Below, piece by piece: positions 1-40,726 of a stretch of DNA of 40,726 nucleotides. The stretch's first letter is position 1, and each line of letters starts with the position of its first letter. The translations under genes and the position numbers were made by a program. The DNA lies in NCBI GenBank assembly GCA_021829835.1, contig JAKBPE010000009.1, positions 1 to 40,726 on the forward strand, read 5' to 3'. The notes beneath the pieces are model-generated. The model had not been told where the DNA came from, did not search any database, and saw only the letters and a list, made by a program, of their open reading frames with translations. Origin of the DNA: a bacterium. GTDB taxonomy: Archaea > Micrarchaeota > Micrarchaeia > Micrarchaeales > CABMGC01.

Positions 1-89
1 AGAGCCTGGTCAAATGCGGCGGACTCAAGATCCGTTGGCTTAGGCCTACGAGAGTTCAATAAACATTTGAACAAATCTCTCTCCCTGCA
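1..89 (+). tRNA. tRNA-Leu(CAA), 5' end outside window, intron in T-loop
   Basis: The window opens inside the D-arm. The anticodon arm reads GCGGA-CTCAAGA-TCCGT, giving anticodon CAA. A long variable arm and discriminator A fit a class II leucine tRNA. The T-stem GAGAG/CTCTC encloses 22 bases instead of 7. Removing 15 bases restores TTCAAAT, exactly the T-loop of the other four tRNAs in this window. The acceptor 3' strand is TCCCTGC. The 5' acceptor strand lies before the window, so that pairing cannot be checked. Confidence 0.85.
59..73 (+). other. putative 15-base tRNA intron in the T-loop
   Basis: Between the two T-stem strands the sequence runs TTCAATAAACATTTGAACAAAT. Removing 15 bases leaves TTCAAAT; the exact cut can be at 58-72, 59-73 or 60-74, which give the same product. 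TTCA pairs with TGAA, a four-base central helix with short bulges on either side, as expected for an archaeal bulge-helix-bulge splice site. Position within the T-loop is non-canonical. The intron call is an inference from structure. Confidence 0.7.
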
Positions 90-110
90 CTTACATTCAA
101 AAGTGATAAA

Positions 111-851
111 ATGGCTAAAAAACCCCTCTCCAAAAAAACGACAAAAAAACCAAAGACAACAAAAAAAGAAAACAAATTCCTATCTAAAATAAAGAAAACA
201 AAAATAAAGGACAAAGTAATGTTCGAATTGCCTCATTATCCACAGAGCGATGAGTTTACTAGTTCTGCAGCATCGGCAATGATGGTGTTGAAGTTTCTTA
301 ATGACAGCTTTAAGTTCAAGAAGGAAAATGAATACATGATATGGCAGGAGTCTGTAAACGGAAGTGTCTGGCATGGTTCCAAGTACGGGCTTGCCTTTGC
401 ACTTGCAAAGAGAGGTGCAAAAATAGGGATAATAAGCAATACCAAGGATGAAGGATATGAAAAGAAGATGGCTGTTTATGAGAATGTAAATCTTGATACC
501 CTCGCATCTTCATTCAACGAAATACGCACAAAAGCCCAGGATATAGGCATAGAAGAAGAACATGGCCAGGTAACCATACAGATGATAAAGAAGGCACTTT
601 CAGCCAATACAATACCAATAGTGGTGATAGATGCGAATTCTATAAATTCCTATCTTGAGTCATCTCCACACTGGATAGTTGTAAAAGGATACGATAAAGA
701 TGCTTTCTATATAAATGACCCATACTCGGACAGCACAATAACTATAGACTACAATGTCTTCAAGTCATCACTGGGATATGACAGCGACATGCACATGATA
801 GTCGCAGATGCAAAATTCTTCGATTCGAAAAAGGCAAAAGAGACTAAATAA
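111..851 (+). CDS. peptidase C39-like domain protein, catalytic Cys replaced
   Basis: This 246-residue protein starts with a Lys/Thr-rich tail (about 1-35) followed by a domain resembling the C39-like cysteine peptidase fold. The segment PQSDEFTSSAASAMM (about 44-58) aligns with the usual QxDxxTCGPAxLxM active-site helix, but the nucleophile position holds Ser (about residue 51) and the Gly-Pro is Ser-Ala. The later His-containing strand SPHWIVVKGYD (His about 187) and the NDPY segment are kept. It therefore looks like a binding or pseudo-enzyme form rather than a working Cys protease. No signal peptide is visible. It lies 21 bases after tRNA-Leu and converges with the next gene, stop codons six bases apart. 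The family call is from motif memory and fairly sure; the role is unknown. Confidence 0.6.
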   Translation: MAKKPLSKKTTKKPKTTKKENKFLSKIKKTKIKDKVMFELPHYPQSDEFTSSAASAMMVLKFLNDSFKFKKENEYMIWQESVNGSVWHGSKYGLAFALAKRGAKIGIISNTKDEGYEKKMAVYENVNLDTLASSFNEIRTKAQDIGIEEEHGQVTIQMIKKALSANTIPIVVIDANSINSYLESSPHWIVVKGYDKDAFYINDPYSDSTITIDYNVFKSSLGYDSDMHMIVADAKFFDSKKAKETK

Positions 852-857
852 ATCAGG

Positions 858-1760
858 CTATCCTTTTTTCAGTATCTTCCCGGAGGCGATTATTCTGGGG
901 GATTTATCCCTTATAAGGATAAATTTATCGGATTCCAGGAGCGCTGCCGGCCTTTCCAGTTTTATCTGGAATAGATTCTCTTCCTTCTTTATTCTACAGC
1001 TTACAACTGAAAAACCGCTCACAAGCGTATAACTTGTATTCTCAATATCAATCCCTTTGCATAAAGGACTCATATAAATTTCTGAAACGAATGAATCTGT
1101 CTTGGGTCTCCCTTTTCTTGAAAGTATGTCTCCCTTTTCTATCTCTTCATGACCTGCTCCTTTTACTGCAAGGCCCACTCTGTCTCCTAGCTTAGCTTCC
1201 TCTGTGTCACTGTCATGTACCTGTATAGACCTGACCAATATCTCTTTCTCTCCGTTAAGCTGAAGGTCGTCATGAACCTTTACTCTTCCAGACCTTACAA
1301 ATCCAAGAAGCACTGTGCCTATGCCTTTCACTGGAAATGCTTTATCCAGATCAATTCTGAGTTCTTCACTATCCGCCTTCCTCTCACCACATACTGATAT
1401 TATCTTTTCTGTAATCATCTTTCTATTACAAAATGAATATTCTCTAAGCACAATGCTTTTAAGGATGCCTGAAATATCATTCTCCTCAGTAAAAATGACC
1501 TTCTTTTCCAGAAGACTCGCCGCTATCACCGCCTCTCCAAAAAGCGAATCAATATTTGCAGTGCTTATCACTACAATGTCAGCAAGCGATACTGCCTCTC
1601 CCACCGCATAAAACTTGCCTGTCGCATCCGAAGGAACCAGAGCCACTATGTCTTCTCCATTCATCTTCCTGTCATAATAAGTTATTCCGTTTTGGCTTCC
1701 CTTCTTTCCTATCTCAGAAGCAAGCGACTCATCATTAGGTACTGCTACTATTATTCCCAA
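858..1760 (-). CDS. SelB/EF-Tu-like protein without GTPase motifs
   Basis: The 300-residue product has a central EF-Tu domain-2-like beta barrel (about 135-220; IGTVLLGFVRSGRVKVHDDL and the KLGDRVGLAVKG segment), as in SelB and other translational GTPases. The N-terminal part begins like a G-domain beta strand (GIIVAVPNDES) but has no P-loop GxxxxGKS/T, DxxG or NKxD motif. It is thus a pseudo-GTPase similar to archaeal SelB-like paralogues; the function is unknown. Translation probably starts at TTG (1760): it directly follows the stop of the upstream glycosyltransferase gene and has a perfect GGAGGT Shine-Dalgarno six bases before it, while the first internal ATG would delete the first strand. 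Confidence 0.6.
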   Translation of the reverse strand: MGIIVAVPNDESLASEIGKKGSQNGITYYDRKMNGEDIVALVPSDATGKFYAVGEAVSLADIVVISTANIDSLFGEAVIAASLLEKKVIFTEENDISGILKSIVLREYSFCNRKMITEKIISVCGERKADSEELRIDLDKAFPVKGIGTVLLGFVRSGRVKVHDDLQLNGEKEILVRSIQVHDSDTEEAKLGDRVGLAVKGAGHEEIEKGDILSRKGRPKTDSFVSEIYMSPLCKGIDIENTSYTLVSGFSVVSCRIKKEENLFQIKLERPAALLESDKFILIRDKSPRIIASGKILKKG

Positions 1761-2888
1761 TCAATTACCTCCATTTAAAAGTTTTTCATAAAACGATACT
1801 ACGTTAGACGTGGAGAACATCTTCAGGTTTTTAATATCTGGTTTATTATATTCTCCTCTGTTCTTCATTATCCTAATTAACTGCTTAGGTATATTCCCCT
1901 CTTTTTCAACTATGCACATCTTCTTGACCTCTTCAGGCATAGGCGAATATTCAGGAATCACTACACTAGTGCCAAGAGCGATGCTCTCAAGCGCTATAAT
2001 CCCAAGCCCTTCCCTCTCACCCATATGGAGGAGTACCTTCGATTCTGCTATAGTTTTATAAAGGTCCCTCTTATCCTTGAAAAAATGCCTTACTTTTACC
2101 AAATTTCCCAATCTCATCTCATCTATTCTTCTTTCTATATCTTCCTTTTCTATCCCGTCTCCTATCAGGAGTGCTTCAAATTCAAAACCCTCTTTTCTCA
2201 CTGCATCTACTGCAAGAAGCCATTTGTCTATCCTCTTCTCTTTTATGAACCTTCCAGAAAAAATAATCCTGTTTTTTTTCACTCTTGAAGACCTTCTAAT
2301 ATCACTTAAGATCTTGTCCTCAAGCACAGGGGCAAACCTCGAAATCCTTCTCCTTTCTATTCCTAGTCCTTCAAGTCCTCTGGCAGTAATGCTCGAATTT
2401 GCAACATACATTGCCCTTCTAGATCTTATAAGCATATTTGCGTATGCATTTGCAACACTCCCAATTCCAATCCCAAGATAATTCTGCCAATACTTGTGAT
2501 CCCAAACTTCGTCAACTTTGACCACAAGCTTCGCATTCTTTGCCCTGCAATATGCTTTTATGAGCGGCAGATGTAGAATTGGGAAAGCGTTTGTAATTAC
2601 AACATCAAAATCATACTTGAATATTTCTCTGACGTGCAAGGCAAAATAGAGAGCTTCCCTTATTGCTCTTCTGCCATGCTTGTATGCGTCTCTCTCAGTA
2701 ATGGGTTCTCCCAATGCGTGATAATGCACATTCTCATAAAAAAAATCCTCTTTCATGCCTTTCCAACGCATAGTGAAGAAGTCCACATCGTGCTTCTTGG
2801 CCATTTCCCTCGATTCCACATTGAATATCTGCTCCGCTCCACCTCTATGCCATGGATACGGAATATCATAGACAAAGGCAATCTTCAT
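1761..2888 (-). CDS. glycosyltransferase, group 1 / GT4 family
   Basis: About 375 residues with the two-lobed GT-B layout. The N-terminal Rossmann lobe starts MKIAFVYDIPYPWHRGGAEQ, with the GG loop typical of GT4 enzymes. The C-terminal lobe has RIIFSGRFIKEKRIDKWLLA (about 205-225) and the nucleotide-sugar site segment GEREGLGIIALESIALGTSV, where E-x7-E would bind the donor. No membrane segment is seen, so it likely acts at the inner membrane face on a lipid or glycan acceptor. The track's start is a TTG nine bases upstream; ATG at 2888 is preferred because it begins the first beta strand. Its donor and acceptor cannot be told from sequence. It may feed the lipid-carrier pathway encoded at 7.9-11.5 kb (inference). 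Confidence 0.85.
   Translation of the reverse strand: MKIAFVYDIPYPWHRGGAEQIFNVESREMAKKHDVDFFTMRWKGMKEDFFYENVHYHALGEPITERDAYKHGRRAIREALYFALHVREIFKYDFDVVITNAFPILHLPLIKAYCRAKNAKLVVKVDEVWDHKYWQNYLGIGIGSVANAYANMLIRSRRAMYVANSSITARGLEGLGIERRRISRFAPVLEDKILSDIRRSSRVKKNRIIFSGRFIKEKRIDKWLLAVDAVRKEGFEFEALLIGDGIEKEDIERRIDEMRLGNLVKVRHFFKDKRDLYKTIAESKVLLHMGEREGLGIIALESIALGTSVVIPEYSPMPEEVKKMCIVEKEGNIPKQLIRIMKNRGEYNKPDIKNLKMFSTSNVVSFYEKLLNGGN
1767..1772 (-). promoter_or_regulatory. Shine-Dalgarno GGAGGT for the TTG start at 1760
   Basis: On the minus strand GGAGGT lies inside the last codons of the glycosyltransferase gene, six bases before TTG. It is the strongest Shine-Dalgarno noticed in the window and decides the non-ATG start. 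It points to translational coupling of the two genes. Confidence 0.7.
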
Positions 2889-3099
2889 GCAGACCAACGT
2901 GCCGCAACCTACTATCTATTGCAGGAAATGCTCATAAACTCTCGGTTTGTTCTACTTAGGGAATTGACATTTACTTTTAATTTAAATTTACCGTTTCGAG
3001 TAGCAGAGATTCATCCAATATATAGAAATATAAAAAAGTTAAGAAATCAAACGAATTTACCATTCGACATCTCAATTAAGCTAGTAGAGCATTATTTCT

Positions 3100-4302
3100 T
3101 CAGAACGTTTTATACTTGCCCAGAGATATATCAAGCGTAAATTCTCCTATATTGTCAAGCATTCCTTCAGCCGTGTAGTTTATCTTATTTCTAATGCTTC
3201 CGAGCTCGCTTCCCTTATCCATTATCACATTTATGTTAAGATTGTGCGGTTCGCTTATTCTCTTTCCTATCTGGCTTAGTATTGATATATCGCATTCTTT
3301 AATCTCAGGATACTCATCAGTTATCTTTCTAGCCATCTCAGTGGCAAGTATGTTGTATATCTTTCCTATATGGTTGACTGGGTTCTTGCCAGCAGCTGCC
3401 TCCAGGCTCATATGCCTGAATGGCGTTATCATCCCATTGACTCTGTTTCCCCTTCCTACCGATCCATCGTCCCCTGCCTCGCAGCTGAGCCCTGTTTTAG
3501 TTATGTATATATCTTCCTTGTCTATCGAGTCTCCAGTGTTTATGTGTACCTTTATCTCTTTGCCGGTGATTCTCTTTGCATTTTCTACTATGTCTCTCTC
3601 CACGCTCTCCTTTGTTTTTACATATTCATCAATACTGCCAATAAACTTCGATACAAATGCTATCGCTATTGTAAGCGTAATGCTCTCCCCGTCTCGCATT
3701 CCCATTACCTTTACATCTTCACCCACTGCAGGAACTCTCTTTTTGTAGTCTCTGCTATTAAGGAACTTCTCTGTTTCAAGCACTACTCTCTCAACATCAG
3801 TAAACGGGGCAAAGCCTATACCGAAAGAAGTATCATTTGCTAATGGGATTTCTTTTCCAGATCTTTCAAAGACTCCAACAAGGTCGCTGCTGCCTTTAGC
3901 TACCATTCCACTGAAATTAACCTCCTCGTCAATATCGAGGAATCTTGTATTGTTTTTTAAGTAATTCCTGGCAACATCCACCGCTATTCCATTGACATCT
4001 ATCTCCTTCCCATTTACCAGCGCGGTTGCTCTTCCAGTGACTATGACTTCAATCTTCTTTGTTATCTCTCCTCCCCCGTAACTGACTTTTGCGGCTCCTC
4101 CTACAATAAGCCCCTTGTCTACATTGTGGTGCATTATTACTCCGGCCTCCTCCATATATCTCCTGCACAATTCCACGCTTGTTGCATCGCATATGCCGTC
4201 TATGAGGCTGTCAGGGTGTCCCAATCCCTTTCTCTCAACATACTCTGTGCTCTGTTCCACTACCGGCTTTATATCTAACTGGTTGATTGTTATGCTTTTC
4301 AT
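3100..4302 (-). CDS. mat: S-adenosylmethionine synthetase, archaeal type
   Basis: This 400-residue enzyme makes SAM from methionine and ATP. It belongs to the archaeal MAT family (not the bacterial MetK sequence family): VERKGLGHPDSLIDGICDA near the N-terminus, NVDKGLIVGGAAKVSYGGG (about 60-80), and GDDGSVGRGNRVNGMITPFR (about 265-285), with PVNHIGKIYNILA after it. Length is usual for the family. ATG at 4302 begins MKSITINQL; a GTG three codons upstream (4311) is possible and lies about 26 bases from a TATATATA box. It is divergent from an HTH-CBS regulator with only 76 bases between the starts. CBS domains often bind SAM or adenosine nucleotides, so that regulator may sense this enzyme's product (inference). 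Confidence 0.95.
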   Translation of the reverse strand: MKSITINQLDIKPVVEQSTEYVERKGLGHPDSLIDGICDATSVELCRRYMEEAGVIMHHNVDKGLIVGGAAKVSYGGGEITKKIEVIVTGRATALVNGKEIDVNGIAVDVARNYLKNNTRFLDIDEEVNFSGMVAKGSSDLVGVFERSGKEIPLANDTSFGIGFAPFTDVERVVLETEKFLNSRDYKKRVPAVGEDVKVMGMRDGESITLTIAIAFVSKFIGSIDEYVKTKESVERDIVENAKRITGKEIKVHINTGDSIDKEDIYITKTGLSCEAGDDGSVGRGNRVNGMITPFRHMSLEAAAGKNPVNHIGKIYNILATEMARKITDEYPEIKECDISILSQIGKRISEPHNLNINVIMDKGSELGSIRNKINYTAEGMLDNIGEFTLDISLGKYKTF

Positions 4303-4331
4303 AAAACACACTTCATACCAATAAAGCTCTG

Positions 4332-4342
4332 GATATATATAA
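4332..4342 (-). promoter_or_regulatory. TATA box for SAM synthetase, divergent promoter region
   Basis: The alternating TATATATA stretch lies 26-35 bases before the GTG/ATG candidates of the SAM synthetase gene, fitting an archaeal TATA box. An A+T-rich ATTAAAAA near 4353-4360 sits about 25 bases before ATG 4379 of the divergent regulator. Both promoters share one 76-base region, which allows joint control. Confidence 0.45.
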
Positions 4343-4378
4343 TCATTTTTGCATTAAAAATTACTAATGGTAATTATA

Positions 4379-4972
4379 ATGAACGAGATTGAATCCCTGG
4401 TTTCCATATCCCTCAGGATAAAAAATACAAGGAAGGCAATAGGCATAAGCCAGAAAAAACTGGCAAACATAGCCGGGCTAAGTCAGAGCACAATAGCAAG
4501 GCTGGAGAGCGACATACTGAGCCTTAACCCAAGTTACGAAACCGTATACCGGGTTCTAGATTCCCTTCATAACTTTCAGTCTTCGGAAAAAGAGTCAAGT
4601 ATGGCAGACAAGCCTATAAAATCGGTAATGCATAAAATGGTAATATATGTCTCTCCAAAAGATCCAGTTGGCAAGGCAGTTGGCATAATGAAAGAAAACA
4701 ACTTTACCCAGCTTCCTGTGCTTGACATGAACAAAGCAGTCATTGGGACTATAAACGAAAAACGGTTATTGAAAATAGCAACAGAGAGCCCGAAGAACAT
4801 CTCCAAGCTTACCGTATCTGAGATCCTCGATCCCGCACTCCCTGCTTTCGATGAAAACACCGAGATATACCGTATAAGGCCTGTACTCGAAAACTTCGGA
4901 GCAGTACTGGCAATGCGCGGCAGCAAAGCAACCGGGATAGTTACAATATACGACCTGCTGAAGTTCCTCTAA
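4379..4972 (+). CDS. HTH (XRE-type) regulator with two CBS domains
   Basis: The protein (about 197 residues from ATG 4379) has an XRE-like helix-turn-helix at about 10-60 (IGISQKKLANIAGLSQSTIARLES), then a linker and a CBS pair (about 72-197; first motif MHKMVIYVSPKDPVGKAVGIM, second LTVSEILDPALPAFDENTEI). This HTH-CBS arrangement is common in archaeal transcription regulators, where the CBS module binds an adenosyl ligand. The track's ATG at 4367 would add MVII; ATG 4379 fits a leaderless transcript better. It is divergent from the SAM synthetase gene, making SAM, MTA or AMP plausible effectors; this is inferred from context only. Confidence 0.85.
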   Translation: MNEIESLVSISLRIKNTRKAIGISQKKLANIAGLSQSTIARLESDILSLNPSYETVYRVLDSLHNFQSSEKESSMADKPIKSVMHKMVIYVSPKDPVGKAVGIMKENNFTQLPVLDMNKAVIGTINEKRLLKIATESPKNISKLTVSEILDPALPAFDENTEIYRIRPVLENFGAVLAMRGSKATGIVTIYDLLKFL

Positions 4973-5002
4973 TCTGCCATACTAAATGGTGAATGTCTTG
5001 AA

Positions 5003-5734
5003 TCAGATTGGTACAGCACCTATGAAATGTCCTATAAGATAACCAGCAAATCCTGCAGCAAGTCCTATTATAAGCATCTGCAAACCGCTCTTCCATAATG
5101 AGCCTACAGTGGTCTTGGCTTCATAATATCCTATCAGGAAGAGCGTAATTCCGCTTACTATTATTGAAGCCAGAATGCCCATATGTATATTTTTATATAG
5201 GAATATGAACGGTATTATAGGCATTATAGAACCGAATATCGTTGACATTATCACTACCAGAAAGCTTCTAAACGGTTCAGATTTCTTTACAGGTGCAAGA
5301 TCAAGCTCAAATGCCATCATAAATTCCAGCCAGGCTCTTGGATTTGATATTATCTTCTCGGTCATGCTTTCAAGCTCCTCTCCCTTGTATCCCCATCTCT
5401 TGAATATATCCCTGACTTCTTCTTTCTCCATCTTTGGAACTTCCTTCATCTCGCGTTTCTCACGCTCAACCTCTTTAAGATACTGTTTCCTTCTTGCAGA
5501 AGTAGAGGTATACGCAACAGCTCCCATCGATATGGATTCAGCTCCCAATGCTGCAAGAGCTCCCACAAACAAAAGTCTTACATCAGAAGTAGCTGCAGAG
5601 ATCCCAAGTATTATCCCAAGAACATTTACAAGCCCGTCTTGGCTTCCAAGAATGAAATTCGAGAGAAATGAATGGCGTACATGTGTCTCACTGTGTTCAT
5701 CCTTTTCATCTTCCAAAAAAATCTTCTCCGACAC
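5003..5734 (-). CDS. VIT1/CCC1 family metal transporter
   Basis: This 243-residue membrane protein matches the vacuolar iron transporter/CCC1 family: HSFLSNFILGSQDGLVNVLG (first helix, about 21-40), then GALAALGAESISMGAVAYTS (helix 2), a charged cytoplasmic segment rich in Glu/Lys (about 80-135) corresponding to the metal-binding domain, and three C-terminal helices (about 155-240). Members export Fe2+ or Mn2+ from the cytosol. Translation seems to start at GTG 5734: there is no in-frame ATG before helix 2, and a TATATAAC box lies about 20 bases upstream on the minus strand. It converges with the HTH-CBS gene. The exact metal cannot be read from the sequence. Confidence 0.85.
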   Translation of the reverse strand: MSEKIFLEDEKDEHSETHVRHSFLSNFILGSQDGLVNVLGIILGISAATSDVRLLFVGALAALGAESISMGAVAYTSTSARRKQYLKEVEREKREMKEVPKMEKEEVRDIFKRWGYKGEELESMTEKIISNPRAWLEFMMAFELDLAPVKKSEPFRSFLVVIMSTIFGSIMPIIPFIFLYKNIHMGILASIIVSGITLFLIGYYEAKTTVGSLWKSGLQMLIIGLAAGFAGYLIGHFIGAVPI

Positions 5735-5870
5735 TGCCGTGCATGCGCGGTATATAACTACACATGCAACACAGCGATATCTTAAGACCAGATATGTACA
5801 TCTATGTTTATATACCTAACATAAATAATAATCCTCTATCAAACCCGCTTCAAAATCAGAGTGAAAACAG

Positions 5871-6128
5871 ATGCACAAAAAAGCAAAAACCCACATAAAA
5901 AAGCTTAAACGCTGGCTTGAAATTCTTGCATTTCTTTCTCTGATAGCAGATACTGCCATATCCATATTGACATTTATCTCATTAAAATTTGGAGAGAAAT
6001 ATACGCTAAAAATATTATTCCTGGTAAACTACGTACTCAGCGGCATTGTTGTGGCATCACTGGTATGCTTCATACTGCTTGGTGTATTCATGCACTACGA
6101 CAAGTTCCTGAAACTAATAAACAGATAA
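5871..6128 (+). CDS. small membrane protein, two helices, unknown
   Basis: I do not recognise this 85-residue protein. A Lys-rich N-terminus (MHKKAKTHIKKLKRW) is followed by two hydrophobic segments (about 17-37 and 46-72) and a short charged tail, so both ends are probably cytoplasmic by the positive-inside rule. It lies alone between the divergent CCC1 gene and the convergent deoxyhypusine synthase gene. Coding status rests on clear amphiphilic layout and lack of any overlapping better ORF. Confidence 0.6.
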   Translation: MHKKAKTHIKKLKRWLEILAFLSLIADTAISILTFISLKFGEKYTLKILFLVNYVLSGIVVASLVCFILLGVFMHYDKFLKLINR

Positions 6129-6162
6129 GAAACAAGATTGTAACAAAACAGGCTCTTCCCTA

Positions 6163-7119
6163 TCAGAACATGTCAAGCGCTGCGAACATCAATGGAAGTA
6201 TTATTGTAGCGTCTCCATCGATTGTAACATACCTGGCTTTTTCCTTGACTTTGCCCCACGATACTGCCTCTGTAAGCCTGGCCCCTGAGAGCCCTCCGTC
6301 GTACTGTGAAGCTGTGGTTATATACACTGCGTAATCAAGCCCCCCTTTGAATTGGTTCCACCATATGGTATGATGTTTGCTTATGCCTCCCCCTACCATG
6401 AGTGCTCCAGTCTTTTTGTTTTCGAATGCTATATCGCTAAGCATAAGCTCATCCCTGAGAAGATTAAGCTTGAAGTCATGGTCCTGCGAAAAGATAGCCA
6501 GCTGGGTACCGAAAGCACCATCTACTATCCCAGGGCAGAAGAGCTTTACATTGTTGAGGTAAGCCTGCCTTATTATTGAGTTATTGTCCTTCATCCTCTT
6601 TCCAAATTCATAAAGAAGCTCGCTTGGACTGTATTCTTTCTTATAATCTTTTGATTTGTACAAGTCGGACATTATCTCCCTGAAGTACTTTTCCACTGTC
6701 AACCCGTATTCCTTGCTCTCTATGAATACATTTCCAAGACGGTATATGCTCATCTCGAATAGCTTGTCATCATTAGCCTCGAAACTGCCCACGCTGTACT
6801 TTCCTCCGTAAGCCCTTGCAAGATCATGATCTAGGGTTCCGCATGTGGTCATTACAGCATCAAAATACTTCATTGAAGCTGATATCATCCCCCTGAGCCC
6901 TGTAGATATTATGTTAGCGGTAAATGAAAAAAAGTTATACGAGTCGCTATCGTTCTTCATTCTCTCTAGGATTTTTATTCCGTCTACCATATGTTGTGCA
7001 GAGAACCCACCAACATCATTCATGGCATCTATGAGTTCCTTCACCCTCATGCCTTTCTTAAGCTTTATCTCCCTGACTTCTCTTGAAAGAAGCTCTTTCT
7101 TGCTGTATTTTTTCTCCAT
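6163..7119 (-). CDS. dys: deoxyhypusine synthase
   Basis: The 318-residue enzyme transfers the aminobutyl group of spermidine to a lysine of aIF5A, using NAD. Diagnostic segments are STGLRGMISASMKYFDAVMT (NAD site), TTCGTLDHDLARAYGG, and the C-terminal GGGISKHHTIWWNQFKGGLD, whose Lys is the catalytic residue, followed by DYAVYITTASQYDGGLSGAR and EAVSWGKV. Length is normal for the family. It starts eight bases after the stop of apt on the same strand, so the two are probably co-transcribed. The aIF5A target gene is not in the window. Confidence 0.95.
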   Translation of the reverse strand: MEKKYSKKELLSREVREIKLKKGMRVKELIDAMNDVGGFSAQHMVDGIKILERMKNDSDSYNFFSFTANIISTGLRGMISASMKYFDAVMTTCGTLDHDLARAYGGKYSVGSFEANDDKLFEMSIYRLGNVFIESKEYGLTVEKYFREIMSDLYKSKDYKKEYSPSELLYEFGKRMKDNNSIIRQAYLNNVKLFCPGIVDGAFGTQLAIFSQDHDFKLNLLRDELMLSDIAFENKKTGALMVGGGISKHHTIWWNQFKGGLDYAVYITTASQYDGGLSGARLTEAVSWGKVKEKARYVTIDGDATIILPLMFAALDMF

Positions 7120-7127
7120 ATGAAAAC

Positions 7128-7661
7128 CTAAAATTTAAGAATGGAAGTGACCTTATCGTCTCCAAGAAGCGCACGTCCTGCAAGTTCTGATATTTCCACT
7201 ACAAAAAGATATCCCTCAATCAAGCCCCCCAACCTTCCCACGAGCTTTCCCGCAGCTCCGGCAGTTCCTCCTGTAGCAAGAAGATCATCTATTATAACTA
7301 TTTTTGAGCCTTTGGGAAATGAATCCTCATGCATCTCAAGCGCGGCATTGCCATACTCCAGCTGATATTCTTCGCTTATGGCTTTATAGGGTAGCTTCCC
7401 TTTTTTCCTCGCAGGAACAAAACCAAGCCCAAGCGCATATGCGACTGCTGAGCCCATTATGAATCCCCTTGCATCGATTCCGACTATATAATCGGGTTTC
7501 AGCTTCTCTGCTTTATTAGAAAGCTCTTCAATGCATCTTTTAAATGCAGAAGCATCAGAAAGCATCGGGGTTATATCTCTGAATATGATTCCCTTCTTCG
7601 GGTAATCGGGTATGGCTCTTATATACCTTCTAAGATCTATTTCTTCATCTTCAATTTCCAT
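7128..7661 (-). CDS. apt: adenine phosphoribosyltransferase
   Basis: The 177-residue product converts adenine and PRPP to AMP. It shows the bacterial/eukaryotic APT layout: IPDYPKKGIIFRDITPML near the N-terminus, IVGIDARGFIMGSAVAYALG (about 62-80), the flexible loop with RKKGKLPYK, and the PRPP-binding motif VIIDDLLATGGTAGA (about 122-136). ATG 7661 is the only sensible start. It is the first gene of an apt-dys pair. Adenine is a by-product of the methylthioadenosine formed during spermidine synthesis, which gives a metabolic reason for the pairing (inference). Confidence 0.95.
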   Translation of the reverse strand: MEIEDEEIDLRRYIRAIPDYPKKGIIFRDITPMLSDASAFKRCIEELSNKAEKLKPDYIVGIDARGFIMGSAVAYALGLGFVPARKKGKLPYKAISEEYQLEYGNAALEMHEDSFPKGSKIVIIDDLLATGGTAGAAGKLVGRLGGLIEGYLFVVEISELAGRALLGDDKVTSILKF

Positions 7662-7911
7662 TTAAACAGAATATATACTATACTTAAGGTTTTATAATCC
7701 TGCACGGAATCAATACAAAATCCTGAAAAATAGGCTATCTTTAGGATTGACAAACTAAGCCTAAGATTTCGTAGTAAACACAAGTGATTATTTAAATATT
7801 TGTATATATAATTCTTTTAATCCGTATATACTGTCCTTAATGAGAAAGTCTAAAATGAAAATATCAGTATAAATATCAAGCATATATCATAATAAATAAA
7901 AACGTAATCAA
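7662..7911. other. A+T-rich divergent intergenic region, no gene seen
   Basis: These 250 bases separate apt (minus) from the cis-prenyltransferase gene (plus). Both strands lack open frames longer than about ten codons. TATA-like stretches occur near 7668-7680 (for apt) and 7870-7890 (for the plus-strand operon). A second TATA-like stretch near 7799-7811 has no assigned gene. Confidence 0.5.
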
Positions 7912-8610
7912 ATGTCCAATCAAAATTTCCCGAAGACATTGGCTCTCATACCTGACGGGAACAGGAGATGGGCAAGAAAGCACAGGCTTTCAATGCTAAA
8001 GGGCTATGACCTAGGGATCAAGAAATTCATACTATTCAGCGAATGGTGTATGCAGTATGGCATAGACAACATAGCCGTATGGGCATTCTCCACTGAGAAC
8101 TTCATGAGAAATGAAAAAGAGACAAAGACCCTATTCGGGCTTTATAAGAAGGTAGCAAATGACAAGCCCATAATAGCGCGCCTGCATTCAAACAAAACAA
8201 GGTTCAGGGTAATAGGAAACAAGGAGCTCCTGCCTCCAGATCTGCGCAGATCACTTGAAAATTTAGAGAAAGAAACAAGGAAATACAAGGGCAGGATAAT
8301 AAACATGCTAATAGGCTATGGGGGAAAGAACGATATCCTCCATGCAGTAAAGGCCATAGCCAAAAACGTCAAAGATGCAGCCTCTATAAACGAAGCGGTA
8401 ATAAGCAAGTATCTCATATCAAACTCAATACCAAATATAGATCTTGTAATCAGAACATCAGGAGAACAAAGGCTTTCAGGTTTCATGCCATGGCAGACAG
8501 AATACTCGGAGCTCTACTTTTCCAAAAAACTATGGCCAAGTTTCACTAAAAAGGACCTGAAAGCAGCGTTGACTGACTACAGCAATCGCCAGAGGCGCTT
8601 TGGCAAGTAG
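7912..8610 (+). CDS. uppS: cis-prenyltransferase (undecaprenyl diphosphate synthase family)
   Basis: The 232-residue enzyme condenses isopentenyl diphosphate with an allylic diphosphate to make long-chain polyprenyl diphosphate. Hallmarks are ALIPDGNRRWARKH (catalytic Asp at about 16), the WAFSTENFMRNEKE segment (about 62-75), and the C-terminal IDLVIRTSGEQRLSGFMPWQ followed by TEYSELYF, which binds the homoallylic substrate. Length is near the family norm. It is the first gene of a plus-strand operon with DUF2070 and a dolichol-kinase-like gene, consistent with synthesis of the lipid carrier for surface glycans. Chain length cannot be deduced. Confidence 0.93.
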   Translation: MSNQNFPKTLALIPDGNRRWARKHRLSMLKGYDLGIKKFILFSEWCMQYGIDNIAVWAFSTENFMRNEKETKTLFGLYKKVANDKPIIARLHSNKTRFRVIGNKELLPPDLRRSLENLEKETRKYKGRIINMLIGYGGKNDILHAVKAIAKNVKDAASINEAVISKYLISNSIPNIDLVIRTSGEQRLSGFMPWQTEYSELYFSKKLWPSFTKKDLKAALTDYSNRQRRFGK

Positions 8611-8636
8611 TCAGTTCCTTCCACCAGGGATATAGA

Positions 8637-10475
8637 ATGCCGGACCAAACCAAGGACATAATGCGTTTTTCACGTTACTTCAATATAGAAGCCCCATCAA
8701 GCTCCGTTCAGGCCCTCTTACTCGTTATTTTAGGAGCAGCAACAGGCATAATATCATATGCACTTATACATGTAAATTCGGGAATCGGCCTTTTCCAAAT
8801 CTTCTCATTCGGTTCAAGCATAGGTGTTATATTATTCACGCTCCCGAGCCTTATAACTGTCATTTCACTTAAAGCAATGAAGAAAGTTCTCAAACTGAAG
8901 CATGCCTTTTTCGCAGTTCTAGCCATATCTCTGGTATACGCTGTTTTTTTTCTTATGAATTCGATGATATTCGCATTTCTGCATAATTATTCACTGGCTT
9001 ACATAATAATTATACTAAGCAACACCATGATATACGGATACTGGTTCATGATAAACAAGGTTGTAATGTACCAGAAGCGGATACAGCTCTTCACCGCCGC
9101 TTTCCAGCCAATACTGAATATCTTTTTCTTTGTGCCTATGAACCGCTATCTTTTCGATACCAGCGTACAGCTTCCTGTGGTATTGCTCAAGCTCTGGGGC
9201 GGAATGATAGTCTTCATGTTTGTAGGTTACTATATCCTATATCTGATGGACAAACCTGCAAAAAAAGAGCTCAAGATAAGCGGAGTAGAGATAATAAGTT
9301 CAATGATAAACCAATGGCTTTATGACATAACCAACGAAGGTAGCATGCTAAACGGAACAGGGGTAAAGCGCGATATAGAGATAGACGTTATGGCTTTCAG
9401 AAACGGCAGCAGCTTTAAGGCAGTTTTTATAAATCCAGGCGTACATTATGGTCCATTCCATGATGTAGGTGGAGGCATAACTACCATGCATCTAGGCAAA
9501 AAGATAAAGGAAGGTATAGGTGCCATTCCTTTCATAATGCATGGCGCTGTAAGTTTTGAAGACAATCCAATAAGCACAAAACAGGTATATACTCTCTCAA
9601 ATGCTATCTCAAACGAGCTAAAAGCTCTTCCAATTTCTTCATTTAATCCAGCAAGAGGCTCATTCTCAAAGGGTTCATCCGGATCGTGCAATGCCCTTGC
9701 ATTCAAGATAAATGACTTCACCCTTCTCTCGCTTACAAAGGCGCCTTCTGTCACAGAAGACATAAATAAAGGCGTAGGTACCGAGCTTAAGGAATATGCT
9801 TCAAGATATTTCGGGAAGGTATCTCTTGTCGATGCCCACAATTCAAGGACAGAATCCGCATCTTCAGAAGAACTTCGTGGAATATTCGAAGGCAGCAAGT
9901 ATGTGGGAATATACAAAAATGCAATAAAGAGTGCGGCAAAAAAAATGCCAAAGGAGAAGCCTGTTCTGCTCGGAGTCTCAACAAGACTGCTTGGCAGTGA
10001 GATAAACAAAAAGGACTTAGGTGACGGATATTCAAGCATCGGAATATTTTCTTTTGGTAAAAAACGTTTCTGTATGATATATTTTGATGCAAATAACATG
10101 CTGCCAAAGCTCAGAACTGAAATAATCTCCCATGTAAGAAGGCATTTCAAAATCGATTCCGAAGTCTATACTACAGACACGCACTCGGTAAACACAATAG
10201 CGCTTCCAGCCAGCAATGTGCTGGGCAGGAAGACCAGATCAAGGGAACTGCTTCCCATACTGGACATGATGATCTCAGAGGCGCTTTCAGATATGAAGCC
10301 GGTGAAAGCAGCATATCTCAGAACAACCGTGAAAGGCTTCAAGGTATGGGGGGCAGGCTCTGAAGATACCTTAAAGAAGGTAAGCCGTGAGGTAATCCGG
10401 AACGGCAAAAGAAAGGTTCCCATCATAATAGCAGCAGGCTTTATAATTGCAGCATGGGTTATTTATCTAATATAA
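8637..10475 (+). CDS. DUF2070-like archaeal membrane protein
   Basis: This 612-residue protein has six or so hydrophobic segments in the first 205 residues, a large soluble region (about 205-590) and a single C-terminal helix (IIIAAGFIIAAWVIYLI). The soluble part contains FINPGVHYGPFHDVGGGITT and FIMHGAVSFEDNPISTKQ, Gly/His/Asp-rich stretches that recall the archaea-specific DUF2070 family; members have no established function that I know of. It starts 26 bases after the cis-prenyltransferase gene and is followed by a putative polyprenol kinase, so a role in lipid-carrier handling or surface glycan assembly is plausible. The His and Asp residues would suit metal or phosphate chemistry, but that is speculative. 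Confidence 0.65.
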   Translation: MPDQTKDIMRFSRYFNIEAPSSSVQALLLVILGAATGIISYALIHVNSGIGLFQIFSFGSSIGVILFTLPSLITVISLKAMKKVLKLKHAFFAVLAISLVYAVFFLMNSMIFAFLHNYSLAYIIIILSNTMIYGYWFMINKVVMYQKRIQLFTAAFQPILNIFFFVPMNRYLFDTSVQLPVVLLKLWGGMIVFMFVGYYILYLMDKPAKKELKISGVEIISSMINQWLYDITNEGSMLNGTGVKRDIEIDVMAFRNGSSFKAVFINPGVHYGPFHDVGGGITTMHLGKKIKEGIGAIPFIMHGAVSFEDNPISTKQVYTLSNAISNELKALPISSFNPARGSFSKGSSGSCNALAFKINDFTLLSLTKAPSVTEDINKGVGTELKEYASRYFGKVSLVDAHNSRTESASSEELRGIFEGSKYVGIYKNAIKSAAKKMPKEKPVLLGVSTRLLGSEINKKDLGDGYSSIGIFSFGKKRFCMIYFDANNMLPKLRTEIISHVRRHFKIDSEVYTTDTHSVNTIALPASNVLGRKTRSRELLPILDMMISEALSDMKPVKAAYLRTTVKGFKVWGAGSEDTLKKVSREVIRNGKRKVPIIIAAGFIIAAWVIYLI

Positions 10476-10518
10476 AAATACGAATCGCAATCAGCAAAAG
10501 CTAAGCGAAGTGAGCAAT

Positions 10519-11451
10519 ATGCCTGACATTATCTTTCTTTATTTCCTATATGCTGCGGCAACCCTGATGCTCGCATACAGGCTTATAAAACTTAAAAAGT
10601 TCTCAGACCTCTCCTCATACTCTGCAATACTTGTAATAAGCATAATAGCATTCTACCTTGAGCATGCAGATATAGCACTGCTGATAAGCGGCGTAATAAT
10701 CTTTAATGCCATAATAGCATCTTACGGAAAGAAGCTATGCTATCTCTTCATATTTATAGGGATTTTATACGCTGCAGTTTCATACACCACAGGACCTGAA
10801 TTTGTACTCCAATCATTATTTCTGGGAATGCTGAGCGGTTCCAACCTTTTCGAAACAAAAAAGCAGAAAAACGAGAAAAAGAACGAACTGAGGCGAAATG
10901 CAGTTCAGATACTTGCAGGCGTATTCTTAATATCTGTTTTTTACATCCTAAAAAGCAGCATAGCCGACGCTGTGCTTTTCTGGTTTGTAATACTCGGCTC
11001 AATTTTCGGTAATTATGCATTAATCAACAGATCAGAGAAAATCTCAAAGTTTATAAACAGTTTTGAACGTTCAGAGACCACATTGGGTTCCGGGGCCAGA
11101 TGGCTTGCAATAGGTTCGCTTGCAACCGCATCATTTCTCACCGGAAATGCAGTCCTAACTGTCTTTTCAGCAATATTCATAGCAGATTCTCTTTCCACTC
11201 TTTTCGGAATATCTATAAAGACGCCAAGACTTCCATACAACCATAATAAAAGCACAGGAGGCACAGCAGTATACTTCCTCACTGTATTGGCAATTTCATA
11301 CGCGTTCATAGGTCCTCTTGCAGTACTCTTTGCCATGGCATCCTCTCTATTCGAGAGCCAGCCATACCATATAGACGACAATTTCGATGTGGCAATACTG
11401 ATGGTTGCAATATTCGTACTCCTGAAGTTCTTTGGAATAGGCATATTCTAA
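10519..11451 (+). CDS. dolichol kinase / CDP-alcohol-like membrane enzyme
   Basis: The product (about 310 residues) is almost entirely hydrophobic, with some eight to ten helices. The C-terminal half has AIFIADSLSTLFGISIKTPRL and NHNKSTGGTAVYFL, which match the ADxxAxxxG...K(S/T)xxGT pattern of the dolichol kinase/phosphatidate cytidylyltransferase superfamily. DUF92 proteins are a related alternative. A CTP-dependent polyprenol kinase would fit its place after the cis-prenyltransferase and DUF2070 genes. ATG 10519 is taken as start; a GTG three codons upstream is also possible. Confidence in the superfamily is moderate and in the exact activity low. Confidence 0.6.
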   Translation: MPDIIFLYFLYAAATLMLAYRLIKLKKFSDLSSYSAILVISIIAFYLEHADIALLISGVIIFNAIIASYGKKLCYLFIFIGILYAAVSYTTGPEFVLQSLFLGMLSGSNLFETKKQKNEKKNELRRNAVQILAGVFLISVFYILKSSIADAVLFWFVILGSIFGNYALINRSEKISKFINSFERSETTLGSGARWLAIGSLATASFLTGNAVLTVFSAIFIADSLSTLFGISIKTPRLPYNHNKSTGGTAVYFLTVLAISYAFIGPLAVLFAMASSLFESQPYHIDDNFDVAILMVAIFVLLKFFGIGIF

Positions 11452-11508
11452 GAATCCCATGGAAAACTGCGAAGCACTACATCACAGCTTCAAAAAATCC
11501 ACGGCCAA

Positions 11509-12309
11509 CTATATTGGCGTAAACGTTACCCTATCCTCAATTTTCGGGCATCCGAATTTCTTCCACGCATTTCCAAGCCTTACACTTATTTCTATGAATC
11601 TCTCTTCTTCAGGTCCTGATGAACCAGGCGCAACTGAAACTTCGCCCTCCTTCACGCTGAACATCCCCTCTGCGTATCTGCCATGCAGCGACACGCCTCC
11701 AATTTCTATCTTAATCTCACTTCCAGCCCCAATTGAGAGATCAGATGCTCTGGTGGAAAGCTTCATGTTGCCATAGCCGTCTACATATGCAAGCCTGTCT
11801 CTGGGAGGTTCTGGAAGTTCTCTTGCATCAAGCTTCTCACCTAGCACAGAGTAATCCTTATTTATTACCTTTGAAAGAGGTTCAGGGTACTTATCCCTTG
11901 ATCTGAATTGCGAGCCCATATTCTCAACTTTAAGGTATCTAAGCTCCCTGATCATAGGTTTTATGAAGGAAAAGGTGTATCCCGAAAGTACAGCCACTAT
12001 TTCAAGTCCTGTATTAAGCTTTGCATAGACCAGTCTCTCCCCTTCATTCTTCTTTCTGGGGTTAGGATTATCAGCTCTAGGCGCAGTATTTGAAAAGATA
12101 TACGTATCTCCAAGTTCTTTTTTGCTACCGTCAAGCGCCAGCTGATATATACAGAATCCGGTAGAGATTGTGCTGAAAGCCTCTACTGTTACATAATCCG
12201 TATCAATACTTCCGGCAAACATCCTAAGCTTTCTCTTTATCTCAGCAAAAGCAAGATCTCCTGCTCCAAAATCACCAACTACAAATACCAAGGGTTTAGA
12301 CTTCTCCAT
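11509..12309 (-). CDS. SAM hydroxide adenosyltransferase / chlorinase-fluorinase family (DUF62)
   Basis: The 266-residue protein matches the family that splits SAM into adenosine and methionine using water. Seen here are VFVVGDFGAGDLAFAEIK at the N-terminus, FSNTAPRADNPNPRKKNEGE (about 85-105; the family's NTAPR...NNxG region) and LSGYTFSFIKPMIREL (about 128-143), followed by the C-terminal beta-barrel domain with YVDGYGNMKLS. ATG 12309 is the start; the track's TTG two codons earlier is unlikely. It lies downstream of the uS11 gene on the same strand after a 94-base gap. With mat and the HTH-CBS gene it adds to a SAM-turnover theme in the window. Confidence 0.8.
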   Translation of the reverse strand: MEKSKPLVFVVGDFGAGDLAFAEIKRKLRMFAGSIDTDYVTVEAFSTISTGFCIYQLALDGSKKELGDTYIFSNTAPRADNPNPRKKNEGERLVYAKLNTGLEIVAVLSGYTFSFIKPMIRELRYLKVENMGSQFRSRDKYPEPLSKVINKDYSVLGEKLDARELPEPPRDRLAYVDGYGNMKLSTRASDLSIGAGSEIKIEIGGVSLHGRYAEGMFSVKEGEVSVAPGSSGPEEERFIEISVRLGNAWKKFGCPKIEDRVTFTPI

Positions 12310-12403
12310 GTGCAATTATTAACCCCAAAGTAATTTAAAATCGGCTGCATATGCAAGATATGTGAATGATGCTTTGGCAATTAGGAAGAATGCAAGTTAA
12401 AAA

Positions 12404-12925
12404 TCAGACTCTTCTTCCTCTTCTGCCTCCGGGTCTCTTCGTAGTATCTGTAGGCATCGGGGTTACGTCTTCTATTGCGCCTATCCTGAACCCGCTTCTC
12501 GCAAGTGCTCTTACAACAGCCTGTGCGCCATGTCCAGGTGTCTTGGAGCTATGTCCCCCAACTGCCCTTATCTTAATATTTATATGCGTAATTCCCTTCT
12601 CAAGCGCTATTGATGAAACCCTATATGCTGCCTGCGTGGCTGCGAAAGGAGAGCCTTCCTCGTGGTCTGCTTCTACAACCATTCCTCCGCTTCCCACTGC
12701 TATAGTCTCTGATCCTGAGAGGTCAGTTAATGTTATTATGGTATTATTCTTTGACGAGAATATATGTGCTACTCCCCATCTCGTTCCTTTAGGCTTGCTC
12801 TTCTCCTGGATTGCCTGGACTTCAGCTTCGTAACTGAGTTCTCCTTTCCTTACCATTTCGTCTTTTTCTGATTTCTGAAGTTTCTTTGCTGCAGAAGCCT
12901 GTTTTGTACTAGTACCTTTTGCCAT
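12404..12925 (-). CDS. rps11: 30S ribosomal protein uS11
   Basis: Core motifs of archaeal uS11 are clear: [40 protein letters not shown], and the C-terminal [20 protein letters not shown] ending in RRGRRV. The protein is about 173 residues, longer than the usual 130, because of a 45-residue Lys/Ala/Glu-rich N-terminal extension. ATG 12925 (MAKGTSTK) follows the uS4 stop after five bases. It is the last of the uS13-uS4-uS11 operon; the RNA polymerase subunit D gene that usually follows in archaea is absent here. Confidence 0.97.
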
Positions 12926-12930
12926 AAAAA

Positions 12931-13491
12931 TCACTCGGTTTCCTTCCCACTCACTTCAGCTTCCTTTAAAGGTGTCGCTGCGGTTTCAGTAGGAGTAATG
13001 TTAGCCTTAGTATTTTCTATATCTATAGGCTTGTAATATGAAATTTTCTCTTCGTCCCTCTTGCTTACCAGATATCCTGGTGACTTTGCCCTTCTTCCGT
13101 CAATCGCTATGAAACCATGCGTTATAAGCTGCCTTGCCTGCTTGCTTGTTTTGGCAAGTCCCTTTCTAAGCACGACTGTCTGAAGCCTTCTCTCAAGCAT
13201 GTCTTCTGGCTTTATTTCAAGAAGGTCGTCAAGGTTCGCACCTTCTTTGACTATTCCATATCTGGAAAGCCTTGAGACAAGTTCCTTTCCATTAGATTCC
13301 TGTATCCTTCCGGAGAGAACTGCCCTAACATTTCTTCTTACTCTTCTTATCTCACTGGTTGCCCTCCATAACTCATTCAGGTTTTTTAATCCAAAATCGT
13401 CTCTAAGTTTATGCTCATCTGTTATTCTCTGAGTATTCCATATGTCTGCAGGTCTCTGCACTTTCTTTCTATTTCTTCTCGGCGCTCCCAT
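12931..13491 (-). CDS. rps4: 30S ribosomal protein uS4
   Basis: The protein is about 186 residues from ATG 13491 ([14 protein letters not shown]). The S4 RNA-binding domain lies around 105-155: [20 protein letters not shown] followed by [16 protein letters not shown]. The C-terminal Thr/Glu/Ala-rich tail (about 160-186) is lineage-specific. The track's longer start (13545) would run into the uS13 gene and lacks the archaeal N-terminus, so it is rejected. Four bases separate it from the uS13 stop and five from the uS11 start. Confidence 0.97.
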
Positions 13492-13495
13492 CTCA

Positions 13496-14020
13496 TCACT
13501 TCTTCTCCTGCTGAGACTGCGTGGCTTTCGCCTGAGCCTCTGCACTCTTCTTCATAACTCCTATTGTAGCTCCAGTTCTTCCAGTGGACCTGGTTCTCTG
13601 CCCTCTTACTTTCTGTCCATACTGGTGCCTGTGACCTCTCCAAGTCTGTATTTTTATCATACTGTCAATATCCTGCCTGTTTTTAACTGTTAGGTCGACA
13701 CCTATGACGTGCATATCTTCTCCTGTCTCATTATCCTTTCTCCTGTTAAGCATGAATTTTGGTATATTCTTAAGCTTCTGGGGCTCCTTTATCATAGCTT
13801 CAAGCTGTGCAACCTGTGCATCACTGAGATCTTTGAGCTCGGTCTCCTTGCTTATCTTGTATTCGTTTTCATATGATATTGCAAGAGCCCTCGCAATGCT
13901 ATGTCCTATGCCTTTTATCTGCATAAGCCCTCTTACCATCTTGTAGCTGCCGTTTATGTCCCTTCCGGCTATTCTAATTATGCTTGTTGCTCCTTCATGC
14001 TTGTTTTTATCTTGAGCCAT
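13496..14020 (-). CDS. rps13: 30S ribosomal protein uS13
   Basis: First gene of the operon. Motifs include IIRIAGRDINGSYKMVRGLM and QIKGIGHSIARALAISYE (helix-two-turn-helix), then the basic C-terminus WRGHRHQYGQKVRGQRTRST that contacts tRNA in the head of the small subunit. The last 20 residues form an Ala/Gln/Lys tail (AEAQAKATQSQQEKK) beyond the normal archaeal end. ATG 14020 (MAQDKNKH) is preferred over the upstream in-frame start. The A+T-rich stretch GTATTTAAGAC about 65 bases upstream is a possible TATA box. Confidence 0.97.
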   Translation of the reverse strand: MAQDKNKHEGATSIIRIAGRDINGSYKMVRGLMQIKGIGHSIARALAISYENEYKISKETELKDLSDAQVAQLEAMIKEPQKLKNIPKFMLNRRKDNETGEDMHVIGVDLTVKNRQDIDSMIKIQTWRGHRHQYGQKVRGQRTRSTGRTGATIGVMKKSAEAQAKATQSQQEKK

Positions 14021-14169
14021 AAAATGCACTTTAAGGTATGATTAATACACTGACTAGGATATTATTCTGTCAGAAATGTCTTAAATACCTTTGCTTCTTT
14101 AGAACCTAATATGCTACATGGCAGTTTTTCACAACCCGAACGAACCAATGCATAATATCTACTCCTCCT

Positions 14170-14832
14170 TCAGGCAAAGCACTCTTTCCTAAGCTTTCTT
14201 ATGGCATCAGGAAGCCTTTCGGAATTAAGCAGGGCGCTTCCAGCAACTAGAAAATCCGCTCCGGCTTCAGCTGCCATCCTTCCTGTCTCGTTATTTATTC
14301 CTCCGTCAACTCCTACCACTGCATCAATTCCAAGCTCGCATATCTTCCTCTTTGCATGCTCTACCTTTCCAATGCACTCCATAATGAATTTCTGGCCTCC
14401 GAAACCGGGATTCACTGTCATGATCAGGATTTTATCAAGCCTGCCAGCAACTCCATCAATTCCATGTAAATCAGTAGCAGGGTTAAGCGCAAGCCCAGCC
14501 TTTAGCCCAAGCTTCTCTATCTTATCCAGAACAGGTTCCATGTCTGCATCAGATTCGAGGTGAACTATAAGCGAGTCGCATCCTGCATCTGCAAACCTCT
14601 CCAGATACTCTCCAGGCCTTTCTACCATGAGATGGGCATCCAGTTCAATATCTGTAAGCTTTCTTATGGATTTCACGAACCCCGGGCCAAAGCTGAGATT
14701 CGGCACAAAATGTCCATCCATTATGTCAAGGTGTATAGAGTCTGCCTCGCCTTCCTCTATCTCTTCTATTATATGGCCTATCTTAGCAAAATCCGCATCA
14801 AGTATTGATACTGATATCTCTGCATTCTTCAT
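14170..14832 (-). CDS. rpe: ribulose-phosphate 3-epimerase
   Basis: This 220-residue TIM barrel interconverts ribulose 5-phosphate and xylulose 5-phosphate. Motifs: VSILDADFAKIGHIIEEIEE at the N-terminus, IHLDIMDGHFVPNLSFGP (metal-binding His and Asp), DAHLMVERP, MTVNPGFGGQKFI, and VGVDGGINNETG followed by ADFLVAGSALL (phosphate site). All expected catalytic residues seem present. Many archaea lack this pentose-phosphate enzyme, so it suggests at least a partial non-oxidative pathway. It is transcribed alone, divergent from the zinc-ribbon mini-gene. Confidence 0.95.
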   Translation of the reverse strand: MKNAEISVSILDADFAKIGHIIEEIEEGEADSIHLDIMDGHFVPNLSFGPGFVKSIRKLTDIELDAHLMVERPGEYLERFADAGCDSLIVHLESDADMEPVLDKIEKLGLKAGLALNPATDLHGIDGVAGRLDKILIMTVNPGFGGQKFIMECIGKVEHAKRKICELGIDAVVGVDGGINNETGRMAAEAGADFLVAGSALLNSERLPDAIRKLRKECFA

Positions 14833-14888
14833 CTAAAACCCATCTATTATTATATCTGCAAATAAATTTCTTTATATTAAGTGCTTAA

Positions 14889-15026
14889 ATGTGTTCAAGC
14901 TGCAAAGCAGAATCAAAGTGCGCCTGCATATGTGTGGAAAACCTCGCAGTGATACAGAGTGAATTCTACCCATTCGATGTAATAAGAATAAAATGTGACG
15001 ATTGTGAACACAGCGTAGTCAGGTAA
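14889..15026 (+). CDS. 45-residue zinc-ribbon protein, absent from ORF track
   Basis: This small ORF encodes a 45-residue protein with Cys pairs CSSC near the N-terminus and CDDC near the C-terminus (about 36-39), plus CAC in between, a pattern typical of a rubredoxin-like or zinc-ribbon knuckle pair. ATG 14889 lies about 26 bases after AAATAAAT, fitting a leaderless transcript. It is divergent from rpe and convergent with the glutathione-transferase gene. I do not recognise the family. Ordered Cys spacing and a promoter at the right distance support real coding. Confidence 0.65.
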   Translation: MCSSCKAESKCACICVENLAVIQSEFYPFDVIRIKCDDCEHSVVR

Positions 15027-15070
15027 GCAAGGCCTAAAACCCCCGAATCATATATCTCTGCTATCGAAAT

Positions 15071-15682
15071 TCAAGTGTAAACCTTCTTCACCGCAGGCCT
15101 CGCCGAAATCCTTTCAAACCATAATTTAAGATTTGGAAAGTCTTCAAGGCGCTGACCTTGTGTCTCATATGGCACTACCCAAGGATATGTGGCCATGTCT
15201 GCTATGCTATACTCTCCAACCACAAAATTCCTTCCCTCAAGCCTTTTATCAAGAACTTTATACAACCTATTGACCTCCTTCTCGTATCTCTCTATTGCAT
15301 AAGGCACCCTTTCGGTTGCAAACTTTTTGAAATGGTGCACCTGCCCTGCCATGGGTCCTAGGCCGCCGACCTGCCAGAATAGCCATTCGTTGACTTCTAT
15401 CCTCTCTCTGAAGCCCACCGGCAAAAACTTTCCACTTTTTTCTGCCAAATAAAGAAGAATTGCGCCAGACTCAAATACTGAAATAGGGCCTTTCTTATCC
15501 TTTGGATCGTGGTCTACAATTGCAGGTATCTTGTTGTTTGGAGATACTGCAAGAAATTCGGGTTTGAACTGGTCGCCATCATGTAGATTTATCTGTATCT
15601 GTTTGTATGCCAGACCTGCTTCTTCAAGAAACAATTTCACCTTCTGCCCATTTGGCGTAGCTGCATAGTATAAGTCTATCAT
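15071..15682 (-). CDS. glutathione S-transferase, bacterial YfcG/YghU (nu) type
   Basis: The protein (203 residues from ATG 15682) has the thioredoxin-like N-terminal domain and helical C-terminal domain of GSTs. MIDLYYAATPNGQKVKLFLE carries the TPNG segment used by nu-class enzymes; NNKIPAIVDH holds the cis-proline, and VFESGAILLYLAEKSGKFLP the Glu-Ser pair that binds the gamma-glutamyl group. The C-terminal part (WQVGGLGPMAGQVHHFKKFA, IADMATYPWV) is very close to bacterial family members as I remember them, so recent transfer from bacteria is likely. GSTs are rare in archaea. It sits on the same strand as a GCS2-like ligase and an amidotransferase, which could supply a gamma-glutamyl thiol (inference). 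Confidence 0.9.
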   Translation of the reverse strand: MIDLYYAATPNGQKVKLFLEEAGLAYKQIQINLHDGDQFKPEFLAVSPNNKIPAIVDHDPKDKKGPISVFESGAILLYLAEKSGKFLPVGFRERIEVNEWLFWQVGGLGPMAGQVHHFKKFATERVPYAIERYEKEVNRLYKVLDKRLEGRNFVVGEYSIADMATYPWVVPYETQGQRLEDFPNLKLWFERISARPAVKKVYT

Positions 15683-15797
15683 ATCATCACATTGTTCTAT
15701 GGGCAATTAAAAACTATAAAACTTTCGAGATAAAAGACGCATGCACAAAAAATAATGTAAAAATGAAGATAAAAAAAGAAGGATGTTCTAAAAGCAT

Positions 15798-15893
15798 CGC
15801 CAGGGTAGGGATTTGAACCCTAAAAGCCCGAAGGCCATACGCTTGCAGGAAAAATTTCCAGGCGTACGCGTTACCAGATTCTGCCACCCTGGC
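15798..15893 (-). tRNA. tRNA-Ser(GGA) with a 12-base intron
   Basis: The acceptor stem GCCAGGG/CCCTGGC is perfect, the T-loop is TTCAAAT, and a long variable arm marks class II. Discriminator G fits serine rather than leucine. The anticodon stem TACGC/GCGTA encloses 19 bases; removing 12 after position 37 gives loop CTGGAAA with anticodon GGA. A TATA-like TTATATAT lies some 30-40 bases upstream on the minus strand. Confidence 0.88.
15844..15855 (-). other. 12-base intron of tRNA-Ser, canonical 37/38 site
   Basis: On the minus strand the insert reads ATTTTTCCTGCA after A37. Its TTCC can pair with GGAA of the anticodon region, giving the central helix of a bulge-helix-bulge. Excision restores a normal seven-base loop. 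Confidence 0.75.
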
Positions 15894-16005
15894 ATTGGGT
15901 GATTATGCTCTAATCTTAATGCGATATATAATATAAAAGAATGCCTTCTTTCTGGAAATCATCCATTTGCTCAATCTACTGCTTAATTATTCTTTTCCAA
16001 AAAAA

Positions 16006-16683
16006 TCATTCTGCTTCAGTATCAATAAAGTTATAGATTATTCTTGCTGGAGTTTCATAATTGGCTTCCACACCATTTAAGATCTTTGATGTCTTCTTAC
16101 CGTCTCTCTCAGCCATTATTGTGGCAACATTCGGCAATATCTCAGGATGAAACTGCAGGCAGTAAAAATTCCTCAATACGTATGCCTCAATTCTTTTATC
16201 CTGTTTTGCTACTACCTTTCCTCCTTCAGGCATCTTCCTTAAGACATCTTTATGGCTTTCATAAAACTTGTCTTTTAGGCTAATTCCGGAGAAGATAGGT
16301 ATATTCTCCTCTATTATGTTTATCTTCTTGAAACCTTCTATAAATTTTTCTCCTTGGACAACCTTTCCTCCGAAGGCCTCTGCTACTATCTGAAATCCAA
16401 AGCAAATTCCAAGAGTAGGTATCCCAAGTCTGTCAATATCTGCAATAACTCCTTTCATGTTATGTATCCATTTCTCATCTTCATATACTGAAGCTCTAGA
16501 CCCTGTTATTATTACATGGTCATAGTGTTTGAGTTCATTATATTTGGGAGCTCTCCCTTCGAAAGAATTATAGATGTCCATTCTGGCGTTTTTGTATTTT
16601 CTGCTAAGCAAATTTTTTATTATTGAAGAGCCATTTGTCTTCTTGGATTTATCCATGTCGCAGTTAAGTATCAATACCCGCAT
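16006..16683 (-). CDS. class I glutamine amidotransferase-like protein (gamma-glutamyl peptidase-like)
   Basis: About 225 residues forming one GATase-1 domain. VIITGSRASVYEDEKWI is followed by the nucleophile elbow LGICFGFQIVAEAFGGKV (Cys about 92), and the catalytic His-Glu pair is in LQFHPE (about 176-181). It lacks the GMP-synthase C-terminal domains. The family includes amidotransferase subunits and, in plants, gamma-glutamyl peptidases that process glutathione adducts. ATG 16683 is preferred: a TATATAAT-type box lies about 25 bases upstream; ATG 16695 is the alternative. It follows the GCS2-like gene by 37 bases, so action on a gamma-glutamyl product is an attractive but unproven idea. 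Confidence 0.8.
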   Translation of the reverse strand: MRVLILNCDMDKSKKTNGSSIIKNLLSRKYKNARMDIYNSFEGRAPKYNELKHYDHVIITGSRASVYEDEKWIHNMKGVIADIDRLGIPTLGICFGFQIVAEAFGGKVVQGEKFIEGFKKINIIEENIPIFSGISLKDKFYESHKDVLRKMPEGGKVVAKQDKRIEAYVLRNFYCLQFHPEILPNVATIMAERDGKKTSKILNGVEANYETPARIIYNFIDTEAE

Positions 16684-16702
16684 CAAACCAATCATTATAG
16701 CG

Positions 16703-16711
16703 TATATAATT
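16703..16711 (-). promoter_or_regulatory. TATA box for the amidotransferase gene
   Basis: The minus-strand sequence ATTATATAC is centred about 25 bases before ATG 16683. This matches archaeal leaderless initiation and decides between the two in-frame ATGs. It suggests the gene has its own promoter even though it closely follows the GCS2-like gene. Confidence 0.5.
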
Positions 16712-16720
16712 TATTCTATC

Positions 16721-17923
16721 TTACGATCGCAGTTCCTCCGCAAGATATGTTATTAACTTTTCTGGAGCTGCGTTCTCTTTATGGCCTGAATTCATAAATG
16801 ACCTTATTCTATTTGAATCGTTGCCTCCGTTCAAAAGGTCAGATACACGTCTTGCAAAAATTCGGGCTTCTTCGCCCTGCCCTTCCTCTCTAATTCCAGA
16901 AATGGCGCAATCTGAAAGATATTCTATCATATTATATACTTTAAAACCATTTATTTCTGCGTTCATGCCGTGCATATTGACTTCTAAAAGCTCGGGATAA
17001 GATCCTTCAAAAGGAATATTCATGGATTGACTCCCGTTCCTTGCGATATAGTATGCAAGCCCAACCACAAATTGATTTATCATCTGTGCGTTATCTATCC
17101 TTATCGGAGCATCAGGTATTCGCAATTCTATTACGAACCTATTTGCTTCATTTTCAAAATCAGGTCTAGGTCTCACAAACCAGAAAATTTGATGTGGATC
17201 GAGATTCTCAAAAGGCCAGTGGCTGTATGTCCTTCCATTTTCACTTCTAATTCTGGTAAGCTCTATTAAATTAGAATCCAGTTCTCTCCTTGCGACCATA
17301 TCTTTTATTTCAGTGGATAATGCCTCAATAACAGACCAGTAACCTGTTTTCGACATTAGATAAGGAGCTTCAATCATATCTTTAGGAAAGCAGGACAAGA
17401 AATTCATATAACCTGCGATTCTGCTGCTCTGGTGTCCTGTGTCATTTATCTGTGATGGATTCTTATACTCATAAGGGGAACTTGCACTCATTGCCAATAT
17501 TATTGGATTTATCCTTCTGTAAAAATTATATAATTCAAGGCCCAGATATTCGTTGTTAATCCCAATAGTTATCTGCTGGCTCATCACGTTTAAAAAACCC
17601 CTTCCGCATTTTTCTGACAATGCTGTTGTTCTATGCCATATTGGGTCTATAGAGGAGGTATCTGCCAATATTAATCCTCCCCCGTATAATTTTCCTCCCA
17701 TTCCATGTACTTCATCCGAAAGCTGTGATGTATCTTTTCTAAGCCTTTCATTAAGCTCAATTAAATTACTTGCCATAGACACCCTAAGTTCCAGGCAATC
17801 TCTGGGGTTAACCTCTCCAGTAACATCCAGGCGTCTTCCCACTCTTCCAAGCACTTCCCTAGCGTTCACGCCAGAGAGGCCCAACTCAAGTTCATTGCTT
17901 ACCTTTAAAATCTGCCTAGTCAT
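16721..17923 (-). CDS. GCS2-like glutamate-cysteine ligase / carboxylate-amine ligase
   Basis: This 400-residue protein was placed by pattern. The N-terminus SNELELGLSG resembles the GxExE(F/L) strand of GCS2 enzymes; the middle has SQQITIGINNEYLGLELYNF and NPIILAMSASSPYEY, as in family members' RPxLPLLLALSANSPF region, followed by SSRIAGYMNF; the later part has FWFVRPRPD and RFVIELRIPDAPI, which align with the VRPHP...LEVRxxDA core. Such ligases join glutamate to an amine, classically cysteine, using ATP. Not all canonical residues are visible (the His-x-His strand is QITIG), so it is divergent. ATG 17923 is the start. It is the first gene of the putative thiol cluster. Confidence 0.55.
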   Translation of the reverse strand: MTRQILKVSNELELGLSGVNAREVLGRVGRRLDVTGEVNPRDCLELRVSMASNLIELNERLRKDTSQLSDEVHGMGGKLYGGGLILADTSSIDPIWHRTTALSEKCGRGFLNVMSQQITIGINNEYLGLELYNFYRRINPIILAMSASSPYEYKNPSQINDTGHQSSRIAGYMNFLSCFPKDMIEAPYLMSKTGYWSVIEALSTEIKDMVARRELDSNLIELTRIRSENGRTYSHWPFENLDPHQIFWFVRPRPDFENEANRFVIELRIPDAPIRIDNAQMINQFVVGLAYYIARNGSQSMNIPFEGSYPELLEVNMHGMNAEINGFKVYNMIEYLSDCAISGIREEGQGEEARIFARRVSDLLNGGNDSNRIRSFMNSGHKENAAPEKLITYLAEELRS

Positions 17924-18073
17924 GTTTCAGCCTCGGATTTTATCTCTATTCTGCTGATTATTGTATATATACTTGTTGTTAACGGAATAACAAATACAAT
18001 CAAAATGTAGCCGAGTATAAAAAGATTTCTATATTTCTTGGAAAAAGAACAATATTGCTGTAAATCAGGCTTC

Positions 18074-19525
18074 CTATTCCTTGCTTCTCCTCTCGGGCCT
18101 TACAGCAGGGAAAGCTATTACCTCCTTAATGGATATATTGTCTGTGAGTATCATTGTAATTCTGTCTATTGAAATGCCCAAGCCTGCTGTAGGAGGCATT
18201 CCAAATTCAATTGCCTCAAGAAAATCTTCATCTATTGGAGGAGCTTCATCGTCTCCCTTTCTCCTCTCAGCATCCTGCTCCATAAACTTTTTCCTCTGTT
18301 CCAATGGATCTGTAAGTTCAGAATACGAATTTGCCTCTTCATAACCTGCTATATATAGTTCGAATCTCTCGCTAAGTTTCGCATTCCCTCTTTTATCCTT
18401 TGTAAGAGGGCACATATAACTTGGAAAGTCTACTACAAATGTAGGATTCTGCAATTCTGGTTTTATATATTTGTCAAAAAGCCCGTCAGCCACATGGTAT
18501 CTGTTCTTTATTTTGACTTTAAGTCCCTCTTTTGCCGCTATCTCCTCTGCCTCCTTATCTGTAATATCGGAGATATCTATTCCTGCTTTATTCCTAATCT
18601 CATCTACGAAATATACTCTCTTAAAAGGCGTTTTAAAGTCAAGCTTAATACTCTGATAAGTGACAATTTCCGAGCCAACAATTTCTTTGGCGATGCCGCC
18701 AACCATTTCTTCAACCATATGCATATAGTCTTCATAGTCTTTGTATGCCTCGTAACATTCTATTATGGTAAATTCTGGATTATGGGTCGTATCTATATCC
18801 TCATTTCTAAAATCTCTAGAGACCTCGTAAACTTTTTCAAATCCTCCAACTAAAAGTTTCTTAAGATAAAGCTCGTCCGATATTCTCAAAAATACATCTG
18901 AGTCTATCGCATTAAAATGTGTTTTGAATGGCTTCGCGTTTGCGCCTCCATAAACTGGTTGCAAAATAGGTGTCTCAAACTCAAGATATCCTCTCAAATC
19001 AAGGAAATTTCTCATATACCTGAGTATTTTGGCTCTAACCCTGAAGTATTCTCTTACGTTAGGGTTTATTATCGTGTCAAGGTATCTCTTCCGGTATCTT
19101 ATCTCTATGTCTTTAAGACCGTGGAACTTTTCAGGCAAGACTCTCAGAGACTTAGAAAGCAGGGTTATTTCTTTTGCATCAATGCTCTTCTCTCCTCTCT
19201 TAGATTTAGTTATAGTACCAAATATGCCTATTATATCTCCGATATCAATTAGCTCAAGAAGTTCTATGGACTCTTTTCCTATGTAATTTTCCCTTGCTAT
19301 AGCTTGCATCTTTCCCTCTCCGTCAAGAATGTCCATGAAAAAGAGGCTTCCCATCCTGCGCATGCCTATTATCCTACCGGCTATTCTGCTATCTTTTCCT
19401 TCATAACCCTCAAAATTAGATATTATCTTTGAAATCTCCTCTCTGTCTTTATATGAATAAGGATAAGGATTAATTTCCTTTTCAATTATCCTTTTAAGTT
19501 TATTCATCTTTCCTTCGTCAGTCAT
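18074..19525 (-). CDS. lysS: lysyl-tRNA synthetase, class II
   Basis: The 483-residue enzyme has an N-terminal OB-fold anticodon-binding domain (about 45-150, RIAGRIIGMRRMGSLFFMDI) and the class II core: motif 1 FLDLRGYLEFETPILQP, motif 2 YEVSRDFRNEDIDTTHNPEF, and motif 3 TAGLGISIDRITMILTD near the C-terminus. Length is normal. Many archaea use the unrelated class I LysRS instead, so the class II form is informative. The matching tRNA-Lys(TTT) gene lies about 500 bases away on the same strand. The start at ATG 19525 is the first in frame. Confidence 0.96.
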   Translation of the reverse strand: MTDEGKMNKLKRIIEKEINPYPYSYKDREEISKIISNFEGYEGKDSRIAGRIIGMRRMGSLFFMDILDGEGKMQAIARENYIGKESIELLELIDIGDIIGIFGTITKSKRGEKSIDAKEITLLSKSLRVLPEKFHGLKDIEIRYRKRYLDTIINPNVREYFRVRAKILRYMRNFLDLRGYLEFETPILQPVYGGANAKPFKTHFNAIDSDVFLRISDELYLKKLLVGGFEKVYEVSRDFRNEDIDTTHNPEFTIIECYEAYKDYEDYMHMVEEMVGGIAKEIVGSEIVTYQSIKLDFKTPFKRVYFVDEIRNKAGIDISDITDKEAEEIAAKEGLKVKIKNRYHVADGLFDKYIKPELQNPTFVVDFPSYMCPLTKDKRGNAKLSERFELYIAGYEEANSYSELTDPLEQRKKFMEQDAERRKGDDEAPPIDEDFLEAIEFGMPPTAGLGISIDRITMILTDNISIKEVIAFPAVRPERRSKE

Positions 19526-19651
19526 AAATACCAGCGTATAAAATGTGAAATGTTTAGAATAATGCCATAATAAGTTTAATAATCAAATAGGTCTTCTCCG
19601 TTTTTCAGCACAGGCGCTTCAACCTGCCAAAATTCGCTCCTATAAGGAATG

Positions 19652-19659
19652 TTTATAAA
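19652..19659 (+). promoter_or_regulatory. TATA box for the DUF4870-like gene
   Basis: TTTATAAA is centred about 24 bases before ATG 19679, the expected spacing for a leaderless archaeal transcript. It supports the first ATG as start. Confidence 0.55.
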
Positions 19660-19678
19660 GCAATAAACCTCAATAATT

Positions 19679-19996
19679 ATGACCTATATGGCAACCAAAA
19701 CAGGCACCCACGGAGAAGACAACCTTCTCTATGTAATGGCATACATTCTTTCATGGATTACAGGCATAGTGATATTTGCAATGTCAAAACCTTCAGAAAA
19801 AAGGCTAAGATTCAACGGTCTCCAGTCTATATTTCTGGGTGTAATAGGCACTATCCTATCCTTCCTTCCCATTGTTGGTTGGATACTCGGCTTGCTTTTG
19901 TACTTAGTGGGAATAGTTTCCGGTATAAAAGCATATTATGGCGAGGACGTAATTCTCCCTGTAATAGGGCAATATGCAAAAAAGTATATTGACTGA
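19679..19996 (+). CDS. DUF4870-like small membrane protein
   Basis: The 105-residue protein has three hydrophobic segments: about 17-36, 48-68 and 68-85. The layout LLYVMAYILSWITGIVIFAM, then RLRFNGLQSIFLGVIG and WILGLLLYLVGIVSGIKAYYGE, matches the DUF4870/Tic20-like small membrane proteins that are widespread in prokaryotes and of unknown function. The Arg-Phe-Asn/His-Ala/Gly-x-Gln segment after helix 1 is a family hallmark (here RFNGLQS). It is divergent from lysS and convergent with tRNA-Lys. Confidence 0.75.
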   Translation: MTYMATKTGTHGEDNLLYVMAYILSWITGIVIFAMSKPSEKRLRFNGLQSIFLGVIGTILSFLPIVGWILGLLLYLVGIVSGIKAYYGEDVILPVIGQYAKKYID

Positions 19997-20025
19997 CTCT
20001 GCATCTGCAATGCCTAAATATTAGG

Positions 20026-20100
20026 CGGGCCCGGTGGGATTTGAACCCACGACTTAAAGGTTAAAAGCCTTCCACTCTAGCCAAGCTGAGTTACGGACCC
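20026..20100 (-). tRNA. tRNA-Lys(TTT), no intron
   Basis: The acceptor stem GGGTCCG/CGGGCCC has one G-T pair; the anticodon arm GAAGG-CTTTTAA-CCTTT gives anticodon TTT; the T-arm is GTGGG-TTCAAAT-CCCAC. Discriminator is G. Its first base directly follows the stop codon of the upstream ORF (20101-20469), so the tRNA may be cut from the end of that mRNA. Confidence 0.95.
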
Positions 20101-20469
20101 TTATTTACCTGATGTACTGGCCTTTATCCATTTTGTAAAGCCACTGTGTGGCGAAAAACTTTCAGCATTTATTACTCTCACTTTAGCGCCTCTGAAATCT
20201 CCTCCTTCAAGTTCTACATACTCCCTGTAAGAGGGCATCTCCGCATAGTAAACTTCCTGCCAGTGCTCTTTTCCTTCCATATAATCTTTGGATATATCAT
20301 TTTCTACTATTGGGGGTATCTGTTCAAACATGAAAAGAATTCCGTCACTCCAATATACTTCTTTATGGCCTGAATAATGCCCAAGGCATTCTTTAGCTAT
20401 TTCTTCCTCTGTCACTTTATAAATATGGTGTATATAAAGTGCCTTTGTTTCTATATTCTTTATTTCCAT
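20101..20469 (-). CDS. 122-residue protein of unknown function
   Basis: I do not recognise this protein. It is soluble and acidic, rich in Tyr, His and Glu, with the segments ALYIHHIYKVTEEEIAKECL, FEQIPPIVENDI and EGGDFRGAKVRVINA. No signal peptide or membrane helix is present. It begins at ATG 20469 and its stop codon is immediately followed by tRNA-Lys. The intact frame and mixed alpha-beta composition argue for a real gene. Confidence 0.6.
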   Translation of the reverse strand: MEIKNIETKALYIHHIYKVTEEEIAKECLGHYSGHKEVYWSDGILFMFEQIPPIVENDISKDYMEGKEHWQEVYYAEMPSYREYVELEGGDFRGAKVRVINAESFSPHSGFTKWIKASTSGK

Positions 20470-20559
20470 AACTTCACATTCAAATCTAAGAATTATTTAT
20501 CGTAGTAGTCAAACTATATGCAACATCTAAATTCTTCCTATTAATTATGCTGCAATATG

Positions 20560-20568
20560 TATATAAAA
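20560..20568 (+). promoter_or_regulatory. TATA box TATATAAAA
   Basis: This sequence is centred about 26 bases before ATG 20589 and lies inside the longer ORF given by the track. It therefore supports ATG 20589 as the true start of the flavin-reductase-fold gene. Confidence 0.6.
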
Positions 20569-20588
20569 TCAAATGTCGTATCTACTTT

Positions 20589-21068
20589 ATGCAGGAGATT
20601 CCACATCCGCACAAGGAGAAGGCAAAAGCCATAATAAATGAAAATAAGTATATGGTGCTCGCCACAAGCGACAAGGAAAGCAAACCTTGGGCTTCTCCCG
20701 TCTTTTTTGCACACGATGAAAGATACAACTTTTATTTCCTCTCATCTATAAATTCAAGGCATGCAAAAAATATATTGTCAAATCCCAACGTAGGCATTGC
20801 TATATTCGATTCGAGGCAAAAAATGGGCCAAACCGAAGGACTTCAAATAGAAGCGGTGGCAGGGCAGATAGGCAAAAACAGCTTAGACAAGGCAATAGAG
20901 CATTATTGTATGAAAGCCTTTCCAAATTCAGGCTCTGGCCTTTCTCCCTCAGAAAGATACGATCCAGAAGAATACATAGAGCCTCATGACCTGAGATTCT
21001 TTAAGGTTTCACCTGAAAAGATATACATAGTGGATATAGAAAAAAGAGTAGCTGTAGATATATTCTGA
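20589..21068 (+). CDS. pyridoxamine 5'-phosphate oxidase-like FMN-binding protein
   Basis: The product (159 residues from ATG 20589) shows the split-barrel fold of the PNPOx-like family: NENKYMVLATSDKESKPWAS, then PVFFAHDERYNFYFLSSINS and RHAKNILSNPNVGIAIFDS. Members bind FMN, F420 or heme and act on varied substrates, so the reaction is unknown. The track's extra 14 N-terminal residues lie over a good TATA box and are rejected. It is a single gene, divergent from the 122-residue ORF. Confidence 0.8.
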   Translation: MQEIPHPHKEKAKAIINENKYMVLATSDKESKPWASPVFFAHDERYNFYFLSSINSRHAKNILSNPNVGIAIFDSRQKMGQTEGLQIEAVAGQIGKNSLDKAIEHYCMKAFPNSGSGLSPSERYDPEEYIEPHDLRFFKVSPEKIYIVDIEKRVAVDIF

Positions 21069-21125
21069 CAAATCAAAACTAATCCTGTTCTTCATTTCAG
21101 ATATAATCTTCTAACTTTCGGTCTA

Positions 21126-21803
21126 CTAATTATGCTTATTCCGGTTATGAAAAATACCTGAAGATCTGCTGTAATTATGGATAAAGAAATCGTAAATTCT
21201 ACCTAAATCATTATCAAAAATCCATGATTTCATTATATAACTTCCTCCAATATCAATAAATCTTATCAGAGCACCATGGTTACTAAAATTTATAATAAAA
21301 TGCGAGTATGAAGTCGGCCTTATTATATCTTTATATTGCTCTGCTTCTCTTCCCCGCTGAAAAGATAGAAATCCTACCTCCATAACTTGGTATTCAGTCT
21401 TTATCAACAAAGGTTTTTCATCTTTCCTACTGCTTAATCTAATTCCTTCTATTACTCCATATGTAAATGTTATGTGTGTATTTTGATTATTATATCGTAT
21501 AAAAAACTGTTCATTCTTCAGGCTGACAGGCGAATTTAGAACCTTATATCTTCTTATGTATATATGATTTCCTTCATTATTTCCTTCCTTTGAATTATCA
21601 ATTAGTCTATCTTCATATCTAAATGCTATATTTTGATCTTGGGTGTTTCTGCCTACCACAACACTAATTAAATATTTCACGCTACATACTGGGAGATCTG
21701 AAAATTCCAAAGATCCACCATGTTTACTTTCTGCCTCTCTCTTCAATGAGGACAGTTCTTTATGATATTCTAATTGTCTTATATTAGAGTATTTAATGTA
21801 CAA
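21126..21803 (-). CDS. unknown protein in A+T-rich island, TTG start or truncated
   Basis: No family is recognised for this 225-residue ORF. It is rich in Ile, Asn, Tyr and Ser with beta-like stretches (CSVKYLISVVVGRNTQ, TEYQVMEVGFLSFQ, FIINFSNHGALIRFIDIGGS) and no membrane helix. The frame opens with TTG immediately after an in-frame stop, and there is no ATG or GTG in a sensible place, so it either starts at TTG or is the 3' remainder of a longer gene. Base composition is more A+T-rich than the housekeeping genes nearby. It is divergent from the next two island genes across the repeat region. Confidence 0.5.
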   Translation of the reverse strand: MYIKYSNIRQLEYHKELSSLKREAESKHGGSLEFSDLPVCSVKYLISVVVGRNTQDQNIAFRYEDRLIDNSKEGNNEGNHIYIRRYKVLNSPVSLKNEQFFIRYNNQNTHITFTYGVIEGIRLSSRKDEKPLLIKTEYQVMEVGFLSFQRGREAEQYKDIIRPTSYSHFIINFSNHGALIRFIDIGGSYIMKSWIFDNDLGRIYDFFIHNYSRSSGIFHNRNKHN

Positions 21804-21897
21804 TTAATCCCACTTTATATCCTATTATCTGTCTATAAATATTCTTCATGCTGCACCTACAAATTTATACTTGGCTATTATACACAAAGTAGGCTCT

Positions 21898-21909
21898 GTG
21901 TTTAAACAC
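21898..21909. repeat. perfect 12-base palindrome
   Basis: GTGTTTAAACAC reads the same on both strands. It lies directly before a row of 14-15-base repeats in the divergent intergenic region of the island and may be an operator or part of an origin-like locus. Confidence 0.6.
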
Positions 21910-21980
21910 GGTTGATAACACAGTTGGTATATCAAATGCGGTATATCAAATGTGGGATAGCACAATGTGGAATATCAAAG
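21910..21980 (+). repeat. iteron-like row of imperfect 14-15-base direct repeats
   Basis: Five units follow one another: GGTTGATAACACAGT, TGGTATATCAAATGC, GGTATATCAAATGT, GGGATAGCACAATGT and GGAATATCAAAG. The two middle units are nearly identical; the outer ones are more diverged. They end just before the TATA-like CTTTTTATATG of the gene at 22024. Such helical-phase-like arrays usually bind a repressor or a replication initiator. Confidence 0.6.
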
Positions 21981-22023
21981 AAAATCTTTTTATATGAGAA
22001 AAAGAGAAATTATACTGATAATC

Positions 22024-22659
22024 ATGGCAAATAAAACTGTAATAAAGCAATCTAATGTCCCTGTTGATAGGGATGCTACTGTCCCTGTTGAGCTTGCGAA
22101 TGCTTTATCATTCACAGAAGCCAAAGGTATCCTGAAAGTAAAATATGATCTTAATTTAAAACAACAAAACTCCATAATGAAACAATGTGGATTGCGCCTA
22201 CTATCAATTCATGAGATACTAAAAGAAGTTATAAATGATCCATATTTAAAAAAGGAGCTAACTGAAAAAATAGTAAGAATATCAGGGCTTGATCTTGCTA
22301 TTGACTCTGGAACATATGCAATAAACAAGGAAGATGGAAGAGTAGATACATCCAGAATAATAATGAGCGTACATGAAGATTATGAAAACAACCGTCATGA
22401 TCCAGAGACTCATATATTTATACCAAATGGACGTGCTCCCCTCTCCGTTAGTATAAACGGTGATGAATATACGCAAAAATCAGGTTCAAGATATGTGATT
22501 ATTCCTGGCCTTCACCCTTCAGATATTACACCAGTTTCTTTATTTGTTAGAGATTATCTTAGTAAACCCCATCCTAACGGGTCCGTCTTTAATTATTGGG
22601 ATCTCTTAAATCAAAATCCAAGTGCATTTCAATCGCTAAGGCGGTTGCCTAACGATTAG
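22024..22659 (+). CDS. unknown protein of A+T-rich island, downstream of repeats
   Basis: This 211-residue protein (from ATG 22024) is not recognised. Its N-terminus MANKTVIKQSNVPVDRDATV and following VPVELANALSFTEAKGILKV loosely recall small DNA-binding or scaffold proteins, but no known motif is secure. The middle has helices (QCGLRLLSIHEILKEV) and the C-terminal part beta strands (GSRYVIIPGLHPSDITPVSL). The track start at 21967 lies in the repeat array; ATG 22024 is about 30 bases after TTTATATG and is preferred. It is followed by a second orphan gene on the same strand, 77 bases on. Confidence 0.55.
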   Translation: MANKTVIKQSNVPVDRDATVPVELANALSFTEAKGILKVKYDLNLKQQNSIMKQCGLRLLSIHEILKEVINDPYLKKELTEKIVRISGLDLAIDSGTYAINKEDGRVDTSRIIMSVHEDYENNRHDPETHIFIPNGRAPLSVSINGDEYTQKSGSRYVIIPGLHPSDITPVSLFVRDYLSKPHPNGSVFNYWDLLNQNPSAFQSLRRLPND

Positions 22660-22736
22660 ATTATTGTGAAAAACAAAGCACAGTATTCCGTTTTCAATAG
22701 TGTCTATGCTGAACTCCTAAATATACAGGCGGAATA

Positions 22737-23372
22737 ATGCCATCTTTCGAAACTATAATGTGTAATAGGATTTCGGCAATCTCATATTCCGGAAATCGTG
22801 AAGAATCATTTAATTTTCTCAAAGAACATCATTATCAACCTTTGGATCTTCGGGAAGCCCTTTTAAGCATAAACCGAAGCAAGAAGATTAAAAATTTTGT
22901 AAAAGGCAATTGGTTTTATCTAAAAGAAGAAGAATCGGAAACTCCTTATCCTAAAGGCTACTACATATTAAGCAAGAATGGTAATATTCTTCCATTTAAT
23001 TTATACCTTAAAAAATATGGACGTACGAAAGACATAGCGGAAAAGACAATCTACATCTACAATAATGAAAAAAGCCTAAAGATGCCAACACTACTATGTG
23101 TTAATACTGACAAAATTACAAATTCAGACGGGGTGCGCTATGTTGCCTTTTCATTCTTCAGTCCGCAAAATACCGCAAATCTTATTCTTGGAAAAAGCAT
23201 CCATAACACAAACAGCACAAATGAAAATAAACATCCCCCAGAATTTAAGATTCTAATGCGAGAGATGGAAAAACTATCATGGAAATTATTATTGACTGGG
23301 GAAGCTGCAGATCCATCAATAGAAGAAAAACTTGAACAAATAAATTCAATTCTAAAGTCTATAAGAAATTAA
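22737..23372 (+). CDS. unknown protein of A+T-rich island, second gene
   Basis: The 211-residue product is not recognised. It is rich in Asn, Lys and Ile and has no membrane helix. Segments include FLKEHHYQPLDLREALLSIN (helical), GNWFYLKEEESETPYPKGYY, TLLCVNTDKITNSDGVRYVA and a helical C-terminus ending KLEQINSILKSIRN. A GGCGGA sequence a few bases before ATG may serve as ribosome binding site. The pair with the gene at 22024 suggests an operon controlled from the repeat region. Confidence 0.55.
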   Translation: MPSFETIMCNRISAISYSGNREESFNFLKEHHYQPLDLREALLSINRSKKIKNFVKGNWFYLKEEESETPYPKGYYILSKNGNILPFNLYLKKYGRTKDIAEKTIYIYNNEKSLKMPTLLCVNTDKITNSDGVRYVAFSFFSPQNTANLILGKSIHNTNSTNENKHPPEFKILMREMEKLSWKLLLTGEAADPSIEEKLEQINSILKSIRN

Positions 23373-23446
23373 TAACATTACGTAAAGTCAGGTTATGAAG
23401 CGAGATATTTCCTTAAGCCATACTTCACTATTCAACACGGGTAGTA

Positions 23447-24049
23447 TTAGGAACCTAGGTAAGGCCTTCTTCTATTACGACTCCTATGAAAATCATTATC
23501 ATATATTTTCCAATCCTCTCTTAATAATCCTGAAATGAATTCATCTTTTAGTTTTCCATCAGCCATACACTTGAATCTTTTTCTTCTTACACCTTCTATC
23601 TTGAAACCAAACTTCTTTTGTAGATTTAACGAGCGAATGTTACCTCTTAAAAATCCAGTTTCTATCCTTCTCAATTTTAATCTGTTAAATATAAACTTCA
23701 ATTCTGCATCTAAAGCTTCTGTACCATAGCCTTCTTTGTGATACTTTTCATTAATCCAAAATCCTATATGTGCTAATCCATTAAATTTGTTTATCTCATA
23801 TGTTCCTATGCCACCGATAACCTTTTTCTCGTTTTTAAGTTCGATAGCAAAATGGTAATTTCGATCCTTCCTTTTCTTAGATTCATTAATACAATTGTTT
23901 ATCCATTCTATCGCATCCTTTTTAGTATAAGGATATGGAACAGGGGCTAACCATCTTGAAATTTTTAGATTATTTAATCCTTCAACTAAGTCATCAGTAT
24001 CTTTTTTACTCCATTCTCTTAAGATCAGTCTTTTAGTTTTCAATTTCAT
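23447..24049 (-). CDS. GNAT N-acetyltransferase, RimJ/RimL type
   Basis: The protein (about 200 residues) starts with MKLKTKRLILREWSKKDTDD, typical of RimJ/RimL acetyltransferases, and has the acetyl-CoA site region HKEGYGTEALDAELKFIF around 105-125 followed by RRIETGFLRGNIRSLNLQKK and FGFKIEGVRR. Substrates may be protein N-termini or small amines. ATG 24049 lies about 26 bases from a TTTTATAT box; ATG 24058 is the alternative. The last residues (RSRNRRRPYLGS) are unusually basic. Confidence 0.88.
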   Translation of the reverse strand: MKLKTKRLILREWSKKDTDDLVEGLNNLKISRWLAPVPYPYTKKDAIEWINNCINESKKRKDRNYHFAIELKNEKKVIGGIGTYEINKFNGLAHIGFWINEKYHKEGYGTEALDAELKFIFNRLKLRRIETGFLRGNIRSLNLQKKFGFKIEGVRRKRFKCMADGKLKDEFISGLLREDWKIYDNDFHRSRNRRRPYLGS

Positions 24050-24133
24050 TTTTATCATATCAATTCAAGATATAAAATTTAAAATCCTATAAGGTGCAAA
24101 AAGCCCATGCTATATATAAACACAAAAATAAAT

Positions 24134-24206
24134 CGGGGAGTTCGAGATTTGAACTCGAGTCTTCAGGACCCAAACCTGAAAGCCTGCCAGGCTAGCCTAA
24201 CTCCCC
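24134..24206 (-). tRNA. tRNA-Pro(TGG), no intron
   Basis: Acceptor GGGGAGT/ACTCCCC pairs fully; anticodon arm TCAGG-TTTGGGT-CCTGA gives anticodon TGG; T-arm is TCGAG-TTCAAAT-CTCGA. The gene is 73 bases long with discriminator G. It follows the histidine phosphatase gene on the same strand after 27 bases. Confidence 0.95.
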
Positions 24207-24233
24207 CTTTATAAAATAAGCATGCTAACTAAT

Positions 24234-24893
24234 TTAATCCGTTCTCCATATAATACTTTTCGGAAGTTCATAACTGCCTATTGAAATTATCTGCATTTTT
24301 CCATTCTCTTCAGGATTTATTACTGTGAAAGATGCGTGGTCTATATAAATTCCAGCCATCTCACTTTCATTTTTCCCTTCCAAGTATGCCATTGCTGCTT
24401 TTATAAAATCCATATGGGAAACTGCAACTGTAATCACTCCTTTTCTAAGCGAATTTATGAATCTTCCAGCCCTATTCACAATATCGTCCCATCTCTCCCA
24501 CTCTTCATAGCCATTTTCTATCTGCTCCTTCTTTATTTTTCTCATGCTCTCTCTGGAATCAAACTTCATGTTATTGTACTTCCCAAAACCCCGTTCAGTC
24601 AAAAGAGGCTCTATTACTGGTTTTTGATTTATATACTTTGAGAGTATTTCTGCAGTTTCCTTGGCTCTGAGAACAGGACTAGTATAAAAATCGCCTATTG
24701 TTTTTATTCCCGCAAGTTTTCTTCCAGAATCATTGACCGCTTCTCTCCCGTAATCGGTAAGCGGATATCTATTCTCATCAGTGCTATATGTAAACGATAC
24801 GTTAGTGTGGCTCTCTCCGTGCCTTATAAGAATGCATATCCTTGAATCTGAAATGTTTACCCCATCAAGGCCATTTTCGTCTCTGCCTGACAT
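24234..24893 (-). CDS. histidine phosphatase family protein (phosphoglycerate mutase-like)
   Basis: The 219-residue protein carries the family signature ILIRHGESHTN (about 22-32; phospho-acceptor His), the second arginine segment FYTSPVLRAKETAEIL, Glu in PLLTERGFGKYN, and the second active-site His in TVAVSHMDFIKA (about 160-171). It could be a phosphoglycerate mutase or a phosphatase for small molecules; sequence alone does not decide. It begins ten bases after the DUF2666-like gene and is the last protein gene of an operon that starts with eL40. Confidence 0.88.
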   Translation of the reverse strand: MSGRDENGLDGVNISDSRICILIRHGESHTNVSFTYSTDENRYPLTDYGREAVNDSGRKLAGIKTIGDFYTSPVLRAKETAEILSKYINQKPVIEPLLTERGFGKYNNMKFDSRESMRKIKKEQIENGYEEWERWDDIVNRAGRFINSLRKGVITVAVSHMDFIKAAMAYLEGKNESEMAGIYIDHASFTVINPEENGKMQIISIGSYELPKSIIWRTD

Positions 24894-24903
24894 AAGAGCA
24901 ACA

Positions 24904-25386
24904 TTATTTTTTCGGCTGCCTTCCTCTTGGTTTAGGAAGCTTCAATTCCTTATATACTTTAGCGAGCATCTCCTGGTTAACATCAAAGTCAAAGCCCAGC
25001 GTCTGGACAACCTTTCTGAATAAATAAGTGCTGGCAATATCCTTAAGGTCAGGATTCTTAGAACAAGAGTCTTCGACCACTTTTCTGCTTTCCGAAGATG
25101 AAAGCTGTTGGATTACTTCGGCCATGTCCTTGAAATTTTTCTTTCTGTTTGAAGCTATCTTAGATGCGTAATCGTCCAGTTCTCCTATGTTTATATATTC
25201 GCCAAAAAGCTCGAACGCCTTTCTGTCTATGGACTGTCTTATGGATGCAAGGCTGAAAGCTACCTCCTCTGGTTTTGTATCCTCTCTTATGGTAATCTTC
25301 TTTACAGCTATCCAGTCCTTCCACTTTGCAGAGAACTCTACAGATCCTATCCCAGAAGACTCTTCTCCTTCCATAGTATGATTCAC
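24904..25386 (-). CDS. DUF2666-like archaeal protein
   Basis: This 160-residue protein resembles the archaeal DUF2666 family as I remember it: VEFSAKWKDWIAVKKITIRE is followed by SLASIRQSIDRKAFELFGEY, a helical middle and a basic C-terminus (KLPKPRGRQPKK). Function is unknown. GTG 25386 overlaps the wHTH stop in GTGA, a sign of translational coupling; ATG 25374 (MEGEESS) is an alternative start. Its place after eL40 and a wHTH protein hints at a link with translation or its control. Confidence 0.55.
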   Translation of the reverse strand: MNHTMEGEESSGIGSVEFSAKWKDWIAVKKITIREDTKPEEVAFSLASIRQSIDRKAFELFGEYINIGELDDYASKIASNRKKNFKDMAEVIQQLSSSESRKVVEDSCSKNPDLKDIASTYLFRKVVQTLGFDFDVNQEMLAKVYKELKLPKPRGRQPKK

Positions 25387-25604
25387 TTTGATCCTATTAT
25401 ATAATATCCGGCAGATTTCTCCCTTGCAACTCTCTTTATGCTTCCTTTGTTTGCAAGAGATACCAATGTATTTGTAACCAGACCCTTAGGCCTATTTGAT
25501 TTCTTGGCTATATCATCGGCAGTCTTCTTCTTTTCTTCGTTTACTGCTCCTATCTCCTTCATAGCACTTAGAATCTCATTCTCGATCTGTGTAAGTTCAG
25601 CCAT
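25383..25604 (-). CDS. small winged-helix DNA-binding protein
   Basis: The 73-residue product fits a single winged helix-turn-helix: IENEILSAMKEIGAVNEEKK (helix 1), ADDIAKKSNRPKGLVTNTLV (recognition helix) and the wing ASNKGSIKRVAREKSAGYY-like end (ANKGSIKRVAREKSAGYYI). It is probably a transcription factor or a nucleic-acid-binding partner. ATG 25604 follows the eL40 stop by 36 bases and the stop overlaps the next start by four bases. Confidence 0.7.
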   Translation of the reverse strand: MAELTQIENEILSAMKEIGAVNEEKKKTADDIAKKSNRPKGLVTNTLVSLANKGSIKRVAREKSAGYYIIGSK

Positions 25605-25640
25605 CTAACCACTCTTCTATAATTAAAAACAAAAATCTGC

Positions 25641-25793
25641 CTATTTCTTGATTCTCGCATCCTTTCTTTTAACCCTAAGGTACCTGCTTCCGCATTTCCT
25701 GCATTTTTCCACTCTTGCCCTGTTCCTGGCTTTGCATCTCCTGCAAACCCATACATTTACAAGAAGTTCATCTGCCAATCCGAATTTTCCCAT
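25641..25793 (-). CDS. rpl40e: 50S ribosomal protein eL40, absent from ORF track
   Basis: This 50-residue ORF encodes MGKFGLADELLVNVWVCRRC and continues with a second Cys pair CRKCGSRYLRVKRKDAR. The C-x2-C...C-x2-C zinc ribbon with flanking Arg/Lys is the archaeal eL40 pattern, and the length is right. It is too short for the track, which shows only a shadow frame here (25568-25756). It appears to head the operon eL40-wHTH-DUF2666-histidine phosphatase. Confidence 0.9.
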   Translation of the reverse strand: MGKFGLADELLVNVWVCRRCKARNRARVEKCRKCGSRYLRVKRKDARIKK

Positions 25794-25999
25794 CTGAAAC
25801 ACTCTATAAGTAAGGATTAATTAATACTTTATATTGGTAAGGAAAGATATATATTAATGTTTGAATTCCTCAACCTTATAGTTACACCTTTAAAATATGC
25901 AGAATATACGGAACAATGTTCAAGTCTAATCTGTAAGCGTTCTGCGGTTTCAAGGTTATCTAAAGTAAAATTACCAAACATGGAATATGTTGTGATATT

Positions 26000-26503
26000 A
26001 TGTACAAAAAAGAGCTGATATTACTTCTTGCAGCAGCAATTTTGCTGCTTGTACTTATATATACTATAGATGTAGGAATTACTCCTACAAACAATCAGAT
26101 ACGCAATGAGCAAGTAAATGCCATAACTATAGAATATTCAAATGGCACAAATGCAAGAGAGAATGTCTATATTGCAAATACTCCTATCGAACAGGCAACA
26201 GGATTAATGTACATGAATTCAATGGAGAACTGCAACGGAATTGGAAACTGTTACGGCATGCTTTTTGTATTTCCAAACTCTTCAGATGAGTGCTTCTGGA
26301 TGAAAAATACAGAAATGCCTCTAAAACAATTTTGGATATACAACAACACAATAATCTATGAAATAAGAGGTATCCCATACTCGCTGAAGTCATTCTGCCA
26401 TTACGGCAATTATGTACTTGAGGCATCTATCAACTCAAGCCTGGGCATAGGCGACCATATTTATTTCAATTATCTTAATGGAAGCGGTTACAAAAGAAAT
26501 TGA
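26000..26503 (+). CDS. DUF192 family protein, membrane-anchored or secreted
   Basis: The 167-residue protein has an N-terminal hydrophobic segment (about 6-25, LILLLAAAILLLVLIYTI) that would anchor it or act as signal peptide. The rest is a DUF192 domain: IANTPIEQATGLMYMNSMEN, then GMLFVFPNSSDECFWMKNTE, the family's FxMKNTxxPL core, and SLGIGDHIYF at the end. An extra Cys pair (CNGIGNC) and another Cys in the core may form disulfides outside the cell. Function of DUF192 is unknown. It is a lone gene. Confidence 0.88.
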   Translation: MYKKELILLLAAAILLLVLIYTIDVGITPTNNQIRNEQVNAITIEYSNGTNARENVYIANTPIEQATGLMYMNSMENCNGIGNCYGMLFVFPNSSDECFWMKNTEMPLKQFWIYNNTIIYEIRGIPYSLKSFCHYGNYVLEASINSSLGIGDHIYFNYLNGSGYKRN

Positions 26504-26590
26504 ACTGCAAACAGTCTTCTAAGGAAATATTCGATAACCTTTTTCCAATCCAGATCAATTCCTGCATTCTTTAGGCTCTGGTTTGCTATA
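26488..26590 (-). pseudogene. possible coding remnant without a start codon
   Basis: The minus strand here encodes NQSLKNAGIDLDWKKVIEYF and continues RRLFAVQFLL before a TAA stop. It has the look of a C-terminal helix of a real protein, but no ATG, GTG or TTG precedes it after the last stop. It overlaps the end of the DUF192 gene by 16 bases. It may be chance or a decayed gene. Confidence 0.2.
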
Positions 26591-26655
26591 GTGGAAATAT
26601 ATATATTTTATGAGCTATATTACTTCTATTAATAATTGTAGATTTGTTTGATAAT

Positions 26656-28821
26656 ATGGCAGCGGCAGGATTATCTAGTATAGAACTGACTGTAGCCGAC
26701 GCACTGGTTACCGATTCAGGGAGGAGCATAGCCAGAATAGACTCCAAATCAAGAAGAGCCCTAGGTGTGGTATCCGGAGACATAATAGAGATAAAAGGAA
26801 AGATAAAAACATCAGCTGCAACAGTATGGCAGGCGCATCCAAGCGATGAAGGCCTGGGCTTCATCAGAATAGACGGATACCTGAGGCAGAACCTAGGTGT
26901 TGGGATAGGAGACAAAATCTTCGTTTCAAAGACAGAGGCCAAGGAAGCTGACAAGGTAGTACTTGCGCCTCCACCAAGCCAGAGACCTCCTCTCTCTCCG
27001 GATTTTGCAGAATACGCTAAGAGAAGGCTTGAAAACAGACCTCTTACGAAAGGCGACTCAATACCTATCCCTATGTTCGGGCTTGTATTCAACTTTCTGG
27101 TAGTACAGGTAATGCCGCATGGCATTGTAAAAATAGGAAATAAGACAAATCTAATAGTAAAGGATGAGCCTGTATCTGAATCTATAGTAAAGATAGGGGA
27201 TGTACATTATGAAGACATAGGCGGTCTTGATGATGCAAAGACAAAGATACGCGAGATGGTAGAACTTCCTATACGATATCCTGAACTATTCGAGAGATTA
27301 GGAATAGACCCGCCTAAAGGCGTATTGCTTTACGGTCCTCCCGGAACAGGAAAGACCTTGTTAGCCAAAGCTGTAGCGAACGAGAGCGATGCTAATTTCA
27401 TCTCAATATCAGGACCGGAGCTTGTGAGCAAATTCGTAGGAGAGAGCGAAGAAAAGCTAAGGGAGATATTCAAGAACGCAAATGAGAAGGCCCCTACAAT
27501 AATCTTCATGGACGAGATAGATGCCATAGCGCCTAAGCGAGAGGAGGCAACAAACGAGGTAGAGCGCAGGATGGTATCACAGCTGCTTACCCTTATGGAT
27601 GGCATGCCTCCTAGAGGTCAGGTAATAATACTTGCAGCTACCAACAGACCAGATGCCATAGATCCGGCATTGAGAAGGCCAGGAAGGTTCGACCGCGAAA
27701 TAGAGATAGGTGTGCCTAATAGGAATGCAAGAAAGCAGATACTCCAGATACACACAAGGAATATGCCTATGGCAAAGAATGTAAATATAGATGAGCTTGC
27801 AGACATAACCCATGGTTATACTGGTGCAGATCTCAATGCCCTTGTGCGCGAGGCCGCAATGGCAACCCTCAGGACAATACTGCCTAAGATAATAGACAAG
27901 CAGAGCATACCTGTAGACATACTTGCAGATCTTAATGTAAACAATTCACATTTCCAGGATGCTCTCAAGAGCATACAGCCAAGTGCACTCAGGGAGGTCT
28001 TTGTCGAAAGGCCTAATGTCCACTGGACAGATATAGGTGCACTTGAAAAAGTCAAGGAAGAACTCCGTGAGGCTGTAGAGCTTCCTCTAAAGGAACCTGA
28101 ACGCTTCGAGAAGATGGGCACAAGACCAGTCAAAGGCATACTTCTTGTAGGGCCTCCGGGAACTGGAAAGACGCTTCTGGCAAAAGCCGTCGCAACAGAG
28201 CGTGAGGCAAACTTCATATCAATAAAAGGCCCTGAAGTACTTAGCAAATTCGTAGGAGAGAGCGAGAAGACAGTCAGGGAGATATTCAGGAAGGCAAGGC
28301 TTGCCGCTCCATGCATAATCTTTATTGATGAAATAGACTCCATAGCGAGGGCGCGTGGCTCATCTGACGATTCAAGAGTAACAGAACGTGTAGTCGATAC
28401 ACTGCTGACTGAAATGGACGGCCTTCAGGAATTAAAGAATGTTGTAGTCCTTGCCGCGACAAACAGGCCAGAGGATGTTGACCCTGCAATACTGAGGCCA
28501 GGAAGGTTCGACAAGATAATGGAGATACCAATGCCTGACCAGGAATCCAGATACTTTATACTTAAGGTACATACAAAGAAGATGCCTCTTGACAAGGACG
28601 TAGACCTCAAAAACCTTGCAAGCATTACTGAAAACTACACCGGCGCAGAACTTGAAAATGTTGTAAGAGAGGCAGGAATGCATGCAATAAGGAAGAAACG
28701 CGACATAGTGGTCATGGATGACTTCATGGCAGCTGTGAAAGATATACGCCCTGCAATACCCAAGGAGGTTTCCGAAAGGATAAAACGCTTCAAGGAAGAA
28801 CCTGAAACTATGTACCGTTAA
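26656..28821 (+). CDS. cdc48: CDC48/VCP-type AAA+ ATPase
   Basis: The product (721 residues from ATG 26656) has the N-terminal double-psi barrel domain (about 1-180), then two AAA modules. D1 has [18 protein letters not shown] and Walker [16 protein letters not shown]2 has a second [18 protein letters not shown] and [15 protein letters not shown]. Both arginine-finger regions ([15 protein letters not shown] and [15 protein letters not shown]) are intact. In archaea it unfolds proteins, often for the proteasome. The TTG four codons upstream in the track is rejected. It is followed after 22 bases by eS6. Confidence 0.97.
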
Positions 28822-28843
28822 TGCAATTACACTTAGTGATATA

Positions 28844-29230
28844 ATGAAAATAGTACTATCAGACAGGAAGATTGGAAAGACTGCACAGCTTGACATACCC
28901 AAAGACAATGAAGTCATGCTGATAGGTTCAAAAATAGGCGACGTTATTGAGGGAAATTCAGCAGGGCTTCCCGGATTCAAGCTTAAAATAACAGGCCTTA
29001 GCGATAACTCCGGCGCTCCTTCAAGAAAGGAGATAGACGGAACAAGAAAGGCAAAGCCACTTCTTAGTTATGGTATAGGCATGCGAATAAGGGAGAAGGG
29101 CTACAGATCAAAGAGGCTGATTCGCGGTAATACGATAAGTGCAGATACCTCACAGATAAATACTGTAATAGAGGAATACGGGCAGAAGTCTCCTGAAGAG
29201 CTTTTCAAGAAGGCAGAGACGAAGGAATAA
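28844..29230 (+). CDS. rps6e: 30S ribosomal protein eS6
   Basis: The 128-residue protein starts MKIVLSDRKIGKTAQLDIPK and has the typical eS6 stretch GFKLKITGLSDNSGAPSRKE and GIGMRIREKGYRSKRLIRGN, both part of the rRNA-binding surface. Length matches archaeal eS6. It precedes a Nudix gene and aIF2 gamma; eS6 next to aIF2 gamma is a common archaeal arrangement. Confidence 0.96.
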   Translation: MKIVLSDRKIGKTAQLDIPKDNEVMLIGSKIGDVIEGNSAGLPGFKLKITGLSDNSGAPSRKEIDGTRKAKPLLSYGIGMRIREKGYRSKRLIRGNTISADTSQINTVIEEYGQKSPEELFKKAETKE

Positions 29231-29253
29231 TACCTTTTGCTACCAATTATCTT

Positions 29254-29736
29254 ATGATCCACATGAAAAAAGCAGAAAATCTTCCTGAAATCGTTGTAGG
29301 AGCCTACATAAAAAACAGCTCAGACGAATTTCTTTTTGTAAAGTCAAGATATGAAAAAAAGATCTGGACTGTTCCAGGAGGTCATGTGGAGCGCGGCGAA
29401 AGAATAGCAGACGCATTAAGGCGCACTGTATTCGAGGAAACAGGACTCGTAGTCAATCCAACGCGGCTATTGGGAATTCAGGAAAAGATTCCTGGCAGAT
29501 CTTCCAAAAAAGAGAATCTTCATTTCATATTCATGGATTTTCTCTGCGAAATAAAATCAAAGAAAATAAAGCCTCGAATATCCGAGGTAAAAAAATCAGA
29601 GTGGATAGGCAAATCAAAACTAAAAAAACTAAAAGTCGACAAATATACAAGATATACGATAAAAATGCTTGGAATGAAAGGAACATATGAGCCTTATATT
29701 CCTATTGGGCTGGAGAAAAAACTCCTAATAAAATAA
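29254..29736 (+). CDS. Nudix hydrolase
   Basis: A 160-residue Nudix protein. The Nudix box reads GGHVERGERIADALRRTVFE followed by ETGL, fitting G-x5-E-x7-R-E-x-x-E-E-x-G-U except for Thr-Val-Phe in the variable part. The N-terminal strand VVGAYIKNSSDEFLFVKSRY is typical. Substrate could be a nucleoside diphosphate derivative or a sugar nucleotide. It lies between eS6 and aIF2 gamma, 23 and 13 bases away. The start is ATG 29254 or ATG 29263 (MKKAENLP). Confidence 0.9.
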   Translation: MIHMKKAENLPEIVVGAYIKNSSDEFLFVKSRYEKKIWTVPGGHVERGERIADALRRTVFEETGLVVNPTRLLGIQEKIPGRSSKKENLHFIFMDFLCEIKSKKIKPRISEVKKSEWIGKSKLKKLKVDKYTRYTIKMLGMKGTYEPYIPIGLEKKLLIK

Positions 29737-29749
29737 ACGAAATGATTTA

Positions 29750-30958
29750 ATGTTAAACCAAAGCGAATTAAACATAGGCACACTTGGTCATGTAGACCAC
29801 GGAAAGACTACACTTGCCTATGCCATATCCCATGTCTGGACAGACATTCATAGTGAAAGCATAAAAAGAAGCATGACAATAAAGCTTGGATACTCCGACG
29901 CAGTCATAAGGAAATGCGGAAGCGAAAACAAGGCCTATTACACTATAGAGGAATCCTGCACAGACGGAAAAGAGTCAGTGCCATATAGACGGATATCCTT
30001 GCTTGATGCTCCAGGGCACGAAACCCTTATGGCTACCGCAATAGCAGGATCATCAATAATCGATGCCGCACTTCTTGTCATATCATCAACAGAGCAGGTT
30101 CCCATGCCTCAGACAAAGGAACATCTTATGGTAATAAATGCAATGGGCATAAAAAATGTCATAATAGCACAGACAAAGATAGACATAGTCGGAAAGGAGC
30201 GTGCAAAGAAGAACTATGATCAGATAAAGGCATTTATCAAAGGCACACCTGTAGAGAACGCACCAATAATCCCGGTAATGGCAAATAAAGGGATAAACAT
30301 TGATGCTCTTCTTAAGGAACTAGCAGAAATGAAAATTCCGGAAAGAGATCTCAAGTCAGATCCTGTAATGTATGTTGCAAGATCCTTCGACGTAAACAAG
30401 CCAGGAACTGAGATAAAAGATCTGGTAGGCGGAGTCGTAGGAGGTTCCATAATAAGGGGCCAATTCAAAATAGGTGACGAGATAGAAATACGCCCAGGCA
30501 TGAATCTTTCAAAAGACAAAGCAAAAAAAGAGAGTTACGAACCAATACTTGCATCTATAACAAGCCTGAGTGCAGCAAATCGGGAGCTAAATTCGGCGCA
30601 GGCAGGAGGCCTCATAGCTGTAGGCACGGATGCAGACCCATCCCTTACAAAGGCAGACGGGCTGGTAGGCCAGATAGTAGGAAAAGCCGGCAGCCTTCCT
30701 CCTACTGTCAATGAAATAACTCTTGAGTACCACTCGCTTGAAAGGACAGACCTTCCAAAACAATCTTTTAGGCAGTCAGAACCTCTCATACTCGGAATAG
30801 GCACCGGTACCTCAGTAGGTTACATACGATCTATAAAAAAGAACAAGCTCGATATAACGCTTAACCATCATGCATGCATAGACAAAAAAGCAAAGATAGC
30901 CGTGATGAGGAATTTCGGCCAGAGATGGAAACTTTCAGGCTTCGGAACCCTCTTATAA
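29750..30958 (+). CDS. eif2g: translation initiation factor aIF2 gamma
   Basis: The 402-residue GTPase delivers initiator tRNA to the small subunit. G1 is GTLGHVDHGKTTL, G3 is LDAPGHETLM, and the SIKRSMTIKLGYSDAVIRK switch region is typical. Domains 2 and 3 follow, with RSFDVNKPGTEIKDLVGGVV and VGQIVGKAGSLPP. Two departures are visible: the G4 motif NKID is TKID (AQTKIDIV), and the zinc-knuckle insert has only two of its usual four Cys (KCGSEN and ESCTDG). Neither abolishes the family call but both are unusual. Confidence 0.96.
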   Translation: MLNQSELNIGTLGHVDHGKTTLAYAISHVWTDIHSESIKRSMTIKLGYSDAVIRKCGSENKAYYTIEESCTDGKESVPYRRISLLDAPGHETLMATAIAGSSIIDAALLVISSTEQVPMPQTKEHLMVINAMGIKNVIIAQTKIDIVGKERAKKNYDQIKAFIKGTPVENAPIIPVMANKGINIDALLKELAEMKIPERDLKSDPVMYVARSFDVNKPGTEIKDLVGGVVGGSIIRGQFKIGDEIEIRPGMNLSKDKAKKESYEPILASITSLSAANRELNSAQAGGLIAVGTDADPSLTKADGLVGQIVGKAGSLPPTVNEITLEYHSLERTDLPKQSFRQSEPLILGIGTGTSVGYIRSIKKNKLDITLNHHACIDKKAKIAVMRNFGQRWKLSGFGTLL

Positions 30959-30976
30959 TCAAATAACTACAAGGAT

Positions 30977-31978
30977 TTACTTCCCGTAACTCTTTTCTAT
31001 TTCTCCAGCAAGAAACTCAACAAAATTTCTTCTAGATCTTTCATCTTCAAAACTTCCAAATCTTTTTCTATCTATGGAAAAACCAGATGCGTGCGGATGG
31101 CCTCCGCCACCCATCTTTCTGGAAAGCAGAGTAGTATCCGAAACCCTGCTCCTAAGATGCCCTGTACCGTTTTCTGTATTTATATAGACAGCAATATCAC
31201 ATTTTGTTTTATTCATTATTGCCCCACAGCCTGCGGTAGACTGAAGGTCGGGGGAGAAACCAACAACTGCAAGATCTCCTATCTTATACAGGTTCTTCAG
31301 CATTATCTTGGTCAATCTCTCGTTTCTCTCAGAGAACTTCCTGCCATCTGAAACAATCTCCGGGTTTGAGAGTCTGCCCGACGCTATTGTATCTATAATA
31401 TTTCTGAGTTTTTTATCCCTATTCTCGGAAGGACCAAGCGTTATATATGACATTATGCTCATTGCATAGGTGCCTATTAATTCGTAATCTCCCCTATCTC
31501 TTGGCTTCTTGTTAAAATCAGACTTATGTACAATTGAAACAAATTTCTTAAGAAATTTTTCATCCCTACCTAGCATCTTCCCGGAAATCAGGTTCCTATA
31601 CGTTATTTCAGTTGCACAGTACCTGTTGTTCTCCCCTATTATGGCAATATCACAAAGAGATGCAATATTTTCAATCTGCAAAAGGCTCCATACATGATGA
31701 TCAAACCAGACAACTTTTCCACCCTGTTCCTTTATCTTCATTATCATTTTTTTGTACGTCTCCATCAAATAGTCATTCATTCCAAGGTCGGTTATAAAAA
31801 GAGTGACCTTCTTCTTTCCTATCCTTTCCGATAATTTTTTCATAGAGTAAGATAATCCTCCTGTAGAATAATCTGTGAAAAAGATATTTTCGCTTTTTAT
31901 CCCATATGCTATTTTCAATAAAACTGCACTGCCAAGCCCATCTATGTCATTTGCATGAGTCAGGGAAAAAATCTCCAT
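30977..31978 (-). CDS. DHH/DHHA1 family phosphoesterase
   Basis: The 333-residue protein matches archaeal DHH phosphoesterases: HANDIDGLGSAVLLKIAYGI (motif I with DxDG), LFITDLGMND (motif II), VVWFDHHVW (the DHH motif) and the C-terminal DHHA1 glycine motif MGGGGHPHASGFSID. These enzymes degrade short oligoribonucleotides or cyclic dinucleotides, or act as RecJ-like nucleases, using Mn2+. Which one is not clear. It converges with aIF2 gamma, 18 bases apart. Confidence 0.9.
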   Translation of the reverse strand: MEIFSLTHANDIDGLGSAVLLKIAYGIKSENIFFTDYSTGGLSYSMKKLSERIGKKKVTLFITDLGMNDYLMETYKKMIMKIKEQGGKVVWFDHHVWSLLQIENIASLCDIAIIGENNRYCATEITYRNLISGKMLGRDEKFLKKFVSIVHKSDFNKKPRDRGDYELIGTYAMSIMSYITLGPSENRDKKLRNIIDTIASGRLSNPEIVSDGRKFSERNERLTKIMLKNLYKIGDLAVVGFSPDLQSTAGCGAIMNKTKCDIAVYINTENGTGHLRSRVSDTTLLSRKMGGGGHPHASGFSIDRKRFGSFEDERSRRNFVEFLAGEIEKSYGK

Positions 31979-32088
31979 ACCTTAATAGCTCACTATCATA
32001 ATAAAAGGCATTCCATCAAGAAAAGGAATCCGATTTTGTAGTATACGCATATATATCTTGAGTAAAAACCAGTTATATTGGGGATAAA

Positions 32089-32805
32089 ATGCAAAGCGTG
32101 CTTTATGTGGAGGTGGACCGCAGAAGTTCAGGTATAAGCATTCCAATGCACCAACTTCTAAGATCAGGTCCGCAAAGCATAGAAGCCGAGGTAGGGCAAA
32201 TGTTTCTTGATACATTTAGGAATTACACAAAAATCAAGGGAATTATACGGTGTGAAGATTATAGACATTCAGATTCTGCCAATGCAGGATTTAGAAACAA
32301 GATCCAATCAAGGACAAAAAGTACATTTTTCATCGGAACACCTCTCTCAATGGGAAGAATGAATCATCCGGAAGAAACATGGTATGAAGCAAAACTCTCA
32401 ATAAACATAATGGAAAGGGTTTCTACAGCAACCGGGAATCCTATAGACTTAAAGCCCAACGTCTGTAATATAAGGATAGACTTAAATCAGGGAAACAGGA
32501 TTACAAGATTCATAGAATTCTTCTCAGGTGAAAAGCTGATAATACGCGAAGGCCAACGCTCTCCTTTTGATGTGGTTCCTCTATTTTCAATACTCCCAAT
32601 ACTCACTGATAAATTATCAGTCTGTACAAATTCGGTGATAACTGAAAGTTCGGACAAAAACCCCAAAGCGCTGTCTGAACTTCTATTATATTCCCTGCAG
32701 ATTTCAAGGGAGCTTGAATCTAAGGTCAACAAGCTAAAGATTGAAAATGTTGATCCTGAACCTACAAACATACAGGAAGAGGCAAAGTATATAGTAAAAC
32801 ACTAA
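32089..32805 (+). CDS. unknown 238-residue protein
   Basis: Not recognised. The protein is soluble, with a beta-rich first part (SVLYVEVDRRSSGISIPMHQ, FFIGTPLSMGRMNHPEETWY) and a long C-terminal helix (about 205-230, ELLLYSLQISRELESKVNKL). A TATA-like CATATATATC lies about 35-40 bases before ATG 32089. Divergent from the DHH gene and convergent with the coiled-coil wHTH gene. Confidence 0.55.
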   Translation: MQSVLYVEVDRRSSGISIPMHQLLRSGPQSIEAEVGQMFLDTFRNYTKIKGIIRCEDYRHSDSANAGFRNKIQSRTKSTFFIGTPLSMGRMNHPEETWYEAKLSINIMERVSTATGNPIDLKPNVCNIRIDLNQGNRITRFIEFFSGEKLIIREGQRSPFDVVPLFSILPILTDKLSVCTNSVITESSDKNPKALSELLLYSLQISRELESKVNKLKIENVDPEPTNIQEEAKYIVKH

Positions 32806-32857
32806 TCCTTTGTTAGTATAAAATCTAAGATAAGCGTCTAAACATCCTCATTACATC

Positions 32858-32894
32858 AAAAAAATAGACAGTAAGACATTCGACGTCTTACTGT
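32858..32894 (-). terminator. intrinsic-type terminator: hairpin plus T-run
   Basis: ACAGTAAGAC and GTCTTACTGT form a perfect ten-base-pair stem with a seven-base loop. On the minus strand it is followed by TCTATTTTTTT. The stem contains the stop codon of the coiled-coil wHTH gene. A hairpin plus U-tract is more bacterial than archaeal in style. It lies between convergent genes and could also help end the plus-strand transcript. Confidence 0.65.
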
Positions 32895-33409
32895 GAAGGT
32901 GATATAATGAGTGTATTGGTCGTCTTGCCAGCGTCAAATTTATAATAAACTTTGTGCCCTAGTTGATATCTATCAAGGATTCCCTGTCTGTACAGTTTGT
33001 TAAGCCTTGCACATGCAGCGTTCCTTCCCCTATACTTCATGAAAGCTACAAGGTCATCTGCACATATCATCTCCTTAGACTGAACAAAATTGAGTATCTT
33101 GGAATCAAGTTCGGAAAGAGGCACTTCCCTGTTGCTTACAGCATCAAATTCCTGAATTTCGCTCTCTGATGGCTCTTTATAATCCTTTACTTCTATCTCC
33201 TTCTCCAGCTTCGCAATCTTCTCTGTTATGCTTTCCAGTAATTTATTGGATCTCTCCCTCTCATCAACTAACTGTTTCATCAATGATGAAACTGTATTCT
33301 CGTCTAAGACCTTCTTCTTCTTTGAAGATAATTGGCTTATCTCATATTTTAGGTCTTCCAATTCCCTTTCAAGTTGTTCAGTTTTCTTAGACAATTTTAC
33401 ACCAATCAC
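32888..33409 (-). CDS. coiled-coil and winged-helix protein, unknown
   Basis: The product (about 173 residues) has an N-terminal coiled coil of roughly 85 residues with heptad-like Leu/Ile (KKTEQLERELEDLKYEISQL) and a C-terminal winged helix (about 105-165; SELDSKILNFVQSKEMICAD, then RNAACARLNKLYRQGILDRY). It may be a DNA-binding regulator that dimerises through the coil. GTG 33409 is the likely start; the TTG at 33415 in the track is possible. It ends in a hairpin terminator. Confidence 0.65.
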   Translation of the reverse strand: MIGVKLSKKTEQLERELEDLKYEISQLSSKKKKVLDENTVSSLMKQLVDERERSNKLLESITEKIAKLEKEIEVKDYKEPSESEIQEFDAVSNREVPLSELDSKILNFVQSKEMICADDLVAFMKYRGRNAACARLNKLYRQGILDRYQLGHKVYYKFDAGKTTNTLIISPSQ

Positions 33410-33606
33410 AAACAATACATATCCCTATCGCGAACACTTCATATCCTTTTCATGAAAGAATCACGATACAATCACATATAAGTATAGTAAAGATATATAA
33501 ACCTATTCTAGATACTGACGATATATAATATACAGTCTAAAAAGCAGAATCTGATTCTTATGTGATTCCTGGCTTGCAATATCTAAAGAATCATTCCCAG
33601 AGGTTT

Positions 33607-34431
33607 TCAGAGCCTGGAGTACTGGATGGGCTTTATATTCTTTGATATGGCTTCATAGGAATAGGATGCAGACGCATGCCACCATGAAAGGCAGAATTCA
33701 GAAACTACAAAAATCACAGGCAGAATATACAATGCAATTGTAGTATTGTTCCTAAATACGACTTCTGCAAAGACTGCAAATATAAGCGGTAAAAACACAA
33801 CCACATTTATTAAAAGCATAGAAAGAGACTGTCCGCTTATCATCATCCAGCTGCGGCTCAAGGCAGTATTTCTATCTATCTTTTTTTCATACATTGCGTC
33901 TGTAGCAAGCGATACATTAAGGTTTGCTATATGCAGAATAACTGCCAATATAAGCACAACTAAAGATATGAGTATGCTGATTACAGGCAGCAATACAAAA
34001 TAACGCATTGCAAAGATCAATCCAACTAAATACAATATAGGCACAAGAGGCGAAAGGTAAGTCAGTGACATGAGCATAGGTTTTGCCGCGCTTCCCGGTT
34101 CAATATTTGCGAATTTGGCCTTTGAAAATGCACTCAGCGGCGAGACAACAATTATCTCAAGTATGAAAAAGAGTATAGTGTAAATAAGCAAATCTGCCAA
34201 TGATGCCAAATGCCCAAATATCTCGAATACATAAACTGCAAGTATGAGGCTTCCTGCTATATTGGCAATCCACGGGTATGTGCTTGAAAAAACCATCCCT
34301 AAAGAACTACTCAATGTTTTTCCGATATCAAACTCCGGGACAACACCATGAGTCCATCTGAACTCATCCTTCTTGTCTTCACTAAACGTATGTTTCTTAA
34401 GTTTATTTCTCTCCGCTTCTGTTATTGGCAT
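33607..34431 (-). CDS. membrane protein with five to six helices, unknown
   Basis: This 274-residue protein has a charged N-terminal 40 residues (NKLKKHTFSEDKKDEFRWTH) then hydrophobic segments around 55-75, 80-105, 120-145, 145-170, 200-222 and 230-250. No catalytic motif stands out. Its start follows the YbjQ-like gene stop by five bases, so the two are an operon. I do not recognise the family; DUF4013-type archaeal membrane proteins are a possible relation but unproven. Confidence 0.6.
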   Translation of the reverse strand: MPITEAERNKLKKHTFSEDKKDEFRWTHGVVPEFDIGKTLSSSLGMVFSSTYPWIANIAGSLILAVYVFEIFGHLASLADLLIYTILFFILEIIVVSPLSAFSKAKFANIEPGSAAKPMLMSLTYLSPLVPILYLVGLIFAMRYFVLLPVISILISLVVLILAVILHIANLNVSLATDAMYEKKIDRNTALSRSWMMISGQSLSMLLINVVVFLPLIFAVFAEVVFRNNTTIALYILPVIFVVSEFCLSWWHASASYSYEAISKNIKPIQYSRL

Positions 34432-34436
34432 CCTAT

Positions 34437-34838
34437 CTACTTATCAATCGGAAGCACTATTGTAGGCTTATTTCCTGAACTTCCCTTGCCAGTACCTGTG
34501 TATCTTATTGCTGTGCCTATTGCAGTTATCTCCATCCAGTTTCCCATAGGGATCACATTAAGCTTTACCTCTACGACTCCATCTGCTCCAAGCTTCTCCG
34601 CTTCATCCTTCATCCTTCCAAGCGCCAGTTCCCTTGCATTGTACATAAGTTCAGTTATCTGTGGTATTTCTCCTTTCGCCATTCCCTTAAGTGAGCTTCC
34701 CACGCCTCCAACAAAACCCATACTGTAAACTGAGTTGCCCATTACAAGCCCTACCGGCATATATCCTTTGTCAAGAAGAAGCCAAAAGTCTGATGTGCTT
34801 AAATCGCTTGTAAATACTTGGTTTTTTGATTCTGCCAT
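34437..34838 (-). CDS. YbjQ/UPF0145-like protein
   Basis: The 133-residue product (from ATG 34838) resembles the YbjQ-like heavy-metal-binding-type family: DKGYMPVGLVMGNSVYSMGF near the start, then MYNARELALGRMKDEAEKLG and ADGVVEVKLNV. The helix with ARxxAxxRMxxEAxxLGADAV is the family hallmark. Function is uncertain and the name 'metal-binding' is only historical. It is co-transcribed with the membrane protein at 33607. Confidence 0.75.
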   Translation of the reverse strand: MAESKNQVFTSDLSTSDFWLLLDKGYMPVGLVMGNSVYSMGFVGGVGSSLKGMAKGEIPQITELMYNARELALGRMKDEAEKLGADGVVEVKLNVIPMGNWMEITAIGTAIRYTGTGKGSSGNKPTIVLPIDK

Positions 34839-34902
34839 TATACCACGCACTTAATTACAAAGTCAAATTTAAATACCCGTTCTATCTATTACCTTTGATT
34901 CA

Positions 34903-35421
34903 ATGTCTTATTCAGGAACTGTCCTTCTGGTAGTATTCGGAATTATACTACTGGTTTTCGGAACAGCATTCTTCTTCGCAGGCATATTCATAACCGGAAT
35001 CATACTAATACTGATAGGCATCATCCTTCTCTTCCTGTCCAAACTTGGAATATCTCAATTCATATCCTCCTACAAAATGCAGAAAGGCCTATCTAACAGG
35101 TCATCATATGGGGGCAGTATAAACTCATTCCAAAACTCGAGCAACACGCAAGGTTTTCCAGCAATTTCCAACTCAAGCTACGGCAATATTAAAAACTACT
35201 ATTTCAAACAACCTAACCGGATAGGAAAAAATTCGATCATAGCATACGTAATACTTCTATTCATTGTTCAGGCTTTCATAGGTACACTGTATGCATACAT
35301 ACTCATAGTACTATTCGCCTTCTTCTATTTTAAAAAGTCTCCTGCCGCATACGGCACAGGCAGGTTCAAATCCCAAGACTATTCAGGAACTGCATACGGG
35401 GAATCAGACGGGCTAGAATAG
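34903..35421 (+). CDS. membrane protein with two helix pairs, unknown
   Basis: The 172-residue protein has two closely spaced helices at about 5-45 (VLLVVFGIILLVFGTAFFFA, then GIILILIGIILLFL), a Ser/Asn/Gly-rich polar loop (about 60-105) and a second hydrophobic pair (about 112-146). The tail is Ser/Tyr/Gly-rich. No function can be given. It is divergent from the YbjQ-like gene, with the TATA-like AATTTAAATAC about 30 bases before ATG. Confidence 0.6.
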   Translation: MSYSGTVLLVVFGIILLVFGTAFFFAGIFITGIILILIGIILLFLSKLGISQFISSYKMQKGLSNRSSYGGSINSFQNSSNTQGFPAISNSSYGNIKNYYFKQPNRIGKNSIIAYVILLFIVQAFIGTLYAYILIVLFAFFYFKKSPAAYGTGRFKSQDYSGTAYGESDGLE

Positions 35422-35470
35422 AATTGCCATAGGATTAAATTTACTTTATTTTTTTAGAATGTCTAGATTA

Positions 35471-35578
35471 TTAGGCATCTTCGGTATTGTAATTGTAAAA
35501 ATCTCTACTTTCTAGCTCCTTCTTTATAATTATTGTTTCTTCAGCTGTCCTGATAGAACCACAGGTTCTGCCTAATTC
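35471..35578 (-). pseudogene. possible coding remnant without a start codon
   Basis: In the 183-base gap before tRNA-Ile the minus strand has an open stretch ELGRTCGSIRTAEETIIIKK followed by ELESRDFYNYNTEDA and two stops. Composition is protein-like, but no usual start codon is present. It may be a remnant or chance. Confidence 0.2.
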
Positions 35579-35604
35579 TTATCTCCATTTGCCAAATTTG
35601 TAAA

Positions 35605-35714
35605 TGGGCCCAGTGAGATTTGAACTCACGACATCTGGCTTTCTTAGTTTAATGAAACTTTTATCCAAAGTTCCTTATAAGACCAGCGCTCTGACCAGGC
35701 TGAGCTATGAGCCC
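35605..35714 (-). tRNA. tRNA-Ile(TAT) with a 35-base intron
   Basis: Acceptor GGGCTCA/TGGGCCC, D-arm GCTC/GAGC, T-arm with TTCAAAT and discriminator A all fit isoleucine. Anticodon stem CTGGT/GCCAG encloses 42 bases; removing 35 after position 37 leaves CTTATAA with anticodon TAT. Most archaea read AUA with an agmatidine-modified CAT tRNA, so TAT is unusual. TATTTAAAT lies about 20-30 bases upstream on the minus strand. Confidence 0.88.
35641..35675 (-). other. 35-base intron of tRNA-Ile, 37/38 site
   Basis: The insert starts GGAACTTTGG after the first part of the loop and ends before the last base of the loop. It includes AACTTT and AAAGTT, which can pair to form the inner helix. Excision restores the seven-base loop CTTATAA. 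Confidence 0.75.
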
Positions 35715-35874
35715 TTGCTATTCAATAGCATTTAAATAAGTGTGAATACCAATATAAACATATCTGGCTTCGGGTGAAACATTAAAAACACCATTGCAGA
35801 ATATGTCAAATGTTGTAATGAAAAGTCTTCACATCCACTGGCTGGAAACTCACTGTCATTAAAAGGCAATATTT

Positions 35875-37188
35875 ATGGATTTAGGAGAAGGGATAAGAAA
35901 GGCAATATCAAAGCTTACAGGAGCTACGGTGATAGATGCAAAGGTAATACGCGAGTTCAACAAGGAGCTTCAAAAGGCAATGATATCGGCAGATGTAGAG
36001 ATAGCCCTGGTATCCTCATTCACCAAGCGCATAGAAGATGCAGCATTAAAGGAAAAGATACCTCCAGGAGTAAGCCCAAAGGACTACATAACTAACATGG
36101 TTTATACTGAACTAGTAAATATGATGGGGGAGAGCTACTCCCCGGAAATAAAGCCAAAGCGCATACTGCTGCTGGGGCTCTACGGTTCAGGCAAAACAAC
36201 CACTGCAGCAAAGCTTGCAAAGTTTTACCAGGACAGGGGTCTAAGTGTAGGCCTTATAGCATGCGATGTAACGCGTCCGGCAGCCTACGAGCAGCTGGAG
36301 ACCCTTTCCAAGCAGGCAAACGTATCCTTTTTTGGAATTAAAGGAGAGGCAGACATAGGCAAAATAATAAAAGACGGTCTGAAAGCCCTTAAAGACAGAA
36401 AAGTAATCATATGTGACTCAGGAGGCAGAAGCGCATTTGATGAAGAGCTTGTAGATCAGCTTAAAATAATAAACGGGGAATTCCAGCCTTCCGAGAAGCT
36501 TCTTGTAATAAATGCAGACACTGGCCAGATTGCGGGAAGGCAGGCAAAGGAATTCGACAACGCTGTAAAGATAACCGGAGTTATAATAACGAAGCTAGAC
36601 GGCTCGGGAAGAGGAGGCGGAGCTCTCAGTGCAGTAAATTCATCTAAAGTAAAAGCGATGTTTGTCGGCACCGGAGAGAAATTAAATGCGCTTGAGCTAT
36701 ACGATTCAAAAAAGTTTGTTGGGAAACTTCTAGGCATACCTGATATAGAATCCCTTATCAAAACAGTAAATGATGCAGTCAAGGAAGCAAATATAAATCC
36801 TGAAGAAATAAATATGGAAAATCTGGATTTCCAGACATTCTATACTCAGCTTAAAGCCATGTCAAAAATGGGACCCATGAAGAACGTGCTCGGAATGATG
36901 GGTCTCAGCGATGTCCCAAAGAACGTTGCTGAGGAATCGCAGGAAAAACTCAAGAAATACGAAGCAATAATAAGCTCAATGACAATTGAAGAGAGGAAGC
37001 ATGAAAACATAGTGAAGGAGCACTCCAGGATTGCAAGGATAGCAAAGGGAAGCGGCACATCTGAAAAGGACGTTAAAAACCTATTGGGAGACTTTAACAA
37101 GATGAAAAAGTTCTACGGGATGTTCAAGAATGATCGTTCATTCAATAAAAAGATATCCAAATTCATGGGCTCAGGCTTTCCCCAATGA
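35875..37188 (+). CDS. srp54: signal recognition particle protein SRP54
   Basis: This 437-residue GTPase binds signal peptides and SRP RNA and docks to FtsY at the membrane. The N domain (about 1-85) is followed by the G domain: LLGLYGSGKTTTAAKLAKFY (G1), ACDVTRPAAYEQLETL (G2), ICDSGGRSAFDEE (G3) and ITKLDGSGRGGGALS (G4). The Met-rich M domain (about 300-437) has MSKMGPMKNVLGMMG and the RNA-binding RIARIAKGSGTSEKDVKNLL. G3 is DSGGR instead of the usual DTAGR, an uncommon change in a very conserved motif. Length is normal. Confidence 0.97.
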   Translation: MDLGEGIRKAISKLTGATVIDAKVIREFNKELQKAMISADVEIALVSSFTKRIEDAALKEKIPPGVSPKDYITNMVYTELVNMMGESYSPEIKPKRILLLGLYGSGKTTTAAKLAKFYQDRGLSVGLIACDVTRPAAYEQLETLSKQANVSFFGIKGEADIGKIIKDGLKALKDRKVIICDSGGRSAFDEELVDQLKIINGEFQPSEKLLVINADTGQIAGRQAKEFDNAVKITGVIITKLDGSGRGGGALSAVNSSKVKAMFVGTGEKLNALELYDSKKFVGKLLGIPDIESLIKTVNDAVKEANINPEEINMENLDFQTFYTQLKAMSKMGPMKNVLGMMGLSDVPKNVAEESQEKLKKYEAIISSMTIEERKHENIVKEHSRIARIAKGSGTSEKDVKNLLGDFNKMKKFYGMFKNDRSFNKKISKFMGSGFPQ

Positions 37189-37298
37189 CTCTTTCGCAAT
37201 TAATCAGATTTTCTAATCTATAATTGTCCTGAATTTCAGAAGCACTTTCGCAGACTAAAGAATAAATAGCCTATCCTCTCATTAGTTAACTGATAAGC

Positions 37299-38024
37299 TT
37301 GCCTGAAGAATCCATACCAATACCAAAAATGGAAAAACTTGTATTCCAAGCGAAGTTATCGGGCAGTATGGAAAATCTTCATGATATCCTAAAATCATTA
37401 CCACTGTATTATGTTGACATGGAAGGCGAGGTTCTCACGCTTGCAAGAGTCGAGAGCCGCAATATACACAAAATACCATATCTTTTTTACATTGTAGAGA
37501 TGAAAAGCGATGAAGCAACTGTCTCATATTCAATACCCAATAACACAGGCGAGATACTCAGGAGGGCATCAATACTTAGGGACTTCTCTTCACTCATATC
37601 CCTTGTATCCGAGTACTACACTATAGATCAAGGCAAGCTTATGCAGTACATTACATCCACACTGGATACTACCATAAAGGGAATAAGTCAGCCATACAGC
37701 ACTCTCTTCAACCAATATAACACCATGCTGGTAGACTATAGGGCAGTAAAGCGCCTTAATGTGGAGTTATCCGCATCAAACAGAAATCTCATAGTTCAGA
37801 CGAGCCAGCTTACTGAAGAAAACAAGAAAATGTCAGAAGAGCTCCAAAAATTGAAAAAGTATTCTGACGAATCACTAATGGTAATGGTTCAAGACTGGAT
37901 AGATGTCCATAACAACTCCATAGACATAAACCAGTTTGCAAAGACATACGGGATCACAATCCCAAGGGCAGAAGAGATACTCGATAAGATGGTCTCAATG
38001 GGTTATCTCGAGATGAAAGGATAG
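37299..38024 (+). CDS. coiled-coil protein with C-terminal HTH, unknown
   Basis: A 241-residue protein, not recognised. The N-terminal half is mixed alpha-beta; about 140-190 forms a coiled coil (NVELSASNRNLIVQTSQLTE then NKKMSEELQKLKKYSD); the last 45 residues look like a winged helix (DINQFAKTYGITIPRAEEIL, DKMVSMGYLEMKG). Start is TTG 37299 or ATG 37329 (MEKLVFQA); neither is certain. It heads a three-gene operon with a 48-residue protein and a large surface protein. Confidence 0.6.
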   Translation: MPEESIPIPKMEKLVFQAKLSGSMENLHDILKSLPLYYVDMEGEVLTLARVESRNIHKIPYLFYIVEMKSDEATVSYSIPNNTGEILRRASILRDFSSLISLVSEYYTIDQGKLMQYITSTLDTTIKGISQPYSTLFNQYNTMLVDYRAVKRLNVELSASNRNLIVQTSQLTEENKKMSEELQKLKKYSDESLMVMVQDWIDVHNNSIDINQFAKTYGITIPRAEEILDKMVSMGYLEMKG

Positions 38025-38035
38025 ACGGGTTTCAT

Positions 38036-38182
38036 ATGGAATACAATATACAGATAAAAAAGAGGTTCAAATACCTACGAATATACAGAATCTCAAAACG
38101 CATCAACGACAATACTAATATCGTCTCAAGGGCCATGCAGTCACTAGTCGACAAATATATCTTGAAAAAGACAGAGGAGTAA
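38036..38182 (+). CDS. 48-residue basic protein, absent from ORF track
   Basis: This short frame begins 11 bases after the previous stop and ends six bases before the next ATG. The product (MEYNIQIKKRFKYLRIYRIS, then KRINDNTNIVSRAMQSLVDK) is basic and helical, with no membrane segment. The stop is directly preceded by GAGGAG, a Shine-Dalgarno for the next gene, showing tight operon packing. It is not recognised. Position between two operon genes and good coding character support it. Confidence 0.65.
   Translation: MEYNIQIKKRFKYLRIYRISKRINDNTNIVSRAMQSLVDKYILKKTEE
38171..38180 (+). promoter_or_regulatory. Shine-Dalgarno GAGGAG before the surface-protein gene
   Basis: The sequence ACAGAGGAGT ends the 48-residue gene and lies nine bases before ATG 38189. 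It supports this start and suggests the surface protein is translated from the operon mRNA. Confidence 0.55.
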
Positions 38183-38188
38183 ATTCAC

Positions 38189-40570
38189 ATGGTATCAAAA
38201 ATAATGCTTATAGGCGCTGGAGGAGCCTTAATGGGTATACTGGCTCTGATATTCATGATGGTATACATATCCTCCCAGGCAACTATCCTTGTGGCAACTC
38301 TCAAGTCGCAAAACGTTTCAGTTCTTGGGCCTCTAAATGGCAACGCGTCCCTTTCCTCATATGGCATATTCTCATATAACAACTCTGAAAAAGTGGCAGA
38401 ATCTGCAACCATGAAATACAATTTTCCAAACGCAACTCTCGGATATGCAATACTGCGCACTTACTCTACAAATCCTATACGCAGAGTATACCTGGTGAAT
38501 ACTGGGTTTTCCTGTTTTAAATGCTTCAGCTACTCATCAATATACTACAATCTCTACCAATTCATGTCAATATATGGTCTCATACTAAACTCGAGCAGCC
38601 TTACCATGGTAAATCTAAGCTCGATAGGCAGCCTTCCCCCCGGATCCATACTCATAATACCTTCAGGGCTTATGCCATCATCCCTCATTCCGGATTTCAA
38701 TACGGGCCAGAATTCCAGCCAAACAAACATATTAACCCTTTTATCAAATGGTGACACAATCATCTATGTTGGTGACAACTTTTCAAGGTCCATAGAAAAC
38801 GGAATAACCTATTTCAATCCACAATCCACAATACAGCAGTTATCATTAGCCAATCTTACAACTACCTATCCAAAGGCACAGTCTGTAGGAGCAAATTCCT
38901 TTTTCTTCAATTCTTCCACATTTTCATTTTCCAGCGGAAAGACATACGGTAGTGCATCATACAAAAACTATACAACAGGAACCCTCATCACATTCTCGAA
39001 TTACCCTCAGAAGGGATGGCTAAATGCCAATATGATGAGTCTAGATCTTACAGACGCATTAAGGCTTCGCTTTTGGATGAATCTGACAGAAGAGAGCAAT
39101 ATATCAGAATTTTCAGGGCCATCCGGTTCAGTAAACTTATTCACCACAAACCTCATGCTTAACGATTCCCCCGACATAACCACAATAATAAATAATTCAT
39201 ACTCGCTTGTAACTGCAAGCTTCTTTAATCGTACAGCTTTCATAGACAGGCAGATGCCCTTCAGGCTTAAATTCATAAGGAACGGCACACTGAGCATGCC
39301 TGCAAAGATAGGAGAGAACCAGACAGTGCCTTTATCCCTATCCATAAATTCTTCAGCAATACCAATAGGCAGCTCTATCAACTCCCAGCTATTCCACATA
39401 GACATATATAATGCAAGCCACGGTTATGTATATTCGTTAAGGGTAGGGTTCTTCAACACCTCCCTGAATGTAGTAACCTACACCTCCTTCATATTCAAGC
39501 CAGGCAATTATACTGCATATCTGAAAGACAGCAACAACCGGATATACGGAGCAGCGTTGTTCCAGATCCCTCCTTTATACATAAACTCTAATGTCATCAA
39601 CCTTGCAAACGGCACTCTAAGATTCACAGTTATAAACAATAATGTAACTGGCACAAAGATGCCTTACAATATAAGCATAAATCATGAGTATACACAATCA
39701 GGAGTCATAACCAACGGAACGCTTACATATATACTTCCACACGAATCAGTAATACCTTACGGAAATGAAACCATAAACCTGACTATCTTCGGAATAGGCA
39801 ATAATTTCGTTTATTATTATTCAAAGCCTTTTGTCGCAGGAATACCCTCCTTATATGTGGAATTTGGTATAGCCGCATTCTTCATTATAGTCCTAAATCT
39901 TCTTGTGAAAGATCCAAACCGGGACGAATTCTTCATAGATGTGCCTTCATTTCCTCCTATCGAGAAGACAGTGATAAAAATACCAGAAGAGGAGGTGCTG
40001 AGCATCTTCAATTCTACCAACGAGAGATTCGGATGGCACCATATGCCTTTAACTGCAGACGAGGTAAAGACTGGCATAAATTATGGAATAAAGTACAACG
40101 ATATGCCCATAACAGTAACTTCTGCAAATTCATCCGAGCTTCTTTACAAGCTTTATACTGAAGGAAAAATAGAAAATATACTTTCTTACTTCATGCCTAA
40201 AAAATGGGAAGAAGAATCAGGCCATGATATAAAATACCTTGCCATATTCAGAAACATACATGACTTTGCAGTCAAGAATGCCCTGTTATTTACGGATATA
40301 GATAAAGCAGGCGACTGTGACATGCTGATAAACAACAAGGGCATCCAGCGGCGTGTCTATTTCTATTCGGAAAAATCAGGAACCAGAAAGATAAAGATAT
40401 TAAAAAGTGCACCGGCATTCCTTGTATTCATTACTTCAGAAGAGCGCCTATCATTCATCGATAGACTCTACAACACATACGGCAAGGAGGCGGAGAGGCT
40501 CAGGAATGCGATAGAGTCCTCAGAATTAATACTTGTAGATACAGAAAACCTAAAGCCTCTTCTTTACTGA
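38189..40570 (+). CDS. large two-helix surface protein with sequon-rich ectodomain
   Basis: The 793-residue protein has an N-terminal helix (about 8-36), a predicted external domain (about 37-550), a second helix (about 552-571, VEFGIAAFFIIVLNLLV) and a 220-residue cytoplasmic domain. The external part has more than twenty N-x-S/T sequons (for example NATLGY, NRTAF, NETINLT), while the cytoplasmic part has very few, so heavy N-glycosylation outside the cell is likely. The cytoplasmic domain (IEKTVIKIPEEEVLSIFNST, GDCDMLINNKGIQRRVYFYS) is not recognised. It is the last gene of the operon. A role as envelope protein, sensor or cell-contact factor is open. Confidence 0.7.
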   Translation: MVSKIMLIGAGGALMGILALIFMMVYISSQATILVATLKSQNVSVLGPLNGNASLSSYGIFSYNNSEKVAESATMKYNFPNATLGYAILRTYSTNPIRRVYLVNTGFSCFKCFSYSSIYYNLYQFMSIYGLILNSSSLTMVNLSSIGSLPPGSILIIPSGLMPSSLIPDFNTGQNSSQTNILTLLSNGDTIIYVGDNFSRSIENGITYFNPQSTIQQLSLANLTTTYPKAQSVGANSFFFNSSTFSFSSGKTYGSASYKNYTTGTLITFSNYPQKGWLNANMMSLDLTDALRLRFWMNLTEESNISEFSGPSGSVNLFTTNLMLNDSPDITTIINNSYSLVTASFFNRTAFIDRQMPFRLKFIRNGTLSMPAKIGENQTVPLSLSINSSAIPIGSSINSQLFHIDIYNASHGYVYSLRVGFFNTSLNVVTYTSFIFKPGNYTAYLKDSNNRIYGAALFQIPPLYINSNVINLANGTLRFTVINNNVTGTKMPYNISINHEYTQSGVITNGTLTYILPHESVIPYGNETINLTIFGIGNNFVYYYSKPFVAGIPSLYVEFGIAAFFIIVLNLLVKDPNRDEFFIDVPSFPPIEKTVIKIPEEEVLSIFNSTNERFGWHHMPLTADEVKTGINYGIKYNDMPITVTSANSSELLYKLYTEGKIENILSYFMPKKWEEESGHDIKYLAIFRNIHDFAVKNALLFTDIDKAGDCDMLINNKGIQRRVYFYSEKSGTRKIKILKSAPAFLVFITSEERLSFIDRLYNTYGKEAERLRNAIESSELILVDTENLKPLLY

Positions 40571-40609
40571 AATATCTTACTTTAAAGTTAAAAATAAGGA
40601 CCTAACTTT

Positions 40610-40625
40610 CTGAACTCGAGTTCAG
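40610..40625. repeat. perfect 16-base palindrome
   Basis: CTGAACTCGAGTTCAG is self-complementary with no loop. It lies 40 bases after the surface-protein stop, upstream of the next promoter. It may be an operator or part of a terminator. Confidence 0.5.
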
Positions 40626-40682
40626 GATAGTTTACACTACATTTTACTTTACGTCGAAAATATATCTAAACTTGACCGAAAG

Positions 40683-40692
40683 CTTTTTATAA
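40683..40692 (+). promoter_or_regulatory. TATA box of the gene at the window end
   Basis: CTTTTTATAAA is centred about 27 bases before ATG 40715, as expected for a leaderless archaeal gene. Confidence 0.6.
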
Positions 40693-40716
40693 ATGTAATA
40701 TAAATTTATATTACAT
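40693..40716. promoter_or_regulatory. 24-base perfect palindrome, probable operator over the start codon
   Basis: ATGTAATATAAA and TTTATATTACAT are exact reverse complements. The site spans from just after the TATA box to the second base of ATG 40715, so a bound dimer would block transcription start. This layout is typical of autoregulated DNA-binding proteins. Confidence 0.7.
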
Positions 40717-40726
40717 GACCTTCATT
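40715..40726 (+). CDS. start of a gene cut by the window end
   Basis: ATG ACC TTC ATT begins here, 23-32 bases after a TATA box and inside the end of a palindrome. Only four codons are visible, so the product cannot be identified. The promoter layout suggests an autoregulated gene. Confidence 0.35.

Follow-up and report, generated by a model that had tools for sequence, protein, structure and literature searches.

The tRNA-Leu(CAA) gene at the contig edge

The window, by which we mean the whole stretch of 40,726 nucleotides that was analysed, is contig C38 of an 89%-complete MAG, and it opens within a tRNA-Leu(CAA) gene, 11 bases past the start of that gene. The features of this gene and of its downstream neighbour are as follows.

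1..89, +: tRNA-Leu(CAA) gene without its first 11 nt; the acceptor stem GCAGGGA/TCCCTGC closes, and the discriminator base is A89
1..59, +: window part of the 5′ exon, ending in TTCAA (tRNA positions 54-58)
26..28, +: anticodon CAA, in the loop CTCAAGA (24-30)
50..54, +: 5′ strand of the T-stem, GAGAG
54..57, +: GTTC, exonic half of the central 4-bp helix (tRNA positions 53-56), the invariant partner, pairing in 121/121 distinct introns
60..74, +: predicted 15-nt intron TAAACATTTGAACAA, with predicted cuts between 59 and 60 and between 74 and 75; register 58/59 alone fits all 121 distinct introns
69..72, +: GAAC, intronic half of the central helix; relatives have only GAAC, GAGC, GGAC, GAAT and GGGC
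73..75, +: AAA, a 3-nt bulge in the RNAfold structure, with the predicted 3′ splice site after its second A
75..89, +: 3′ exon, consisting of AT, the T-stem strand CTCTC (77-81), the acceptor strand TCCCTGC and A
111..851, +: gene for a C39-peptidase-like protein, directly downstream of the tRNA gene and its neighbour in 100/103 relatives' loci

The original prediction had proposed reading the bases before the window and folding the full tRNA. Contig C35 ends in 77 bases identical to window 1-77, and the missing 11 nt at the 5′ end are C35:10924-10934, so that the gene begins at C35:10924 with GCAGGGATGGC; when C35 and the window are joined, the whole gene is 100 nt long and the acceptor stem closes. 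The T-stem strands GAGAG and CTCTC enclose exactly 55-76, the 22 bases that had been claimed, and the claimed 15-base deletion (60-74) does yield TTCAAAT, the T-loop that the window's other four tRNAs all have. Excision of the insert produces the complete cloverleaf of a normal tRNA-Leu(CAA). A TATA-like element upstream of the gene is conserved in congeners.

ARAGORN found no tRNA in the intact 100 nt and called tRNA-Leu(CAA) after deletion of 60-74. With its intron option, which covers the anticodon loop only, it made no call on the full gene, and the Rfam tRNA model also missed it; a T-loop intron explains why both miss Leu(CAA) in these genomes. Because ARAGORN also accepted many neighbouring deletions of 13-16 nt in the T-loop region, it cannot by itself set the intron boundaries, and these were set by the comparative data.

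Distribution and history of the insert

We searched the order with a pattern that did not require the insert. tRNA-Leu(CAA) was found in 143 of 164 genomes, including all 51 with at least 90% completeness, by a pattern that could miss divergent genes and in relatives many of which are only moderately complete. Of the 144 genes that were parsed, from two families of the order, 136 have an insert, always at one site (counts are of genes, not of independent events), and the exons are conserved. The inserts are 10-21 nt long, the minimum of 10 nt being one case (G023), and comprise 121 distinct sequences. Among named relatives, the insert occurs in Micrarchaeota MAGs, in Ca. Micrarchaeum sp. A_DKE and in a few genomes labelled Marsarchaeota; the A_DKE genome is complete, and its Leu(CAA) gene carries AATAATATTTATGGACAA. 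The Leu T-loop intron is order-wide and not peculiar to one genome.

The eight intronless genes have a plain 7-base loop, TTCAAAT or TTCGAAT. They occur in four genera, three of which have other species that keep the intron, so clean loss has probably happened several times. Since Leu(CAA) is also intronless in outgroup families of the same class (G249-G252, G264), gain of the intron probably predates the split between the two families. What these genes record is the history of a tRNA intron, with a probable gain near the base of the order, several probable clean losses and turnover of its sequence.

Splice register and predicted structure

Each of the 121 distinct Leu introns has, two bases short of its 3′ end, a 4-mer that pairs with exon GTTC; pairing with GTTC at five other offsets was found in none of the 121. 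The intron 4-mers opposite GTTC (GAAC, GAGC, GGAC, GAAT or GGGC) are all wobble-compatible; the exon strand is invariant, and the support for pairing consists of one-sided wobble changes only. The remaining intron positions are near random, except for an A-rich start. Jointly, the 121 introns permit one register only, with the intron between TTCAA and AT, i.e., 58/59; register 59/60 is impossible in 34 of them, including that of the window, and was rejected. Applied to the sequences, a rule that places both cuts two nucleotides beyond the 4-bp helix yields TTCAAAT for 121/121 introns.

The original prediction had placed a four-base helix, TTCA/TGAA, at the flanks of the insert. A 4-bp helix is indeed predicted, but its identity is GTTC (54-57)/GAAC (69-72); the cut sites of a TTCA/TGAA central helix would leave a 9-base loop. 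Unconstrained RNAfold predicts a 4-bp outer helix GAGA/TCTC, the AAA bulge and a GTTCAA/TTGAAC hairpin, and the energy of this T-arm (-8.1 kcal/mol) was attained by 0.55% of shuffled inserts. The predicted Leu precursor is a bulge-helix-loop, i.e., a relaxed bulge-helix-bulge without a separate 5′ bulge.

A TTCA/TGAA helix suits tRNA-Arg(UCU), one of two further tRNA genes of this genome that ARAGORN calls only after excision of a T-loop intron. These are tRNA-Arg(UCU) with a 23-nt intron (C30:30614) and tRNA-Ala(GGC) with a 31-nt intron (C10:4936). Among 30 relatives in which Arg(UCU) could be read to the 3′ exon (a count that omits G022, whose intron ran beyond the examined stretch), the intron is present in 24 and absent from six, and the TTCA/TGAA-type helix is kept in 24 of 25 Arg introns, the window's genome included. 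The Arg and Ala introns fit register 59/60, one base later than the 58/59 of Leu. In Arg, helix and predicted cut are both shifted by one base, in keeping with the archaeal enzyme's two-nucleotide rule, and these one-base shifts between Leu and Arg make the enzyme's ruler rule directly testable.

Splicing model, enzymes and alternatives

Of 60 relatives, 57 have the PF01974 endonuclease domain, and it usually takes up two stretches of one ~390-aa protein. In a congener, the protein encoded at L198:6648-7808 has PF02778 and two PF01974 stretches, i.e., an N-terminal unit and two C-terminal-type units in one chain, and its best match, end to end, is ARMAN-2 4FZ2 (E=1e-143). The epsilon2 enzyme invoked by the original prediction is therefore present in the lineage, but the gene was not found when we searched the window's 89%-complete MAG. 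Also absent from this MAG is radA, the neighbour of endA in the congener, and the MAG has no DNA match to the congener's 8-kb endA region except a dispersed repeat. Since radA and the 8-kb neighbourhood are missing too, we attribute the missing endonuclease most likely to a gap in the assembly, and its absence was dropped as an argument against splicing. That intron and epsilon2 enzyme arose together was rejected, because a protein of similar size and composition occurs throughout the class, including outgroups with an intronless Leu(CAA). Several outgroups (G257, G258, G262, G263 and others) have a second, short endonuclease homologue (~150-230 aa) beside the long, epsilon2-sized one.

The ligase gene rtcB (C35:9279-10772, - strand; PF01139, E=4.7e-164) lies head-to-head with tRNA-Leu(CAA), 151 bp upstream. 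This arrangement occurs in 40/103 loci and, among loci of known family, in 8/8 of the first family and 0/15 of the second. The intron occurs in both families, and adjacency to rtcB was rejected as a requirement for it. The head-to-head pair is kept in the window's family, and a common promoter region is possible. In some relatives, RtcB is interrupted by an intein of ~500 aa (PF14890 within RtcB; L107:3556-6576 and L109:2628-5774, both on the - strand, and perhaps L094 and L099).

The locus is very probably a working tRNA-Leu(CAA) gene, interrupted between T-loop positions 58 and 59 by a 15-nt archaeal intron of the protein-spliced kind. This reading had been proposed from the window's DNA alone, and the shared site in 136/144 orthologues, the constant pairing and register, and the clean intronless orthologues all argue for it. 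From the computed gene anatomy, position, pairing, conservation and lineage enzymes, we infer cutting, ligation and an order of maturation. Pairing of exon GTTC (53-56) with GAAC of the intron would leave the precursor with an outer helix, a 3′ bulge of 3 nt, the central helix and a terminal loop. Cleavage by the epsilon2 endonuclease would fall two nucleotides downstream of the exon strand of the central helix (between AA and T) and, on the other side, after the second nucleotide of the 3′ bulge (between AA and A); the exons would then be ligated by RtcB, so that TTCAAAT would be back in place before the T-arm is modified. In the red alga Cyanidioschyzon merolae, a T-arm intron prevents formation of pseudouridine-55 by Pus4 in vitro (PMC9602550), which by analogy makes splicing ahead of T-arm modification plausible in Leu(CAA).

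We consider it very unlikely that the insert is retained and that the mature tRNA works with an enlarged T-loop. The T-stem is intact in the precursor, as this would require, but the length and sequence of the insert vary freely while the features of the splice motif are fixed, and intronless orthologues have a standard T-loop. A retained insert would also part positions 58 and 59 of a loop that keeps its nucleotides and fold across all domains of life (PMC7912444). Even less credible is a pseudogene or decayed tRNA copy, to which the failure of ARAGORN and the Rfam tRNA model to see the gene might point; the exons are conserved over two families, acceptor and T-stem pairing is retained in 80/80 named loci, and UUG codons are in use (38 in 13 window ORFs). 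A second intact Leu(CAA) gene, which in the original prediction would have marked this copy as a pseudogene, was searched for in the assembly and none was found. An assembly artefact, suggested by the position of the window's first base at a contig edge and by the exact 77-base overlap there, is refuted for practical purposes by independent assemblies, since congener G002 has the same gene with the identical 15-base insert unbroken within one contig, and related inserts are found both in the interior of contigs and in the complete Ca. Micrarchaeum sp. A_DKE genome.

Introns in the T-loop of archaeal tRNAs, and the cleavage of relaxed motifs by epsilon2 enzymes, are already known. Reviewed archaeal tRNA introns lie at 56/57, 59/60 and elsewhere and measure 11-129 nt (PMC4090602), and both canonical and relaxed motifs have been noted in archaeal T-loop introns (PMC6379350). 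The noncanonical T-loop introns of Thermoproteales and others (PMC4090602, PMC6379350) are likewise short, with a relaxed motif and a loop restored by excision; in contrast to their positions (e.g., 56/57, 59/60), the Leu intron is at 58/59 and in a Micrarchaeota host, and, against the reviewed range, it goes down to 10 nt and occupies one gene across nearly the whole order. T-loop interruptions with BHB-type motifs are also known from the introns of C. merolae and the T-loop-permuted tRNAs of Thermofilum, the permuted genes being broken at 59/60 (PMC9602550, PMC3218864), but these are other lineages, and the Thermofilum genes are rearranged whereas Leu(CAA) here is not. According to the accessible portions of two sources (PMC4033280, PMC12397907), the ARMAN-1/2 epsilon2 enzyme, which this lineage shares, cleaves relaxed motifs at various positions, and bulge-helix-loop substrates are documented for it (4FZ2, 9W2K); the test substrates named in those portions are pre-tRNA-Ile and pre-tRNA-Cys, and we found there no test of a Leu T-loop substrate. 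The order provides ~120 natural variants of a minimal predicted epsilon2 substrate. As judged from sequence comparison, the order-wide fixation, the 10-nt minimum and the paired, helix-linked registers 58/59 and 59/60 appear to be new; we did not find them described in a comparison outside which the 2011 ARMAN tRNA-intron paper stood.

Selection might keep T-loop introns in the order, for example by breaking the tRNA 3′ halves at which integrating elements attach or by delaying T-arm modification until splicing, although we think this unlikely. The genome has four tRNA 3′ fragments without 5′ halves, resembling tRNA-Asn (L037, C32), a Val-like tRNA (L038, C22), tRNA-Ala (L039, C14) and tRNA-Glu (L042, C22), and none resembles any of the three tRNAs with T-loop introns; four fragments are too few to bear on the attachment-site idea. 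Such fragments probably mark the attachment sites of integrated elements or belong to split tRNA genes.

Other tRNA genes of the genome also have introns. ARAGORN calls window 15798-15893 (-) and L034 as intron-bearing Ala(GGC) and Ile(GAT); judged by the loop, the long variable arm and the 3′ G, they look instead like Ser(GGA) and Ser(UGA), each with an intron at 37/38. At window 35605-35714 (-) there is a tRNA-Ile with the anticodon UAU, by sequence, and a 35-nt intron in the anticodon loop; most archaea have a modified CAU anticodon in place of UAU for tRNA-Ile. Finally, an intergenic repeat of ~125 bp occurs at several genome sites and is 82-83% alike between congeners (L198:5646-5770, G000:C6:88860-88984, C30:40366-40486).
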